DNA from: an uncultured Roseobacter sp.
GTDB taxonomy: Bacteria; Pseudomonadota; Alphaproteobacteria; Rhodobacterales; Rhodobacteraceae
Assembly: GCF_947499265.1 (NCBI RefSeq)
Contig: NZ_CANMNK010000001.1
Coordinates: forward strand, 705,001-769,000
Reading direction: 5' to 3'
DNA: 64,000 nucleotides
Shown here: positions 1 through 64,000 of the stretch, piece by piece
How positions within the stretch are numbered: the stretch's first letter is position 1
Layout: every line of letters starts with the position of its first letter
Position numbers and translations under genes: made by a program
Notes under the pieces: generated by a model
What the model was told of the DNA's origin: nothing
Database searches by the model: none
Seen by the model: the letters and a program-made list of their open reading frames with translations, nothing else

Positions 1-588
1 CCTGCGATCATCGTGCCCGCCAACAGCCCGTTCCAGTCGGTTCAGGACTTCGTTGATGCCGCCCGCGCAAACCCTGGCAGCCTGCGGTGGGCCCACAACG
101 GGCGTGGCGGGTTTCATCAGGTGGCGGGCCAGAGCTTTCTGAACCGCAACGCGCTTGAGGCTCAGGACGTGCCGTTCAAAGGCGGCGGGCCGACCCGCGC
201 CGCCGTGATCGGAGAGCAGGTCGATTTCGCCTTTGTCGGCATTCAGCAGGCCGCAGGATTCGAGAATGAGTTACGCGTGCTGGCGCTGGTGGCACCCGAG
301 CGTGACCCGATCCGCGACGACGTGCCGACGCTGGAAGAGCTTGGTTTTGACTATGTCGCGGTGTCCTCGCCCATCGTGTTCTTTGCGCCCAAAGGCACCG
401 ATCCAGAGATCATCCAAGGCATGGAGGCGGCATTGCAACAGATCACAGAGACGCAGCAGTTCGCCGACCTCATGCGCGAGCGCGGCAATGTGCCGGCCTT
501 TCTGAACGGCGCCGAGACCGAAGCCCGCCTGCGGCAGATGCAGGCAGACACGCGGCCCGTCATCGACGTGCTGAAAAGCCAGGGCTGA
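1..588 (+). CDS. tctC: Tripartite tricarboxylate transporter substrate-binding protein (TctC/Bug family), 5' truncated
   Basis: C-terminal 195 residues of a periplasmic binding protein; the frame is open to base 1, so the N-terminus and signal peptide lie outside the window. The segment has the Bug-family pattern: a SPFQSVQDFVDAARANPG helix near the left edge, a glycine-rich HNGRGGFHQ loop, then a VPFKGGGPTRAAVIGEQVD stretch typical of the ligand-enclosing domain. It would capture a carboxylate and deliver it to the TctAB channel encoded immediately downstream (5-base gap to tctB). The ligand cannot be deduced; the co-transcribed CoA-transferase hints at an organic acid that is later activated as a CoA ester. 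Confidence 0.9.
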   Translation, partial: PAIIVPANSPFQSVQDFVDAARANPGSLRWAHNGRGGFHQVAGQSFLNRNALEAQDVPFKGGGPTRAAVIGEQVDFAFVGIQQAAGFENELRVLALVAPERDPIRDDVPTLEELGFDYVAVSSPIVFFAPKGTDPEIIQGMEAALQQITETQQFADLMRERGNVPAFLNGAETEARLRQMQADTRPVIDVLKSQG

Positions 589-593
589 AACCA

Positions 594-1064
594 GTGACCC
601 TAGGGTCTTCTCCTGCCCCTCGGGTGGTCGGTATGGCGCTGATCCTCATCGGGATCGGCGCCATGGCGACATCCATGGGCATACCGCTGGATCAACAGGG
701 CCGATGGGGTGCCCGGTTCTTTCCGCTGGCCGGATCGATCACGCTGGTCGTACTGGGCGCGGCCGAACTGCGCAAAACCGCTTCTGCCAGCCAGATGGAC
801 CCGCGACATCTGCCCGCCATAGCTGCGTTGCTCGCGCTGGCGGTCGTTTATGTCTGGTTGATCTCTGCTGTTGGATACCTGATCAGCACCGCTCTCGCAG
901 CGCCCGTGGCGCTCTGGATCTTCGGCCTGCGCACCCCCCTTGGTCTGGGCGCGGCGACACTCCTTTGCCCGGCAGCCTACCACCTTGTGTTCTTCAAACT
1001 CCTGGGCGTTTTTCCACCCCTTGGTCGATATTTCGACCTGCTGGACGTTCTAGGGGGGTATTGA
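594..1064 (+). CDS. tctB: Tripartite tricarboxylate transporter small membrane subunit TctB
   Basis: 156 residues with four predicted membrane spans (about 10-30, 39-58, 73-112 as a long pair, 118-139), the size and topology of the TctB small subunit. It associates with TctA in the inner membrane to form the secondary, ion-driven carboxylate uptake channel fed by the binding protein. The start is GTG, 5 bases after the tctC stop; no ATG would preserve the first span. It is followed after 4 bases by tctA, so translation is probably coupled. Sequence conservation in TctB is low, so assignment rests on topology and position between tctC and tctA. Confidence 0.88.
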   Translation: MTLGSSPAPRVVGMALILIGIGAMATSMGIPLDQQGRWGARFFPLAGSITLVVLGAAELRKTASASQMDPRHLPAIAALLALAVVYVWLISAVGYLISTALAAPVALWIFGLRTPLGLGAATLLCPAAYHLVFFKLLGVFPPLGRYFDLLDVLGGY

Positions 1065-1068
1065 ACGC

Positions 1069-2574
1069 ATGGATATCTTCCCCGCTCTGATCAGCGTCCT
1101 GACCGACCCGGTGCTGCTGGGCTGGGTTTTGCTGGCGGCGGTGGTCGGGATGGTCGTTGGTGCGATCCCCGGTTTGACGGCCTCTGCGGCCATTGCCATG
1201 CTGTTGCCGCTGACCTTCTACATGGAGCCGCTGCCCGCGCTCGCGTTTCTCTATGTCATCGGCAAATCGGGTCGCTATGGCGGGTCCATCGCCGCGATCC
1301 TGTTCAACACGCCCGGCACGGCGGCCTCCGCCGCAACCCAGATCGACGGCTATCCGCTGGCGCGGCAAGGCAAGGCCAGCAAGGCGATGAAGGTCGCCAC
1401 GATTTCCTCCATCATCGGTGATTTCACGGGTGAGATTCTGCTGATCGTTGGGGTCGCGTGGATCGCAGCCCTTGCGCTCAAGCTTGGCCCGCCGGAGCTG
1501 TTCGCCGTTTATTTCGCGGCCTTCATAGTGATCGGGTCGGTCATTGGCAAGTCGGTGACACGTGGTCTGGCGTCTGCGGCGTTTGGCATTCTGGTGGCCA
1601 TGATCGGCCTTGATCCGATCAGCTCGACCGAGCGCTTCACCTTTGGCAGTTTCGATTTGACCAACGGCATCGGGCTTGTGCCGCTGATGATCGGGATTTT
1701 TGTGCTGGGCGAGGTATTTACCCAGATCGAGGAGCGGGGCAACGCCCCCTTAATGGCTGACAGCGGTGATGACGCCGCGCGCAACGGGCTGACCTGGGCC
1801 GAGTACAAGCCGTGCCTCCCCCACGTGGTGCGATCATCGTTCATCGGCGCTTTCATCGGCATGTTGCCCGGACTGGGATCGGCCATCGCCGCCTTTGTCG
1901 CCTACGGTGAAGGCAAGCGCCGAGCCAGCAACCCTGATGCCTGGGGCAGGGGGGCATTGGAGGGCGTCGCGGCCCCAGAGGCGGCTAACAATGCGGTCAG
2001 TGGCCCGTCGATGGCCCCGCTTTTGACCCTGGGAATTCCCGGATCGACCATCGGCGCGATTCTGATCGGAGTGTTCCTGATTCACGGCATCCAGATCGGA
2101 CCAACCCTGTTCCTCACCAGCCGCGATCTGATCTACGCCCTGTTCGCCTGCGGATTGATCGGCATCGTCATGTACGGCGTGATCGGCTATTTCGGAGCCG
2201 CCTTTGTGGGCCGGTTCATCATCCGGCTGCCGACGCATGTGCTCTACCCGATTATCTTTCTGACGTCTTTTGTCGTTGCCTACACGTCCCGTGGCAATCT
2301 GTTCGATGTCTACGTCATGGTCGCGGCGGGGTTTGCGGGTTGGGCGATGCGCAAGCTCGATTTTAACCCGGCTGCCTTCGTCATCTCCTTCGTTTTGGCA
2401 GGTGGCGCAGAGGAGGCGTTCCGTCAGGCGCTGTTGCTCTCTGACAATGGGTTGATGATCTTTGTAACCCGACCTGTCGCATTGCTGTTCCTGCTGATTG
2501 GGGCCGCGGCGCTTTTCATGCGGGTCCGGAGCTTGAACCGACAGGCGCGCGACAATGCTTTGGGGTCTGCGTAA
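1069..2574 (+). CDS. tctA: Tripartite tricarboxylate transporter large membrane subunit TctA
   Basis: 501-residue polytopic protein of about 12 spans, normal length for TctA. Family motifs are clear: GAIPGLTASAAIAMLLPL near residue 27, YGGSIAAILFNTPGTAAS near 67, DGYPLARQGKASKAM after it, and in the second half GLGSAIAAFVAYGEGKR and GIPGSTIGAILIGVFLIHG. It is the transport channel of the TTT system, moving a carboxylate inward using an ion gradient. Its stop codon shares one base with the ATG of the CoA-transferase gene (TAATG), so the four genes 1-3770 form one operon. Confidence 0.95.
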   Translation: MDIFPALISVLTDPVLLGWVLLAAVVGMVVGAIPGLTASAAIAMLLPLTFYMEPLPALAFLYVIGKSGRYGGSIAAILFNTPGTAASAATQIDGYPLARQGKASKAMKVATISSIIGDFTGEILLIVGVAWIAALALKLGPPELFAVYFAAFIVIGSVIGKSVTRGLASAAFGILVAMIGLDPISSTERFTFGSFDLTNGIGLVPLMIGIFVLGEVFTQIEERGNAPLMADSGDDAARNGLTWAEYKPCLPHVVRSSFIGAFIGMLPGLGSAIAAFVAYGEGKRRASNPDAWGRGALEGVAAPEAANNAVSGPSMAPLLTLGIPGSTIGAILIGVFLIHGIQIGPTLFLTSRDLIYALFACGLIGIVMYGVIGYFGAAFVGRFIIRLPTHVLYPIIFLTSFVVAYTSRGNLFDVYVMVAAGFAGWAMRKLDFNPAAFVISFVLAGGAEEAFRQALLLSDNGLMIFVTRPVALLFLLIGAAALFMRVRSLNRQARDNALGSA

Positions 2575-3770
2575 TGGTGGCCCCGCTCAACGGTATCCGG
2601 GTCATTGACTGGACCCATGTTCTGGCCGGGCCTGCCTGCGCTTACTACCTTGGCCTTTTGGGGGCAGAGGTGATCAAGGTCGAACGGCCCGGGCGCGGCG
2701 ATGCGATGCGCCACCGGGGCGGGACGGACAAAGCGCGCGCGGCGGAGGGCATGAGCACGGCCTACATGACGCAAGGCGCGGGCAAGCAATCGCTAGCACT
2801 TGATCTGTCGAGGGAGGCAGGGCGAGACGTCTTTCATAGGCTCTTGAAAACCGCTGACGTGCTGGTCGAAAACCATCGCCCGGACACGCTGGCCCGCCTC
2901 GGCCTGACCGAAAACGCTACGCGCGCGGTCAATCCCCACCTCATCCATTGCGCGATGACCGGTTACGGACGTGGCAACGACATGGAAGGCGCACCGGCCT
3001 ACGACCTGAATATCCAGGCAATCAGCGGGCTGATGGCCTTGACCGGTACCGAAGAGACCGGCCCCCTGCGCACCGGCGCGCCGATCGTCGACTATGCGAC
3101 CGGCCTCGCCGCGGCGCTTGCAACCACATCCGCCCTTATGCAGCGCGAGAAGACCGGGACGGGGTCGTTCGTCGATATCTCCATGCTCGAAACCGCTTTC
3201 AGTCTCATGAGCTCGACCATTACGGATTACCAATTGACCGGAAACGCCCCCAGACCGCGCGGGAATGCGGCCAACAGCCGGTCGCCGTCATCGGGCGTGT
3301 TCGCCTGCGCTGAGGGTAAGATCAGCCTGGGCGTGAACGAGGAAGCGCAGTTCCGCGCATTGGCAAGCGCGCTGAACCGCCCCAACTGGCTGACCGATCC
3401 GCGGTTCGCTGACCCCGTGACCCGCGACGTTCATAAAACCGACCTTGGCCAGGCGATCTCGGATATTCTGTGTACACGCTCCGCGCACGAATGGGAGGGC
3501 ATCCTGATGGCAGCCGGTGTGCCCTGCGCACGATTGCGGAGCCTGCCGGAAGCGCTCGATCTGCCGCCAGCGACGCAACGCGACTTCGCCCGGCGCGGCG
3601 CGGCCGGTTTCTGTGGCCTACCGTTCTCAATGACGCATGCGCCTAACCTCGCTGACAGGCTGTCGCCACAGAGGCTTGGCTCAGGAACGTATGAAATACT
3701 GCATGAGCTTGGTTACGGTGAGGCCGAGATCGAGACCTTCGCAGAGCAGGGCGTCATTGGACTCACTTAA
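2574..3770 (+). CDS. Class III CoA-transferase (CaiB/BaiF family)
   Basis: 398 residues, full length for CaiB/BaiF enzymes, which move CoA between organic acids through an aspartyl-CoA mixed anhydride. The N-terminal GIRVIDWTHVLAGPACAYY and GAEVIKVERPGRGD motifs are typical, and Asp144 in the PAYDLNIQAISG segment matches the catalytic aspartate of formyl-CoA transferase. ATG overlaps the tctA stop by one base. Genetic linkage to a tripartite carboxylate transporter suggests it activates the imported acid; substrates (for example malate, itaconate, mesaconate or methylsuccinate types) cannot be chosen from sequence. Confidence 0.92.
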   Translation: MVAPLNGIRVIDWTHVLAGPACAYYLGLLGAEVIKVERPGRGDAMRHRGGTDKARAAEGMSTAYMTQGAGKQSLALDLSREAGRDVFHRLLKTADVLVENHRPDTLARLGLTENATRAVNPHLIHCAMTGYGRGNDMEGAPAYDLNIQAISGLMALTGTEETGPLRTGAPIVDYATGLAAALATTSALMQREKTGTGSFVDISMLETAFSLMSSTITDYQLTGNAPRPRGNAANSRSPSSGVFACAEGKISLGVNEEAQFRALASALNRPNWLTDPRFADPVTRDVHKTDLGQAISDILCTRSAHEWEGILMAAGVPCARLRSLPEALDLPPATQRDFARRGAAGFCGLPFSMTHAPNLADRLSPQRLGSGTYEILHELGYGEAEIETFAEQGVIGLT

Positions 3771-4112
3771 GCAGGGTAAAGACGGTAGATCGCGGATCAG
3801 CAAGAAGGGATTGCCCTCTCTGATTTATCCCAAAGTTGATGGTGATCCCCATCATCACTTCAAGCACATGTGGAAGATTTGGGTGCTGCGGCTCGTCCCT
3901 CTCCAAAGCACGGCGTATGCCCGGCCTGATTTCAAAGTATCCGCTGCCGCTCTGCTGCCCCGTGGCAGCCCTGGATGGCAGACACCCATCTTCGGATTAG
4001 CTTCATTGTGAACGCTGCCTTTCGTCCTTGGTCAGCCTCATGCGCTTGTCATTGCATGACCAAATCAATAGGGCGATCATCGTTGCCGGATAAGCAGCTT
4101 ATTAGGGAATGC
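3771..4112. other. Non-coding interval, possible short relic on the minus strand
   Basis: 342 bases with no convincing gene. On the minus strand a frame ending with TGA at 3763-3765 is open for about 65 codons and reads protein-like (segment with HPNLPHVLEVMMGITINFG), but it has no recognised family and no good start, so it could be the C-terminal relic of a lost gene or chance. No terminator hairpin was seen after the CoA-transferase. Confidence 0.3.
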
Positions 4113-5195
4113 ATGGTGAAACTCTTTTGGCGCGGTCTATTTCTTTTCTCAACCTTTGGCGTGGCCTACCTTCTGTTCTGGCCGATACCGATCGATCCCG
4201 AAGCCTATGAACCCGCCCCTGATCCTGGGTTGTCGGGGGCTTTTGCGCCAAATAATCTGCTGGGCAATGCGCAACGTCTGATCTTGCCCGAGGGTGCCGA
4301 TGGGCCGGAAGACTTTGCGGTTCTCCCAGATGGCCTCTACACCGCTGATGTCAACGGCGGTCTTTTTCGGCTTGAAGGCGAAAATTTCATAAAAGTCGCG
4401 GATCTTGGAGGGCGGCCTCTTGGTTTGGACGAAGGGCCAGATGGCGCGCTCTATATCGCGGACAGTTTCCGTGGCCTGATGCGCTGGACCAAGGACGACG
4501 GCCTGACCTCGCTGGTCACCGAAATCGATGGTGATCCGGTGGTCTATGCAAACCAATTGGACGTGGCACAGGACGGAACCATATATTTCTCAAACTCCAC
4601 AGATCGTTTTGATCCCGAAACGTTGGGCGGCACCAAGCCAACCTCGGTCATGACGATTTTTGAACAATCACGCACCGGCTATGTCGCCCGCCGCACACCT
4701 GACGGTACCGTGGAAAAGATCGCCTCGGGTTTTGTGTACACCAATGGTGTCGTTCTTTCGCCGGACGAAAGCTATCTCTTGATTGCGGAAAGCGGTCGCG
4801 CGGCGATCCACAAGCTCTGGCTGACGGGAGATCGGGAAGGTCAGCTCGAGCCCTTCCTGACCGGCTTGCCGGGATATCCAGACAATCTGGAGCCAGGTAA
4901 AGACGGCACATTCTGGGTCGCCTTTGCTTCGCCACGGGTCCCTGCAGAGGCTCTGATGCCGTACCCGTTCCTGCGCAAAGTGGTCTGGCGCTTGGGGCCC
5001 TATGTGCGACCCGCGCCGATCGAGCATGGTATGGTCGCGCAATACGATAGCGACGGAAAGGTTCTCCGCGTCTTGCAGGACGCAAACGGCACATTGGGTA
5101 TCACCACGGGTGCGCGAGTGATTGGGGATCATCTTTATGTCACGATGCTCGAAGGTCGGTTTGCCGCACGTATGGTTTTGGAAACCCCCCGCTGA
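4113..5195 (+). CDS. SMP-30/strictosidine synthase-like beta-propeller protein, membrane-anchored
   Basis: 360 residues if started at the ATG at 4113 (AGGGA about 7 bases upstream); longer in-frame starts to 3975 give a non-conserved leader. Residues 1-22 form one hydrophobic segment followed by an acidic proline-rich linker, suggesting export with an uncleaved anchor. The rest has the six-bladed propeller pattern of SMP-30/gluconolactonase and strictosidine synthase-like proteins: PVVYANQLDVAQDGTIYFSN, VYTNGVVLSPDESYLLIAES and GYPDNLEPGKDGTFWVAF, holding the Asn/Asp metal ligands. Family members are lactonases or arylesterases, but many have unknown substrates. It stands alone, so context does not help. 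Confidence 0.8.
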   Translation: MVKLFWRGLFLFSTFGVAYLLFWPIPIDPEAYEPAPDPGLSGAFAPNNLLGNAQRLILPEGADGPEDFAVLPDGLYTADVNGGLFRLEGENFIKVADLGGRPLGLDEGPDGALYIADSFRGLMRWTKDDGLTSLVTEIDGDPVVYANQLDVAQDGTIYFSNSTDRFDPETLGGTKPTSVMTIFEQSRTGYVARRTPDGTVEKIASGFVYTNGVVLSPDESYLLIAESGRAAIHKLWLTGDREGQLEPFLTGLPGYPDNLEPGKDGTFWVAFASPRVPAEALMPYPFLRKVVWRLGPYVRPAPIEHGMVAQYDSDGKVLRVLQDANGTLGITTGARVIGDHLYVTMLEGRFAARMVLETPR

Positions 5196-5467
5196 GAACG
5201 AGGTTGGCTAACGGCTATTGGGCTTTCAAGACTTTCCGTCCACGGTATTCCACCAATCTCCTTTCTTAGCAGGTGCCTCTCCTTAAGTAGGCAGCATAGC
5301 GGCATCATGGTATGTCGCTGAATGTCTCATGTAGGCTGCCACCTGACAATCGACCAGAGCGGTCAGATGTCAGCCTTAGGACCCTTTTATCTCATTTGAC
5401 GAACCGCAGCGAAGGACCGCATTATGAGCATATCGATCGTGGTTCCCGGACCTGAACAGGCGTATTC

Positions 5468-5896
5468 ATGAAGCATGCTGGCAGTTGTCACTGCGGAGCA
5501 ATCCGCATCGAACTCGAAACGTCTCGTGCTCCCCAAGATCAGGTCTTGGGGGCTTGTCAGTGCTCATTCTGTCGCAAACACAACACCAGAGCCTTCTCCG
5601 ATCCATCGGCAAAGGTGGTGATCACGGCGGACAATCCGCACGCCGTGCAACTCTATGAGTTTGGTCTGAAAACGTCAAAACAGGTTATCTGCAATCGCTG
5701 CGGTGTCTACGTTGCCATGATCCTGATTGACGGCGAAAGGGTGTTCAGCGTTCTGAACATCGATACACTTGATGACCGCGCATTGTTTACACAAAGCGTC
5801 GAAGCTCGCGTCTACGATAGCGAGAGCGCAACCGAACGAATTGAGAGACGAAGGAAGCGATGGACGCCCACGACGCTGGTTGGTTGGCCAAATTGA
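5468..5896 (+). CDS. GFA family zinc-binding protein (glutathione-dependent formaldehyde-activating-like / CENP-V)
   Basis: 142 residues. Cysteine pattern of the GFA fold is complete: GSCHCGAIRIELE at residues 5-17 (CxC), CQCSFCRKHNTRAFS around 31 (CxCxxC) and CNRCGVYV near 78 (CxxC), giving two zinc sites. Characterised members bind glutathione adducts, but most, including this size class, have unknown roles and the formaldehyde-activating activity is disputed. The ATG at 5468 follows weak Shine-Dalgarno sequence. Single gene, flanked on both sides by non-coding DNA. Confidence 0.85.
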   Translation: MKHAGSCHCGAIRIELETSRAPQDQVLGACQCSFCRKHNTRAFSDPSAKVVITADNPHAVQLYEFGLKTSKQVICNRCGVYVAMILIDGERVFSVLNIDTLDDRALFTQSVEARVYDSESATERIERRRKRWTPTTLVGWPN

Positions 5897-6635
5897 CCTC
5901 TCAGCTGCTCAGCTTCCAAGGTTGCAAAACACCCATGCTGAAAGGGTGCGCGAATGCTGGAAGCGTGGCATCAGACTTATGATTAGCTGTACATGCTGCC
6001 GTCTGAGCGATTCAAAAGAGTGTCCCCTTTGGCTATCATGAGAGCGCTCGGTTTTCTGTTGCAGGCATGAAAGGACAGGACAGTTTTGGAGAAGTTCTCT
6101 AATGATATTGGAAGCTTATCTCGAAACAGTGATTTGGGCATCTTGGCGGCCGCAACCTCTTGTGTGATTGCCGGGATATAGCTCATACGTTTGAAAACAG
6201 AGAAATGCTAGCATCTTATTCACTTGGGCTAGCAATCGATGAGCGGCGCATTAGAAGAGGAAATGGATAGTGCGTACTGCCCTTTGACAGGACGGCTTCG
6301 CCAAACCGGTTGACCCAGACTGGAAGTATGTTGGAGGGCAACGGGTCGCTCTTTCTGACCTTGGAGAACAAGTTTATCAGCATAAGTCCGGCCAAATTGG
6401 AGCCCTCGCAAACCCCTAGCGCAAAGGGGAGGTGCTTCAAGACATGGATACGCGCGAGAGCAGCTATCCGGAAGCTTCTCTTGGCGTTCTCCACGCGGCG
6501 GCGAAAACTCGCCTGAACTCAAACCTCACCGGCGAAACCAGAGTTTTTGGCTATACTAACGTTGCGTAAGGTCTCCTCGGGGACCACCTAGTGTTGATCA
6601 TCTTTCAAGTTTAACCAGTTTCACGGATAATCCTT
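5897..6635. other. Non-coding 739-base interval with a possible degraded reading segment
   Basis: No complete gene. On the plus strand about 6285-6410 a frame reads protein-like (segment with DGFAKPVDPDWKYVGGQ) before a TAG, and a second segment about 6445-6570 in the same orientation reads LGVLHAAAKTRLNSNLTG. Neither matches a family known to me. They could be pieces of one decayed gene. The promoter of the SARP-hydrolase gene should lie in the last 100 bases. Confidence 0.3.
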
Positions 6636-8225
6636 TTGTCAACAAAACCAGCAAACTCAGACCCGCCCCTGCACGTGGTCATGCCAGCAGGTCTTGAAAT
6701 CTCCTTCTTCGGCGACCTACGGGTGGCTCGGAACGGGACAGAAGTCCCTCTCCCGGCGTCACGCAAGGCCCGTGCCCTATTGGCCTTTCTGGTCGAAACC
6801 GGCCGCCCCCATCGACGGGAACGCCTGTGCGAGCTTTTTTGGGATCTGCCGGATGATCCCAAAGCGGCCCTGCGCTGGTCGCTCAGCAAACTGCGCAAGG
6901 TAGTGGATGCGCCCGAACGCGTTCGGATCCTTGCGGACCGCGAACGGGTCGCCATCGACGGTGAAGGGCTATCGATTGACATTCTGGAGGTTCGCGCACA
7001 ACTGCGCGGCGGCGGAGAGAACTTGTCGGTTGTCGAATTAGAAGGTCTGGCCCGGCGTCTTGACGCGGTTCTCCTGGACGGCCTTGATGAAGCAGGAGAC
7101 GGTGCTTTCCGGTCATGGCTTGCAGCAATGCGGGAGGATGCCAGCGCCGCGCGGAAAAAGGTTCTTCAGCTGCTGGCCATGCGTACTGGCGACACGTCCA
7201 AATGGATGCGTCTCTGGCGCGATGCCGCGCCAGAGGATGCAAGGGCCTTCGACCAAACGCGGCAAAATCCGGGCTTTGGTGAGGAACAGGATGCGCTCGA
7301 AGCGCCCACCGGGCAAACGTCCGACCAGCTTGCACCATCAGACCACCGCTTGGCTCGACCAAGAAACGCCGAGGCGCTGCGCGCGCAACGCATCGGGTTT
7401 TGCGATGCCGCCGATGGGACCAAGATCGCCTATGCGCTGATCGGATCCGGCCGCCCCATCCTGAAAGCCGCCAATTGGCTCAACCACCTCGAATTTGACT
7501 GGGCGACACCGATCTGGGGCGAGTGTTTCGCAGAGGTCGCGCGGGATCGGACCCTGATCCGCTACGACGAACGGGGGTGCGGCCTGTCGGATTGGGAGGT
7601 CGAAACCCTCAGCTTTGACGCATTCGTGGAAGACCTCGAAGCCGTTGCCGACAAGTTGGAGCTGGAGCGTTTTCCACTGCTTGGTATCTCGCAGGGCGCG
7701 GCGGTCGCCATCGAATATGCGGTGCGCCATCCCGAACGGGTTTCGGGACTTATCCTTGTGGGCAGCTATGCTGCAGGGTGGCGACACCTTGCCAGCCCCG
7801 AGGAGCAAGCGCGTCGCGAAGCGGTACGCAATCTGACCGAGGTGGGATGGGGCACGGAAAACCCTGCGTATCGGCACATCTTTTCCAAGACGTTCATGCC
7901 TGATGCAGAGGTTGACGACCTCGCCTGGTTTGATGAATTCCAGCGCCAGACCACCTCGCCGCAGAATGCCGCGCGCTTTCAGGACGCCTTCGGCGAGATC
8001 GACGTGCGCCACAGGCTGGATCAGGTCAAGGCCCCCACAATCGTGCTGCATTCCAAGGGGGATCAGCGCATTCCTCTGGCGCAGGGGCGTGCGGTCGCGT
8101 CGGGTATCCCGGATGCGCGCTTTGTGCCGTTGGAGAGCCGCAATCACGTTCTGGTCGACTATGAACCTGCGTGGCGCACCGGCATGGATGCGATCCGGGA
8201 CTTCATGCGGACGCATGGCTTGTGA
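6636..8225 (+). CDS. SARP-type DNA-binding regulator fused to an alpha/beta hydrolase
   Basis: 529 residues. Residues about 18-115 form the winged-helix domain seen in SARP/OmpR-like regulators (SFFGDLRVARNGTEVPLP, then KARALLAFLVETGRPHRRER and DDPKAALRWSLSKLRK), followed by a helical stretch to about 190 and a variable linker. Residues about 250-529 are a complete alpha/beta hydrolase with nucleophile Ser352 in GISQGA, Asp476 in HSKGDQRIP and His504 in SRNHVLVDY. Starts: TTG at 6636 or ATG at 6681 (residue 16); both keep the domains. The likely logic is a regulator whose activity depends on binding or cleaving a small ligand in the hydrolase pocket; this is inference. No obvious target gene adjoins. 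Confidence 0.85.
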   Translation: MSTKPANSDPPLHVVMPAGLEISFFGDLRVARNGTEVPLPASRKARALLAFLVETGRPHRRERLCELFWDLPDDPKAALRWSLSKLRKVVDAPERVRILADRERVAIDGEGLSIDILEVRAQLRGGGENLSVVELEGLARRLDAVLLDGLDEAGDGAFRSWLAAMREDASAARKKVLQLLAMRTGDTSKWMRLWRDAAPEDARAFDQTRQNPGFGEEQDALEAPTGQTSDQLAPSDHRLARPRNAEALRAQRIGFCDAADGTKIAYALIGSGRPILKAANWLNHLEFDWATPIWGECFAEVARDRTLIRYDERGCGLSDWEVETLSFDAFVEDLEAVADKLELERFPLLGISQGAAVAIEYAVRHPERVSGLILVGSYAAGWRHLASPEEQARREAVRNLTEVGWGTENPAYRHIFSKTFMPDAEVDDLAWFDEFQRQTTSPQNAARFQDAFGEIDVRHRLDQVKAPTIVLHSKGDQRIPLAQGRAVASGIPDARFVPLESRNHVLVDYEPAWRTGMDAIRDFMRTHGL

Positions 8226-8767
8226 TCATTCATATCGTTTGCGGCAGGTTTCAACGGCGGCGCAAACAACGAGGTCCTATCAAAACCACAGCGACCGTGC
8301 TGATCACAGACGCTGGCGGCGAGGATTTTCCTGACCTGGCGGCGACCTGATTAGTTCAGGCCAAAACCGCCTGTGAGCGTCTGAAAGGGCGCTCACTTGA
8401 TCCAGCTATCCCGACGTCCAAAGTGCAAATTACAACGCTGCCGGGCGCGAATACAACGACATTACAACGGTAACGACAACGCTTTGGCCAAGGCGCTTCG
8501 CCTATAAGAGCCCGGGGATAGATTCGCCCCACCGGTACCCTCTCCCTCAATACGGGTGCCGGGCCGAACAGGATTTAGGGTGACCCGTTTGTCACCCGTA
8601 ATAGTAGTTAACGAGTACGCAAAGTTATTTTTGACCAAAAGGCCCGGTGCCGGATTTTTTGAAAGGCACCGGGCATTACTTTCCCCTTCCACCAACCAGC
8701 TTTGCCCCGGCTCTTACTTTCGAGAGGGCCCGGTTCCCGCGCAGTCACTCTTTTAGGAGCATCACAG
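8226..8767. other. Non-coding leader region upstream of the VPLPA-like gene
   Basis: 542 bases without a supported gene. The first 280 bases show nothing clear. The last 240 hold three successive stem-loops (annotated separately) and then the Shine-Dalgarno TTTAGGAG before the ATG at 8768. Short frames that cross it have no family features. Confidence 0.5.
8532..8674 (+). repeat. Cluster of three stem-loops in the leader of the VPLPA-like gene
   Basis: Three inverted repeats lie within 143 bases: CCGGTACCC (8532-8540) with GGGTGCCGG (8554-8562), one G-T pair; GGGTGAC (8579-8585) with GTCACCC (8592-8598), perfect; and GCCCGGTGCC (8642-8651) with GGCACCGGGC (8665-8674), perfect 10-bp stem over a 13-base loop. 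The stems share GGGTG/GGTGCC cores. There is no downstream T-tract on the plus strand, so a simple terminator is unlikely. They could be a structured 5' leader, a small RNA, or remnants of an intergenic repeat family. Confidence 0.55.
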
Positions 8768-9331
8768 ATGAAAACAATTCTCTCTCTTAGCGCCGCGGCA
8801 TTTTTCGCCGCCTCCACGGCGCAGGCTGCCCTTGTCGCCAATATCTCGGGTATCCCGGGCAGCGGACAAACCACATGGACCTTCAGCGGAGTGGCCATTG
8901 CAGTCGGATCGGGGTTTTTTGAAGACGGAAACGATTTGGCCAATAACGACACATGGCGGAACTTTGGCGAATACACTTCAATCAACGATTTCGAGAACTT
9001 TAATGTCTTGGGTGATGCCGGATTGACGATCGACGGAATGACCCGTTTGATTGACTTGGCCTATATCAACGATGGCGCCGGAGGCGCTCCTGACGACTGG
9101 GGCGTTGGGGTCGAAGGCGACACGGACTTTGAGTTTTTCGCGGGCTTCGAGATCAGCTGGACGAATAGCCTGACAGTCATTGGCTGCGACATCAACGATC
9201 TGAACAACAGCGGCCTGCCGATCTCGTTCCTGACCTCAAACTATGGTTCCAATGGCGACGGAACGCGCGACCTGGAACTGACCATCGCAGCAGCCGACAT
9301 CGCGCCCGTTCCAATGCCCGCAACCACCTGA
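8768..9331 (+). CDS. Secreted VPLPA-CTERM-like protein lacking its C-terminal sorting segment
   Basis: 187 residues from the ATG at 8768 (Shine-Dalgarno AGGAG 9 bases before). Residues 1-20 are a signal peptide ending in AQA. The body resembles secreted PEP-CTERM/VPLPA-CTERM proteins of Rhodobacterales: Gly/Asp-rich, with WTFSGVAIAVGSG near residue 38 and DLELTIAAADIAP near the end. The protein stops at APVPMPATT: the VPLPA-like motif is present but the transmembrane helix and basic tail that should follow are gone. The DNA just after it encodes an RTX C-terminus in another frame, so the gene seems to have lost its 3' end by recombination. Without the anchor the product would be mis-sorted or released. 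Confidence 0.7.
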   Translation: MKTILSLSAAAFFAASTAQAALVANISGIPGSGQTTWTFSGVAIAVGSGFFEDGNDLANNDTWRNFGEYTSINDFENFNVLGDAGLTIDGMTRLIDLAYINDGAGGAPDDWGVGVEGDTDFEFFAGFEISWTNSLTVIGCDINDLNNSGLPISFLTSNYGSNGDGTRDLELTIAAADIAPVPMPATT

Positions 9332-9492
9332 GCCAGACCGACGCAGTCATCAGTGTCGCACCGGGCGGAGAGGTTGTCACAACGCAGGCTGAAGAGCCGG
9401 GCGACGTGGTGATCGACGATGGCGCGGGCCTGCGGGTCATCCTCAAAGGGGTCGACATCGATGATCTGAGTGCCAGCAACTTCTTTTTCAGA
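9319..9492 (+). pseudogene. Relic of an RTX/serralysin-type C-terminal domain
   Basis: Read in frame 1 from 9319, the sequence encodes RNHLSQTD, a variable stretch, then VVIDDGAGLRVILKGVDIDD and LSASNFFF. This matches the end of the neighbouring RTX protein (ANHLVQGD, AEIDDGRDLTIILTGVDIADL, ESSFIF) and the usual serralysin-type tail. There is no start, no upstream repeat region, and the stop after FFF is missing, so reading continues into unrelated sequence. It is fused, out of frame, to the end of the VPLPA-like gene at about 9316-9322. It is therefore a remnant of a lost RTX gene, not a working gene. Confidence 0.7.
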
Positions 9493-9661
9493 GGGCGCGA
9501 TCTGCGGTGTCTCCTCTTCGACTGCAGGCCGGATACAACGCCAAAGCCAGACAACAAAGGTCGTGACAACGACCACTTTTCAGATCGCGCAGACGGGTCC
9601 ACCGACCGGCACAATCCTGTGACTGCGCCACACACTTGCACGACAAAAAAGGAAATTTCAA

Positions 9662-11320
9662 ATGACCACCCCTCAAGTTCTCATCGCCCCGATCTTGACC
9701 AATACGACCGCTATCGTGGCCAAGTCGAAAGTCGTGGAGCTTTCGAACGGCAACATCCTTGTCACCTACATCTCCGAGCGGGGCGGTGACCCTGACAAGG
9801 ACGGGTTCTTTATCCACGGCCAGCAGTTCGATGCCCTTGGCAACAAGATCGGCGGCGAAATGCTGTTCGAGTTTCCAGAGGAAACGGATACCGAAAACTT
9901 CGACATCATCGCGCTGCCTCAGGGCCGCGTTGCGATCCTGGCGGATCAGGACAGCCGCCGTGGAGCTAATCCCAACAATGACGACCCTTTCCTCGGTGTT
10001 TTTCAGGTCAATGGGTCCGGAACGGCCACCTTCCTGCCAGGAGAAAGTGAGGATGCCTCGGGAACCGGAACCAGAAATTTTGATTTTGCGCTGACAGAGC
10101 GGGGGGACGACGGATGGATGGCGCACAGTCTCGCAAGCGATTTTGGCGCTGATAGAATTTTTCAGGACTCCGATATTCAGGGCGTTGAACTTGTTGAAAG
10201 GACGGGCTTTCGCGGCACCCGCAACGGCGAGCTTGAATCGACCACATTGGAAAATGGCACCCAAGTTCTGCTGCTTGATCGGGATGCCCGGGACAATAGA
10301 GACGGCGATCTCGAATTCAGGATCATCGGGCTCAGTAGCAATGTGGTGAAGAGCGGCCTTGTCGGCGGTAACGCTGACGACCGGAACAATGAAGGGACAG
10401 TGCAGGCGTTGAAAGGCGGCGGGTTTGTCATCGCCTGGACCGAGCGGGATGCGGACACGGACGTCGTTTTCAAGATGTTCGACGCAAGCGGCAACCCCCT
10501 CAGTGCGTCCGTCACATTCGTGGGCAGCAAGAGTGGAACCACGGACAACAACAACGAGCCCGCGATTGCGGCGCTGCAGGACGGCGGTTTCATCATCTTC
10601 TTCGACGACGACACCTCCGGGGGCGGAATCAAGGGGCAGCGATACGATGACCAGGGGGGTGCGGTCGGTGAGATTTTCACCGTGTTCCCTTCCACCTTCC
10701 CCGAAGAGATCGACGCGACGCTCCTGTCGAACGGCAATGTCGCGGTCTCCTTCACCATCTTCAATACCATCCATACCACCATCGTAAGTGTGGATGGCGA
10801 CCTGCCCGATGGCGCGATCATCGGCACCGGTGGCAATGACACGCTGACCGGCACGCGCGATGATGACGTGATCTTTGGACTTGGTGGCGATGATACGATG
10901 AGCGGCGAGAACGGTGATGATACGCTCGACGGTGGCGCGGGCGACGACCGCGTGATCGGCAACCGGGGGAATGACATCCTGCGCGGCGGGGCGGGCAATG
11001 ACAGGCTGCAGGGCTTTGGGCAACGTGACACGCTCGACGGCGGCACGGGAAATGACAGGCTCAGCGGCGGCACGGGCTCCGACACCTTCATCTTTCGCGA
11101 TGGGGATGGTCGCGATGAGATCACCGACTTCAACCCGTTTGATGCAAACGAAAAGATCGATCTGTCGGATGTCACCGCGATCACAAATTTTGCCGACCTG
11201 CAAGCCAATCACCTCGTGCAGGGCGATCAGGGTGCGGAGATCGACGATGGCAGAGACCTGACGATTATTCTGACAGGTGTGGACATCGCCGACCTTGACG
11301 AGAGCAGTTTTATCTTCTGA
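9662..11320 (+). CDS. RTX calcium-binding secreted protein
   Basis: 552 residues, ATG preceded by AAAAGGAAA. No N-terminal signal peptide, as expected for a type I secretion substrate. Residues about 1-380 form repeated beta-strand modules (LSNGNILVTYIS, LKGGGFVIAWTER, LQDGGFIIFFDDD, LSNGNVAVSFTI), resembling a beta-propeller of about four or more blades. Residues about 390-478 hold roughly nine GGxGxD-like nonapeptides (GTGGNDTLTG, LGGDDTMSG, GGAGNDRLQG, GGTGSDTF) that bind calcium in a beta-roll. The last 70 residues are the serralysin-type C-terminal secretion domain ending in ESSFIF. No protease motif (HExxH) is present. No ABC exporter genes lie nearby, so secretion must rely on genes elsewhere. 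Confidence 0.9.
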   Translation: MTTPQVLIAPILTNTTAIVAKSKVVELSNGNILVTYISERGGDPDKDGFFIHGQQFDALGNKIGGEMLFEFPEETDTENFDIIALPQGRVAILADQDSRRGANPNNDDPFLGVFQVNGSGTATFLPGESEDASGTGTRNFDFALTERGDDGWMAHSLASDFGADRIFQDSDIQGVELVERTGFRGTRNGELESTTLENGTQVLLLDRDARDNRDGDLEFRIIGLSSNVVKSGLVGGNADDRNNEGTVQALKGGGFVIAWTERDADTDVVFKMFDASGNPLSASVTFVGSKSGTTDNNNEPAIAALQDGGFIIFFDDDTSGGGIKGQRYDDQGGAVGEIFTVFPSTFPEEIDATLLSNGNVAVSFTIFNTIHTTIVSVDGDLPDGAIIGTGGNDTLTGTRDDDVIFGLGGDDTMSGENGDDTLDGGAGDDRVIGNRGNDILRGGAGNDRLQGFGQRDTLDGGTGNDRLSGGTGSDTFIFRDGDGRDEITDFNPFDANEKIDLSDVTAITNFADLQANHLVQGDQGAEIDDGRDLTIILTGVDIADLDESSFIF

Positions 11321-11562
11321 AGGGCAATATCTCCGCGATCTCCACAAAGGTGACAGGGGCGTAGGTGGCGCGCCCACGTCCCGTTTTCACTATGATGTAC
11401 CCTTCAACTTGAAACGAACGGAGGAGCTAGAAACAAATCGGTAAATCGTCAGCACGTTCGACGCGCAAGACTTTTACATCAGCGTTTCATTCTTGATCAT
11501 CAGGTGAGGTTGATCGAAAGTCTGAGAGTAATATTGATCTCAAATGGGCAAGCCAAACGAAC

Positions 11563-11925
11563 ATGATACCGAGCAACATCCAGCGAATTCACGGCCCGGC
11601 CAAAGGTCGCAGCACAGTTTCGATCTTTTCCGGTCTTGTATTCGCAGTTGCTTATGACCCGGATATGGCAGCCGACATTGTCGATCAGACCAGAAATACT
11701 CTCGCTTTCCTGGACAAGCACCTTGTCGACGCCGGCAGCGACAAGAGTGCCATCCTGCAGGCGACGGTTTATCTTTGCGATATGTCGATGAAACCCAAGA
11801 TGGATGCTGTCTGGGAGGAGTGGATTGGTCCGCCTGAGAACTGGCCTCAGAGAGCGTGTGTAGGTTCCGATCTCGGCGAGGGGAGTTTGATCGAAGTTGT
11901 TGTGACGGCAGTACAAATCACCTGA
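11563..11925 (+). CDS. ridA: RidA family (YjgF/YER057c/UK114) enamine/imine deaminase-like protein
   Basis: 120 residues, the family length. It has the RidA framework: opening strand IQRIHGPAKGRSTVSIFSGL, long helix DIVDQTRNTLAFLDKHLVDAGSD, strand ILQATVYLCDMS, and the terminal segment PQRACVGSDLGEGSLIEVVV, in which the usual Arg (RA) and the terminal acidic residue can be placed. RidA proteins hydrolyse reactive 2-aminoacrylate-type enamines, although many paralogues lack that activity. Monocistronic; a small palindromic hairpin follows 15 bases after the stop. Confidence 0.85.
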   Translation: MIPSNIQRIHGPAKGRSTVSIFSGLVFAVAYDPDMAADIVDQTRNTLAFLDKHLVDAGSDKSAILQATVYLCDMSMKPKMDAVWEEWIGPPENWPQRACVGSDLGEGSLIEVVVTAVQIT

Positions 11926-11940
11926 CGGCCGTACCAAAGT

Positions 11941-11962
11941 ATGAAACGTTGTATCGTTTCAT
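11941..11962. repeat. Perfect inverted repeat after ridA
   Basis: ATGAAACG (11941-11948) and CGTTTCAT (11955-11962) are separated by six bases. The half-sites equal those of the LacI-type operator at 53463-53476, but the wider spacing and the 3' location suggest a hairpin rather than an operator. No T-tract follows. Confidence 0.4.
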
Positions 11963-12040
11963 CCGCGACGTGGGGTTTGATCAAGTAGTATCGGGAAGTT
12001 TCGACGGCGGAGAGGGTTTGATTTTCGAAAGGCCAGATAG

Positions 12041-12526
12041 CTAGGTGCGCGGTGACCCCGCCAGTTCTCCGAGGTAGGCCGTCAGAGTTTCTTGGTTGCC
12101 GCCCTCCGCACCAAGCATGATTGTCTGCCACGCCCAAGTCTCATACTTGACGATATTGAGCTCCCAGATGCAGCCCACGACCTCCTGAACGCCATCTTTG
12201 AAGGTCGTTGGATCGTCATAGCCTGCTCGCATTTGGCCCATTTGCGCCAGAACGCTGCCCCACTGCCAGTAGAATACAGGTGAGACGACGGCGACCTCTG
12301 CGAAGTGGATGATCTGGAAGCCAATGCTATGGTTTCCGGCAGAGTTCTCAAGAGGCCCGGCAGCAGGAAGGCGGCGCATTGCCTCCTCGGTCGCTGCTGA
12401 AACAACGCCCTCGGCAAAGGCTCTGCCGTCAGCAACAATTGCATAACGCTTTAGACTCCAACCGTGATCCTGCGCCAAGCTCAACGGCAGGACGGTGCGG
12501 GGTGCGAACGGTTTCAGATGGTCCAT
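12041..12526 (-). CDS. Conserved-looking protein of unknown function, partner of an EEP hydrolase
   Basis: 161 residues with Shine-Dalgarno AGAGG 6 bases before the ATG at 12526. I do not recognise a family. It is not membrane-bound and has no signal peptide; the middle is rich in aromatic residues (IIHFAEVAVVSPVFYWQWG, CIWELNIVKYETWAWQ), suggesting a compact alpha/beta or all-helical enzyme-like fold with a hydrophobic pocket. It lies 25 bases downstream of the endonuclease/exonuclease/phosphatase-family gene on the same strand, so the pair is probably one transcript. Codon use and length support a real gene; function is open. Confidence 0.7.
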   Translation of the reverse strand: MDHLKPFAPRTVLPLSLAQDHGWSLKRYAIVADGRAFAEGVVSAATEEAMRRLPAAGPLENSAGNHSIGFQIIHFAEVAVVSPVFYWQWGSVLAQMGQMRAGYDDPTTFKDGVQEVVGCIWELNIVKYETWAWQTIMLGAEGGNQETLTAYLGELAGSPRT

Positions 12527-12551
12527 TGATACCTCTCTTTTAAGGGCCGCA

Positions 12552-13352
12552 TCATAGCTCCAGGATCAGCGGGCAGTGGTCCGAAACCTCTGGATCATGG
12601 ATAACGTCGAACGTCTTCACGGCCTCCACGTCGCTCACGAGCAGATAGTCGGCAAACCGGCCTGGTTTTTTATATTGCGTATTCCGGGTGCTTTCAAAAC
12701 CGCGCGATGTGACCATTTCGATCAGACCGGCGCCTTTGAGCATATTCAACGTTTCGCTGTCCGGTTCCACGTTAAAGTCGCCGCAGATGATGCGGAGATC
12801 GCCCTGTTCCGATACGGCATCCGAAAGCGCGATCAGCCGACGCGCCTGCGCTGCGCGTTCTGGTGTGTCCATCTTGCCGTTCAAGTCCCGAAGACCATGC
12901 ATATGTGTGATGCTGACGGCACGATCAGACCCATAGTCGAAGACCCGAACCGCATGTGCGCTGCGGGATCTGGGGTGATCGCCATAGCCAACCGGCGAAA
13001 AATCTTTGTGAACGAAACCCTGCACCTGACCAATCACCGGCAAGGACTGATGAACGAATGTTGCAAGGCCCCATTGTGAAGGAACTTCCGTTTCCTCGTC
13101 CCACAAGACGCCTTGGGCGGCTGGGCAAAAGGTCGGGACATGATCAGGTAGGGCGCGGCAGACATCGCGAAAGAAGTTGGCTCTCTGAGGAAGAATATGG
13201 TCGCCATCCCGGTAGGTCAGCCAGTCCAAATCCGTGGCTGGGCTATGAACGACTTCCTGCAGGCATAGGATATCGGGTACCATCTGAGAAACGTAGGGCA
13301 GAAGCTCCTGATTGAGCGTACCGCCCCAGCCATTCAGGCACATGACTCTCAT
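12552..13352 (-). CDS. Endonuclease/exonuclease/phosphatase (EEP) family hydrolase
   Basis: 266 residues. The start ATG at 13352 is preceded by GGAGG and a 7-base spacer. EEP catalytic motifs occur in order: the metal-binding Glu in LCLQEVVHS near residue 32, ITHMHGLRD in the middle, ICGDFNVEP (Asp and Asn) near 190 and the general-base DH pair in VSDHCPLILEL at the extreme C-terminus. The family cleaves phosphodiesters in nucleic acids, inositol phosphates or sphingolipids; there is no signal peptide, so a cytosolic substrate is expected. First gene of a two-gene operon with the unknown 161-residue protein. Confidence 0.88.
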   Translation of the reverse strand: MRVMCLNGWGGTLNQELLPYVSQMVPDILCLQEVVHSPATDLDWLTYRDGDHILPQRANFFRDVCRALPDHVPTFCPAAQGVLWDEETEVPSQWGLATFVHQSLPVIGQVQGFVHKDFSPVGYGDHPRSRSAHAVRVFDYGSDRAVSITHMHGLRDLNGKMDTPERAAQARRLIALSDAVSEQGDLRIICGDFNVEPDSETLNMLKGAGLIEMVTSRGFESTRNTQYKKPGRFADYLLVSDVEAVKTFDVIHDPEVSDHCPLILEL

Positions 13353-13511
13353 TGGTTCGCCTCCTGCAATACCGATACTCCCGCAGCAATGATGGGCGCG
13401 GTCTCCGCCCTTACCAATAGATGAGGCTCGATCTTATGCAAATTTGGACTGCCAATTCTGGGTACTTCCTTCGTTGTAGCCCACTCGTGTCTGGGAGAAA
13501 TGCCAACTCCC

Positions 13512-13860
13512 TTATATTCGTACATCTAGGTGGTACGAGTTACGGGCCTTCAGCAGGGTTCTTGCTTCTTTTAGCTCACGTTTGATGTGGTCGCGTACTA
13601 CCAGCATGCGGTCAATCGGGTTTTGGCTTCGATTTACCCATAGCACTTTGAACCGATACGCCTTGGCAGCAATGGTGTCACAACCCTTTGATAAGGCAAA
13701 AGGACTTCGGTCCCGTCAGATTGCAAAAAGCTTTCGAAAGATAACATGCACGGGTATCTGGCTTGAAGACACCCGTGCTTTCAACACTCGCGATTGCATC
13801 CAAAGCTGTGTCCCATTTTGCGCATTTTACGATCCGGTTCAGCATGTCTTTGCGTGATCG
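13512..13860 (-). pseudogene. Decayed haloacid dehalogenase type II (HAD) gene
   Basis: Two minus-strand frames together rebuild the C-terminal half of an L-2-haloacid dehalogenase-type HAD protein. The first (about 13851-13681) reads KDMLNRIVKC, then ALDAIASVESTGVFKPD (the conserved Lys-Pro of motif III) and a degraded PKSFCLI. After a shift near 13681 the second (about 13680-13512) reads DTIAAKAYRFKVLWVNRSQN, then PIDRMLVV, ending in TAA. The order and spacing match the family (SVDEVRLFKP, then [20 protein letters not shown] in DehIVa). The N-terminal half with the nucleophilic Asp is not found, so the gene is inactive. Confidence 0.65.
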
Positions 13861-14056
13861 CAGGTAGTCAGGAAGGCTGACGTCACTTTGCTCAAGGCGT
13901 CTGCCGAGGCCGCTGCATTTGTGGGCTTTTGCTCGCCCGTGCTGAGAAGCCAGCAACTGCGCTCGGGTGTGAATTAACGGCCCCATTTACCAATGGCGAC
14001 CGGAATGATGCCTTGCGGTTGAAAGACAGTTTTGTGCTTTTGTTGTCGGGTTAAGC

Positions 14057-14581
14057 TCAGATAGGGCTGTCGCCTTCAATGATCTTCAGCATTTGCAGGT
14101 CTGTTGCCTCGGGGTGCACCCCCGCTGCTGTCAGCATGGCATGCACTTGCCCCCTGTGGTGCGTTTGATGATTGATCATATGGGCCAAGTTGAAGCCAAA
14201 ATTGGTGACGACCTCCTCGTCGCCTCTCATCCATGACACATCGCTTGCCAGTTCTGCCTCGGTCAGTGCGTTTGCCCAAGCTACGATTTCATCATCCAAC
14301 GCGGCACGATCAGCAACAAAGACTGACCAATCGTTTGGGTCGTCGGTGTATGGATGGCGAACACCTATCCTTGCTTCATTGCTTCTGTCACCACGAAGCC
14401 TCGCCAACCAGATGCGGTCGTCCCAAAGGATATGGTTCAAGGTCTGTGCAATCGATCCAAAGAATGCCCCGCGATTTTTCCACCTTTCTTCATCACAAAG
14501 GCTGTCGGCGGCGGTCACCAACGAACGGTTTTGCCAACGATTGTAGCGCGCCATGGTGCGAGCGAATTCAAGGGTGATCAT
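14057..14581 (-). CDS. DinB family protein (putative metal-dependent bacillithiol/mycothiol-type transferase fold)
   Basis: 174 residues from the ATG at 14581, chosen over an upstream frame extension to 14626 because GGAGG stands 7 bases before it. The DinB four-helix bundle is indicated by MARYNRWQNRSLVTAADSL at the N-terminus, by QTLNHILWDDRIWLARL (first His ligand) and by NLAHMINHQTHHRGQVHAML near residue 137 (two further His ligands), so the triad that binds a divalent metal is complete. Most proteobacterial members lack a defined substrate and are considered stress-linked hydrolases or transferases. Monocistronic. Confidence 0.87.
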   Translation of the reverse strand: MITLEFARTMARYNRWQNRSLVTAADSLCDEERWKNRGAFFGSIAQTLNHILWDDRIWLARLRGDRSNEARIGVRHPYTDDPNDWSVFVADRAALDDEIVAWANALTEAELASDVSWMRGDEEVVTNFGFNLAHMINHQTHHRGQVHAMLTAAGVHPEATDLQMLKIIEGDSPI

Positions 14582-14708
14582 TGCGAGGCCTCCGATAGTC
14601 CCAAGACAGAATATGGGACAAACCAAAACCCGTCATTCTTGTTTTGCGTAGCGTCGTTTAAGAACGGCGCGCTCTCGACCCACGCCGCGCGGTAGTCTGA
14701 CGGTTGGC

Positions 14709-15230
14709 TCACCAGTCGGAGCTGTCGTTGCATCGGTTCAGCCTAAGCCTCGCAGCCATGGGCAAGATCAAGCCCCATCTGGTCTCCCGGGTTGGCCCCA
14801 GCGGTTCGAAGCCTAATTTCTTATAGACCGCTATCGCGCGTTCATTTTCTGGATGCGGATCAGTGGCGATGACGGGCGCGCCGTTATCAAAAAGTGTTTG
14901 CATTCTCATGCCGATAAACGCTGATCCATGCCCAACGCCGACCATTTCGGGATCTCCGATGTATTGATCGATTCCCCGCGACCCTTTGGGCAGACTGGCA
15001 AAATGGTGCTCTTTCCATCCATGCACTGTATAGTCCTGCATAAATGCAAAGGGCCGTTCTGCGATTGAAACGATCCAGCGAGCCACCCGAGGATCAGCCA
15101 AATTCGCTTCGTTATACGGCTCATCTGTGTCCCACCATGCGCGAACATGTGGGTTCGACTGCCATGCTGTAAGCAAAGCGAGATCATCCAGGGCCGCTTT
15201 GCGAAAACTGTACTGATTTGTCGCGAACAT
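14709..15230 (-). CDS. GNAT acetyltransferase of the aminoglycoside 6'-N-acetyltransferase type
   Basis: 173 residues. The acetyl-CoA site is the GVGHGSAFIGMRM segment (Q/RxxGxG/A-like loop), preceded by RGIDQYIGDPEMV and followed by VIATDPHPENERAIAVYKKLGFE. This order and wording is close to AAC(6')-Ib-like enzymes (GIDQ, GEPEM, GHGSAF, DP.P.N.RAI). It may act on aminoglycosides, but chromosomal homologues in marine bacteria are often not resistance genes, so resistance should not be assumed. Not linked to any mobile element here. Confidence 0.85.
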   Translation of the reverse strand: MFATNQYSFRKAALDDLALLTAWQSNPHVRAWWDTDEPYNEANLADPRVARWIVSIAERPFAFMQDYTVHGWKEHHFASLPKGSRGIDQYIGDPEMVGVGHGSAFIGMRMQTLFDNGAPVIATDPHPENERAIAVYKKLGFEPLGPTRETRWGLILPMAARLRLNRCNDSSDW

Positions 15231-15407
15231 TTGACGAGGCTAGCACATCATGCTCGGGCAGGGATGGGCTCTCCTACGCTGTTCGCTGCGGTCGCAGGGA
15301 ATGACGGTTTCGGGGTGGGCGAGTTTCTGTTGCCGTTCGAGGGGTCAGCCGCTGAGCGGGACGCAGCCGACTTTGTTCCCATTGCTATGATTGACCGTTT
15401 CGGAACT

Positions 15408-15707
15408 TCAGAGATATTTCGTCGTAGCCCAATGACCTTGCCACACGGGCTCCGAGACACGCGTGACGGTTTTGTCCTGTGCTATGTGCTGAGAAGAGCG
15501 ATATCGCAGATGCCACCAGGCTGCCGCGCGCTGCCAGAGCGTTCGACTATCAGGGTATTGAAGGATGATGACGCTGCCCTCTTGCTTTTCGCCCCACGCC
15601 CTTTCCTTCAGGTCGAGGTTTCTGAAGACAATTGCTTCGATCTCCTCATTGGGCATCGCGGGAACCGGCATGTCTGACAGGTGTGGTTCAATCTTTTGAT
15701 GTTTCAT
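15408..15707 (-). CDS. Small protein of unknown function divergent from a LysR gene
   Basis: 99 residues; ATG at 15707 with GGGAGA 7 bases upstream. The first 70 residues look like a real protein (MPNEEIEAIVFRNLDLKER, SVIILQYPDSRTLWQRAAAWW), but the last 25 are low in structure signal and may follow a frameshift. No family recognised. Its divergent position 91 bases from a LysR gene is the usual arrangement for a regulated target, so it could be the truncated first gene of a former target operon. Confidence 0.4.
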   Translation of the reverse strand: MKHQKIEPHLSDMPVPAMPNEEIEAIVFRNLDLKERAWGEKQEGSVIILQYPDSRTLWQRAAAWWHLRYRSSQHIAQDKTVTRVSEPVWQGHWATTKYL

Positions 15708-15798
15708 GGCTTGTCTCCCGACATCTGCCGATAGATTGACATACCGATATTTAAATTGAAAACTCAGAATCCTAATAGGCTATATTGGAAATACTCAT

Positions 15799-16698
15799 AT
15801 GCTCACACACCGGCAGGTCAGATACTTCTTGGCTGTTGTCGATGCGGGGCAGGTTTCGGCGGCGGCGCGTGCTTTGAATGTCTCACAGTCAGCGGTGTCT
15901 CTTTCGATAAAGGATATGGAATGTGTGCTTGGAACAGATTTGTTCGAGCGCTTGCCAACTGGTTTAAGATTGACCAAAGCCGGGCAGCAATTCCGGCACC
16001 ATGCACACGACATCGCTGCGTCCTTCGAAGCAGCCGTCAAGAGCGTAGAGACCGGAAGCGATCAGGCCACGGGTGAAGTCCGCCTCGGGATGAGTTGGAC
16101 GCTGTCCAGCTACTTTGCCTTTCCGGTTATCGAACATTTTGCGCGCCAGCACCCCCAGATCGAGGTTCAGCTTGTCGAAGAAACCCGCGAGACACTTGAG
16201 CAGGCACTGGTTGAAGGTCAGCTCGATCTGGCGTTGGTTCTGACTTCGAACCTGACTGGCGGGGCCGGACTGAAGAGCAAAACACTGCACCGATCGCACC
16301 GCAGGCTCTGGACAAGTCTCGACCATCCGCTGACCGGACAGAAATACGTATCTCTCGCGGACGTGGCGCAATATCCCTACGCGGTGCTGCGATCGGACGA
16401 TGCCGAGAAACAGGGATTGGCATATTGGACAGATCAAACAGGTCAGCCGGAAATCAAGCTAACCTCGACCTCCATCGAAGCCGTGCGCAGCCTTGTGGCC
16501 TCGGGTCAAGCGGTGACGATCCTGAGTGACGTTGTTTATCGCCCCTGGACACTCGACGGTCGGCGGGTCGAGAAAATTGATCTGGTCGAGACTATTCCGA
16601 CCATGGACGTAGGCATCGCCTGGTCTTCGCAAGCCGTACTCGATCCTGCCGCGAAACTGCTGCGCGAAACGTTTGATCGATCAATACCAAGGAGTTAG
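15799..16698 (+). CDS. LysR family transcriptional regulator
   Basis: 299 residues. N-terminal winged HTH: THRQVRYFLAVVDAGQVSAA then ALNVSQSAVSLSIKDME, residues 3-45. Effector domain begins about residue 92 with GEVRLGMSWTLSSYFAFPVI and continues through DLALVLTSNL and SLVASGQAVTILSDVVYRPW. ATG at 15799 keeps the HTH intact. It is divergent from the unknown small gene at 15707, with a 91-base AT-rich interval that should contain both promoters and the LysR box. Effector unknown. Confidence 0.92.
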   Translation: MLTHRQVRYFLAVVDAGQVSAAARALNVSQSAVSLSIKDMECVLGTDLFERLPTGLRLTKAGQQFRHHAHDIAASFEAAVKSVETGSDQATGEVRLGMSWTLSSYFAFPVIEHFARQHPQIEVQLVEETRETLEQALVEGQLDLALVLTSNLTGGAGLKSKTLHRSHRRLWTSLDHPLTGQKYVSLADVAQYPYAVLRSDDAEKQGLAYWTDQTGQPEIKLTSTSIEAVRSLVASGQAVTILSDVVYRPWTLDGRRVEKIDLVETIPTMDVGIAWSSQAVLDPAAKLLRETFDRSIPRS

Positions 16699-16953
16699 CG
16701 TTTTCGATGTGTTGGCCAATGCTTCACTGATGCGCGCACGGGCAAAAGCGAATAGATGGCAGTTCCCGACACATTATATCAGACGCAGCGAAGTCACGAT
16801 TTGCGTTTTCTGGATGATCGGGTGCCTTGCATTCTCCATCGGCACTACAGTTGCGCCGCGTGAACCGACCTTTATGTCTTTCAGCTGCTTTTTTTCTTGG
16901 ATCGAAATGCTACGCGCTTCGTGGTGATCCCAAAACGAGTTTGACACACCTTG
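16699..16953. other. Gene-free interval between lysR and azlD
   Basis: 255 bases between convergent genes. No terminator hairpin with a T-tract and no supported frame were seen. Confidence 0.4.
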
Positions 16954-17250
16954 CTAACCTAATATTAGCGACAACCCTACAAATGCAGCCACGCCAAGGC
17001 ACATTGTCGCAATGACGTGGTTTGTTGCAATTGCCACGCCAAGAGCAGCAGCTGCTGCCATCCACATGTGCAAGGGTTCTCCCGCCAGGGATGCAGCAAT
17101 TAGACTGACGATGATCAAGCCGGGCAGGTCATCCAGCATCCATACATGTCGGGAAGCTTTTATCCTGTTCCCCGCAAGAAGTCCTGTGACCCTGATGGCA
17201 AAAGCGGCTATGGCCAGAACGAGAATGAGAAGCCAGTGAGAACTGGTCAT
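16954..17250 (-). CDS. azlD: AzlD family branched-chain amino acid exporter, small subunit
   Basis: 98 residues with three to four membrane spans (about 5-24, 38-58, 60-78, 80-97), the size of AzlD. The ATG at 17250 overlaps the azlC stop by four bases (ATGA); an upstream in-frame extension within azlC is ignored. With AzlC it forms a two-subunit amino-acid exporter (BrnFE type: large and small subunits). The opening segment LILVLAIAAFAIRVTGLLAG holds the family's conserved arginine after the first span. Regulation by the divergent Lrp-type gene is likely. Confidence 0.88.
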   Translation of the reverse strand: MTSSHWLLILVLAIAAFAIRVTGLLAGNRIKASRHVWMLDDLPGLIIVSLIAASLAGEPLHMWMAAAAALGVAIATNHVIATMCLGVAAFVGLSLILG

Positions 17251-17927
17251 TGCAGAACACCCTTGGCCTGCCGGATCAGGTGTGCAGCAAGCAGCCCACA
17301 CAAGGTACCGACAACAATGGCGTAGGCCTTGGGAAGCCCACAACCTATCGCGGTGACTGCCGCGCCAAACGCGACCACCCACGACAACGCATTTGCTTGC
17401 CCCGGCCACAATCCTCTCGCCATGGCGATGAAGGCTGCGGTGAAAGCAAATCCTAGACCAAACCTTTCCAGATCGGGTAGGAGCATCCCGACCAAGGCAC
17501 CGGAGGCTGTGGAAACTGTCCAGACGCTAATCATGACCAGACCTGATCCGATCAGGAACGACGCTCCGATGTCTTTTGACTTCACCCGCTCCGACATCGT
17601 GAGCGCCCAATTCTCATCACCGGTGATGTGGATCGCGATCAGCTTTGCCCGAAGGGGCAGAGAGGCTAGAACATCCGACAAGGACGCAACGATCCCAATA
17701 TAGCGCAGGTTGAGGGCAGCGCCTGCAAGCGCAGCTCCAAAAACCGCTGATGCATCGGCATATTGTTCGACGGCGACGATCTGCGATGAACCGGCGTGAA
17801 CGGCCGCGCTCATCAAGCCAATGCTCCACCATGAGAAGCCTACCTGGGCTGCCAGCAAGCCAAATGCAAAGCCATAGATTGCAGCCCCGACGGCAAGCGG
17901 AATGATTGCGATAGCCCCGTGTTTCAT
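17247..17927 (-). CDS. azlC: AzlC family branched-chain amino acid exporter, large subunit
   Basis: 226 residues from the ATG at 17927; the frame extends upstream but that leader is polar and not conserved. Family features are the opening IIPLAVGAAIYGFAFGLLAA, the reentrant-like GFSWWSIGLMSAAVHAGSSQI (conserved AGSSQ) and LNLRYIGIVASLSDVL. About seven membrane spans. Partner of AzlD, with stop/start overlap. Lies divergent from an Lrp/AsnC regulator with a 102-base shared promoter region, the classical arrangement for amino-acid exporters sensed by Lrp proteins. Confidence 0.92.
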   Translation of the reverse strand: MKHGAIAIIPLAVGAAIYGFAFGLLAAQVGFSWWSIGLMSAAVHAGSSQIVAVEQYADASAVFGAALAGAALNLRYIGIVASLSDVLASLPLRAKLIAIHITGDENWALTMSERVKSKDIGASFLIGSGLVMISVWTVSTASGALVGMLLPDLERFGLGFAFTAAFIAMARGLWPGQANALSWVVAFGAAVTAIGCGLPKAYAIVVGTLCGLLAAHLIRQAKGVLQ

Positions 17928-18029
17928 GAAGCCGAAGATAGACAGCTCTGGCAATATGAAATAGTGACAATATGATGTATTTATGATCGGGTTAGGTCGA
18001 AAAATCAGCAAAGGTGATACGTACACATC

Positions 18030-18482
18030 ATGGATGCGATTGATAAGAATTTGCTCAGAGCCGTACAGCAAAATGTGAAGCTCTCGATTCAAGAACTATC
18101 GGAAAAATCCGGGATTTCTACCGCATCCGTGCAGCGACGCTTGAAAGCGTTACGCGACGCCGAAGTGATTCAGCAGGAAGTTGCGGTTCTTGATCCCAAG
18201 AAGGTTGGTCTGGGTGTGACCGCAATTGTCGCTGTGGAATTGGAACGAGATAGGCTTGACCATATTGACGCATTCAAGCGGAAGGCCCGCCACGATCAGC
18301 AGGTTACGCATTTCTACTGCATCGCCGGGGATGCAGATTTTCTGATGATCGTGATGGCCAAGGATATTGAAGACTACGAGGCCTTTACCCACCGTTTCTT
18401 CTTTGCCGACAAGAATGTACGCAAATTCAGGACTTCTATTGTGGTCTCAACGGAGAAAGCGACGCTTGAGATCCCCATCTGA
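18030..18482 (+). CDS. Lrp/AsnC family regulator, likely of azlCD
   Basis: 150 residues. HTH at residues 2-45: DAIDKNLLRAVQQNVKLSIQ, then LSEKSGISTASVQRRLKALR. The RAM effector domain follows (VAVELERDRLDHIDAFKRKA, HFYCIAGDADFLMIVMAKD), with the ligand-binding GDADFLMI turn. Family members bind amino acids as octamers. The ATG follows a GGTGA-like weak ribosome site. Divergent orientation to azlC indicates it activates or represses export of the amino acid it senses. Confidence 0.92.
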   Translation: MDAIDKNLLRAVQQNVKLSIQELSEKSGISTASVQRRLKALRDAEVIQQEVAVLDPKKVGLGVTAIVAVELERDRLDHIDAFKRKARHDQQVTHFYCIAGDADFLMIVMAKDIEDYEAFTHRFFFADKNVRKFRTSIVVSTEKATLEIPI

Positions 18483-18682
18483 TGACGCATTGCAGACAGC
18501 CGCTGTACCGCAAAAATTCGTGCAGGTCGATATTTGCACCGTTGAGGCAATGACGAAATTGCAATTCCGCTTGCAAAACTAAGCTAACGATATCTCTCTG
18601 CGGACCGCCCGGGAAATCCCATGGCGTTCCAAGCGATATTCTGAAGGCCCTTCAACGGTCGGCGTTTCCCTTGCACACCATG

Positions 18683-19477
18683 TCAAGCAGCGTTCTCAAA
18701 CCAGCGACGTGTTACCTCATCAGCCGGCAACAGCGTCTCGATCCGAAGATCATCAAGCATGGCATCCATGCTCATCCCTATGGTCGCGATCAGCGAGAAC
18801 AGGCGCAAACGCGCCCCATCGATCAGGAATTCGATAGAGAGCACCGGGGCCGGATGCTCATTCGGGCGGTGTGCGATTGCGTCGGCCACCCCGGGAAGTG
18901 ACTTGAGTTGCTCTACCAAGGCTTTGCCTTCGCTATCATGCGGGCGGCGTGCGACCTCGAGGTCTAGGAGCCGGAACAATGACCTTGTGACGTCCTCCCA
19001 GTTCACGATGTTGTCACGCAGCCTCCCGGGTGACATGACATCCAGGAGGACATTTGGCTGACCGGTTCCACCCGCGACCGCGAAGAATCGCAGCGCACTC
19101 TTGTTGGCCTTTTGCAGGGTCCAAACGCGGTCGATGGAGATCGCCGGATAAGGGTCATGCCCTTTGAGCACGTGGTCAATTGAGATGTCCACGGCCATCC
19201 GTACCTCGGCATTCCAGCTTGCATCAGCACCCTGTGGCGCAAAGCCCGCGGAAACCAACATGAGATCGTGCTCAGCAGCAGGCATCTCAAGGGCTTCGCA
19301 TATCTGCCGCACCGCATAGCGGCTGGGCTTTGACCGGCCCGTCTCAAGAAAGCTGATATGGCGTTGCGACAGGCCAGCCTCCATGGCCAAATCCAGTTGG
19401 CTGATGTGTCGCCTGCTGCGCCAGGACTTCAGCAGCGCGCCGAACCCGTCCTGGGGTCTGTTCATTGTGAATGTCAT
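18683..19477 (-). CDS. XRE-family regulator with MmyB-like ligand-binding domain
   Basis: 264 residues. Residues 10-65 form a Cro/CI-type HTH (LLKSWRSRRHISQLDLAMEA, GLSQRHISFLETGRSKPSR). The C-terminal 180 residues match the MmyB/PAS-like domain of this subfamily: HDLMLVSAGFAPQGADASW, HDPYPAISIDRVWTLQKANKS and NIVNWEDVTRSLFRLLD. Such proteins are thought to sense fatty acyl or other hydrophobic ligands and commonly regulate the divergently encoded gene, here the SRPBCC membrane protein at 19588. Confidence 0.9.
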   Translation of the reverse strand: MTFTMNRPQDGFGALLKSWRSRRHISQLDLAMEAGLSQRHISFLETGRSKPSRYAVRQICEALEMPAAEHDLMLVSAGFAPQGADASWNAEVRMAVDISIDHVLKGHDPYPAISIDRVWTLQKANKSALRFFAVAGGTGQPNVLLDVMSPGRLRDNIVNWEDVTRSLFRLLDLEVARRPHDSEGKALVEQLKSLPGVADAIAHRPNEHPAPVLSIEFLIDGARLRLFSLIATIGMSMDAMLDDLRIETLLPADEVTRRWFENAA

Positions 19478-19587
19478 TCCCTGTTATCGCATCTCGCGGC
19501 CCGTCATTCTATTACATCCGGCGTAATTGAGATGAACCCAGACGCGTGAGATGGATGCCGCGAACACACATGTGAGGAGCAACCATC

Positions 19588-20478
19588 ATGACCGCGACAT
19601 CAACTGCGCGCCTCTTTCTAAAGCTCAACAGCCAATACTCCGCGTTATGTGGGGTCGTCTTGGTTTTTGCCGCGGGGATGCTCGCGCCGCATTTATTCGC
19701 CAATCCTGTCGACTGGGCACCTTTGGGACTGCGTAGCTTGGGTGTCGGTTTGCTTGGTTTCGCGGCGGCGCTGTATTTGCTGGCCAAGAACAAGTTCATC
19801 ACGAAGGGCGCGGTCATTGAAATCGTTGTGCTCGACGGCCTTTGGGTCTTGGGCAGTGTCGTTCTTGTCGCATTCTTCGCAAACATCTTCACGACCACGG
19901 GGATCGCGGTTGTCACCCTTGTCGCGATGGTTGTGGCCTTTTTCGCTGTGATGCAGCACGCCGCAAGTTCAAAAATCGAGCAGCCCATTCCCGTGGTTGA
20001 CGTACGCCTTGAGGATGGAACCCTCATCGCGACGGTCAAACGCACCGTGAACGCGCCGACCAAGGCCGTTTGGGACGTGATGACGGATCACCCTGCTTAT
20101 GCCGAGGTCGCCGACAACATCTCAAAAGTCGAAGTCCTGTCAGGCGAGGGTTTGGGTATGAAGCGCCGGTGCTATGGGCCAAAAGGCGAGAGCTGGGAGG
20201 AGACATGCGACCTTTTTGAGCCCGGACAATCCTATGGCTTCGTCATTCATACAGAGGCAGAGGATTACCCCTATCCCTTCGCAGAATTGTCCGGTCGATG
20301 GCGCGTTGAGCCACGTCAATCGGGATCTGAATTCGACATTAGAATTGTCGCCAAACCGAAGGGAAATGCCTTGGCAAGATGGCTGTTTGTCATGATGGCG
20401 AAACAGCAGTTCAAAACCATTCTGATCGACCTTGCGGATGCCTGGGCAGCGCGCATGGAAAACGAGCGACGGACCTAA
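19588..20478 (+). CDS. Membrane-anchored SRPBCC (START-like) protein
   Basis: 296 residues; ATG preceded by GAGGAG. Residues about 18-125 contain four membrane spans (QYSALCGVVLVFAAGMLAP, LRSLGVGLLGFAAALYLLA, VLDGLWVLGSVVLVAFFA, GIAVVTLVAMVVAFFAVMQ). From about 145 the chain is a START-like SRPBCC domain (TVKRTVNAPTKAVWDVMTDH, GMKRRCYGPKGESWEETCDL, ELSGRWRVEP), a hydrophobic-ligand cavity. The fusion of a small four-helix membrane unit to a lipid-binding pocket suggests lipid or hydrophobic compound handling. Divergent from the MmyB-type regulator, which probably controls it. Confidence 0.85.
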   Translation: MTATSTARLFLKLNSQYSALCGVVLVFAAGMLAPHLFANPVDWAPLGLRSLGVGLLGFAAALYLLAKNKFITKGAVIEIVVLDGLWVLGSVVLVAFFANIFTTTGIAVVTLVAMVVAFFAVMQHAASSKIEQPIPVVDVRLEDGTLIATVKRTVNAPTKAVWDVMTDHPAYAEVADNISKVEVLSGEGLGMKRRCYGPKGESWEETCDLFEPGQSYGFVIHTEAEDYPYPFAELSGRWRVEPRQSGSEFDIRIVAKPKGNALARWLFVMMAKQQFKTILIDLADAWAARMENERRT

Positions 20479-20554
20479 TATAAAAGTGCATGTGGGCGCA
20501 CTCGTGCGCGCCGCCACCCAGTACTCGCGCCACACAAAATGATGAGATCGCTGC

Positions 20555-21013
20555 ATGCCGATGCCCTGGACATATCACCATGCGACAAAGGAATTCAGGT
20601 CCTTCCTATCGGATGCCAAGGAGCGGATGAGCCTTGTGTCCGACAACAGTACCTACACCGCCGTCGACGCTGTGTTTCAGGTCTTCCGACGGCGCTTGAC
20701 ACCCAAGCAGGTGATCGCCTTTGCCGACATCCTGCCGTCCATCCTGCGCGCCATCTTTGTCTACCGTTGGGATCCGGAAGCGCGCCAGGTGCCCTTTGCC
20801 AGCGTGGAAGAACACACGCGCGAGGCGCAGGCCATTCGCAAAGATCATAATCTCACCCCAGACAACGCCATCGAAGCCACCGCCTGGGCTCTGCGCAGGC
20901 ATGTGAATCAACATGACCTGGATCGTGTTCTGGCTCAGTTACCGCAGGGCGCTATTCGCTTTTGGGAGGTTGACGTCTCAGACCCCAAGGAATTGGAACA
21001 ACGCATTATCTGA
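20555..21013 (+). CDS. DUF2267 family protein
   Basis: 152 residues. It matches the DUF2267 pattern: a helical N-terminus, TYTAVDAVFQVFRRRLTPKQ, VIAFADILPSILRAIFVYRW, then a second helical repeat (AWALRRHVNQHDLDRVLAQL PQG). Members are about 130-150 residues, all-helical, cytosolic and of unknown role; some are associated with stress responses. Seventy-six bases after the SRPBCC gene on the same strand, so possibly co-transcribed. Confidence 0.8.
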   Translation: MPMPWTYHHATKEFRSFLSDAKERMSLVSDNSTYTAVDAVFQVFRRRLTPKQVIAFADILPSILRAIFVYRWDPEARQVPFASVEEHTREAQAIRKDHNLTPDNAIEATAWALRRHVNQHDLDRVLAQLPQGAIRFWEVDVSDPKELEQRII

Positions 21014-21061
21014 AGCCATCGCTAGGGTTTCAAACCCGCGCAGAAACAAGGGGGCACTTGC

Positions 21062-21435
21062 ACGATTGGCACCACCACCGTGGGACCCAATGATCTTTTC
21101 AGCGCGATAAAACTATATGATGCGCTATCAGGATCCACTAGCATTCACCCTCTCCGGCGGCGCGGATCGATGGCTGCTAGGGGGTGATTTCCGGATGAAG
21201 GGGCACTCTGTGTGGCACAACCTTTAACGGCGAGTTGGCGATCGCAGGAAACGGTGCGATGGTCGTATTGAAGAGGCTCTCAAGAAAGGGCTTGAGTGTT
21301 TTGCACGCCAAATACCTGGAAGCCAGTGGGATGGATGCGAGACCACCGGGAGCCCGGGCAGATCAGAGGTTCTATGGCGCCTATTTTCATGATCTGAATA
21401 CGAATAAGCTCAACGCTTGCGTGCCCGCGCCATGA
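21062..21435 (+). pseudogene. VOC family (glyoxalase-like) gene broken by frameshifts
   Basis: Two frames together span a typical 124-residue VOC protein. The N-terminal part (21062-21135) reads TIGTTTVGPNDLFSAIKLYD then ALSGS. After a scrambled middle with stops, the C-terminal part in another frame (21199-21435) reads CGTTFNGELAIAGNGAMVVL, LHAKYLEASGMDARPPGAR, RFYGAYFHDLNTNKLNACV, matching VOC signatures (GNG, LHA.AL..GG.DEG.PG.R, YGAYF.D.DGNK). No single open frame covers it, so it is a decayed gene. Confidence 0.7.
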
Positions 21436-21446
21436 GGGAAACCACC

Positions 21447-21935
21447 ATGAAGGCAAAACGTATGAAGCCACACATCGTCTTCGCGCGGTTGAACACAATA
21501 TCGCCTTACGAGATTGCCGCGCACATGTCTGACCCATGCGTCGCCGAACACATGCCTCTTCTCACATCGGCATGGGACGAGACAGCAGCCAATGAATTTA
21601 TAACCATGAAGGAACAGCATTGGCGCCGCGACGGGCTGGGGCATTGGGCGATATTGGTGGATGACGCGTATGCGGGCTGGGGAGGGTTTCAGAAAGAGGG
21701 CGATGAATGGGACTTTGGCCTGGTGCTGAAGCCCAGCTTCTTCGGTCTCGGTATGCGCATTACCGCTAAGGCGATCACTTTCGCGCAAGAAGATGAACGT
21801 ATCCCCTTCGTAACTTTTCTTCTGCCTCCGTCCCGAACAAATTTGAGCGCCTTGAAGCGGCTTGGGGCCGAGTATGTCGGTCGGGTGACGCATGAAGGCG
21901 CTGATTTTCTGAAGTACCGGCTTGAGACCGAATGA
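21447..21935 (+). CDS. GNAT family N-acetyltransferase
   Basis: 162 residues from the ATG at 21447, chosen because GAGGGAAA lies about 9 bases before it; in-frame starts at 21417 and 21432 are alternatives. It follows the ribosomal-protein acetyltransferase-like layout: ISPYEIAAHMSDPCVAEHMP, GLGHWAILVDDAYAGWGGF, FGLVLKPSFFGLGMRITAKA (acetyl-CoA loop FFGLGM) and LSALKRLGAEYVGRV. Substrate unknown. Convergent with znuB. Confidence 0.8.
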   Translation: MKAKRMKPHIVFARLNTISPYEIAAHMSDPCVAEHMPLLTSAWDETAANEFITMKEQHWRRDGLGHWAILVDDAYAGWGGFQKEGDEWDFGLVLKPSFFGLGMRITAKAITFAQEDERIPFVTFLLPPSRTNLSALKRLGAEYVGRVTHEGADFLKYRLETE

Positions 21936-22053
21936 ATGGTTTCCCGCAAGATCGATAGTTGAGCGAAAACGAAGCTGTCGAGGAGCAGGCCCGTGTCTGC
22001 GACGCGTGACGCAACCGCCGTCAGATGAAGATCGGCTGGGCTATGCCTCTGCT

Positions 22054-22848
22054 CTACCGCGCGGGTTTGAAACTCTTGATCATGCTGGATGCGAGGAAAA
22101 TCAATGCCGCGACGCAAACGATGGATGGCCCCGCTGGTGTGTCAAAAACATAGGCCGCGCGCAGACCAGTGACGGCCGACAACGTCCCGATGACACCCGC
22201 AGCGATGGCCATGCCCTCAGGGGTCCTTGACAGGGGGCGGGCAGCGGCTGCGGGGATGATCAGCATGGCAGCGATCAGCAGAACCCCAACGACTTTGATC
22301 GCGACCGCGACGGTGATGGCCAGTGCCAGGGTCAATACAAGTTGTTCGCGCTTGGGGTCGATCCCGCTTGCGTGCGCCAGATCTTCGTTCAGTGTTGAGG
22401 TCAACAGGGCTGACCAGCGCCAGCCGACCAAAGCAACGACAAGGGCAGCGCCGCCCCATATGACCGCGAGGTCCCCGCGCGAGACGGCGAGAATGTCGCC
22501 GAAGAGATAGGCCATCAGGTCGATCCGCACGCCGGAGATGAAGGACACTGCGACAAGCCCGAAGGCGAGTGCCGAATGTGCGAGCACCCCCAGCAATGTG
22601 TCCATTGCGTACCCCCGACCGGATAAGACACTGACCGTAAGCGCCATCAGCAAGGCCACAGCCATCGTCCCGATGAAGATCGACATCGAAAACGCCAGCG
22701 ACAGCGCAACGCCCAGAATTGCGGCATGGGCAGTGGCATCGCCAAAGTAGGCCATGCGCCGCCAGACCACGAAACACCCCAAGGGTGCGGCAGCAATTGC
22801 CACGCCAATCCCGGCCAGAGCGGCACGCACCATAAAGTCATCAAGCAT
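22054..22848 (-). CDS. znuB: Zinc ABC transporter permease ZnuB
   Basis: 264 residues, 8 to 9 spans, member of the ABC-3 metal permease family. Conserved pieces include the N-terminal GCFVVWRRMAYFGDATAHAA, LLGVLAHSALAFGLVAVSF and LLIAAMLIIPAAAARPLSRT near residue 190. It forms the inner-membrane channel for zinc delivered by ZnuA and driven by ZnuC. The ATG at 22848 shares its first base with the last base of the znuC stop codon, so the two are translationally coupled. Confidence 0.95.
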   Translation of the reverse strand: MLDDFMVRAALAGIGVAIAAAPLGCFVVWRRMAYFGDATAHAAILGVALSLAFSMSIFIGTMAVALLMALTVSVLSGRGYAMDTLLGVLAHSALAFGLVAVSFISGVRIDLMAYLFGDILAVSRGDLAVIWGGAALVVALVGWRWSALLTSTLNEDLAHASGIDPKREQLVLTLALAITVAVAIKVVGVLLIAAMLIIPAAAARPLSRTPEGMAIAAGVIGTLSAVTGLRAAYVFDTPAGPSIVCVAALIFLASSMIKSFKPAR

Positions 22849-23597
22849 TACTCAGCGGCCTCAGTGTGGTCGTGGGTGTGATCGCCATGATCATGCCCAT
22901 GGTCGTGTTCATGCCGGTAGAGAGCCAATGCGCCGCCGGTGCCGGTCCCGAACAGGGCGCGATACTCCGGGGCGGATGCGACAACCGCCGGTGTGCCTTC
23001 GCAGCAGACATGGCCGTTGAGGCAAATCACGCGGTCAGAGGCACTCATCACCACATGTAGTTCGTGGCTGATCATGAGGACGGCGCAGCCTGTATCCTGC
23101 CGCACGCTCTCGATCTGTTGGTAAAAGGAGGCCGAACCACGTTGATCCAACCCCTGCGTCGCTTCATCTAGCAACAGCAGATCAGGCTTCCCGATCAGTG
23201 CACGCGCCAGCAACACCCGTTGAAACTGCCCGCCCGACAGCTGCGACAGTTGCGCACCGGAAAGGTCAGGCACCCCTGCCTGTGTCAACGCCTGTTGGAT
23301 GTCTGCGGCTGCGACGCCCCCCGGCAGCTTCAGGAATCTCGAAACGGTAATCGGCAGCGTTTCATCAATATGCAGCTTTTGGGGAACGTAGCCGACTTTC
23401 ACCCCATTGCCGCGCGTGACCTGGCCCCGGAACGGCTTCACCGCGCCGATAATCGCGCGTAACAGGCTGGTTTTGCCTGATCCGTTCGGGCCAACAATTG
23501 TGACGATCTCACCGGGTTCGACACAGAGCGATACATGGGACAAGACGGTCCTTGCACCATAACGGACGCTGAGGTCTTCCACCCGAACAAGGCTCAT
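22848..23597 (-). CDS. znuC: Zinc ABC transporter ATP-binding protein ZnuC with histidine-rich tail
   Basis: 249 residues. Walker A GPNGSGKTS near residue 36, signature LSGGQFQRVLLARAL near 138, Walker B LLLLDEATQGLD near 158 and switch His in MISHELH. The chain ends with a tail of alternating His and Asp (about residues 228-245), which could bind zinc in the cytosol; such a tail is extra to the ATPase core. The start overlaps the zur stop by four bases (23594-23597), giving a zur-znuC-znuB operon. Confidence 0.95.
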   Translation of the reverse strand: MSLVRVEDLSVRYGARTVLSHVSLCVEPGEIVTIVGPNGSGKTSLLRAIIGAVKPFRGQVTRGNGVKVGYVPQKLHIDETLPITVSRFLKLPGGVAAADIQQALTQAGVPDLSGAQLSQLSGGQFQRVLLARALIGKPDLLLLDEATQGLDQRGSASFYQQIESVRQDTGCAVLMISHELHVVMSASDRVICLNGHVCCEGTPAVVASAPEYRALFGTGTGGALALYRHEHDHGHDHGDHTHDHTEAAE

Positions 23598-24109
23598 ACG
23601 TCGGCCTTATCGACACAGGCAGGGCAAACGCCCTCGGCTTCAACAACCGTGCGCTCAATGCGAAAGCCGGTCGCGCGGGCGGCATCACCCAACGCCCCGC
23701 GTGCCGGGGATGATTGCGTTTCTGCGACGGCATCGCACAACCGGCAAATCATAAACGCAGGCGCATGAGAGTGACTTGGATGGGCACAGGCGATAAATGC
23801 ATTCAGCCGCTCAATCTTATGAGCCAGCCCATTCACGACAAGAAAATCAAGCGCGCGATAGGCCACGGGCGGCTGCGATCCAAATCCTTCCTCACGTAGT
23901 CGATCCAGAATCGCATAGGCACCAAGTGCGCGATGCTCCTGCAACAAAATCTCCAACACCTTGCGACGCACAGGCGTAAAGCGGAGCCCCTCAGTCGCAC
24001 ATCGGGCCTCGGCCGCGGCAAGCGTATCGCTCACACATGCCGCGTGATCATGATGCGCAAACCCAAGCGGGCCGTCGTCAGTATCGCCGTTTTTGGAGTC
24101 ACTTGTCAT
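23594..24109 (-). CDS. zur: Fur-family zinc uptake regulator Zur
   Basis: 171 residues. DNA-binding domain residues about 25-95 (LRFTPVRRKVLEILLQEHRA, LGAYAILDRL), then the dimer domain with HPSHSHAPAFMICRLCDAV. CRLC and CPAC (near residue 164) form the CxxC pair of the structural zinc site, and the His cluster the regulatory site. Linkage to znuA/znuBC identifies it as Zur, which represses zinc uptake when zinc is sufficient. Its ATG is 56 bases from znuA on the other strand, so one Zur box could control both transcripts. Confidence 0.95.
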   Translation of the reverse strand: MTSDSKNGDTDDGPLGFAHHDHAACVSDTLAAAEARCATEGLRFTPVRRKVLEILLQEHRALGAYAILDRLREEGFGSQPPVAYRALDFLVVNGLAHKIERLNAFIACAHPSHSHAPAFMICRLCDAVAETQSSPARGALGDAARATGFRIERTVVEAEGVCPACVDKADV

Positions 24110-24135
24110 GTTATCACATTTTGTCTATCCAGTGC

Positions 24136-24158
24136 GAAATGTTATACAATCACATGGA
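24136..24158. promoter_or_regulatory. Candidate Zur box between zur and znuA
   Basis: GAAATGTTATA (24136-24146) followed one base later by AATCACATGGA. The left half carries the ATGTTATA core of Zur/Fur-type sites; the right half is imperfect (ATxACAT kept). It overlaps the znuA ribosome-binding region and lies within the 56-base divergent interval, consistent with repression of both operons. Assigned from sequence resemblance and context only. Confidence 0.5.
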
Positions 24159-24165
24159 GACTTCG

Positions 24166-25233
24166 ATGTCCAGAAAGCGTCTTGCCCTCTCTCTGACGGT
24201 CACATTGATGGGAGGAGCCGCTTTCGCAGAGGTGCCTCAGGTCGCTGTTGATATTGCCCCCGTGCACTCATTGGTCGCACGGGTCATGGAGGGTGTCGGA
24301 ACGCCAGATCTGATCGTTCAACCGGGTGCCAGCCCGCATGAATATAGTTTGCGCCCCTCTGAAGCGAAGGCGCTGCAGGACGCCGATCTGGTATTTTGGA
24401 TTGGCTCTGGTCTGACGCCATGGCTGACGGATACGATTGCAACGCTGGCGCCAGATGCTGCCGTGACCGCATTGCTGGAAGCGGATGGCACGATTGAATT
24501 AGAGTTCCGGGAAAACGCATTGTTCGAGGCGCATGACCACGAAGAACATGGTGACGAAGATCACGCGGACCATGAGGACGACCACAAAGACCATGACGAT
24601 CACGCTGACGAAGCACATAACGACCACGATGAAAAACACGACGATCATGCCGGCGAAGAGGCAGGACATGACGACCATGATCATGAAGATGAGGTAGCCG
24701 GGCACGAAGGACATGACCACGGCGCGCATGATCCACATGCATGGCTTTCACCGAAAAATGCGATGACCTGGCTGAATGTGATTGCCGGTCAATTGTCCGC
24801 CGCTGACCCTGACAACGCCGGTACCTATTTTGCGAATGCCGCCGCAGGCCGTACCGAGATCGAAACCCTGATTGACGAAGTGAAGGCAACTCTGGAGCCG
24901 GTGCGCAAAGGACAGTTCATCGTTTTTCACGACGCCTACCAGTACTTTGAAACGGACTTCGACTTTCCCGCCGCCGGTGCAATCTCTTTGAGCGACGCGT
25001 CCGATCCGAGCCCGGCACGGATTGCCGAAATTCAAGCGCGGATCGCTGAGGAGAGCATCGACTGCGTTCTGGCAGAGCCACAGTTCAACCCTGGTCTCGT
25101 GGCCACAGTTCTGGATGGCACAGAGGCTAAAACAGGGATACTTGATCCCCTGGGCTCTGATCTGGAACCGGGATCGGCGCTTTACCCCCAACTTATCGGG
25201 AATCTTTCAGCGGCCCTCGCGGATTGTATGTGA
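24166..25233 (+). CDS. znuA: Zinc ABC transporter periplasmic binding protein ZnuA
   Basis: 355 residues from the ATG at 24166 (GGAG 7 bases before); the frame is open upstream into zur but has no conserved sequence. Signal peptide residues 1-20 ending AFA. ZnuA cluster A-I features: DIAPVHSLVARVMEG, QPGASPHEYSLRPSEAKAL (His ligand), then a very long His/Asp/Glu loop about residues 120-190 with over 25 histidines, HDPHAWLSPKNA (second His), FHDAYQYFE (third His). The loop is longer than in many ZnuA proteins and probably scavenges or senses periplasmic zinc. Confidence 0.96.
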   Translation: MSRKRLALSLTVTLMGGAAFAEVPQVAVDIAPVHSLVARVMEGVGTPDLIVQPGASPHEYSLRPSEAKALQDADLVFWIGSGLTPWLTDTIATLAPDAAVTALLEADGTIELEFRENALFEAHDHEEHGDEDHADHEDDHKDHDDHADEAHNDHDEKHDDHAGEEAGHDDHDHEDEVAGHEGHDHGAHDPHAWLSPKNAMTWLNVIAGQLSAADPDNAGTYFANAAAGRTEIETLIDEVKATLEPVRKGQFIVFHDAYQYFETDFDFPAAGAISLSDASDPSPARIAEIQARIAEESIDCVLAEPQFNPGLVATVLDGTEAKTGILDPLGSDLEPGSALYPQLIGNLSAALADCM

Positions 25234-25526
25234 TCGCATAAGCCCTCCAGAGGCCCTGAAGCTAAATCTGGGGTGTGATGGCGGCGTATTACGCATCTAA
25301 TGGAGTGTGTGCTTGCTTGCGGTGTCTTGTGAGACGGGGCCAGTACACATCCGCTTGTAGGGGGGCGATACAAGATCGGCATTCATAAAGATATGCGACA
25401 CACTCTCCCTTCACGTTAAGAGCGTCGGCATCCATCATCTTGCCTCTTCTAGTGTCGGCCTTGCCTTAAACCCACCGCATATCCGGACGTATGCCATAGC
25501 TGCGTCTGTTGCCTTCATGTTTTTCC
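25234..25526. other. Gene-free interval between znuA and the TetR gene
   Basis: 293 bases between convergent genes. No recognised coding segment and no T-tract terminator seen; a weak GC-rich repeat (CCTCCAGAGG) lies just after znuA. Confidence 0.4.
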
Positions 25527-26255
25527 TCAGTTTGTCAGCCCGGCAATGGCAAGCCCAATGCTCGCGGTGCGGGCAGCTTCTTCATCGCAGTGTGGTGGAT
25601 CGGGGTCGCCGGGTCTGCGCATTGCCATCCAGACCAGCATTTCCAGTGCCGCGCGCGAAGCCGCAGCAATATCGAGATCACGCCGGACATGACCTGACCT
25701 GGCGAGACGATCAATGCAGGCTTCGAAATCCCTGAAAAACAATCTGCGCTGACCCTTTGTATAGAGCCGTTCAAGTAATGCGGTCTCCTTGGAACACTTG
25801 TCTAGCAAGGCGATAAGCTGGTGCTCGCGCCTGAGCATGTCATAGGTCTCGGACAAGACTGCCGACAGCACGTCAGGGCTCGGCGGTGCGTGCAGCGCGG
25901 CCTTCAGCGCTGGCCAATCCAGCCTTTCGTCAAGGGCGCGCGTCGCAGCTTTCTTCAACCGCGCCGCACTGAACTTCACGGGCTTTCCGGCGTCCGGTAG
26001 ATCGAACCGCGCCGCGTAGAGAAGTGCGAGTTCGATCAGCGCTTCTTTCTCAGCGACATAGACATAAATCGTCCCCGCCGCGACATCAGCGGCGCGCGCG
26101 ACATCAGCGACCTGGGTCAACCGCGGCCCGTTGGTCGCCAGCACATGGCGCGCCGCACGGGCGATGGCCTTAAGCTTCGCCGGGCTTCGCTGGGGGCCCC
26201 GACGACTTGAAGATTTTTTTATTTTCTGCTTATTATGAATGAATGATTCGCTCAT
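25527..26255 (-). CDS. TetR family transcriptional regulator
   Basis: 242 residues with a Lys/Arg/Ser-rich leader of about 30 residues. HTH at about 35-80: LTQVADVARAADVAAGTIYV, YVAEKEALIELALLY. The large C-terminal domain (FFRDFEACIDRLARSGHVRR, ALEMLVWMAMRRPGDPDPPH) matches TetR proteins that bind hydrophobic ligands. Divergent from the acyltransferase gene with only 19 bases between starts; a dyad overlaps its own start codon, so it probably represses both. Confidence 0.9.
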   Translation of the reverse strand: MSESFIHNKQKIKKSSSRRGPQRSPAKLKAIARAARHVLATNGPRLTQVADVARAADVAAGTIYVYVAEKEALIELALLYAARFDLPDAGKPVKFSAARLKKAATRALDERLDWPALKAALHAPPSPDVLSAVLSETYDMLRREHQLIALLDKCSKETALLERLYTKGQRRLFFRDFEACIDRLARSGHVRRDLDIAAASRAALEMLVWMAMRRPGDPDPPHCDEEAARTASIGLAIAGLTN

Positions 26256-26256
26256 T
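26242..26256. promoter_or_regulatory. Candidate TetR operator overlapping the tetR start
   Basis: AATGA (26242-26246) and TCATT (26252-26256) are a 5-bp dyad around TTCGC, covering the tetR start codon at 26253-26255 and lying in the 19-base gap region before the acyltransferase gene. Short odd-spaced dyads of this type are usual for TetR-family sites. Confidence 0.35.
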
Positions 26257-26274
26257 ATTTAGGAGTGCCTGAAA

Positions 26275-27483
26275 GTGATCGCGCTGTCCAGTCCCCCGCG
26301 TCGAAATGATGTCGATACGCTGCGCGCCGTGGTGGTATTGCTTCTGGTCCCCTTTCATACAGCCCGGCTTTTTGATGCTGAGGTCTGGCATATGAAAGAC
26401 ATGAACGCGCCATACTGGGTCGCAGACTTTCTGATCCGATCTCTCAATGTCGCGCAAATGTCGCTTCTTTTCCTGCTTGCAGGGATGAGCGCGGCTTGGG
26501 CCTTGGAGCGCCGCAGTCGGGTGGCATTTTTGCAAGAACGTTTCGCCCGGCTCATCGTGCCACTGCTGATCGGCACTGTGGTGTTGGTTGCGCCGCAGGT
26601 TTGGCTGGAACGGATCACGCCCGATGTGCCACTTCGGATGAGCCCGATCGACCACGAAGGTGGCCATTGGGCTTTCATGGTTACCTATTTTCGCTGCTGT
26701 TATCCCGCGGCCAATTTCTCGTGGCATCACTTGTGGTTCCTGCCTTACCTCTTCACGTATTGCCTGCCGCTGGCTCTTCTCGGCAATGCCGCTGTTGCTC
26801 AGCGACTTGCCCGATGGATAACCAAAGCGCCTTGGCGGCTGTTCCTGCCGGGCCTGATCCTGATTGGAATCGAGGCCGCGCTGCGCCCATCCTTCCCCAG
26901 TACGCACAACCTTGTCTGGGACTGGGCCAACCACGCGCATTACGGTTTTCTGGTGCTCTTCGGATGGTGGCTCGGGCGCAATCCGGATGTGGAGGCATCG
27001 ATCTGCGACATCCGGCAGATCGCGCTGTTCTTGGCGGCGGGGTTGGTTGCACTTTGGTTTGCGACCCTGCCAGTGGACGCTGGTGGGTTCGGTATGATTG
27101 AAACGTCGCACACCATTCGCCATATGATCCGGTTTGCCGCAGAATGGTGTCTGCTGCTGACCCTGCTGGGTTACGGAAGGATCTTGTTCAGCCGCCCAAT
27201 TCCAATCCTGAAAGCCTTCGCGCCAATTGCGCTGCCCTTCTATCTGTTTCATCAGACGATCATTGTGCTCCTTGCTTGGCTCTGGCTGGATTGGACTGGA
27301 ATGCCGCTGCTGAAAGCAACCGCTGTGGCAGTCCTGACGACCATCTTGAGTATCCTGCTTGCCTGGGGCGCGGCGCATTCTTCGGTGACGCGATTGGCAA
27401 CAGGTTTGCCGTTTCGCCGCAAACCTCGCTTCCCACTGAGGTCCTCAGAGGCGATCTGCATACGTTGGCTGGCAAGATGGTAG
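26275..27483 (+). CDS. Acyltransferase family 3 integral membrane protein
   Basis: 402 residues, GTG start with AGGAG 11 bases before. Ten or so membrane spans. Hallmarks of the acyltransferase-3 family: RRNDVDTLRAVVVLLLVPFH at residues 9-28 with the catalytic-type histidine, LFLLAGMSAAWALERRS, WHHLWFLPYLFTYCLPL and a terminal ALPFYLFHQTIIVLLAWLW. Members acylate polysaccharides, lipids or glucans (OpgC type) at the inner membrane. The target cannot be inferred; the divergent TetR gene likely controls it. Confidence 0.88.
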   Translation: MIALSSPPRRNDVDTLRAVVVLLLVPFHTARLFDAEVWHMKDMNAPYWVADFLIRSLNVAQMSLLFLLAGMSAAWALERRSRVAFLQERFARLIVPLLIGTVVLVAPQVWLERITPDVPLRMSPIDHEGGHWAFMVTYFRCCYPAANFSWHHLWFLPYLFTYCLPLALLGNAAVAQRLARWITKAPWRLFLPGLILIGIEAALRPSFPSTHNLVWDWANHAHYGFLVLFGWWLGRNPDVEASICDIRQIALFLAAGLVALWFATLPVDAGGFGMIETSHTIRHMIRFAAEWCLLLTLLGYGRILFSRPIPILKAFAPIALPFYLFHQTIIVLLAWLWLDWTGMPLLKATAVAVLTTILSILLAWGAAHSSVTRLATGLPFRRKPRFPLRSSEAICIRWLARW

Positions 27484-27563
27484 GTGTTGGTGATCGGTCC
27501 CGCGCTGCCAGCGCAGCTGAAGCAGGAAAGGGCCAAATCACCGGATGTTGTGTCTTGCCCAAA

Positions 27564-27585
27564 GGCCTGCTTACAGGCGTTTTTT
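27564..27585 (+). terminator. Probable Rho-independent terminator of the acyltransferase gene
   Basis: GCCTG (27565-27569), loop CTTA, CAGGC (27574-27578), then GTTTTTT. Short 5-bp stem with a good T-tract, 80 bases after the stop at 27483. Confidence 0.5.
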
Positions 27586-27747
27586 GCCGCCATTTGCTTT
27601 GATCTGATTTGCACGTGATTTTGGCTAGAACTGCGCAGCAAGGGTCCGCAGCGGTGCCATTCTGTCTCTCGTCCCAGGCTGTGCGATAATCAGCTAGTGG
27701 ACAAAGCTGATCTTACCCGACAATAGCTGCGCGTTTCATATGTCACT

Positions 27748-28770
27748 TCAGACCACCCAACCGAAAATATATCCCGCAGAAAGTGATCCCAGAACCGCAA
27801 GCGCGAGATAGAGCAAAAATGGTTTCAGTCTGAGAACCGGCGCAATTGCCATCGCGCCCCAGATGCTGACCACACCACCCGAGACCAAGAACGCCATCGC
27901 GGCGCCTTCGGACATGCCATTGTCAATCAAGCCGCGTGTAAGCGGAAGTGCTGCATAACCGTCGATGTAGGCCGGAGCGCCAACAAAAACGGCGGCGGGT
28001 ATGGCCCACCATTGATCTTCGCCCACATATGCTGCAAGCGCCCCTGGGGTCAGCGCGGCATTGAGGGCATATTCTGCGGCAAATGCAGGGATCAGGCAGA
28101 TCAGGATGAGCCGCGCGGTTGCCGCGAATTGAGTGCCAAAGGACCGCCGACGCGCTTGCGTTCGCCAGACCCATGGATCGAAAGTCTGAACTGCTCCAAA
28201 TCTTGCAGCGCTCAACTGGCGCGCCAATCCGTTGTCGCGCAGCGCGTTCAGTGCCCAGGGTGTCTTGGCAAACAGTCCAGTGACCGCGCCCCCGAATAGA
28301 CCCAAGCCGAAGGCTGCGAGAGTTTTGCCAATTGCGAAGCTGAGGCCGAGAGTTGCAGCCGTTGTCGCGAGCATAGCAGGGTCCGTGATCGGGGATGACA
28401 ACCAGAATGCCATGATCGGCGCAAGCGGCACGCCTGCCGCCAACAGACCTGCCATCAAGGGCAGAACTGTGACACCGCAGACTGGCGTAATGGCCCCGAT
28501 CAATGATGCGGCCGCCACTGTGCGGAGCGTCCTGCCCTCGAACGCGCCAGCGATATGCGTGTCGGCTCCGCTGGCGATGATCCATGCCGCAAGAAGAATG
28601 CCCGGAATGACGATGGGGGCGACAACAACCAAACCCCATATCACGAATTTGGCGGCATTCATGGCATGTCCCGGCCACGCAAGACCAATGCCTATGAGCG
28701 TGAGAAGACACACGCCCCACAGCACCGATTTCTTGTTTGATCGCTGGCGGGAAACTGTCTGATCCGTCAT
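27748..28770 (-). CDS. UPF0718/DUF318-type permease
   Basis: 340 residues with about eight to ten spans. The conserved permease block GAITPVCGVTVLPLMAGLLA and PIMAFWLSSPITDPAMLATT (about residues 93-135) and the second block VGAPAYIDGYAALPLTRGL with GAAMAFLVSGGVVSIW are the inverted-repeat signature of the DUF318/ArsP-like permease superfamily. Known relatives export organoarsenicals or are involved in metal and redox resistance; the conserved Cys in TPVCG is present. Divergent from a LysR regulator 85 bases away, which probably controls it. Confidence 0.82.
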   Translation of the reverse strand: MTDQTVSRQRSNKKSVLWGVCLLTLIGIGLAWPGHAMNAAKFVIWGLVVVAPIVIPGILLAAWIIASGADTHIAGAFEGRTLRTVAAASLIGAITPVCGVTVLPLMAGLLAAGVPLAPIMAFWLSSPITDPAMLATTAATLGLSFAIGKTLAAFGLGLFGGAVTGLFAKTPWALNALRDNGLARQLSAARFGAVQTFDPWVWRTQARRRSFGTQFAATARLILICLIPAFAAEYALNAALTPGALAAYVGEDQWWAIPAAVFVGAPAYIDGYAALPLTRGLIDNGMSEGAAMAFLVSGGVVSIWGAMAIAPVLRLKPFLLYLALAVLGSLSAGYIFGWVV

Positions 28771-28855
28771 GGTCTACTCCTCTGGCCTTGAAAAATAGCG
28801 GCTGGAAAGGCATGTGTGAAACGAATAGTATCAATCTCTGGTATTGGAAAACCGA

Positions 28856-29713
28856 ATGGAAAGCCTTGACAGCGACTTGCTTCGCACCTTTGTCGCCGTG
28901 GCTGAGGCGGGAAGCGTCACGGATGGCGCCGCTCGCATTTACCGATCGCAATCCGCCACCAGCCTTCAGATTAAACGCCTCGAAACCATTCTCGGCCGAC
29001 CCGTTTTTGAAAGGCATGGGCGCGGCGTTGTCTTGAGCGATACGGGCCGTCGGCTGCTGCCCGTCGCGCAAGATGTAACCGCCCGCCTAGACGCAGTGTT
29101 GCGGGATATTTCCCAAGACGTCGTGACAGGCAAACTGCGCCTGGGCATCCCAGACGATCATGGACAAGCGAAGCTGACGGAAATCATCGCTGCTTTCACG
29201 CGTCATCATCCGAAGGTCGAATTGGATGTGACATGCGCTTTGAGCACGGGATTCCCAACTGCGCTCGACAAAGGATCGCTGGATCTTGCGATTTATGAGG
29301 TAGAACGTCCAAAGAAACATGAAGAAGTGCTCTTCGAGGACCCTACATGCTGGATGTCATCCGTGCATCGGGACTTCTCAGCCGAAGAGACCTTGCCGGT
29401 GGCCGTGTTCGATCATGCCTGCTGGTGGCGCGACGTCGCAATCGCCGCTCTCAAGGCCCGTGGAAAGCCCTATCGGATCGTTTATTCCAGTCAAAGCGTC
29501 TCCGGTGTGATCGCAGCAGTTGATGCCGGGATCGCAATTGGCTTGCTGGGCCGCTCATCGCTTCACCCGGGCCTGTCAATTGTGGGGAAGAGTTTGGGCT
29601 TCAAAAGCACGCTGGCCTCGAAGCTTGTGATGGCTGAAAATGGAACGCTGGAGACCGGACCACAGAACGCCATGAAAGCAGCTATCCGCGCCGCGTTTCT
29701 CGCGAAGGTCTAG
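28856..29713 (+). CDS. LysR family transcriptional regulator
   Basis: 285 residues from the ATG at 28856; a TTG 12 bases upstream is the alternative. HTH residues 3-45: SDLLRTFVAVAEAGSVTDGA, IYRSQSATSLQIKRLETIL. Effector domain from about 90 (GKLRLGIPDDHGQAKLTEII, ALDKGSLDLAIYEVERPKKH, GVIAAVDAGIAIGLLGRSS). Divergent from the DUF318 permease gene, the likely target. Inducer unknown. Confidence 0.92.
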   Translation: MESLDSDLLRTFVAVAEAGSVTDGAARIYRSQSATSLQIKRLETILGRPVFERHGRGVVLSDTGRRLLPVAQDVTARLDAVLRDISQDVVTGKLRLGIPDDHGQAKLTEIIAAFTRHHPKVELDVTCALSTGFPTALDKGSLDLAIYEVERPKKHEEVLFEDPTCWMSSVHRDFSAEETLPVAVFDHACWWRDVAIAALKARGKPYRIVYSSQSVSGVIAAVDAGIAIGLLGRSSLHPGLSIVGKSLGFKSTLASKLVMAENGTLETGPQNAMKAAIRAAFLAKV

Positions 29714-29953
29714 GCGTGTAGCCGTTCGAACGGTCCCAGCGCATTGCGTAACTGGGCATTGATCAAGACAGTTGTCGCACAGGTAGCGAATGGCTGCTTC
29801 TCTCTTGATTGCGCGGATCCGATCTCGAACGATCAAGCATCTCTTTTGGATGGATGAAGCGAAGGTTGCAAAGCAGCATGTTTCGGAAGCCAGCACATTT
29901 ACTAAGCCGGTCATGGTCATTTCTGCTTGGAATAGAGATCTGCTTGGGGTGGC
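29714..29953. other. Gene-free interval between convergent genes
   Basis: 240 bases. Only a 12-bp self-complementary sequence CCGTTCGAACGG at 29722-29733 stands out; no T-tract terminator and no supported gene. Confidence 0.4.
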
Positions 29954-30532
29954 TCACGCCCGTCTGAACATCTGTTGTGTGACACCATTGTCTAGAACCC
30001 GGAAGTCATGCAGCGCGTAACACATGAATGCTGAATTCTCCCCAAAGAGCCGCTTTCCTGATCCCACCACAACCGGAAATGTCCAGATACGAAACTCATC
30101 GATCAGGTCATTGGCCTGCAGTGTCTGGATCAACCTTGCGCTGCCATGAACCTGCAAAAGCGGCCCGACGTCGGATTTTAGGTTTCGGACCCCCTCCACA
30201 ATATCGCCTGTGAGCGCATAGGAGTTTTCCCAACTCAACGCATTTGACGAAGACGTCGCCACATGCTTTCGCGCAGAATTCAGTATCTCAGCGACATCAG
30301 ACTTCGGCGCGGTTGGCCAATGGCTTGCAAAGATGTCGTAGGTCTTGCGACCGAACAGAATATCATAGGGCGCTGACATTGCTGTCCGCGCTACTTCGGG
30401 CATCACCTCTTCCCAATATGGCGCGGCCCATCCGCCACGCGCGAAGCCGCCGGATGTGTCCTCCTCCGGTGCGCTTGGCGCCTGCATGACCCCGTCGAGG
30501 GTCACAAATGAAAGAACTGCAAGCTCGCGCAT
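29954..30532 (-). CDS. Dihydrofolate reductase-like (RibD C-terminal domain) protein
   Basis: 192 residues. RibD_C fold: RELAVLSFVTLDGVMQAPSA at the N-terminus, GRKTYDIFASHWP near 80, LLQVHGSARLIQTLQANDLI (nucleotide-binding turn) and IDEFRIWTFPVVVGSGKRLF. These proteins bind NADPH, but stand-alone members rarely have a known substrate. Third gene of an ArsR-SRPBCC-reductase operon; its ATG begins one base after the SRPBCC stop. Confidence 0.88.
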   Translation of the reverse strand: MRELAVLSFVTLDGVMQAPSAPEEDTSGGFARGGWAAPYWEEVMPEVARTAMSAPYDILFGRKTYDIFASHWPTAPKSDVAEILNSARKHVATSSSNALSWENSYALTGDIVEGVRNLKSDVGPLLQVHGSARLIQTLQANDLIDEFRIWTFPVVVGSGKRLFGENSAFMCYALHDFRVLDNGVTQQMFRRA

Positions 30533-30533
30533 T

Positions 30534-31031
30534 TCAACCCCGCGCGCTGGTCATAGACCGGGCCAGTGCGTCCAATTTGTCAAAGGCCTGGTTCCATCCA
30601 CCTGCGCCAGCCGTGCCTTCGGCGACGCCAACATGGACGATGACCATCCGCGTTTTCTCACCAACGTCACTCAGCTCAACGATGACCTCAGTAATGTCAG
30701 GAAAGTTGTCCGGCATTCCCATGGTTTGAGGTGGGATCAGCGTGCCATCCGCGTCACACATGCTTTCGGTGTAGACGAGACGTCGGGGCGCGCTGACTTC
30801 CTTGTAGACGCCGGTAAACCACATTTCCATCTGTCGTTCTGGCGTCTGCATCGACATGCAGATTTTACGGGTGCCGCCGACGGTTACATCCATCTCGGCA
30901 GTTGGGACAGACATGCCATTTGGTCCGTACCATTGCTTGAACAAGACCGGGTCAGTCCACATCCGCCACACCATATCGATTGTGGCGTCAAATTCCCGTT
31001 CAATCCGAACCCATTCTTGTACGTCATTCAT
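30534..31031 (-). CDS. SRPBCC / AHSA1 domain protein
   Basis: 165 residues, AHSA1-like hydrophobic cavity fold: WVRIEREFDATIDMVWRMWT, DPVLFKQWYGPNGMSVPTAE, VGGTRKICMSMQTPERQMEM, RLVYTESM, ELSDVGEKTRMVIVHVGVAE. Such proteins are repeatedly found behind ArsR-type regulators, though their ligands are not known. Starts with ATG overlapping the ArsR stop by four bases. Confidence 0.88.
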   Translation of the reverse strand: MNDVQEWVRIEREFDATIDMVWRMWTDPVLFKQWYGPNGMSVPTAEMDVTVGGTRKICMSMQTPERQMEMWFTGVYKEVSAPRRLVYTESMCDADGTLIPPQTMGMPDNFPDITEVIVELSDVGEKTRMVIVHVGVAEGTAGAGGWNQAFDKLDALARSMTSARG

Positions 31032-31363
31032 GACTGCGTTCCCTTCGTATCGTTGAGCAGCGTCTCCATTACGTCAAAGCGCGCTTCCCAGATGTGTCTG
31101 TATTGATCTGTCCAACGCGCGATGTCCTGGAGCGGTCGCGTGTCAATCGTGCACGGGCGGAATTGAGCGTCTTTCCCGCGTGTGATCAGCCCGGCGTCCT
31201 CCAATACACGAATGTGTTTGGAGATTGCTGGGAGCGACATGTCAAAGGGCTCAGCCAGGTCATTTACCGTGGCTGTGCCTTTGACCAACTGCGCCAAAAT
31301 AGCCCGCCTTGTGGGGTGTGCTAAAGCGGAGAACACCGCATCCAGCTTATCACTTTCATCCAT
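31028..31363 (-). CDS. ArsR family (SmtB-type) regulator
   Basis: 111 residues; compact winged HTH: LDAVFSALAHPTRRAILAQL, GTATVNDLAEPFDMSLPAI, SKHIRVLEDAGLITRGKDAQ. It lacks the CVC metal-binding motif of ArsR itself, placing it with the non-metal SRPBCC-linked subgroup. First gene of a three-gene operon that it probably autoregulates through the palindrome at 31373-31408. Confidence 0.92.
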   Translation of the reverse strand: MDESDKLDAVFSALAHPTRRAILAQLVKGTATVNDLAEPFDMSLPAISKHIRVLEDAGLITRGKDAQFRPCTIDTRPLQDIARWTDQYRHIWEARFDVMETLLNDTKGTQS

Positions 31364-31372
31364 AGGATTATT

Positions 31373-31408
31373 ATTAAACTAGTGCGTTAATTAATCAAGA
31401 GGTTTAAT
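31373..31408. promoter_or_regulatory. Nested palindrome, candidate ArsR-family operator
   Basis: ATTAAAC (31373-31379) pairs with GTTTAAT (31402-31408) and TTAATTAA (31387-31394) sits exactly on the same centre, 31390.5. The site starts 10 bases upstream of the ArsR start codon. Two concentric dyads in an AT-rich patch fit binding of a dimer or two dimers of the ArsR protein over its own promoter. Confidence 0.55.
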
Positions 31409-31561
31409 ATCGGTAATAAGAATACAGTCAGTGGTAGCCATGGACGATGCCATTGGGATGAGGGCGCCTTGCGTTTGGGTCGGGCCTGTCGCCCGGTCGC
31501 TTTGACGGAGCAATCAAGCGTTTGTTTGCGTCATCAATGTATCTGAAAAGCTTAGGTAGCT

Positions 31562-32470
31562 TTATGCCCCAACGCTGGTTTTTTGCTTTGCCAGGTTTTG
31601 AATGAGGGCCCCAACGGTCATGAACTGATCGCTCAGCGGGCTTGCTTTTCGCCAGATCATGCCAATTGTGCGCGACGGCACCGGCTTTGAGAAGCGCGCG
31701 ACACAAACGTCCGCCGATCGGGTTTCATAGGGCAAGGCCATCTCTGGGATCAGCGTGGCACCGATCCCGGCACCCACCAGTTGGACAAGCGTGGAGAGCG
31801 AGCTGCCCTCCATAATGTGTTTGGGTTTGGCGCCCGAGAGTTCGCAAAAAGACAGCGCCTGATCACGAAAGCAATGGCCTTCTTCGAGAAGCAGCAGTTG
31901 CATCGTTTTAAGTGTGGCCGCGTTGGGAACCGGCATGTCTGCTTCAATGCTGGGTCGGACCAGGTAGAATTCCTCCTTGAACAACGCAAACTCGCGTAGG
32001 GAAGGCTCGGATATGGGCAATGCCACGATCGCCACATCAAGGTTGGAGGACATCAGGTTTTCAAGCAATGATTGTGTCACGGACTCGCGCGGTTGAAGCT
32101 CAAGATCGGGAAAGTACGTGTTGAGGGTCTGAATAATGCCGGGGAGCAGATAGGGGGCCGCGGTTGGAATGATGCCGAGCCGCAGGCGACCGGTCAGCCC
32201 GTCTTTGGAGGAGCGCACGAGTTCTTCCAAGTCATCCACACGGACGAGGATGTCCTGTATTCGGCCCAGGAAATCTTCGCCAAGCGTGGTCAGGTGCATT
32301 TTGCGCCCGGTGCGTTCAACCAATTGCCCACCAAGCATCGCCTCCAGCTCTTTCATCTGAAGAGACAACGCGGGCTGCGAAATCGCACAGGCTTCCGCCG
32401 CCCGCCCAAAATGCAGATGCGTCGCCAGCGATTTGAAGTAACGCATGTGCTTGAGCGTCAGACCGATCAT
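31562..32470 (-). CDS. oxyR: OxyR, LysR-type hydrogen peroxide sensor
   Basis: 302 residues. LysR HTH at residues 4-45 (MRYFKSLATHLHFGRAAEA, CAISQPALSLQMKELEAML). The redox switch is present: Cys200 and Cys209 in EEGHCFRDQALSFCELSG, matching the Cys199-Cys208 pair of E. coli OxyR by spacing and context. Oxidation by H2O2 would form a disulfide and activate transcription. It is divergent from katG with 103 bases between starts, so it should activate katG directly. Confidence 0.95.
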   Translation of the reverse strand: MIGLTLKHMRYFKSLATHLHFGRAAEACAISQPALSLQMKELEAMLGGQLVERTGRKMHLTTLGEDFLGRIQDILVRVDDLEELVRSSKDGLTGRLRLGIIPTAAPYLLPGIIQTLNTYFPDLELQPRESVTQSLLENLMSSNLDVAIVALPISEPSLREFALFKEEFYLVRPSIEADMPVPNAATLKTMQLLLLEEGHCFRDQALSFCELSGAKPKHIMEGSSLSTLVQLVGAGIGATLIPEMALPYETRSADVCVARFSKPVPSRTIGMIWRKASPLSDQFMTVGALIQNLAKQKTSVGA

Positions 32471-32531
32471 AAGCCTTACTTATCGTTTTGTTTTGGAGAT
32501 TCAATTGGAATAAATGTTCCTGCCAGCGTAA

Positions 32532-34751
<2,220 letters not shown>

Positions 34752-34759
34752 ACAGGATC

Positions 34760-34786
34760 GGGCACAGCACTTGGCGTGCTGTGCCC
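34760..34786 (+). terminator. Strong hairpin after katG
   Basis: GGGCACAGCAC (34760-34770), loop TTGGC, GTGCTGTGCCC (34776-34786): a perfect 11-bp stem 9 bases after the katG stop and before the convergent ABC-F gene. There is no T-tract, so it may act as a 3' stabiliser or bidirectional barrier rather than a textbook terminator. Confidence 0.6.
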
Positions 34787-34906
34787 ATCACACCTCCAAA
34801 AATCGGGGAAGCCCAACGTCCCGCCTGCGGTGGGCTCCCTTCCCTTTGTGTCTGCTACAGCCTTCGCGGGTGGACATATCGCAATCGCGCAGGACCCACC
34901 CCATCT

Positions 34907-36484
34907 TCACAGTTTGATGACACGATCAAGACCTATGCGGTCAATGAATGCACTGTCATGGCTAACGACAAGCAGCGCCCCGTCGTAGCCACGTAAGGCG
35001 GCTTCCAAGGTCTCCGTCGCCTCTATGTCGAGATGATTGCTTGGTTCATCCAGGAGAAGAAGTTGGGGCGGCTTATTGCGCCCTAATACGCATGCAAGGC
35101 CGGCCCGCAGCCGCTGGCCACCGCTGAGCGTTCCGACGATCTGGTTTGCCGCCCCTCCCCGGAACAGGAAGCGGGCAAGAACGGCGCGATGCTCGTTCTC
35201 ACTGGCGTCGGGGTCCAGGCGCGCGAAATTGTCAAGGACGGTCTCGTTGGGGTCGAGTATGCCGATGTCCTGGTCAAGCAGTTCCGCCGAGACGTGAAGG
35301 GAAACCGATCCGTGCCACGGCTTCAACGCGCCCATGATGCAGGAAAGAAGTGTTGATTTGCCTGCGCCATTGGCACCTTCGACAAGCAGGCGCTCCGGGC
35401 CACGGACCCTCAGTGATACGCTTTTCAGAATGGGGTAGCGCGGGTCATAGCCGACTGACAAATCCACCACGTCCAAAACATGTCGGCGCGACACAAGCCC
35501 GCAGGTTGGCACATCGATGCGCAGCGGTTCCAGGGCCTCGACCTTTTCCCGCGCTTCTTCCATCGCTTTGGCCGCATCGGCCACACGGCTGTCTTGCATA
35601 CGCGCCGTAGCGCCACCTGAGTTCTCGCTGCGTTCTTTGCGCGCGTCGAGAAGGATTTTTGGTTGTCCGCCAGATGCCCGCAGTTTCCGCCCCTGACGAT
35701 CTGTCCGTGCCTTGCGCTCGGCAACCACTTGCGCTTGCTTCCTGCTCTCAGTCCAGACGCGTTCCGCATGGGCAAGCTCATGTTCCGCCGCCGCGAGTTC
35801 GATGTCCTTCTGTTCACGGTAAGCGTCATAGTTTCCGCCATAACGTTTAGCACCAAGGCCCGTCAGTTCGACGATCGTATCCATTTCGGCGAGCAGGCTG
35901 CGGTCATGGCTGGCGACGACCATACCACCTTGCCACGCCCGCAGCGCACCGATCACGTGCTGGCGGCCATCGCGGTCCAGGTGATTGGTCGGTTCGTCAA
36001 GCAGAAGCATGTCAGGATCACAGAAGAAAAGCGCCGCGAGGCTCGCACGTGTTCGCTGGCCGCCGGACAACTCGCTGACCGGCACATTGAGGTCGATGTG
36101 GTCGAGACCGACACCGGCCAAAGCACGCTTCAGGCGATCTTCCAGCGTCCAGTCGGCCGCCGCAAGATCATCCTCAGTTGCCTCGCCGTCGGCTGCACGT
36201 GTCAGGATCGCAAGCTGGGCGCCTACGCCGAACAGGTCTGCGATCCTGTCATCTGGGCGATGTTCCGGGTTCTGACGAAGAAGCCCGACGACGGCCGGCC
36301 GCGTGATCGATCCTGAAGCTGGTTCGGCCTCGCCCGCCATCAGGCGCAGCAGGGTCGTTTTTCCGATCCCATTACGCCCGACGAGACCCGTGCGTTCGGG
36401 GCCAAAAGTGGCATCAATATCGGAAAGGATCAGGTTACCGGCGGGAGTGGCCCAACTGAGGTTGGCCAAGACGATGGAAGACAT
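34907..36484 (-). CDS. ABC-F family ATPase
   Basis: 525 residues, two ABC cassettes with no membrane spans. First: GRNGIGKTTLLRLMAG near 36, LSGGQRTRASLAALFF, LLLDEPTNHLDRDG. Linker about 215-310 is charged and helical (ELAHAERVWTESRKQAQVVA), the P-site tRNA interaction region of ABC-F proteins. Second: GANGAGKSTLLSCIMG, LSGGQRLRAGLACVLG, LLLDEPSNHLDIEATETLE. Such proteins act on the ribosome (translation factor or antibiotic protection). Resistance cannot be told from housekeeping by sequence alone. Confidence 0.92.
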   Translation of the reverse strand: MSSIVLANLSWATPAGNLILSDIDATFGPERTGLVGRNGIGKTTLLRLMAGEAEPASGSITRPAVVGLLRQNPEHRPDDRIADLFGVGAQLAILTRAADGEATEDDLAAADWTLEDRLKRALAGVGLDHIDLNVPVSELSGGQRTRASLAALFFCDPDMLLLDEPTNHLDRDGRQHVIGALRAWQGGMVVASHDRSLLAEMDTIVELTGLGAKRYGGNYDAYREQKDIELAAAEHELAHAERVWTESRKQAQVVAERKARTDRQGRKLRASGGQPKILLDARKERSENSGGATARMQDSRVADAAKAMEEAREKVEALEPLRIDVPTCGLVSRRHVLDVVDLSVGYDPRYPILKSVSLRVRGPERLLVEGANGAGKSTLLSCIMGALKPWHGSVSLHVSAELLDQDIGILDPNETVLDNFARLDPDASENEHRAVLARFLFRGGAANQIVGTLSGGQRLRAGLACVLGRNKPPQLLLLDEPSNHLDIEATETLEAALRGYDGALLVVSHDSAFIDRIGLDRVIKL

Positions 36485-36892
36485 GGGTACAGCTCGACAT
36501 TAGAGAAACCTTGAGGGTTCAAGCGGCGAGCGTGTGATCCATTATTCCAATCCTTGGCCTGCTGGTCTCAAAGAAATAGTAATTTTCGACGAATGTCGCA
36601 ACCATCTGGAACAAATGCAGCGAACCTTTGCGTGAGTACGGCAAGGGTCGACTTTTGTCCCATGGCTTTGCGGCCCACAGTACGGGCCTCTTTGACGCGC
36701 CAACATATGTCGATGTGCCGAAAATATGGAACCGTAGCTTATCGTATCGATCACAGATCGAAATCTTTGCTTGGGTGCTTTCAAAAAGGTCAAATGGCGG
36801 GCGGCAAGGCACCTTAATTCAATCTGTTGGGAGGTTGGGGGCTTTACAGCAATTGGATGTTTCAAAGATGCAGGGCATTGCAGCGCAACCCA
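36485..36892. other. Gene-free interval
   Basis: 408 bases between two minus-strand genes. Short frames on both strands (for example around 36519-36812 minus) have no recognised features. It should contain the promoter of the ABC-F gene in its first 100 bases. Confidence 0.4.
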
Positions 36893-37741
36893 CTACGGAG
36901 CGACATCTACGCCCTCGAACAACAAGGCTTTCTTCAGTTTTGCGTCTCGGCGACACAGGGTGAAATCTTCTTCGGTGAGGCGTCCCTCGGGCGCACCCGC
37001 AATTTCAAAATGCCCAAATTCGTCATCTCCGCTGACCAGCGCCACTAGAGGCCGACCGCCTGACTGCTGCTTCATCGACGGCTTGATGTAGCGAATGGCG
37101 GCTCCGATACGTCGATCATCCGTGGCGTTGGGGCCGGAACTGTGAAACAAATGTCCATGATGCATGGAGGCCTGCCCGGGCTGCAGTTCGGCGGCGACGG
37201 CCTCATCCTCATTCACGTCCACTGCGATTTCCTGACCGCGCGACAACAGATTGTCATCGGCGAAGGTGTCCACATGCGGAACGATCTGTTCGTGGTGGCT
37301 GCCGGGCACAAATTTCATACACCCGCTTTCGACCGTCGCTGGTGACAAGGCAAACCACAGCGTTGTTTCTTCGGCGTCATCGAGCCCCCAATACGTCAGA
37401 TCCTGATGCCAGGACACGATTTTGGGCGAGCGCGCCTCTTTGATGAACAGGGCGGCACTCCACACCATGAGATCAGGACCCAGTGCAGCAGAAGCTGCGG
37501 AAATCAGCGCGTCGTGACGGATCAGCCGGTCGAATGACGGCAGCACTCGATCTGGATAGCTGTAGAGCAGCGCCAGTTTTTCGGGATCACCCGCCAGTTC
37601 GGCTTCGGCCTTTTCCAAGTCGAGGCGCAAGGCATGTGCCGCGTCGGGGTCCACAATATCGATCGGGGCGATGAAGCCATCCCGCTCATAGGTTTCAGCC
37701 ATGCTTTGAGCGTCGGTCGGCATCACGTGAGCCTGTGTCAT
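36893..37741 (-). CDS. Phytanoyl-CoA dioxygenase (PhyH) family Fe(II)/2-oxoglutarate oxygenase
   Basis: 282 residues, jelly-roll dioxygenase. The iron triad is His112-x-Asp114 (SWHQDLTYWG) and His200 in GHLFHSSGPNATDDRRIGA, with the Arg pair (211 region) that holds 2-oxoglutarate. GCMKFVPGSHH near 141 is typical of the family. Bacterial PhyH proteins hydroxylate small molecules of many kinds; the substrate is open. Divergent from a LysR gene 110 bases away that probably controls it. Confidence 0.9.
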   Translation of the reverse strand: MTQAHVMPTDAQSMAETYERDGFIAPIDIVDPDAAHALRLDLEKAEAELAGDPEKLALLYSYPDRVLPSFDRLIRHDALISAASAALGPDLMVWSAALFIKEARSPKIVSWHQDLTYWGLDDAEETTLWFALSPATVESGCMKFVPGSHHEQIVPHVDTFADDNLLSRGQEIAVDVNEDEAVAAELQPGQASMHHGHLFHSSGPNATDDRRIGAAIRYIKPSMKQQSGGRPLVALVSGDDEFGHFEIAGAPEGRLTEEDFTLCRRDAKLKKALLFEGVDVAP

Positions 37742-37851
37742 TTTATCGATCCCTGTGTTGAGCCACTGTTTCCTGCCAGTTTCGCCAGATTGTATAAATC
37801 TGTAAAATGGGTTTTATTTGCATTCAGTCATCGATTTCATGGATACTTAAA

Positions 37852-38745
37852 ATGCGCCTGAATGGGTTCGATCTGAACCAGATTATCTGCCTTGATGCGC
37901 TGCTGAGTGAGCGAAACGTCACCCGTGCCGCGGAGCGGGTATATCTCAGCCAGTCGGCTCTGAGTACGGTGTTGGCCCAGCTGCGCAAACACTTCGACGA
38001 CCCTTTGCTGGTGCGCTCGGGTCGGTCGCTGGTCCTGACGCCCTTCGCCAAAACGCTGGTGGCGCCGCTGCGGGAGGTGCTGGGAAAGGCGCAGGTCTTT
38101 TCAGCGATGCGGCCCAACGCAACTACGGATGTCATCGATCGCGAGCTCAAGATCGTGGCGTCAGATTATTCCATGTCCAGTTTTCTGGCCGATGCGATCA
38201 GGGACAGCGCGGCCAACCAGCCCAAGCTGCGCTTTGATATCCTTCCGCTATCGGAACGTTCGGCCCAACTGCTCAGTGCCGGAGAAATTGACCTGATGTT
38301 CGCGGGTCAGGTGCTGGATGTCGGTGTGCCGCCAAATACATCCCTGTTCGAGGATCATTTTGTCTGTTTGGCGTGTAGCGAGACCTTTGCCGCAACAGAA
38401 CAGATATCTCAGTCCGAGTATCTGGCACAAACCCATGTGGTCGTCCGTTATTTTGATCACCAACTGGCCTTTGAAGACGAAGATGCGTTGCGCAAGGCAG
38501 GCCTCAGGCGCGCGCGGCATATTTCAGTGTGGTCCCATTCCATGGTGCCGTCATTGGTTTGCGGAACATCGATGATCGCGACGGTTCCGTCGCGTATCGC
38601 CCATCAGATTGCCCAGCGTTGGCCCGTCAGGATATTCCCGTTCCCAGTAGAGAGTGAGCCCATTCGCGTTTTCGCTTACTGGCATCCCAGTCGCGACGAA
38701 GACATTGTGTTGAAACGGTTTGTTGCGTCGATATCAGAGCGCTGA
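37852..38745 (+). CDS. LysR family transcriptional regulator (NodD/LinR-like subgroup)
   Basis: 297 residues from ATG 37852; longer starts (37807) precede a non-conserved leader. HTH NQIICLDALLSERNVTRAAE, VYLSQSALSTVLAQLRKHF, then the GRSLVLTPFAKTLVAPLRE segment and effector domain (DREIKIVASDYSM-like LKIVASDYSMSSFLADAI). DDPLLVRSGR after the HTH is typical of the NodD/LinR subgroup. Its last 12 bases overlap the 3' end of the convergent IclR gene. Divergent target: the PhyH dioxygenase. Confidence 0.9.
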   Translation: MRLNGFDLNQIICLDALLSERNVTRAAERVYLSQSALSTVLAQLRKHFDDPLLVRSGRSLVLTPFAKTLVAPLREVLGKAQVFSAMRPNATTDVIDRELKIVASDYSMSSFLADAIRDSAANQPKLRFDILPLSERSAQLLSAGEIDLMFAGQVLDVGVPPNTSLFEDHFVCLACSETFAATEQISQSEYLAQTHVVVRYFDHQLAFEDEDALRKAGLRRARHISVWSHSMVPSLVCGTSMIATVPSRIAHQIAQRWPVRIFPFPVESEPIRVFAYWHPSRDEDIVLKRFVASISER

Positions 38746-39549
38746 GCCATCTTCGGAGGCGCCCGCGCCCAATTGCCGCGAGATGTCTTGTCCCGCCTGG
38801 ATCAACAACCCGATGGACGCCTTGATGTCCGGGCTATTCGATCTGGTTAGCCGTTTCACAAACGGGATTGTCAGCGCCGCAATCGCCTCGCCCGAATAGT
38901 TGAAGATCGGTGTTGCGATATTGTGGACCCCGACGATCACCTGCGAGGGGCTGTCGCAATAATTCTGCGCGACGACCTGATCGACCAATGTCTCAAAGAA
39001 AGCGATCCTTTCGTCGGTTGCCTCAGGTGAGCGCGCGTAGATGTCCGCGCGACGCCTTTTGCTGGTTTGCGCCAACAAGACGGCGCCCGAGGCCGTATAG
39101 ACAATGGGAATGCGCGCGCCGAGGCGAACAGAGGTATTGTTGTTACAGGGCGCGTCGGTCTGGGCGATCACGAGGATCTCTGCACCGTGAATAATGGCAA
39201 GATGTACGGACTGGTCCAGATCGCTGGCCAGCTTGTCCATCACATGTACCGCAACGGAGTTCAGCCGCTTGATCGGCGGGTGACGATGCGCCAACTCGAA
39301 CATTTTTTGCGTCAGCGAAAACCGCTCTGTAACGGGGTCGTAGGCCACGTAGTTCCGGTCGGTCAGCACCGCCAGCATCCGAAAAATCTCGCTCAGAGAT
39401 CGATCCAATGCATTTGCAACCTCGGTTTTCTTCATGCCAGTGCTGCGAGAGGCCAAAAGCTCCAGAATATCAAGGCCCTTGGACAGGGCAGGGGCGCTGT
39501 ATTTTTCTGTCTTGGGGCCACTTTCCGATATGTTGGATGATGTGGGAAT
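38734..39549 (-). CDS. IclR family regulator with an apparent ATT start codon
   Basis: 271 residues if started at ATT (39549-39547). The HTH needs KYSAPALSKGLDILELLASR (residues 16-35) and MKKTEVANALDRSLSEIFRM, typical IclR sequence; the first ATG/GTG/TTG in frame is a TTG at 39456, inside the first helix, which would destroy the domain. Upstream, the frame stays open to the lactonase stop at 39604 without any standard start. GGAGG (39557-39561) stands 7 bases before the ATT. Effector domain: ELAHRHPPIKRLNSVAVHVM, IPIVYTASGAVLLAQTSKRR, YSGEAIAALTIPFVK. It probably regulates the adjacent sugar-acid locus. Confidence 0.85.
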   Translation of the reverse strand: MPTSSNISESGPKTEKYSAPALSKGLDILELLASRSTGMKKTEVANALDRSLSEIFRMLAVLTDRNYVAYDPVTERFSLTQKMFELAHRHPPIKRLNSVAVHVMDKLASDLDQSVHLAIIHGAEILVIAQTDAPCNNNTSVRLGARIPIVYTASGAVLLAQTSKRRRADIYARSPEATDERIAFFETLVDQVVAQNYCDSPSQVIVGVHNIATPIFNYSGEAIAALTIPFVKRLTRSNSPDIKASIGLLIQAGQDISRQLGAGASEDGSAL

Positions 39550-39561
39550 TGGTTCGCCTCC
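39547..39561 (-). promoter_or_regulatory. Shine-Dalgarno and ATT initiation site of the IclR gene
   Basis: GGAGGCGAACCA followed by ATT. The same 12 bases, GGAGGCGAACCA, precede the ATG start of the EEP gene at 13352, so the context is a normal initiation site in this genome and only the third base of the start codon differs. Confidence 0.65.
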
Positions 39562-39603
39562 TGGGTCGTTTATCCTGGCGATGCCGCGCTCATGACAGCG
39601 CGC

Positions 39604-40440
39604 TTAGATGCGCCAGAGCCGTTTGGCGTTGCCCTGATAGAGGGCATCACGCTCTGAGTGTGACCAGTCATGTGTCAAGGCGTGCGTCACTGCAACCCAT
39701 GTCTCCAACCCACCGCCCAAATCGCACACCGGGTTGTCGCTGCCCCAGATGATCCGTTCTGGGCCAAATGCGTTGACGGTATGATCAACCCAGGGCCTGA
39801 TGTGATCCAGCGACCAGTTCTCTGCATCTGCATAGGCGATGACACCCGATATTTTGCCAACGACATTCGGGCGTTGCGCGATATCGGACAGGTGTTCGCG
39901 CCAGGGGGACATCTCCCCCTGTGCAATCGCGGGCACCCCGCAGTGATCAAGGATGAACTGAACGTCGGGGCAGTGATCGATCAGGTCGGCCATGAGCGGC
40001 AGCTGATGGGGCAGCGCGCACAGATCAAAGGTCAACCCCGTCCCAGACAAGCGTTTGATATTGTCGCGAAACAGGCTGTTTTGGCTGACCTCGTCCGGCA
40101 CCACATGCAGGACACGACGAAACCCCAGAATCACCGATTTCTCGCGCGCCCAGTCGAGGAATTCAGGGAAATCGGCGGCTTCCGGACGGCAGCTCGAAAT
40201 GGCACCCAACATCAGGCTGTCGGTCTCGCCCGCGAGCCCTTCGATCAGCTCCGATTCTGCTTTGATCAGGTCCGGCGCGACATCCACCTCCATATGCAGG
40301 CAGCCGCTGATCCCCAGCCGTTTCGCCCGACGGGTGTAATCGTCAAACCGGCTGGGTTTGTTCAACGCCTCAAACCCGTCAAGCCAGGGGTAAGACAGCT
40401 TTTCCGGGTAGATCAGATGGAGATGCGTATCAATGAACAT
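39604..40440 (-). CDS. Amidohydrolase family sugar lactonase (L-fuconolactonase/L-rhamnonolactonase-like)
   Basis: 278 residues from the ATG at 40440; the frame extends upstream without conserved sequence. TIM-barrel amidohydrolase-2: MFIDTHLHLIYP at the N-terminus (HxH), GCLHMEVDVAP, QFILDHCGVP near 170 (His), VVGKISGVIAYAD and IIWGSDNPVCDLGGG (Asp) near 240. This subgroup opens lactones of L-fucose/L-rhamnose or 2-pyrone-4,6-dicarboxylate; linkage to an acid-sugar dehydratase and mutarotase favours an aldono-lactone. Divergent from the transporter operon, 133 bases between starts. Confidence 0.87.
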   Translation of the reverse strand: MFIDTHLHLIYPEKLSYPWLDGFEALNKPSRFDDYTRRAKRLGISGCLHMEVDVAPDLIKAESELIEGLAGETDSLMLGAISSCRPEAADFPEFLDWAREKSVILGFRRVLHVVPDEVSQNSLFRDNIKRLSGTGLTFDLCALPHQLPLMADLIDHCPDVQFILDHCGVPAIAQGEMSPWREHLSDIAQRPNVVGKISGVIAYADAENWSLDHIRPWVDHTVNAFGPERIIWGSDNPVCDLGGGLETWVAVTHALTHDWSHSERDALYQGNAKRLWRI

Positions 40441-40464
40441 AGTCGATTTCCGAAGGTTGCATCG

Positions 40465-40505
40465 TGAATTGACTCTCTGACTATTATATATGAAAGTCAA
40501 GTTCA
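40465..40505. promoter_or_regulatory. Candidate operator in the lactonase/transporter divergent promoter
   Basis: TGAATTGACT (40465-40474) and AGTCAAGTTCA (40495-40505) form an imperfect inverted repeat flanking the AT-rich CTATTATATATG core, inside the 133-base interval between two divergent operons. It would suit a dimeric regulator such as the nearby IclR protein controlling both directions. Confidence 0.4.
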
Positions 40506-40573
40506 CATCCAAAACATCAACGCGGGTAAACCGCGCGGCCAGACGCGACAACAACGTTCCTTGGGAGGACATC

Positions 40574-41887
40574 ATGAGACTATCGGTTCAAATGGCGCTG
40601 AAGGGCGCGACGGCCGGGGCGGCCTTGTTTGCGGCCCTGCCTGTATCAGCGGGCGAATTCGACGGCATCACGCTGCAGGCCAAGCTGATCGGCGGCCAGC
40701 AATACGAAGCACTTTATGCGCGCATCGCCGAATGGGAGGCCGACACTGGCGCCACCGTTGAGGTGATTTCGAAAAAGAACCACTTCGAACTGGATAAGGA
40801 ATTCAAATCCGACCTTGCGGCGGGCACGCTAGGCTGGTGCGTTGGGTCGAACCACAGTTCCTTTGCCTCGCAATACCCAAGCCTTTACACAGATCTCACA
40901 CCCTATCTGACGCCGGAGTTCATTGCGGAATATGTGCCCTCCAACGTAGCCGCATCAAAGATCGGCGATGCCCTGGTCATGCTGCCGCGCGCCCAATTTG
41001 ACGTCTCGGCCCTGTATTATCTGAAATCGCTTTACGAAGACGAAGGCAACCAATCCGCGTTCAAAGCCGAATACGGCTACGATCTGGCCCCGCCCGACAC
41101 TTGGGACCAGTACAAGGATCAAGCGATATTCTTCACGGATGCGCCCAACTTCTATGGCACCCAATATGCGGGCAAAGACGAAGCGATTGTCGGCCGCTTT
41201 TACGAAATGGTGATTGCCGAAGGCGGTCAGCTTTTCAACGATGACTGGTCGCCCGCTTTCAATTCCGATGCGGGCAAACGCGCGCTGAGCTGGTTTGTGG
41301 ATCTCTACAAAGCCGGTGCGGTGCCTCCGGGCACAACCTCATATCTTTGGGATGATCTGGGGCAGGGCTTTGCCTCTGGCACAATCGCGCTGAACCTCGA
41401 TTGGCCCGGCTGGGCGGGTTTCTTCAACGGGGAAGACAGCTCAAAAGCCGCTGGGGATGTGGGCGTCATCGTGCAGCCACAGGGCAGCGCAGGGATCCGC
41501 ACCGGATGGTCCGGGCACCACGGGTTCTCGGTCACAGAATCCTGTGATCACAAGGACGCCGCCGCGTCACTGGTCGCCTTTCTGACCAATGAAGACAGCC
41601 AAAAGCTGGAATCCTCTGCCGGGCCGCTCCCAACCCGCACCGCCGTCTGGGATCACGTGGTCGAACAATCGAGCTCGGACCCCTATCGGTCGGAAGTTTT
41701 GGTGGCCTTTCAACAAGCAGCCACTCATGCGTTTCCCGCCCCGCAGACACCCTATTGGATCGAAGCGACCAACGTGATTTTTCCTGAACTTCAAGCCGCG
41801 ATCTTGGGGGACAAAACCGTCGATGAGGCGCTCGAAACGGCGGCGGAGGCCGTTGACGAGATGATGCAAGAAAACGGGGTCTACTGA
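40574..41887 (+). CDS. Sugar ABC transporter extracellular binding protein (CUT1 family)
   Basis: 437 residues from the ATG at 40574 (TGGGAGGAC just before). Signal peptide residues 1-25 ending SAG. Family-1 binding protein with the opening GITLQAKLIGGQQYEALYAR, IAEWEADTGATVEVISKKNH, then PDTWDQYKDQAIFFT, SYLWDDLGQGFASGTIALNL and EALETAAEAVDEMMQENGVY at the end. It binds a mono- or oligosaccharide in the periplasm. Translation precedes a stable hairpin (41901-41930) before the permease gene, usual for overproducing binding protein. Confidence 0.92.
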   Translation: MRLSVQMALKGATAGAALFAALPVSAGEFDGITLQAKLIGGQQYEALYARIAEWEADTGATVEVISKKNHFELDKEFKSDLAAGTLGWCVGSNHSSFASQYPSLYTDLTPYLTPEFIAEYVPSNVAASKIGDALVMLPRAQFDVSALYYLKSLYEDEGNQSAFKAEYGYDLAPPDTWDQYKDQAIFFTDAPNFYGTQYAGKDEAIVGRFYEMVIAEGGQLFNDDWSPAFNSDAGKRALSWFVDLYKAGAVPPGTTSYLWDDLGQGFASGTIALNLDWPGWAGFFNGEDSSKAAGDVGVIVQPQGSAGIRTGWSGHHGFSVTESCDHKDAAASLVAFLTNEDSQKLESSAGPLPTRTAVWDHVVEQSSSDPYRSEVLVAFQQAATHAFPAPQTPYWIEATNVIFPELQAAILGDKTVDEALETAAEAVDEMMQENGVY

Positions 41888-41900
41888 CCACGTTCTCCCC

Positions 41901-41930
41901 GGGCAAGGGCGGCTTCGGCTGTCCTTGCCC
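41901..41930 (+). repeat. Hairpin between binding-protein and permease genes
   Basis: GGGCAAGG (41901-41908) and CCTTGCCC (41923-41930) around a GC-rich 14-base loop, in the 57-base gap after the binding-protein stop. No T-tract, so it likely stabilises the upstream mRNA or partly attenuates transcription, as in the malE-malF gap. Confidence 0.6.
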
Positions 41931-41944
41931 ACCTTTGGGCTGCA

Positions 41945-42859
41945 ATGGAAAATCCATACTCTATGTCTCGTCTGAAATTGCCCCAGTGGTTTGTGTTGTT
42001 GCTGCCGGCGATCATCATTTTGTCCGCTGTGGTGCTGATCCCGTTGCTGCTGTCGCTTTACTCAAGCTTCACGCCTTACCGGCTGACGCGTCCGGAAACG
42101 CTCTACAAGTGGATCGGGACCTTCAACTATGAAAAAGCCATCACAAACGCCAACTTCTGGGCGGCCTTCGGGCGTACCGTTCTGCTTTTGACGATTGCCC
42201 TGAATGTCGAGATGCTACTTGGCCTCGGGCTTGCGCTTTTGGTCAACAGGGTCACCTGGGGCCAGCGCGGGTTGCGCACGCTGATGATGTTTCCAATGAT
42301 GTTCTCGCCCGTGCTTGTGGGCTTCCAGTTCAAGTTCATCTTCAACGACAATGTCGGCCTGGTGAACAACGCGCTGCAATCGCTGGGCTTTTCGGATGTT
42401 GCGATCCCATGGCTTGTCGATGCAAATCTGGCGATGTTCTCGATCATCTTCGCCGAGGTCTGGACCTCCACCAGTGTCTTTGCCATCCTCATCCTTGCAG
42501 GTCTATTCGCCATTCCGCGTGACCCGCTGGAGGCCGCTAAGGTCGACGGGTGTACGCCCTGGCAGACTTTCCGCCACATCACGCTGCCCTATCTGATGCC
42601 CTTTATCTACATCGCACTCGCGATCCGCAGCCTCGACGTGGCGCGCGCCTATGACATCGTGCAGATCATGACCAATGGCGGCCCCGCGCGCCGCACTGAG
42701 CTGATCTGGACCATGATCGGACGCACAGGTTATGTCGATGCCAAGATGGGTTACGCCAACGCCATGGGGTACATCTCTATCTTCCTTGCGATCTTCTTCA
42801 CCATCTATTTCTTCAAGAAGCTCAATGCCGCGCGCACAGAGCTTGGGATGGGCGGGTAA
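41945..42859 (+). CDS. Sugar ABC transporter permease (MalF-type, CUT1)
   Basis: 304 residues, six to seven spans. The cytoplasmic coupling loop has the EAA motif EAAKVDGCTPWQTFRHITLP near residue 196. The start may be 41945 or the ATG at 41963; both precede the first span. It pairs with the next permease and the ATPase as the inner-membrane channel. Five bases separate it from the second permease gene. Confidence 0.92.
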   Translation: MENPYSMSRLKLPQWFVLLLPAIIILSAVVLIPLLLSLYSSFTPYRLTRPETLYKWIGTFNYEKAITNANFWAAFGRTVLLLTIALNVEMLLGLGLALLVNRVTWGQRGLRTLMMFPMMFSPVLVGFQFKFIFNDNVGLVNNALQSLGFSDVAIPWLVDANLAMFSIIFAEVWTSTSVFAILILAGLFAIPRDPLEAAKVDGCTPWQTFRHITLPYLMPFIYIALAIRSLDVARAYDIVQIMTNGGPARRTELIWTMIGRTGYVDAKMGYANAMGYISIFLAIFFTIYFFKKLNAARTELGMGG

Positions 42860-42864
42860 GCGAT

Positions 42865-43731
42865 ATGGATATCAACCTGCGCCACCGCATCCGGGCCCGC
42901 CTTTTGAAGGCGGCACAGATGGTCACCCTGTTCATCGCCATGTCGATCATCTGCATTCCAGGGCTTTGGGTCGTGCTCAACAGTTTCCGTCCCACGGTCG
43001 AGATCATGGCAAAGCCGCCGGTCTGGATCCCCAATGAGCTGAACCTCGATCACTACCGCGCCATGTTTGGCGGGGTCGGTCAGGGCGGGGTGCCCGTGCT
43101 GCAGTATTTCACCAACTCGCTGATCATCTCGATCACCTCGACCCTCATTGCGATCCTTGTCGGCATGGCGGGCGGCTATGCTTTCGCGCGCTATCGGTTC
43201 AAGGGCAAGGGCGCGATCTTTATTGGCCTTATGCTGACCCGCGCCGTGCCGGGTGTGGCCCTGTCCCTGCCGCTCTTTATCGTGATGGCCCGGACCGGGC
43301 TGATCGACACGCATATCGGGTTGATCATCGTCTATGTTGCTATGAACGTGCCCTTCACGATCTGGCTCATCGACGGTTTCTTTCGACAGGTTCCGCGTGA
43401 GCTGGCTGAGGCGGCAGAGATTGACGGCTGCACGCGCTGGCAGGCCTTCTGGAAGGTTGAATTTCCCGTGGCGCGTGCCGGTGTCGCATCGGCCGGTATC
43501 TTTGCCTTTCTGACGTCCTGGAACGAATATGCGCTGGCCAGCCAGCTGACGCGCTCGACATTCTCCAAGACCATGCCGGTGGGTCTGCGCGACTTCACGT
43601 CTGAATTCACAATCAACTGGGGCGGGATGTGCGCACTTGCCGTGCTTATGATCATCCCCGCGCTCATCCTGACATTCCTCGTACAAAAACACCTGATTGC
43701 CGGACTGACCTTCGGCGGGGTGAAAGGGTAG
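42865..43731 (+). CDS. Sugar ABC transporter permease (MalG-type, CUT1)
   Basis: 288 residues, six spans. EAA motif EAAEIDGCTRWQAFWKVEFP near residue 184. Characteristic C-terminal FLTSWNEYALASQLTRS and LIAGLTFGGVKG. Second subunit of the channel; two bases before the ATPase gene. Confidence 0.93.
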   Translation: MDINLRHRIRARLLKAAQMVTLFIAMSIICIPGLWVVLNSFRPTVEIMAKPPVWIPNELNLDHYRAMFGGVGQGGVPVLQYFTNSLIISITSTLIAILVGMAGGYAFARYRFKGKGAIFIGLMLTRAVPGVALSLPLFIVMARTGLIDTHIGLIIVYVAMNVPFTIWLIDGFFRQVPRELAEAAEIDGCTRWQAFWKVEFPVARAGVASAGIFAFLTSWNEYALASQLTRSTFSKTMPVGLRDFTSEFTINWGGMCALAVLMIIPALILTFLVQKHLIAGLTFGGVKG

Positions 43732-43733
43732 CT

Positions 43734-44825
43734 ATGGCGCAAGTCCATCTGAAAAATGTGTCCAAGAGCTATGGGGCGCTGGAGGTGGTGCATGGCATCA
43801 ACCTTGACATCGATCACAATGAATTTGTGGTGCTTGTCGGCCCCTCAGGCTGCGGCAAATCCACAACGCTGCGTATGATCGCCGGGCTGGAAAGCATCAC
43901 GGGCGGCGATGTTCTGATTGGTGAAAATATCGTCAACGACCTGCCCCCACGCGACCGGAACATCTCCATGGTGTTTCAGAATTATGCGCTTTATCCGCAT
44001 ATGACCGTGGGCGAGAATCTTGGCTTTTCGCTGAAAATCGCAGGCAAGTCGCAAGATCAGATCGACGCAGCGGTGGCCGAAGCGGCTGCAATCCTCAGCC
44101 TTACCGAATATCTTGAGCGCAAGCCCGGCGCGCTGTCCGGCGGGCAGCGTCAGCGGGTCGCCATGGGACGCGCCATTGTGCGCCACCCGGACGTCTTCTT
44201 GTTCGACGAGCCGCTGTCCAATCTTGATGCCAAACTGCGCGCGCAGATGCGGGTGGAGATCAAGAAGCTGCACCAGAAGATCCAGACAACCATCGTCTAT
44301 GTGACCCATGATCAGGTCGAAGCCATGACCCTGGCAGACCGGATCGTGATCATGCGGGATGGGCATATCGAACAGCAGGGAACCCCGCTTGAGGTCTTCG
44401 AAGCCCCTGCCAATACCTTTGTTGCGACCTTTATCGGATCGCCCCCGATGAACCTGCTGGACGGGATCGTTCAACAGGACGGAACGTTGCAGCTGGGAGG
44501 GGGCGTGACCCTGAACGTGCCCCAGCAATACACCGCAAAAACGCGCCCCGGACAAAAGGTGGTGCTGGGCTTTCGGGCCGACAACCTGATGCCGTGTGGA
44601 CATTCCCTGCCGATGGAAGGCGAAAGCGCCGAGATCGAGATGACGGTCGTTCTGTCTGAGCCATTGGGCACCGAGACATTGCTTTTTGGCGCCCTTGCTG
44701 GCCAGGAGGTGCAGGCCAAAATGCTCAACCCGCGCCCGGTGAGCAATGGTGAACGCATGATGTTCAACCTGGATCTGACCCGCGTGCATCTTTTCGATGG
44801 CGAAAGTCAGAAGAGCCTGAGGTAG
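43734..44825 (+). CDS. Sugar ABC transporter ATP-binding protein (UgpC/MsmK type)
   Basis: 363 residues from the ATG at 43734; a longer frame inside the permease gene is not used. Walker A GPSGCGKSTTLRMIAG near 35, signature LSGGQRQRVAMGRAIV, Walker B VFLFDEPLSNLDA, switch THDQVEAMTLADRI. The C-terminal 120 residues form the TOBE/regulatory domain of MalK-type ATPases (GFRADNLMPCGHSLPMEG). Energises the transporter encoded just upstream. Confidence 0.95.
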   Translation: MAQVHLKNVSKSYGALEVVHGINLDIDHNEFVVLVGPSGCGKSTTLRMIAGLESITGGDVLIGENIVNDLPPRDRNISMVFQNYALYPHMTVGENLGFSLKIAGKSQDQIDAAVAEAAAILSLTEYLERKPGALSGGQRQRVAMGRAIVRHPDVFLFDEPLSNLDAKLRAQMRVEIKKLHQKIQTTIVYVTHDQVEAMTLADRIVIMRDGHIEQQGTPLEVFEAPANTFVATFIGSPPMNLLDGIVQQDGTLQLGGGVTLNVPQQYTAKTRPGQKVVLGFRADNLMPCGHSLPMEGESAEIEMTVVLSEPLGTETLLFGALAGQEVQAKMLNPRPVSNGERMMFNLDLTRVHLFDGESQKSLR

Positions 44826-44827
44826 CC

Positions 44828-45937
44828 ATGGCCCGTATCGTTTCAGCTGAAATTCTGATGGTTGACCTTGAACCCAAGGTCAAACGCACGGATGCGATTC
44901 AGTCTTTTGAAAGCCAGGAAACCCCGATCGTGCGGATTGTCGACAGCGACGGTGCGGAAGGTGTCGGTTACGCCTATACGATTGGGCAAGGCGGGCCCGC
45001 TGTCATGTCGTTGTTGCGTGATACGATGGTGCCCCGGCTCATTGGACGCGAAGCCGAGGACATCGGGCGCATCTGGCGGGATCTGTTGTTCGCTACCCAT
45101 GCGACGGCGGTCGGCGCGATCACCTCGCTGGCCCTTGCGGCCATTGACACCGCCTTGTGGGATTTGCGTTGCCGAAAGGCCGGTTTGCCGCTGTTCCGCA
45201 TGCTGGGCGGTGCGAAGGACAGCGTGCCGATGTACACCACCGAAGGCGGCTGGCTGCACATTTCGACCGAAGACCTCGTGGCGGATGCGCTGGCCGCACA
45301 GGCCAGGGGGTTTGCCGGCTCCAAGATCAAGATCGGTCGACCGCATTTGTCTGAGGACCGCGAAAGACTGAAAGCGGTGCGCGCGGCTGTGGGGCCGGGC
45401 TATGAGATCATGGTCGACGCCAATCAAAGTATGTCACGTGCCGAGGCCACGCGCCGCGCGCGCATGCTCGAAGAGTTCGACATTGCCTGGTTCGAAGAGC
45501 CGATGCCCGCCGACGATGTGATGGAACATGCGGGCCTCGCGGCCAGCACCTCTGTACCGATTGCGGTGGGCGAAAGCATGTATTCGCTCAGCCAATTCAA
45601 GGACTATCTGGTCACCGGCGGCGCCAGCATCGTGCAGGTCGATGTCGCCCGGATTGGTGGCATCACCCCCTGGATGAAAGTCGCGCATCTGGCCGAAGCG
45701 CATAACGTACCGGTCTGCCCGCATTTCCTGATGGAACTTCATCTGAGCCTTGTCTGCGCCATCCCGAATGCGCCATGGTTGGAATACATCCCGCAATTGG
45801 ACGGTCTGACGCGCACACAGATGAAAGTCTCCGACGGGCGCGCTTACCCGTCGACCGCGCCCGGTTTGGGGATCGACTGGGACTGGGACGCGATCGATGC
45901 GGCTCGGATTGACGGTTTGACCGCAAAGTTTGGCTAG
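44828..45937 (+). CDS. Enolase superfamily acid-sugar dehydratase (mandelate racemase subgroup)
   Basis: 369 residues. Capping domain then barrel with SKIKIGRPH (the KxK pair near residue 165), the metal ligands Asp in MVDANQSM, Glu in WFEEPMP and Glu in AVGESMYSL, and the base His in PHFLMELHL. This residue set (KxK plus His) belongs to the mandelate racemase-type dehydratases such as L-fuconate, L-rhamnonate, galactonate or gluconate dehydratases, which make 2-keto-3-deoxy acids. Two bases downstream of the ATPase gene, in a transporter-enzyme operon. Confidence 0.9.
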   Translation: MARIVSAEILMVDLEPKVKRTDAIQSFESQETPIVRIVDSDGAEGVGYAYTIGQGGPAVMSLLRDTMVPRLIGREAEDIGRIWRDLLFATHATAVGAITSLALAAIDTALWDLRCRKAGLPLFRMLGGAKDSVPMYTTEGGWLHISTEDLVADALAAQARGFAGSKIKIGRPHLSEDRERLKAVRAAVGPGYEIMVDANQSMSRAEATRRARMLEEFDIAWFEEPMPADDVMEHAGLAASTSVPIAVGESMYSLSQFKDYLVTGGASIVQVDVARIGGITPWMKVAHLAEAHNVPVCPHFLMELHLSLVCAIPNAPWLEYIPQLDGLTRTQMKVSDGRAYPSTAPGLGIDWDWDAIDAARIDGLTAKFG

Positions 45938-45948
45938 GGAGGTCTAAA

Positions 45949-46278
45949 ATGCAACGTATGGGCATGGTGATTGGTCTGAATGCTGAAAAGCTAGAGGAAT
46001 ACAAACGCCTGCACGCCGATGTCTGGCCCGGCGTGCTCTCCATGATCACGGCCTGCAACATCCGCAACTACTCGATTTTTCTGCGTGAGCCGGAAAACCT
46101 GTTATTCGGCTACTGGGAATACCATGGGACCGATTTCGAGGCGGATGCCGCCAAGATGGCCGCCGATCCGGAAACCCAGAAGTGGTGGGATGTTTGCATG
46201 CCCTGTCAGGTGCCACTGGAAAGCAGACTTGAAGGCGAATGGTGGGCCATGATGGACGAAGTGTTTCACTTGGAGTGA
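45949..46278 (+). CDS. L-rhamnose mutarotase family (RhaM-like)
   Basis: 109 residues, ATG with AGGGAGG 8 bases before. The small dimeric alpha/beta barrel is identified by MQRMGMVIGLNAEKLEEYKR, LHADVWPGVL (His and Trp-Pro), IRNYSIFLREPENLLFGYWE (Asn-Tyr-Ser-Ile-Phe-Leu) and the terminal GEWWAMMDEVFHLE. It interconverts anomers of L-rhamnose or related L-sugars such as L-fucose. Supports a deoxy-L-sugar as the transported substrate. Confidence 0.92.
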   Translation: MQRMGMVIGLNAEKLEEYKRLHADVWPGVLSMITACNIRNYSIFLREPENLLFGYWEYHGTDFEADAAKMAADPETQKWWDVCMPCQVPLESRLEGEWWAMMDEVFHLE

Positions 46279-46282
46279 GGAT

Positions 46283-47335
46283 GTGATCGAACTTCAGCAG
46301 CATTGGCCCAAGGCCACTACCCCCAAGCCCATCGTGATCTTTGGCGCGGGTTCCATCGTCCGGGATGCACATCTGCCTGCCTATGCACAGGCAGGCTACA
46401 CCGTGCGGGGGATCTACGATCCTGACATCGTGCTGGCGCGTGAGCTGTCCCACGATCATGAGTTTGCTGTCTACGAAACCTTGCAGGACGCGGTCGCGCA
46501 GGACGATGTTGTCTTTGACCTTGCAACACCCCCCGACGCCCATGCCGAGGTATTGCGGGCTCTGCCGCGGGGGGCGCCGGTGCTGATACAAAAACCCATG
46601 GGCAGCGATCTGGACGACGCGACCGAGATTTTGCGGATTTGCGAGGAGCGCGCGTTGCGGGCTGCGGTGAATTTTCAGCTGCGGTTTGCGCCGATGATGC
46701 TGGCGCTTCAGGATGCGATCGCGCAGGGGATGTTGGGCGAGGTGGTGGATTTTGACGCTTGGCTGGCGCTCGATACGCCCTGGGGTCTGTGGAAGTTTCT
46801 GGAACCCCTGCCGCGCGTGGAGTTGTCACTGCACTCCATTCACTATCTCGACATGGTGCGCGCGCTTTTGGGGGAACCGCTGGGCATTCATGCCAAGACA
46901 ATCGGCCATCCCGACAGCAAGATCGCCCAGACGCGAACGGCGGCCATTCTGGACTATGGCGCACGGGTGCGCTGTGCGCTTTCGATCAACCACAACCACG
47001 GCTTTGGCCGACGCCATCAGGCTTGCGAATTCCGCATCTGTGGCACCGAAGGCGCGGCTTATGTTCAGCTCGGCGTGAACCTTGATTATCCGAAGGGCGA
47101 GGCTGACATTCTTGAGATCAAGACCGGCGATGCGCCATGGCAAACCGTTAACCTGACCGGCGCCTGGTTTCCGGAGGCCTTTGCCAGCCGCATGTCGCAG
47201 TTGCAACGGTTTGCATCGGGCGAAGAGGATCAGTTGATCAGTTCGGTTGCAGACGCATGGAAAACAATGGCCGTCGTCGAAGCCGCATTTCAAAGCAGCG
47301 CGGCACCGGCAACACCGATCCGATCCATGTCTTAA
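46283..47335 (+). CDS. Gfo/Idh/MocA family NAD(P)-dependent sugar dehydrogenase
   Basis: 350 residues, GTG start with GTGAGGATG context 4 bases after the mutarotase gene. Rossmann fold with IVIFGAGSIVRDAHLPAYAQ (GxGxxxR-like) near residue 20, VVFDLATPPDAHAEVLRALP and LIQKPMGSDLDDATEILRI (EKP-type motif, here QKP). Second domain PRVELSLHSIHYLDMVRALL. Typical oxidation of a sugar at C1 or C3, feeding the lactonase encoded on the other strand. Last gene of the operon 40574-47335. Confidence 0.85.
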   Translation: MIELQQHWPKATTPKPIVIFGAGSIVRDAHLPAYAQAGYTVRGIYDPDIVLARELSHDHEFAVYETLQDAVAQDDVVFDLATPPDAHAEVLRALPRGAPVLIQKPMGSDLDDATEILRICEERALRAAVNFQLRFAPMMLALQDAIAQGMLGEVVDFDAWLALDTPWGLWKFLEPLPRVELSLHSIHYLDMVRALLGEPLGIHAKTIGHPDSKIAQTRTAAILDYGARVRCALSINHNHGFGRRHQACEFRICGTEGAAYVQLGVNLDYPKGEADILEIKTGDAPWQTVNLTGAWFPEAFASRMSQLQRFASGEEDQLISSVADAWKTMAVVEAAFQSSAAPATPIRSMS

Positions 47336-47437
47336 CCCTTCAAGTCAAAAGGTTTTGTTTCTCGGCTCCCAGCGCCCAACGCAGCACTTTTAAACACGTC
47401 AAGATATCCCTGTCTGACGGTAACTTGGTGGTTGGAG

Positions 47438-48445
47438 TTAAGAGCTGTGTCCCGCTGGAAGTATCCGTGCAGTGGACTCGCGGATCACCAAACTACCCTC
47501 CAATAGCACGTCCTCCAGGGGGGAGGAGCTTTCGTCCAGCACGCGTTCCACTGCTTTTTTTGCCAGTTTCTCGGTCGGCTGGGCAACGGTCGTCAAGCGG
47601 GGGACGACCAGAGACGCAAGGGTCGTGTCATCAAATCCGACGACAGAGACGGATTGCGGGACCGAGATGCCCATATCACGCGCTGCGCGCAACACCCCGA
47701 TTGCCATCTGATCGCTCGCCGCAGCAATCGCGGTGGGGCGTTCTCCCTCTGATTGCAGCAACAGCTTTCGCGCAAGGATTTCACCACTGTGAAAGTCGAA
47801 TTGACCATTATGAATCTCAAGCTGCAGCGCAGCGTTCTGCGCATTGTGAACTTCAAATTGTCGGACAAACCCAGCCAGGCGTTGCCGTCCAACCTCGGTA
47901 TCCTGTGGTCCTGCCAGATATGCCAGCCGTTGGTGCCCAAGGCTGATGAGATATGTCGCGACCTTGGCTGAGCCATCAGCATGGTCCGTGCTGACCAATG
48001 GAAAGGAATGAAAGCGGCGATCCAAAGAAAGAACGCGAACTTCGGAGCTTTCCAGCTTTGCGCTGGTGTCATTACAGGCCGCAACGATCAAACCGCGGGG
48101 TGACCTGTCCAGCAAGGCCGCGATCTGTCGCCCTTCGGTCACCGTGTCGTCATGCGAATTCGTCAGCATAACCGTGTGACCGCGCCGCGCGGCCTCCGTT
48201 TCGATGTTCAAGGCGAGTTGTGCAAAAAACGGGTTGGTTATGTCAGGCACAACAAGTCCAATGATGTTGAATTTGTTGGTGCGAAGGGCGCGTGCGGCCA
48301 TATTCGGTCGGTAGTTCAGATCTGTAACGGCCTGCAAAACACGCTCACGCAGCGCGACCTTAACGGTTTGGTCTTCGGAAAGTACCTTGGAGACGGTTCC
48401 GACTGATACGCCAGCGTGACGTGCAACATCTTTTACTGTTGGCAT
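47438..48445 (-). CDS. LacI family transcriptional regulator of the ribose-type operon
   Basis: 335 residues. HTH and hinge: TVKDVARHAGVSVGTVSKVL, SEDQTVKVALRERVLQAVTD, LNYRPNMAARALR. Sugar-binding core with the family turns LVVPDITNPFFAQLALNIE and VVGFDDTTLASLVVPRL. It is transcribed with rbs genes, 38 bases after the ribokinase stop, and probably recognises ATGAAACGTTTCAT at 53463. Convergent with the oxidoreductase gene; no clear terminator between. Confidence 0.92.
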   Translation of the reverse strand: MPTVKDVARHAGVSVGTVSKVLSEDQTVKVALRERVLQAVTDLNYRPNMAARALRTNKFNIIGLVVPDITNPFFAQLALNIETEAARRGHTVMLTNSHDDTVTEGRQIAALLDRSPRGLIVAACNDTSAKLESSEVRVLSLDRRFHSFPLVSTDHADGSAKVATYLISLGHQRLAYLAGPQDTEVGRQRLAGFVRQFEVHNAQNAALQLEIHNGQFDFHSGEILARKLLLQSEGERPTAIAAASDQMAIGVLRAARDMGISVPQSVSVVGFDDTTLASLVVPRLTTVAQPTEKLAKKAVERVLDESSSPLEDVLLEGSLVIRESTARILPAGHSS

Positions 48446-48482
48446 ATTGGACCTAAGGGGCTGTGCAGTTACTCAAGCGAAC

Positions 48483-49433
48483 TCATACGCGGCTGGATTC
48501 TAGAGGGTTCGATCCCAAAGTTGTACCGAATTCGTAAAGCTCGTTTGCTGTTGGCGTTGCTTCCGCCGCCCCATGCCGCGTGGTGGCGAGCGCAGCCGCG
48601 TAGACAGCGCGCTGAATAGCGTCACATATTTCGGCGCCTTGTGCCAAAAACGTTGCCAACGCGCCGTTAAAGCAATCTCCGGCGGCCACTGTGTCGACGG
48701 TTGGCACGGTCGGTGCGGCCATTGAGCCGCGTGACGTTCCGATGCTCCAACCCACGCCTAGACCGCCCATGGTTACGATTGCGCCGCGTGGTCCGAAATC
48801 GCGTAGTTCTTCAGCCGCCCTTTGTGCTTCGGAGAGAGTTTGGGGAAGCGCGCCGAGGATCAGATGCGCTTCATGAGCATTGGGGGTAATGACGTCGAAA
48901 GCCTGCAAGACATCTTTGGACCAGAAGGGCACCGGCGCTGGCGCAGGGTCCATAATGACACGTACGTCATGTGCCCGCGCAATTTCCGCCGCCCGCAAAG
49001 AGGTTTCAATCGACACCTCGTTTTGCAAAAGCAGTATTTTTGCATTCGCAATTGTCTTGGCGTTGGAGTCGATGTGTTCGGGAGAGAGGGTTTGGTTTGC
49101 GCCTTCCGCCAACCGGATGATGTTGCCTCCCTCCGGGCCTACGTCAATGAATGCCATGCCGGTCGCTTCGGTCTCTGCAGGCGCCGGTATGAGATGTACA
49201 TTGGCCCGCCGCAACCGGTCTAGAGCGTCCCGTCCGAAGCTGTCTGAGCCAATTGCCCCAATCAAAGCGACCGAACTGTCCAATCGGGCAGCTGCGACGG
49301 CCTGATTGGCCCCTTTGCCGCCCAACCCTATGCGCGTATCGATCGCGGTGACCGTTTCACCGACCCCGGGCCATCGCGCCAGATAGCTCGTCATGTCGAC
49401 ATTAATGCTTCCTACGACGACGACATCGGTCAA
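48483..49433 (-). CDS. rbsK: Ribokinase
   Basis: 316 residues from TTG at 49433, which overlaps the rbsD stop (TTGA) and has GGAG 8 bases before; a longer frame to 49514 lies inside rbsD. PfkB-family: VVVVGSINVDMTSYLARWP at the start (GSxNxD substrate site), GLGGKGANQAVAAARL, and VPTVDTVAAGDCFNGALATF (catalytic Asp in AAGD) near residue 250. Phosphorylates D-ribose to ribose-5-phosphate. Linked with RbsD and the transporter. Confidence 0.94.
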   Translation of the reverse strand: MTDVVVVGSINVDMTSYLARWPGVGETVTAIDTRIGLGGKGANQAVAAARLDSSVALIGAIGSDSFGRDALDRLRRANVHLIPAPAETEATGMAFIDVGPEGGNIIRLAEGANQTLSPEHIDSNAKTIANAKILLLQNEVSIETSLRAAEIARAHDVRVIMDPAPAPVPFWSKDVLQAFDVITPNAHEAHLILGALPQTLSEAQRAAEELRDFGPRGAIVTMGGLGVGWSIGTSRGSMAAPTVPTVDTVAAGDCFNGALATFLAQGAEICDAIQRAVYAAALATTRHGAAEATPTANELYEFGTTLGSNPLESSRV

Positions 49434-49840
49434 AACGGCACTCCGCTTACAAGGATCAGATTGGAATAGGGGGTGAAGTCGCCGGTTCGGATGATGGCCT
49501 TCACAGTCTGGCATCGGGTCTTGAAATCCGCATGCGCCAACGTGCCAAAGTTGACCTGCTTGTCCCGCGCGGTCTCCCCGGCTTCCAGCGTTTCAGCCAT
49601 ACGAGTTGCAAGGTCTGCGTCACATTCCTCCGCGCGATGCGCCGCTTGCACAACCATTTCGCTTTTGAGGGCATCCATCACCTGAAAGAGAGTGGGCAGG
49701 CCTGGTCGCACAGCAAGATCAATCACCGGAACGCCGCAGGGTGCAGGCAACCCTGCATCTGCCACCACAATTTCATCCAGATGCCCAAGCTCTGCAACCA
49801 ACGCGCTCAGATAGCGGTTGAGAAGGTGGGTCCTTTTCAT
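49430..49840 (-). CDS. rbsD: D-ribose pyranase RbsD
   Basis: 136 residues. The family patterns are HLDEIVVADAGLPAPCGVPV (His, Asp), VIDLAVRPGLPTLFQVMDAL, and FKTRCQTVKAIIRTGDFTPY with SNLILVSGVPF at the end. Catalyses ribopyranose-ribofuranose interconversion before phosphorylation. The ATG at 49840 overlaps the rbsC stop by four bases. Confidence 0.95.
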   Translation of the reverse strand: MKRTHLLNRYLSALVAELGHLDEIVVADAGLPAPCGVPVIDLAVRPGLPTLFQVMDALKSEMVVQAAHRAEECDADLATRMAETLEAGETARDKQVNFGTLAHADFKTRCQTVKAIIRTGDFTPYSNLILVSGVPF

Positions 49841-50835
49841 GTTGCCGAATACTTTGCACGATAGTGATCAAGGATGACCGCAACCACAATGACGACGCCT
49901 GTGATCATCTGGCGGACAAAATCGCTCAACCCGATCAGGATGAGCCCGTTTGCAAGCACCCCGATGATGAAGGCGCCCAGCAAAGTGCCGATGACAGATC
50001 CGCGCCCGCCGCTCAGGCTGGTGCCACCGATGATCACTGCGGCAATCGCGTTCAGTTCAAATCCGATCCCAGCGATGGGCGAGGAAATGTTCAATCGCGC
50101 CATATAGATGATCGCAGCAATTCCAGCCGTCAGCCCACAGATCGAAAAAGCGGCGACTTTGTACCAAAACACCGGATGCCCGGCGAGGCGCACAGCCTCT
50201 TCATTGTTTCCGATACCATAGATCAGACGCCCGAAAACTGTCCGGTTCAGGATAAACCACGCCACCACAACGAGGCTCAGGGCCACCAGGAAGACGACGG
50301 GCACGCCAAAGATGAGCTTTGAGCCGAATTCCTCGAAAGCGAAGGGGAAGGAGTAGATCGTCTGGGCCCCCGATATCTGCAAACCTGCCCCGCGCGCAAT
50401 GTTGAGCATGCCAAGAGTGATAATGAAGGATGGAAGCGACCAGTAGGCACTGACGGCACCATTGATAAAGCCACAGATCATTCCGGCCATGAGGCCGGCC
50501 AGGATCGCGAGAATAATCAATTCCGTAGCGCCCATCCCCGGAAGCGTGATGGCTTTGCCCGCAACAACGGCTGCAAAGGCCATGACAGACCCCACCGACA
50601 GATCGATGCCACCGATCAGGATGACAAATGTCATACCCACAGCGAGGACCAGGTTAATCGTGATCTGCGTCAGAATGTTGGTGATGTTGTTTGCAGACAG
50701 GAAGTGCTCGCTCGCGACCGAAAAGAAGATGATCATGAGCAAAAGCGCGAGTCCGATGCCTGCGTTATTGATGATGGATCGAATGGACAAAGGGCGTCTC
50801 CCTGATGCGGCTGGAAGGTTCTCAGCGGTGCTCAT
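49837..50835 (-). CDS. rbsC: Ribose-type ABC transporter permease RbsC
   Basis: 332 residues, eight to ten spans; CUT2 family: NNITNILTQITINLVLAVGM, TFVILIGGIDLSVGSVMAF, IAAVIIGGTSLSGGRGSVIG, LGAFIIGVLANGLILIGLS. Single permease that homodimerises. Overlaps rbsA (ATGA) and rbsD. Confidence 0.95.
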   Translation of the reverse strand: MSTAENLPAASGRRPLSIRSIINNAGIGLALLLMIIFFSVASEHFLSANNITNILTQITINLVLAVGMTFVILIGGIDLSVGSVMAFAAVVAGKAITLPGMGATELIILAILAGLMAGMICGFINGAVSAYWSLPSFIITLGMLNIARGAGLQISGAQTIYSFPFAFEEFGSKLIFGVPVVFLVALSLVVVAWFILNRTVFGRLIYGIGNNEEAVRLAGHPVFWYKVAAFSICGLTAGIAAIIYMARLNISSPIAGIGFELNAIAAVIIGGTSLSGGRGSVIGTLLGAFIIGVLANGLILIGLSDFVRQMITGVVIVVAVILDHYRAKYSAT

Positions 50836-52373
50836 GCCGATTTTCTTTCTGATGATTTCTCTTGCCCGTAGGCGAGTTGAAGGATGCGTTCTTGCGAATA
50901 ATCCGCACGGTTCAACATGCCCTGGATCTGATGCCCGGCCATGACCAGAACACGGTTGGTCAGCGTGATCAGTTCCGGCAGTTCAGACGATACGACGATC
51001 ATCGAGACGCCTTGAGCTGCCAAATCGCGCAAAATGCTGTAGATTTCGGCCTTGGCCCCTACATCCACGCCCCGTGTGGGCTCGTCTAACAGCAGGACAT
51101 CCGGTTGGCAGGCCAGCCATTTGGCCAATACGACTTTTTGTTGGTTTCCACCCGACAGACTGGATACCGCGTCAGACAATTTTCCGTACTTCAATCTCAG
51201 GCGCGTGCCACCCTGCGTGGCCATCTTGCGTTCGGATGAAAAGTCCAGCAGGCCGCGCCGCGAAATGGATGCGATATCGACCAATGAGGTATTCGCGGCA
51301 ATGGGCATGTCGAGGATGAGGCCCTCTTCCTTGCGATCTTCGGTGACAAATCCAATGCCAGCGGCGATCGCATCCCTTGGGGTGCTGATTTTCAGTTCGG
51401 CAGCGTCTTTTGTGATGTGCCCCGCGATCTTGGGATCGGCACCGAAAATGGCCCGCAGGACTTCTGTGCGGCCTGCTCCAACCAACCCGGCAATGCCCAG
51501 AATTTCGCCTTTGCGCAAATCAAAATCGATGCCCTGTGCGGTTGTGTTGGCAGTTGTGACCAGGCCCCGAACCGATAGGGCAATGGCGACATCATCCTCA
51601 AATCCAGCACCCGAATCCGATCGTTCTTCGAGGGTGCGTCCTACCATGTAGCGCACGACATCGGGGGGCGCTACATCCTTGATATTCTCGGTAATGATGG
51701 TTTTGCCGTTCCGAAAAACTGTAACGCGATCACAGATGCCGAACACCTCGTCCAGGTGATGCGATACAAATACGACGGTCACGCCCTTGATCTTTATCGA
51801 CGTCACGATTTCAAAAAGACGGTCCGTTTCGCGTTCCGTCAGCGTGGCAGTAGGTTCGTCGAGGATCAGAATCCGGCTATCGCTTTGCAAGGCACGTGCA
51901 ATTTCCACCAACTGTCTGTGTGCGATGCCCAGACTGCGCACGGGGGCGGTCACATCCACATCGCTGAGCCCGATGGCATCAAGCGCGGTGCGCGCCCGGC
52001 GGTTCATTTCGCGTCGGTCCAACAGACCAAACCGGGTGCGGGGAAGCGCTTCAATGGAAATGTTCTCGGCGACGCTCAGATCATTCAGCAGGTTGAATTC
52101 TTGATGCACAACCTGAATGCCGGCCAATTTGGCCGCGTGGGGTGATGCGGGTTGATAGACTGCACCATCGATTTTGAGCGCCCCGTCGTCGAACATGTGG
52201 ACGCCGGACAACACTTTGATCAAGGTGGATTTCCCGGCCCCATTCTCGCCGACCAGCGCGTGAACTTCTCCGGCCACCAAATCAAAGCTGACCCCGTCGA
52301 GTGCATGGATCCCGCCGAAGGATTTGCGTAGGCCGCTCACAGAGAGAAGGGGAGAGGTGCGTGAATTCGACAT
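50832..52373 (-). CDS. rbsA: Ribose-type ABC transporter ATP-binding protein RbsA
   Basis: 513 residues from the ATG at 52373 (GGAG 10 bases upstream, residue 65 of a longer frame; ATG 52382 is too close to the ribosome site). Double ABC cassette of CUT2 type: first Walker A GENGAGKSTLIKVLSG, signature-like SLGIAHRQLVEIARAL, Walker B LILDEPTATLTE; second cassette has the degenerate GLVGAGRTEVLRAIFG, the LSGGNQQKVVLAKWLA signature and LLLDEPTRGVDVGAKAEIY. Confidence 0.95.
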   Translation of the reverse strand: MSNSRTSPLLSVSGLRKSFGGIHALDGVSFDLVAGEVHALVGENGAGKSTLIKVLSGVHMFDDGALKIDGAVYQPASPHAAKLAGIQVVHQEFNLLNDLSVAENISIEALPRTRFGLLDRREMNRRARTALDAIGLSDVDVTAPVRSLGIAHRQLVEIARALQSDSRILILDEPTATLTERETDRLFEIVTSIKIKGVTVVFVSHHLDEVFGICDRVTVFRNGKTIITENIKDVAPPDVVRYMVGRTLEERSDSGAGFEDDVAIALSVRGLVTTANTTAQGIDFDLRKGEILGIAGLVGAGRTEVLRAIFGADPKIAGHITKDAAELKISTPRDAIAAGIGFVTEDRKEEGLILDMPIAANTSLVDIASISRRGLLDFSSERKMATQGGTRLRLKYGKLSDAVSSLSGGNQQKVVLAKWLACQPDVLLLDEPTRGVDVGAKAEIYSILRDLAAQGVSMIVVSSELPELITLTNRVLVMAGHQIQGMLNRADYSQERILQLAYGQEKSSERKSA

Positions 52374-52402
52374 GATCGTCATTCTCCGGTGGTCAGGTTC
52401 GC

Positions 52403-52435
52403 GGGGGCATCCGATGCGTTTCACCAGATGCCCCC
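52403..52435 (-). repeat. Hairpin between rbsB and rbsA
   Basis: Perfect 9-bp stem GGGGGCATC (52403-52411) with GATGCCCCC (52427-52435), 15-base loop, in the 70-base gap after the rbsB stop. Same position as the 41901-41930 hairpin in the other transporter operon, so likely limits or protects expression of the binding-protein part. Confidence 0.65.
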
Positions 52436-52443
52436 GGGGAGAA

Positions 52444-53364
52444 TTATTTCCCGCTGACGAGCTCAATGGGCGTTTTGACCCAACCTTCAAGCGCCGGTCC
52501 GCCGGCAACGACTTCCAGCGCAAGGTCGATGGAATTGGCGGCCATCTCTTTGCCGAACTGATCAACAGAGGCGAGCAAACGACCGTCTTCGATCATCGGA
52601 AGTACCGCCGGGATTGCGTCAAAACCCACAACCTTGATGTCCGTCCGACCTGCCGCTTCAAGCGCTTTGACAGCACCAATTGCCATTGAGTCATTGGCCG
52701 CCATCACACCCTGAATGTCCGGATTGGCGGTCAGCATGTTTGCCAGCAACTGGTTTGCCTCTTCGGTTTCCCAATGGGCTGTGCGGCTGTCCAGAAGCTC
52801 CAGTTTGTATTCAGCGACCGAGTCTTCGAACCCCATGCGGCGCTGGGTAGCGTTGTCCGCGCCGGGGTTGCCCTCAATGATGACGACCTTGGCACCTTCA
52901 CCCAGAGCCTGCCCCAGGGCATCCCCTGCCAATTTGGCACCCCCGCGGTTGTCGGGACCGACGAAGGCCAGTTCGACGCCCTGTTGTTTCTTCGCGCCTT
53001 CATCGAGTGCAACGTCGAAGTTCACGACGACAATGCCAGCCTCCATGGCCCTCTTAAGCGGGCGCACCATTGCTTTGGAGTCGGCTGGTGCAACGACGAT
53101 GGCGTCCACCCCTTGGGTAATGAAGTTTTCCACCGCGTTGATTTGGGATTCAAAGTCGGTTTCGTTTTGCATGCCAACAGCGCGCAATTCGTAGTCCCCG
53201 CGCGCTTCAGCGTGGGCTTCGGCCCCCTCCAACATGTTCTGAAAGAACTCGTTCGCCAATGATTTCATGATTAACCCGACAACGGGCTTCTCCTCGGCGA
53301 TTGCGATTCCAGTAGACAAAAGAATTCCGGTCGCTGCCGCAGCAACGAATTTGATGAGCTTCAT
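52444..53364 (-). CDS. rbsB: Ribose-type ABC transporter binding protein RbsB
   Basis: 306 residues; ATG with AGGGAGG 6 bases before. Signal peptide 1-23 ending in AIA. LacI-like periplasmic fold: PVVGLIMKSLANEFFQNMLE, QVDAIVVAPADSKAM-like GVDAIVVAPADSKAMVRPLK, IQGVMAANDSMAIGAVKALE and KVVGFDAIPAVLPMIEDGR. First gene of rbsBACDK-lacI; the operator at 53463 is 99 bases upstream. Confidence 0.95.
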   Translation of the reverse strand: MKLIKFVAAAATGILLSTGIAIAEEKPVVGLIMKSLANEFFQNMLEGAEAHAEARGDYELRAVGMQNETDFESQINAVENFITQGVDAIVVAPADSKAMVRPLKRAMEAGIVVVNFDVALDEGAKKQQGVELAFVGPDNRGGAKLAGDALGQALGEGAKVVIIEGNPGADNATQRRMGFEDSVAEYKLELLDSRTAHWETEEANQLLANMLTANPDIQGVMAANDSMAIGAVKALEAAGRTDIKVVGFDAIPAVLPMIEDGRLLASVDQFGKEMAANSIDLALEVVAGGPALEGWVKTPIELVSGK

Positions 53365-53462
53365 GAGAGCCTCCCTGATAACTTTGTTGGCCTTATCTGC
53401 GCAGAAGTGCGGCTGTTTTCCGGCCTGCTTTCAGTGGGTCACGGATCATGATTCGTGTCAAT

Positions 53463-53476
53463 ATGAAACGTTTCAT
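53463..53476. promoter_or_regulatory. LacI-family operator upstream of rbsB
   Basis: ATGAAACGTTTCAT is a perfect 14-bp palindrome with the central CG usual for LacI-family sites. On the minus strand TTGACA lies directly after it (53461-53456) and resembles a -35 box; no good -10 was seen at standard spacing. Position upstream of rbsB and the LacI gene in the same operon point to autoregulated repression relieved by sugar. Confidence 0.7.
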
Positions 53477-53877
53477 AAATGAGAAGGGTAAATCTCTGAA
53501 CTGCATGGATAGGCGAGATATCGACTTATATCTCTGTTAAATATAATAAAAAATTTAGATCGAGGTATTTCTGGAATGGCGATTTGAAGCTGGTCATGGA
53601 TTTAATTCATCTCATAATGAACCGAATATTGATCCGTTCATTCGATTTGCCATTCCTCGTGCGCTACCGGGATCGCGCTTTGGCGAAGCCATTAAAGAGC
53701 GGATCATGCTCAGTTTGGCGCCCAAAAAAGCGCATATTGAAGTACGAGCACTGACGCGCCAAGCTTCAGATCCAGCAGGCCAAGAGTTCCTCACCGTAAC
53801 GAAACTGTTTCGCGCGCCAGACCGTCGCGACAAGAGCAGGTGCCGTAATCGGCCCAGCACCCCGGCATTTCTGTCTC
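53477..53877. other. AT-richer gene-free interval
   Basis: About 400 bases between the rbs operator and the glycosyltransferase stop. The 53510-53570 part is unusually AT-rich (TATAATAAAAAATTTAG). A plus-strand frame about 53640-53860 reads weakly protein-like (ERIMLSLAPKKAHIEVRAL) but has no family, start or stop support. Confidence 0.35.
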
Positions 53878-55065
53878 TTATGGCGCGCGCGCGATCAACC
53901 CTTCATAGATGGCGCTGATTTTCGAAACATGTTTGTCCGTGCCGTAGTTTTCCAACACATCCGCCTTTGCCGCAGACACAATCCGTGACTTGAGGTCCGG
54001 ATTTTCTTTTAGCTTCAATACGGGCTCGACGAAAGCTTCGGGATCATCCTTGTCGACGAGAAAGCCGGTTTTACCGTCTGTAATCGCCTCGGGGTTGCCG
54101 CCGTGATTGGTCGCGATAACAGGTGTGCCGAGGTACATTGCTTCTATCAATGTGCGCCCGAAGGGTTCGTTAAGCGCTGGCACCAGCATAGCATCGATGC
54201 CCGCCATGTACGCATGTATCGGACTGCGAAAACCCATCAGCTTGACGCGCGCCCCAATCCCCAATTGGTTTGCCAGCGCCGGAACGGTTTCGTCCAGACG
54301 GGATTCCGGGCGCTCCACCTCTCCGAAAATGAGGCCGTAGACAGGTGTGTCCGGCACCTGGGCCTGAATGGCGGCCACGGCGCGCACAAAATGGTCGGGC
54401 CGCTTTCGGACGATGATTGTGCCAAAATATCCCAGAATGAGCGCATTATCTTCGATACCCAACTCCGCGCACAAGGCAGCGCGTGCAGCGTTCGGGTCGG
54501 GCGGATCCATATCAAAATCGAAAGGGCTGTGGACGACGTCACATCGCTTTTCGATGCTGCGAAGTGGGTTGTTCGGCTTGGCATATTCGGACACGGTTAC
54601 GATCCTGTTTGCCAGGAGTGGCGCAATTTTGTTGATGCCAAAGCCGTCCGGATCCTGTCGGTGGTGCCAGAGATGCGCCCGTCCGGAGAGACGGGTCGGC
54701 AGTGACCAGTTGGAATGCATCCGCCCGTCGTTCGTGTGGACAATGTCTGCGTCAATGCGCTTCAGGACAGCGCGCAGGGCTGGCAATGATTGGCGCAGAT
54801 ACCCCACCGCGCCTGTGGAATTGCTGGAAGCCAGCGTTCTCTTGGAGCCGAGAATTGGAATGTCCGGAATGGCATCGAACGTATCTCCATTCTGGGTCAG
54901 CATATCAGCGAAAGGCCCGGCAGGATGGTGGATCAGGATACGCGGTTCAAACAGATTGGGGTCAAGGTTGCGGATGAGCATCATGGCAGAGATATGACTG
55001 CCGCCGATCTCGTTTCCGCCAACGAACGGAAAAAGAACGCGAATGCGATTGTTTGTTTTGGTCAT
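53878..55065 (-). CDS. Glycosyltransferase family 4 protein
   Basis: 395 residues from ATG 55065 (AGGA 11 bases before); an ATG at 55086 gives seven more residues. GT-B fold: VLFPFVGGNEIGGSHISAMM at the N-terminus (donor/acceptor loop), ILGYFGTIIVRKRPDHFVRA near 215, LMGFRSPIHAYMAGIDAMLV, and the EX7E-like ALNEPFGRTLIEAMYLGTPV followed by ATNHGGNPEAITDGKTGFLV. Transfers a sugar in surface polysaccharide or glycolipid synthesis. Acceptor and donor unknown. Confidence 0.9.
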   Translation of the reverse strand: MTKTNNRIRVLFPFVGGNEIGGSHISAMMLIRNLDPNLFEPRILIHHPAGPFADMLTQNGDTFDAIPDIPILGSKRTLASSNSTGAVGYLRQSLPALRAVLKRIDADIVHTNDGRMHSNWSLPTRLSGRAHLWHHRQDPDGFGINKIAPLLANRIVTVSEYAKPNNPLRSIEKRCDVVHSPFDFDMDPPDPNAARAALCAELGIEDNALILGYFGTIIVRKRPDHFVRAVAAIQAQVPDTPVYGLIFGEVERPESRLDETVPALANQLGIGARVKLMGFRSPIHAYMAGIDAMLVPALNEPFGRTLIEAMYLGTPVIATNHGGNPEAITDGKTGFLVDKDDPEAFVEPVLKLKENPDLKSRIVSAAKADVLENYGTDKHVSKISAIYEGLIARAP

Positions 55066-55082
55066 CGGTCTGATTGTCCTGC

Positions 55083-55445
55083 TCATTCGGTCGGAGGGGT
55101 CGTTGGCGGCTGGGTAACTGTTAGCAGATCGCCTGGCATTGTCGGTGAAGTCGGCTTTGCGACTTCCTTGCTGTCGCCACTATGTCTTGTCATGCGATAG
55201 GCGGGCGGGGGTAAAGGCGGAGGTGCAGCAGGGGAAGAGGCAGCCATAGCTAAATGGCCGTGATAGCAGGCTCCGCTGGGCGCAACATGGACCGCAGCAA
55301 CCGGACCATGCGCGATAGCTTCTACTATTGGTAAACCAGTTCGCGGCAACGTACATTGTACTCTGGTCCGTTGTGGCACAATAAAAACCCTAATTCCGAA
55401 ACAGCAAAACCGCAGCGCACAACGTGCAAAAAAAATTCCAAACAA
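55083..55445 (-). other. Proline-rich reading frame of doubtful reality
   Basis: 120 codons open; the second half is Ser/Pro/Thr rich (AASSPAAPPPLPPPAYRM). Its TGA overlaps an ATG (55086) of the glycosyltransferase frame, which could mean coupling, but no Shine-Dalgarno precedes its own start and no family is recognised. It may be the tail of a gene that has lost its front. Confidence 0.2.
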
Positions 55446-55813
55446 ACATAAAGACCGTGGTGTTCAAAAATGCAAACATATCCGTCGTTTCATGAGTTTG
55501 CGACTCAAAGCTACTGGCCGGAGTGCTGAGACATGTCCCATCCGTAAGAAGCAGGAGCACGTATCATGCTTTGGTGCTGACGGGGCGGCTGAAATCATCA
55601 AGCGTCTCTCAGTTAAAACATAGCGATGCAGTATTCGGATCGCCAATGAATTGGGAATAGGTCAAACCGCGCGGGTGGAGCTGCGCGTTTTGCATCCCCT
55701 CGGCAAGCTCTGCAGACCCTGTGGGCGTTTCGGGTTCGGTTCAAATCGGACATTTGCATAGCTCACACCGGTCGTTTCGGCGCGTGAACTAGGGCGCGCA
55801 CTTCTCTATCTCG
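55446..55813. other. Gene-free interval
   Basis: 368 bases upstream of the proline-rich frame and downstream of the flavoprotein gene. No supported gene, repeat or terminator seen. Confidence 0.4.
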
Positions 55814-57262
55814 TCACACCTTGCTGCGCGCGTTTTCGGGAATACTGTCTTCTTGTCGGCGCGTCGGATCGGCGGCATCGTCAAAGGATGCGCGGTCCTC
55901 ATTCAGGATTGCCCGTGCCGCTTGAATTCCGGAAAGACTGGCCCAGTCAGCGCCTGGCCGATTGACGTGATAAATCGATTTGAGTTTTGAAACTTCGCCG
56001 AACAAGGCGGTTCTGTAGGCAGTTTGCTGTTCTCGCCAGCTGGCCGCTGCGTTCGTGCGTGGGAAATGCAAAACCTGTGACCCGATCAAATCGCGTGGGT
56101 TCAATATCCCGGCAGTTTCCAGCTCTGAAATCGCAAGTTTTACCTGCTCTTCTTCGGTGTAACCAAGGATGTCCGCTTGACCGGAGCAAAAGAACTCCAC
56201 ACAGTAGGCAGCCTTTCCTTCGGGCACCATCCGGCCCCCAAAAGCCCCGAAGTTCGTGATCCTCCCGCACTTCAAATCGGGATCGTTCACTTCTAGCCAC
56301 GCATGCGGGAATTGGTGTGGCACACCCAGAAACAAGTAGACAAGAAGAACTGACCGGTCCGCTTCCGCCCCCGGTTTCGGCATTTTGATCGATGCAGTAT
56401 TGCGCTCGGGTAGCCTGTCCCAAAGCTGCTCAATCGACATGCTTGAAACAACCTGGCGGGCTGTTTGGACGGTTGTTTTGCCGTCAACGGCATAGGTGAC
56501 CTTCACGCTACCGCATGTTTCGGGCTGCAAGTCGGTAACATTCGCTCCAAAGACAGTTCTTCCACCCAGGGCCGCGTATTCATCGGCAAGCCGTTCAAAA
56601 AGTTGCCCGGTTCCTGCTTTCGGATGCCGCCACGCAACCTGACGCGACACGCCGCCTCGCGATGCCATCGCAATGGCGTTTTTCGCGGTCGCCATTAAAC
56701 CGGTACCCCTGGCTTGACCAACCGGGTTGTCGTCAGGCGGTGGCAAATCAGACCAACGTACGCCGCGAAATTTTTCCCAATAGCCCTGCGCGAGGATGCC
56801 GGCGAACGTTTGCCCGACCCGGAACTGCCAGAAGTCTTCGTAGGTTTTGGGAGATCTGAAGGCGCTGGTCATCCAGCCGCGCAGAAGATCGATGCCACCT
56901 AGTGCGAGCCAGCCAAGTGGCATGGCCCGCATAGGCCCGTGATACTTGCCGGACATCTCGACGATGCGCCCTTTGTACAGGCTGCCGACCCGATGCGGAT
57001 ATTCCGCATAGTCATCGCCCACGGCATTGCGCCACAGGGCATCGATTTCAGGAAACCGCGCATAGAGCTCCTTACGCCCAAGATCCAAAGTGAAATCCTG
57101 CCAGCGCGGAGATCGCATCATCCCGCCAACTTCCTGCCCTTGTTCGAGCAACAGGGGGCTGTGTCCGCCTTTCTGCAACTCCAGAGCAGCACTAAGGCCC
57201 GATGGTCCGGCACCGATTACAATTGTCTCGGTGGCATCCAAATTAAAGTTTTGAGAATCCAT
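55814..57262 (-). CDS. FAD-dependent amine-oxidase-like / protoporphyrinogen oxidase-like oxidoreductase
   Basis: 482 residues. N-terminal dinucleotide fold ETIVIGAGPSGLSAALELQK and the following HSPLLLEQGQEVGGMMRSPR (GG motif), then the internal QLFERLADEYAALGGRTVFG and RQVVSSMSIEQLWDRLPE. This is the NAD(P)-binding/UDP-galactopyranose mutase-type superfamily often found in polysaccharide clusters. The C-terminus LSGIQAARAILNEDRASFDD completes FAD binding. Reaction not predictable; its neighbours suggest sugar or lipid-linked intermediate modification. Confidence 0.85.
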   Translation of the reverse strand: MDSQNFNLDATETIVIGAGPSGLSAALELQKGGHSPLLLEQGQEVGGMMRSPRWQDFTLDLGRKELYARFPEIDALWRNAVGDDYAEYPHRVGSLYKGRIVEMSGKYHGPMRAMPLGWLALGGIDLLRGWMTSAFRSPKTYEDFWQFRVGQTFAGILAQGYWEKFRGVRWSDLPPPDDNPVGQARGTGLMATAKNAIAMASRGGVSRQVAWRHPKAGTGQLFERLADEYAALGGRTVFGANVTDLQPETCGSVKVTYAVDGKTTVQTARQVVSSMSIEQLWDRLPERNTASIKMPKPGAEADRSVLLVYLFLGVPHQFPHAWLEVNDPDLKCGRITNFGAFGGRMVPEGKAAYCVEFFCSGQADILGYTEEEQVKLAISELETAGILNPRDLIGSQVLHFPRTNAAASWREQQTAYRTALFGEVSKLKSIYHVNRPGADWASLSGIQAARAILNEDRASFDDAADPTRRQEDSIPENARSKV

Positions 57263-57383
57263 GTTTCACACACCAAATAAACTTTTCGTTACAATAATCA
57301 GTTACAAGAAGACTGCGATTTGCTAGGATTTACAAAGTTAAATTACATAATAGTCCTAGTTACTCGAAATTGCACTAAAATCA

Positions 57384-58406
57384 ATGGTATATGCGCAAGA
57401 TGATAGTCGATTTTCCAGCGGTGGATTTGTTCTTTCCCTCGATCTGGAACTCATGTGGGGCGTCTACGGCACACATTCCATAGACTCATATGGCCCGAAT
57501 ATTCTGGGCGTGCGTGAGGCTGTTCCCGCATTGCTTGATTTGTTTGACACCAACGGGTTGCATGCAACTTGGGCGACCGTCGGCATGTTGATGTTCGACA
57601 ATCGCGATGAACTTTTGGCCGCACTGCCGCACCGAAGGGCGCAATTTCGGAACCAGCGAGACAATAACTACGCTTTCATTGATACGGTGGGTGAGGATGA
57701 GGCGTCAGACCCCTATCATTTCGGACTGTCAATTGTTCAGGACATTGCTGCTCGGTCGACCCAGGAGCTGGGGACACATACGTTCTCGCATTATTATTGC
57801 CTCGAAGAACCGCTGGACATCCCCGCTTTCACAGCAGACATCGACGCAGCCATTGCCGCGTTTCAGCGCCTTGGCATGCGACCTCGGAGCATTGTTTTTC
57901 CAAGAAATCAGGTGACACCTGGCGCTTTGGACGTATGTGTGGCGCGTGGCGTCGATGTCTACCGCGGGCCAGGTCCATTTCGTGTGGATCGTCCTGCGGC
58001 GCGCGCGCAACAGTCCAAGGCGCAGCGTGGTCTGCGGCTGGCCAACAGTTACGTTCCGCTATGCGGCAGCGCGGTCGTTGATGCCAGTTGGCGTGATGGG
58101 ATTGGGAATGTCCCCGCGAGCCGGTTCTTGCGGCCCTATGCCGGCGGCTCGGCGGCAGGCGCTAGGCTTCAGCTTGGGCTGATCAGGCGGGAAATGCAGC
58201 AGGCGGCCCAGCAGAACCGTATTTTTCATCTATGGTTCCATCCGCATAATTTTGGAACTTATACCAAGGAAAACATATCTGTTCTGAGCGAGATCGTCGC
58301 GTTTTCCGGTGAGTTGAGGGACACTTTTGGGTGGCCGTCTCTGACGATGTCCGAAGCGGCAGATGCAGCCAAAAGAGCCTCCGCTCAGATGTCTGGAGCG
58401 GCGTAA
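57384..58406 (+). CDS. Polysaccharide deacetylase family protein
   Basis: 340 residues, ATG at 57384. NodB-homology layout: SGGFVLSLDLELMWGVYGTH (motif 1, Asp/Glu pair), GLHATWATVGMLMFDNRDEL, QELGTHTFSHYYCLEEPLD (motif 2, HxxxH type) and HLWFHPHNFGTYTKENISVL (C-terminal His). Such enzymes remove N- or O-acetyl groups from polysaccharides. Stop TAA shares its last base with the glycosyltransferase ATG (58406). Confidence 0.85.
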   Translation: MVYAQDDSRFSSGGFVLSLDLELMWGVYGTHSIDSYGPNILGVREAVPALLDLFDTNGLHATWATVGMLMFDNRDELLAALPHRRAQFRNQRDNNYAFIDTVGEDEASDPYHFGLSIVQDIAARSTQELGTHTFSHYYCLEEPLDIPAFTADIDAAIAAFQRLGMRPRSIVFPRNQVTPGALDVCVARGVDVYRGPGPFRVDRPAARAQQSKAQRGLRLANSYVPLCGSAVVDASWRDGIGNVPASRFLRPYAGGSAAGARLQLGLIRREMQQAAQQNRIFHLWFHPHNFGTYTKENISVLSEIVAFSGELRDTFGWPSLTMSEAADAAKRASAQMSGAA

Positions 58407-59650
58407 TGCTGCGTTCAGCCACATATCGTCAGACCGTCGATTCCGAGAGCAGGCGAACTTTCCAAGGGCTTGAAGGAAACGAAACGGTCATCGAGCATCG
58501 GCGAAAACGTGTCATCGTTTTGGCAAGCCTGACCGCATCGCTTGTCGGGTTCCGCTATGATTTGTTGAAATCGATGGCGAAATACGCGGATGTTTTGGCA
58601 TGTGGCCCGAATTCTGACCCTGTGTCAGAGGCGCGGCTCGCGGAGATTGGTGTTGCATTCAAAATTGTCCCGATGGACCGAACAGGGCAAAACCCCTGGC
58701 AAGATCTGAAGACCTTTTTTGCATTGGTCCGCGTCTTCCGCGACTTCTCCCCGGACATCGTCTTTTCTTACACCATGAAGCCGATCATTTATGGCGGCCT
58801 TGCTGCGCGCTGGGCCGGTGTCGAAAAGGTGCTGCCGATGTGCACGGGCCTTGGCTATGTGTTTGTCGATGAGCACTGCAGCCTGCGGAAACGGTTGCTG
58901 CGCAGAGGATCGATACAGCTTTATCGGCACGCGTTAAAAAAGGTTGATGAAGTGATTGTCTATAACGAAGCGGACGCCGCTGAGTTTCGCAGGCATCGGT
59001 TGGTCAGACAAGAATGTCCGGTCAGTGTTATTCCCGGGTCAGGGGTAAATTTGGATCGATTTGCCCAGCACCCTGTGCCAAAAGGTCCGCCGATTTTTCT
59101 GATGGTTGCACGCCTTTTGAAGGACAAGGGAATTTGTGAGTACGTGGAAGCCGCCCGTCGCCTGAAAGCGCGTTATCCCGACGTACGATGTCAACTCTTG
59201 GGCCCATTGGATGCCAATCCCTCGTCGATCAACGCTGAAGAGGTCGAGGCGTGGGGAGCTGAGGGCGTAATTGAGTATTTGGGGGAGACGCCGGATGTGC
59301 GTCCATATTTGGCGGCCTGCAGCGTTTTTGTTCTTCCCTCCTATCGCGAAGGCGTGTCGCGAACAGTGCTTGAGGCGATGTCGACCGGACGCGCGATTAT
59401 CACGTCTGATGCGCCGGGCTGTGCTGAGCCTGTAGTCGATGGCACCACAGGTTTTGTGGTTTCCGTTCGCAATGTCGACGAGTTGGCGGACGCGATGGAA
59501 AGGTTTGTGACCGATGGCAAACTGGGTATGAGATTGGGCGCCGCGGGGCGTGATCTTGCGACGGCGCGGTTTGACGTCAGAAAAGTGAATAAAATCCTCT
59601 TGGCCAAGCTCGGCCTCTCCGCTGAAAAGTCATGCGAAAAAGCGGACTGA
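58406..59650 (+). CDS. Glycosyltransferase family 4 (capsular/O-antigen type)
   Basis: 414 residues from ATG 58406, overlapping the deacetylase stop (TAATG); an upstream frame to 58331 lies within the deacetylase gene. GT-B fold with IVFSYTMKPIIYGGLAARWA and LPMCTGLGYVFVDEHC in the N-domain, and FLMVARLLKDKGICEYVEAA, VFVLPSYREGVSRTVLEAMS, TGRAIITSDAPGCAEPVVDG in the C-domain (EX7E). The pattern matches WbpH/PelF-like and capsular galactosyl- or N-acetylgalactosaminyltransferases. Translation coupling with the deacetylase implies one pathway. Confidence 0.92.
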   Translation: MLRSATYRQTVDSESRRTFQGLEGNETVIEHRRKRVIVLASLTASLVGFRYDLLKSMAKYADVLACGPNSDPVSEARLAEIGVAFKIVPMDRTGQNPWQDLKTFFALVRVFRDFSPDIVFSYTMKPIIYGGLAARWAGVEKVLPMCTGLGYVFVDEHCSLRKRLLRRGSIQLYRHALKKVDEVIVYNEADAAEFRRHRLVRQECPVSVIPGSGVNLDRFAQHPVPKGPPIFLMVARLLKDKGICEYVEAARRLKARYPDVRCQLLGPLDANPSSINAEEVEAWGAEGVIEYLGETPDVRPYLAACSVFVLPSYREGVSRTVLEAMSTGRAIITSDAPGCAEPVVDGTTGFVVSVRNVDELADAMERFVTDGKLGMRLGAAGRDLATARFDVRKVNKILLAKLGLSAEKSCEKAD

Positions 59651-59913
59651 CATTTGAGAATGTCATTGAGACCCCTAATCATTCAAAACGGGTGGCCTTG
59701 ATTGGGTTCGAGTGTGTTGGCCCTGGCATGATCGCCTGAACAAATTCGCGAACTGGCGAGTGTCCATCGCTAGTTAGGTCGGTAAAATTGCCGAATTAAA
59801 ATTTCTGCAGGTTTTAAAATGCTGTTCAGTTTACTTAGCAGGTCCCCTGACGCGTCCTGTTATAGATCATAAATCGAATAGATTCCTTGATTTGCATAGC
59901 GGCACAATATCGC
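59651..59913. other. Convergent intergenic interval
   Basis: 263 bases between convergent genes; no terminator hairpin or gene recognised. Confidence 0.4.
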
Positions 59914-60837
59914 TCACTGAGCGCCACGATAGTCAGCAATAATCTCTTTGGCAGAGATCGTGTTTGAGGCTTTCCTGCCCAAAAAGAACACGCCGCTTGC
60001 GCCATCGACGGCGTAGCTTTCCGGAATGAGGTGATCCAGGTAACGCAGCCAGAAGAATGCGAGCTTCGCAAGGCTGCCCGCTTTACGGGATCGAAACAGT
60101 CCCCGGAATAGGTAGTCGATCGACCAAATCATCTGCGTACCAGGCCCCCCGCTTGAACCGGACTTCACGCGATGGAAGCGGCGGAACAGATAGCGGTGAC
60201 CGCTCTCCGTAAACCGTGTGAAATCGTAAGGGCCCTCGTGCACCTGCTGCATGAAAGGCGTTTCGGCATAGACCAGCCCTTCTGGTTTTAATACGCGCCA
60301 GATTTCTTCAACCACAACCTCGGGTCTCAGGACATGTTCCAGGACCGCTTGAACGACAACACCATCAAAGGTGTCGTTTTGGATCGGGATGTTGTGCGCA
60401 TCCGCAACGAAGTGGATGTTCGACGAGGGATAGATATCAAAGGCAACCAGCTTGATTGCTGAATCTTCATATACTACGTCCATCCCTTGTCCGACCGTGC
60501 CGCCGCCGATGACTAATACAACCGGCTCCGGGTTAAGGGCTTTGAGCGCTTCTATGAAGTTTTCAGAATTCTCCACCGTCGATTTTTTGATGGGGGAAAC
60601 CAGGCGTTTCAAACGGCTGATGATCCCTGAGTAGGAACGACGCTCGATCTGCCCTGCGTCCTCTCCCTTTAGATCTTCGATGTCGATCACCGAATTTGCG
60701 AAATCGACATAGATCGGTAACCCATCGGTTTGTGTTGCTGGGGTGGTGCCTTTGCCTGCGACATTCGTCCGTGCGTCTGGCCATTCAATAAGGTCTTCGA
60801 CAAATTTACGATCTACTAGTGGCATCTCTTTCTCCAA
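59914..60837 (-). CDS. SAM-dependent class I methyltransferase
   Basis: 307 residues. A 110-residue N-terminal extension precedes the fold. SAM motif I is VLVIGGGTVGQGMDVVYED near 118, acidic end of strand 2 at AFDIYPSSNIHFVADAHNIP, then FDGVVVQAVLEHVLRPEVVV and EEIWRVLKPEGLVYAETPF. The remainder (HEGPYDFTRFTESGHRYLFR) is typical of methyltransferases in polysaccharide clusters that methylate sugars or lipid carriers. Target unknown. Confidence 0.9.
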   Translation of the reverse strand: MEKEMPLVDRKFVEDLIEWPDARTNVAGKGTTPATQTDGLPIYVDFANSVIDIEDLKGEDAGQIERRSYSGIISRLKRLVSPIKKSTVENSENFIEALKALNPEPVVLVIGGGTVGQGMDVVYEDSAIKLVAFDIYPSSNIHFVADAHNIPIQNDTFDGVVVQAVLEHVLRPEVVVEEIWRVLKPEGLVYAETPFMQQVHEGPYDFTRFTESGHRYLFRRFHRVKSGSSGGPGTQMIWSIDYLFRGLFRSRKAGSLAKLAFFWLRYLDHLIPESYAVDGASGVFFLGRKASNTISAKEIIADYRGAQ

Positions 60838-60845
60838 CAGGGCGA

Positions 60846-61265
60846 CTAATTTACGCGGCTGTATCCATTAATTTTTCGGTTCGTGCACGGTCCTGAAACG
60901 GGGGGGAAACCTGAAGTTATTTGTGTATGTGACATTGGGGTCTTAAGCCATTCGCGGCAAGCTAAGAGAAGATCGTCATACATTTCGGGCTTCTCAAAGG
61001 AATTTTGCAGCTTGGCGCGCGCGAACGATATGCTCTCCCGCAGCGTCCGTGAGAATGACGGCCCGCCCCTACGCGACCCTGGTAGTTCGTGCGACGGGAA
61101 AGGACAGTCCTCGTATCGGCTAAAAAGCTCGAAACGGCCGGCAAAGTTCTTGTCCGGTGCCGAAATGGTGTAGTCTAGGTTGGCGATTTGGAACGTCATT
61201 TCGGGACTTCTGTAGCCTTGTTCACCTGAATCTGAAGCTTTACTTGCACGCGCGATGAGTGGCAT
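60846..61265 (-). CDS. Hypothetical protein
   Basis: 139 residues (or 117 from the ATG at 61199). No family recognised; no signal peptide or membrane span. The middle, FEKPEMYDDLLLACREWLKT, is helical and charged. It precedes the methyltransferase gene by eight bases on the same strand. It may be the partial N-terminal relic of a longer polysaccharide gene; coding status is uncertain. Confidence 0.35.
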   Translation of the reverse strand: MPLIARASKASDSGEQGYRSPEMTFQIANLDYTISAPDKNFAGRFELFSRYEDCPFPSHELPGSRRGGPSFSRTLRESISFARAKLQNSFEKPEMYDDLLLACREWLKTPMSHTQITSGFPPVSGPCTNRKINGYSRVN

Positions 61266-62109
61266 CGCATGTCGTCACCGCTCGGACTTGAAACAGACCC
61301 AGTCGCGACGGTGTTAGAAATAGCCAAAGGATAATCGGCGCAGAGAGCGCGCAAAAAGCGGGTTGCAAGGGTCAAGTGAACACCGATCCGTATGCTGCTT
61401 TTGCCCTGACCAGATGGCAGCTGGTTGTCGCGTCACTACAATTACTCATATCCAAATACCCTATAAACAAAATACTAGCCCCCTATTCGGGTTGCCAACA
61501 CTATACAAATGATATGCGCCTACATCGAAAAATCGGAAACTGCTGATACCTGCGCAGAAATTACTCGTTTGTGCTTTGTCTTTCTCATTCGTGCAAAATA
61601 TGTCCAAAAGCGCTTTGATCTTCAAATTTTGGGCTCACCATCCTATCGTTATTCAAAAGTGTTTAATGATTTCGGCTCCACGCGTCCAAGCAGGCTCCAG
61701 CGACCACTTCGCCAGACTCGCTTGGGTAAAGGAAATCTCACTTTGGCCAAGCGCGGCCGGGGACGAAATCTTTGCCATAAACTATATGTAGGATGTTCGA
61801 CGAGGGAAGTGGTTTATTGGCGTATTTCTGCAATCTGCGTCCGCGTGCAAACTTATGTGTTATTTTTCAGTACTTTAGTGAGCGATCACATTGATGGATG
61901 AATGCCCTCTTGATTGGGAAGTGAAAAGCGTTCTCTTTGAAGTTGCGTAGCTCTGTATTGGATTCCCTTATGGAGGGCAGCTTTCGACTCGAACCTTGCC
62001 TTCCAAGGCTTAATGCGAATCGCTAAAGCTATGTTTTGGCGTGCTAAAAAGTGATCTGTGTCTATTCCTAAACATTGTTTGCTTTGTCAGAACCTATCAA
62101 ACTTGTGCT
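61266..62109. other. AT-richer gene-free region between polysaccharide cluster and c-di-GMP gene
   Basis: 844 bases. Lower GC than the rest. Several frames of 60 to 130 codons (for example plus 61509-61901) show no family features. Possible remnants of an excised mobile element or a long promoter region; no terminal repeats or target duplications recognised. Confidence 0.4.
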
Positions 62110-64000
62110 TCATGATTGCGCTTGGATCGCGCGGACCGCTGGGTCAGGGCTGACAAACTCTTGAACGTCCTGCAGGTTCATCGGCTTGCCGAACAAAAAG
62201 CCTTGCACAAAATCACAGTTCTCCGCTTGCAGAAAGGAGAGTTCCTGCTCATTTTCAACGCCTTCCGCAAGAACAGGGATACCCAAGGCTTCGCCAAGAA
62301 GTAGCGTTGATCGGACAATTGCCGTACGATATCGATCCTGGTTCACGTCCTGGATAAAGCTTCGGTCGATCTTAATCTTGTCAAACGGGAAAGCTTGCAG
62401 CGCAGCCAAGGACGAATACCCGGTCCCAAAATCATCCATTGCAATCCGCACGCCCATCGCCTTGATTTTGTGCATTACCTTGAGCGTATAGGCCTGGTCG
62501 TCGATAATACTGGACTCCGTAACCTCTAATTCCAGGCGTCCAGGCGGCAGTCTGCTTTCGATCAAAATATCGGACAGCTCCTCAATAAACGAGGGCTGAG
62601 CGAGCTGTTGAGGCGCTACATTGACCGCTACGCTCAACGGCTTTGCCCATTTTGCGGCTTCAAAACATGCGGCACGCAAGACCCATATACCAATCTCTCG
62701 GATCAAACCGGTTTCTTCGGCAATTGGAATAAACTCAGCAGGCGAGACCATGCCGCGCGTTGGATGGTTCCACCGCAATAAAACCTCAAAACCGATTGGT
62801 TCCAGCGTTTTCAGATCGTTCTGAAGTTGAAATGCAAGCTCAAGCTGACTGCTGGATGTCACTTGCCTGAGGTCATTTATCAAAAGCAGCCGATCCCTGC
62901 TTTGCCTGTCCATTTCCGCGTCGTAGATGCAAATATTGGCCTCCGTTTGCAGCTTGGCACGGTACATCGCCAGGTCGGAGTTGTGCTGTAGATCGTCAAG
63001 ATCAGAGCCATCACTTATGCTGGTCGCAATCCCGATGGAGGACCCTATGGATAGCGAGTATTCTTCGGTATCAACAGGTTCTGACGTCAGCGCATGCAAC
63101 CTTTCCGCGAATGAAACGACTTCCTCTATCGATTGAAAGCCCACTTTCAGGGCAACGAATTCATCCCCTCCCGTGCGCGCAACAAATTCATGTTCTTGGC
63201 ATGCGGTTTTTAGTCGGTTTGAAATTTCCTTTAGAAAGCGATCTCCCACGGCATGCCCGCGAAGATCATTCACTTCCTTGAATAGGTCGAGGTCGATCGT
63301 CAGAACTGCAACCTTTAGGTTTTCATCTCGCGACATCAACTCCTTGCACTCGTCCATTTTCCGGCTGAGCTGCAACCTGTTCGGTAGCTTGGTCAGATGA
63401 TCATGCGTCGCCGTATACTCCAATTTCTCCAAGGCTTCTCGTTCGAGGTTGGTCTCGATGCTCAGCGCAGCAAAACCCACAACCAAAATCAAAATCGTCA
63501 CAGCGAATATGAGCAGACCAAGCGTTGCGTCCGGCATGAACTGTTGCGGGACTTCATAGTAGGGGCTCAACTCCACGGAAAATGCTGCCATCCCGGTGAA
63601 GTGCATCGAACAGATGGCCAAGACCATCAGAACGGCACCGCCGAGCCAGCAATACCGTGTGATTGGGTAGGCAATTCTATGATAGGCAGCAGCCCCGAGA
63701 AGGCAGCCCAGGAGCAGCGACATCAATACCATCGATGGGTCCCAACGGATCTCACCAGGCAAGAGGTACGCCGACATTCCGATGTAATGCATCATTGAGA
63801 CTGAGAGACCGAAGCCTGCCCCTGCCGCGATAAAATGAAATTTTCCGTCTCCGTAGGCCAGCAGCGCGTTGGCTGCGAGCATTCCGAAAACGGCAACGCC
63901 CAGTGAGACACCTGTCAGAACCGGTTCATATCCATGTTCGAAACCGGGCTCATACGCCAGCATCGCAATGAAATGCGTCGACCAAACCGTTGCGCCGCTG
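62110..64000 (-). CDS. MHYT-GGDEF-EAL cyclic-di-GMP signalling protein, 5' truncated
   Basis: 629 residues visible, cut by the window edge. The N-terminal MHYT sensor has three motifs here: WSTHFIAMLAYEP, SVSMMHYIGMSAYL and CSMHFTGMAAFSVE, with several membrane spans; MHYT is thought to sense gases through copper. A GGDEF domain follows (FVARTGGDEFVALKVG, motif intact; the RxxD inhibitory site is not present at its usual place). The EAL domain has GFEVLLRWNHPTRG (EVL instead of EAL), EVTESSIID, IAMDDFGTGYSSLAAL, KIDRSFIQ and AEGVENEQ, i.e. the usual catalytic Asp/Lys/Glu set is kept. It may both make and degrade c-di-GMP, with polysaccharide genes next to it. Confidence 0.93.
   Translation of the reverse strand, partial: SGATVWSTHFIAMLAYEPGFEHGYEPVLTGVSLGVAVFGMLAANALLAYGDGKFHFIAAGAGFGLSVSMMHYIGMSAYLLPGEIRWDPSMVLMSLLLGCLLGAAAYHRIAYPITRYCWLGGAVLMVLAICSMHFTGMAAFSVELSPYYEVPQQFMPDATLGLLIFAVTILILVVGFAALSIETNLEREALEKLEYTATHDHLTKLPNRLQLSRKMDECKELMSRDENLKVAVLTIDLDLFKEVNDLRGHAVGDRFLKEISNRLKTACQEHEFVARTGGDEFVALKVGFQSIEEVVSFAERLHALTSEPVDTEEYSLSIGSSIGIATSISDGSDLDDLQHNSDLAMYRAKLQTEANICIYDAEMDRQSRDRLLLINDLRQVTSSSQLELAFQLQNDLKTLEPIGFEVLLRWNHPTRGMVSPAEFIPIAEETGLIREIGIWVLRAACFEAAKWAKPLSVAVNVAPQQLAQPSFIEELSDILIESRLPPGRLELEVTESSIIDDQAYTLKVMHKIKAMGVRIAMDDFGTGYSSLAALQAFPFDKIKIDRSFIQDVNQDRYRTAIVRSTLLLGEALGIPVLAEGVENEQELSFLQAENCDFVQGFLFGKPMNLQDVQEFVSPDPAVRAIQAQS

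Follow-up and report, generated by a model that had tools for sequence, protein, structure and literature searches.

An IclR-family regulator gene lacking a canonical start codon in an uncultured Roseobacter: ATT as candidate initiation codon

A gene for an IclR-family regulator lies on the minus strand of the analyzed stretch of Roseobacter DNA (64,000 nucleotides; hereafter the window). Its reading frame extends from 38734 to 39603 and is open back to a TAA at 39606-39604, which is itself the stop codon of an amidohydrolase gene located upstream in the same direction (39604-40575, minus strand; PF04909, with a distant match to L-fucono-1,5-lactonase). The listed start of this amidohydrolase at 40575 is doubtful, because the conserved part of the ORF begins only at about 40440. 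Oriented divergently are the genes of a sugar ABC transporter (a solute-binding protein, two permeases and a UgpC-type ATPase) and of an enolase-superfamily dehydratase (40490-45937, plus strand); the cluster also includes a Gfo/Idh/MocA oxidoreductase and a 109-codon ORF whose position is taken in two relatives by an annotated L-rhamnose mutarotase. The ATPase passes the cut-off of the UgpC subfamily (491.5 bits vs 432); for the amidohydrolase, the dehydratase and the oxidoreductase, all NCBIfam matches stay under the cut-offs. The cluster is kept in relatives: the amidohydrolase, IclR and transporter genes are found together in 9 of 11 relative stretches. The other two hold only the amidohydrolase and IclR genes; one of them (L030) is a short contig, while the second (L032) contains just this pair even though it is 17 kb long. 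At its other end, the IclR gene converges with a LysR gene on the plus strand, and the two overlap by 12 bases (38734-38745).

The encoded protein belongs to the IclR family, with an N-terminal HTH_IclR and a C-terminal IclR_C domain, both above cut-off. Read from an ATT codon at 39549, which would yield a gene of 271 codons plus stop (38734-39549, minus strand), HTH_IclR is matched over its full profile (positions 1-52) with 42.8 bits (cut-off 22), and IclR_C with 69.9 bits (cut-off 24). The protein shares these two domains with regulators of the PcaR and KdgR type but, unlike members of such named subfamilies, its best NCBIfam matches (pcaR_pcaU, 103.1 of 284.75 bits; KdgR, 97.3 of 275 bits) remain far under the family cut-offs, as do all others; hence we assign it to no named IclR subfamily. 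The body of the gene is intact, and purifying selection acts on it: the frame is free of internal stops, the domains are complete, and a comparison of 265 codons with the nearest relative, a member of the genus whose protein is 77% identical (G012; contig CANKZM010000011.1), gives a pN of 0.146 against a saturated pS of 0.766. For the N-terminal arm alone, only 9 codons can be aligned with G012, and dN/dS has no power there.

What is missing is a canonical start codon. None of the 49 in-frame codons from 39603 to just before a TTG at 39456 is ATG, GTG or TTG, and this TTG (39454-39456, minus strand) is where the frame first offers a canonical codon. The preliminary description had already claimed the lack of a standard start upstream of 39456, and its placement of a GGAGG at 39561-39557, 7 bases before the ATT at 39549, is likewise confirmed. 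The near-cognate codons among the 49 are ATC 39582, ATA 39573, ATT 39549, ATA 39531, CTG 39486, ATT 39468 and CTG 39465.

Shine-Dalgarno (SD) pairing with the 16S tail was scored for the near-cognates in frame and for some other codons. The strongest match scored in the stretch, at -10.3 kcal/mol (with anti-SD letters supplied independently of this genome's 16S gene), is that of CCAGGAGGC, whose core GGAGG (39557-39561, minus strand) precedes the ATT (39547-39549) at a spacing of 6-7 bases. All other codons scored between 39603 and 39456 reach -5.4 or weaker: ATC 39582 has -1.9, ATA 39573 has -2.8 and ATA 39531 has no SD, and TTG 39456 has -5.2, its spacer measuring just 3 bases. Further in, TTG 39408 scores -7.1, but it is located inside the HTH domain. 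ATT 39549 is thereby the sole near-cognate of the stretch with a strong and correctly spaced SD. An SD this strong stands at the canonical start of 3 out of 53 window genes, the EEP gene discussed below among them; this gene set is a simple, crude tiling of the window that includes some doubtful ORFs and scores the IclR row at its TTG codons. Because only 0.4% of 3000 sampled ATT, ATC and ATA codons (drawn from the 5281 on the two strands of the window) are preceded by an equally strong match, the placement of the SD before ATT 39549 is more than chance.

Upstream of this SD, an inverted repeat (GCGCGCT/AGCGCG, 39585-39603, minus strand) directly follows the amidohydrolase stop. The predicted fold of this intergenic RNA, taken over the 121 bases surrounding the repeat, is no more stable than that of shuffled sequences (z = -0.31). 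A seven-codon ATG ORF in another frame (39570-39593, minus strand; MSAASPG, TAA) also lies between the amidohydrolase gene and the SD; it has no SD of its own, and no role for it, such as re-initiation, is apparent.

The boundary of the DNA-binding domain bears on the choice of the start as well. If translation began at TTG 39456, the HTH_IclR match would start only at position 15 of the 52-position profile and would score 22.7 bits in place of 42.8, barely over the cut-off; the protein would also lack KYSAPALSKGLDILEL, residues that hardly vary in the alignment set of 12 relatives. Given this truncation and the short spacer, we reject TTG 39456 as the start codon. From the ATT, in turn, the arm preceding the EKY motif would comprise 14 residues, within the 7 to 18 residues seen in 11 relatives with an ATG start.

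Homologs of the gene are sparsely distributed. It occurs in 3 of 18 other genomes of the genus (E <= 1e-20), in 11 of 393 other genomes of the family sample (E <= 1e-60) and in 1 of 384 other genomes of the class sample (E <= 1e-50). A search for other strains retrieved no relative from viral contigs and a single locus from genome contigs, which is the same as G012 by its start-region sequence; plasmid searches gave distant relatives only. The start regions of 21 relatives (12 + 9) could be compared, and all 21 possess at least one in-frame ATG, GTG or TTG upstream of the [KR]YxAPAL motif, which the ATT of the window precedes by 14 codons. Among the first 12 relatives, an ATG precedes the motif by 7 to 18 codons in 11; in L029 two TTG codons do so, by 9 and 11 codons. 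In L059, from the second set, the nearest canonical codon is a GTG. These relatives do not amount to 21 independent orthologs, as L013 and L057 are near-identical and L055, L056 and L059 share no more than 37-39% identity, and the presence of a canonical codon does not prove its use. The three genus relatives with the gene all carry ATG, and the ATT is not common to them. Conservation of a near-cognate codon among orthologs, as in infC, would be supportive without being required; here, all 21 relatives have a canonical codon in frame upstream of the motif. Going by these start regions, this genome alone among those compared lacks a canonical start.

As to the origin of the ATT, I---PTSSN of the window stands opposite MTIKPTSKD of G012 in the protein alignment, with three extra codons after the G012 ATG and another gap, five long, ahead of PK. 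If the Pro-Thr-Ser codons correspond, the ATG of G012 lies three codons further out, so that more than a substitution is needed to account for the difference; a DNA alignment computed without internal gaps does not line these codons up. Because the arm is short and variable, the correspondence of its codons is not fixed. The earlier proposal that a single-base change turned ATG into ATT is therefore possible but not demonstrated; the ortholog comparison suggested along with it shows that relatives do carry a canonical codon upstream of the motif.

Genes of this kind are known, and infC offers a positive control within the same lineage. In this genome, infC has ATC at the conserved IARRPHNAPP start position, behind AAGGA, and the same codon occupies this position in 19 out of 19 genus genomes. 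No in-frame ATG, GTG or TTG is present between the upstream stop and the ATC in 16 of the 19; the three with such a codon are L035 (this genome), L042 and L049. The sequences indicate that the lineage very probably starts infC at a near-cognate codon. In L035 itself (contig C8, approximately 1114-1400; genus set L035 and L037-L054), an ATG in the same frame, eight codons further up, could lead gene finders astray.

In E. coli, AUU starts are reported for infC and pcnB (PMC9410913), and the infC start codon is part of the autoregulation of IF3 (PMC5472188, PMC9410913). The IclR gene resembles infC (AUU in E. coli, ATC in the genus) in combining a near-cognate codon with an SD; however, the infC codon is conserved, whereas the IclR ATT is confined to a single genome and shows no sign of feedback. 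A non-essential E. coli gene with an AUU start is pcnB (PMC9410913), whose protein is unrelated to IclR and whose start was derived from experiments, while the IclR ATT is proposed from sequence only. Another case is the PncA protein of Borrelia burgdorferi (pncA / BBE22), with an AUU start (PMC13398362): as for the IclR gene, the complete domain needs an N-terminus upstream of the canonical start that was annotated, but the AUU of pncA has genetic and biochemical support as well as a crystal structure behind it (PMC13398362). The Streptomyces gene sigR starts at GTC and is repressed by IF3 (PMC5472188). Like the IclR gene, it combines a non-canonical start with a role in regulating transcription; it differs in that the codon is GTC instead of ATT, the product is a sigma factor and the effect was shown by experiment. 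In Ruegeria pomeroyi, initiator codons are reported to be distributed as 94% ATG, 5% GTG and 1% TTG (PMC3305630). None of the listed titles and abstract openings of open-licence papers deals with ATT initiation in an IclR gene; the gene described here adds a candidate to a kind that is known but rare.

Taken together, the locus is best read as starting translation at ATT 39549, which we consider probable. Points against it are the canonical codons present in all 21 relatives, the initiator codon usage reported for R. pomeroyi and the SD of TTG 39408, although this TTG falls within the HTH. The preliminary description had proposed the same start, and this part of it is upheld by the SD, the domain boundary, the N-terminal lengths of the relatives and the intact coding sequence; what it said on origin and regulation is weak. 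According to this model, the strong SD CCAGGAGGC would place the ribosome at the ATT, where translation would begin with fMet; the expected N-terminus is PTSSNISESGPK, the Met being removed before Pro. Because IF3 discriminates against AUU, the output per mRNA should be well under that of an AUG start, but the strong SD may offset part of this loss, and few copies suffice for a regulator. The product would then be a working regulator beside a cluster for the uptake and breakdown of a sugar or sugar acid. Initiation in vivo, its low rate and its sensitivity to IF3 are all inferred. With respect to the suggested "low or regulated translation", lower output is thus likely on general grounds; regulation finds no supporting sign, and the ATT is absent from the three genus relatives. 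A more far-reaching idea holds that selection has kept the ATT in this species, so that a repressor of the sugar cluster (a role we assume for the IclR protein) is held at a low, IF3-sensitive level and the state of the translation machinery sets how easily the cluster is switched on; we regard it as very unlikely.

Other explanations have to be weighed against initiation at the ATT. The start codon could have been lost in this strain by a point change or a small indel, leaving the regulator effectively silenced and the neighboring cluster misregulated. This is unlikely in our opinion, though it agrees with the absence of a canonical start from this genome only, with the ATG of the three genus relatives and with the indels that separate the N-terminal arm from that of G012. 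Against it speak the strong SD and the absence of a second lesion, internal stops or incomplete domains included; these arguments are weak, because synonymous sites are saturated relative to G012 and a start lost only recently would have left nothing else to see. Somewhat less likely still is an error of sequencing or assembly, in which case the ATT would be a misreading, or the N-terminal arm would conceal a small indel, and the true start would be an ordinary codon. One wrong base would suffice, and nothing here contradicts a misread at the ATT itself; the assembly figures, on the other hand, are good (28 contigs, completeness 100, contamination 0.13).

An indel upstream of PK-x-EKY would be compatible with the comparison to G012, which secures the frame only from that motif onward, and a GTG at 39521 is present there in the next frame. 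Such a hidden frameshift is disfavored, since this GTG is almost without an SD (-1.1) and the indel would leave the very strong SD at the ATT unexplained. It is also highly improbable that another in-frame codon serves as start, be it ATA 39531, ATC 39582 or ATA 39573, or TTG 39456 with a truncated protein. All of these are in frame, and the TTG is the first canonical one; yet the former three have weak SDs or none, and the TTG has the short spacer and cuts into the HTH.

If initiation at the ATT is true, a transcription regulator joins the few bacterial genes known with an AUU start, and the comparison of orthologs combined with SD placement is able to find such genes. Start prediction relies on ATG, GTG and TTG, as stated in PMC5472188; consequently, a gene of this type would be called too short and part of its DNA-binding domain lost. 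If, instead, the private loss of the start is true, the locus represents a small case of regulator decay.

The ribosome-binding site of the IclR gene has a counterpart elsewhere in the window. As had been reported, the same 12 bases, GGAGGCGAACCA, come immediately ahead of the ATG of the EEP gene (13352), which encodes an Exo_endo_phos protein (Pfam). With up to one mismatch allowed, the window contains two copies, both exact (0.50 expected; 9 of 100 shuffles reach two), and the whole 5.23 Mb assembly contains these two and no others, compared with one for a reversed-pattern control. The full shared stretch is 16 bases long (CAGGAGGCGAACCAAT, minus strand; 13351-13366 and 39548-39563) and lies at the two ribosome-binding sites. 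The sharing alone is not striking, given that eight different exact repeats of at least 16 bases occur in the window; we do not use it as evidence. The longest of the eight is a 20-base exact inverted match between a PhyH gene (37642-37661, plus strand) and the IclR gene (38916-38935, minus strand), 1.3 kb apart.
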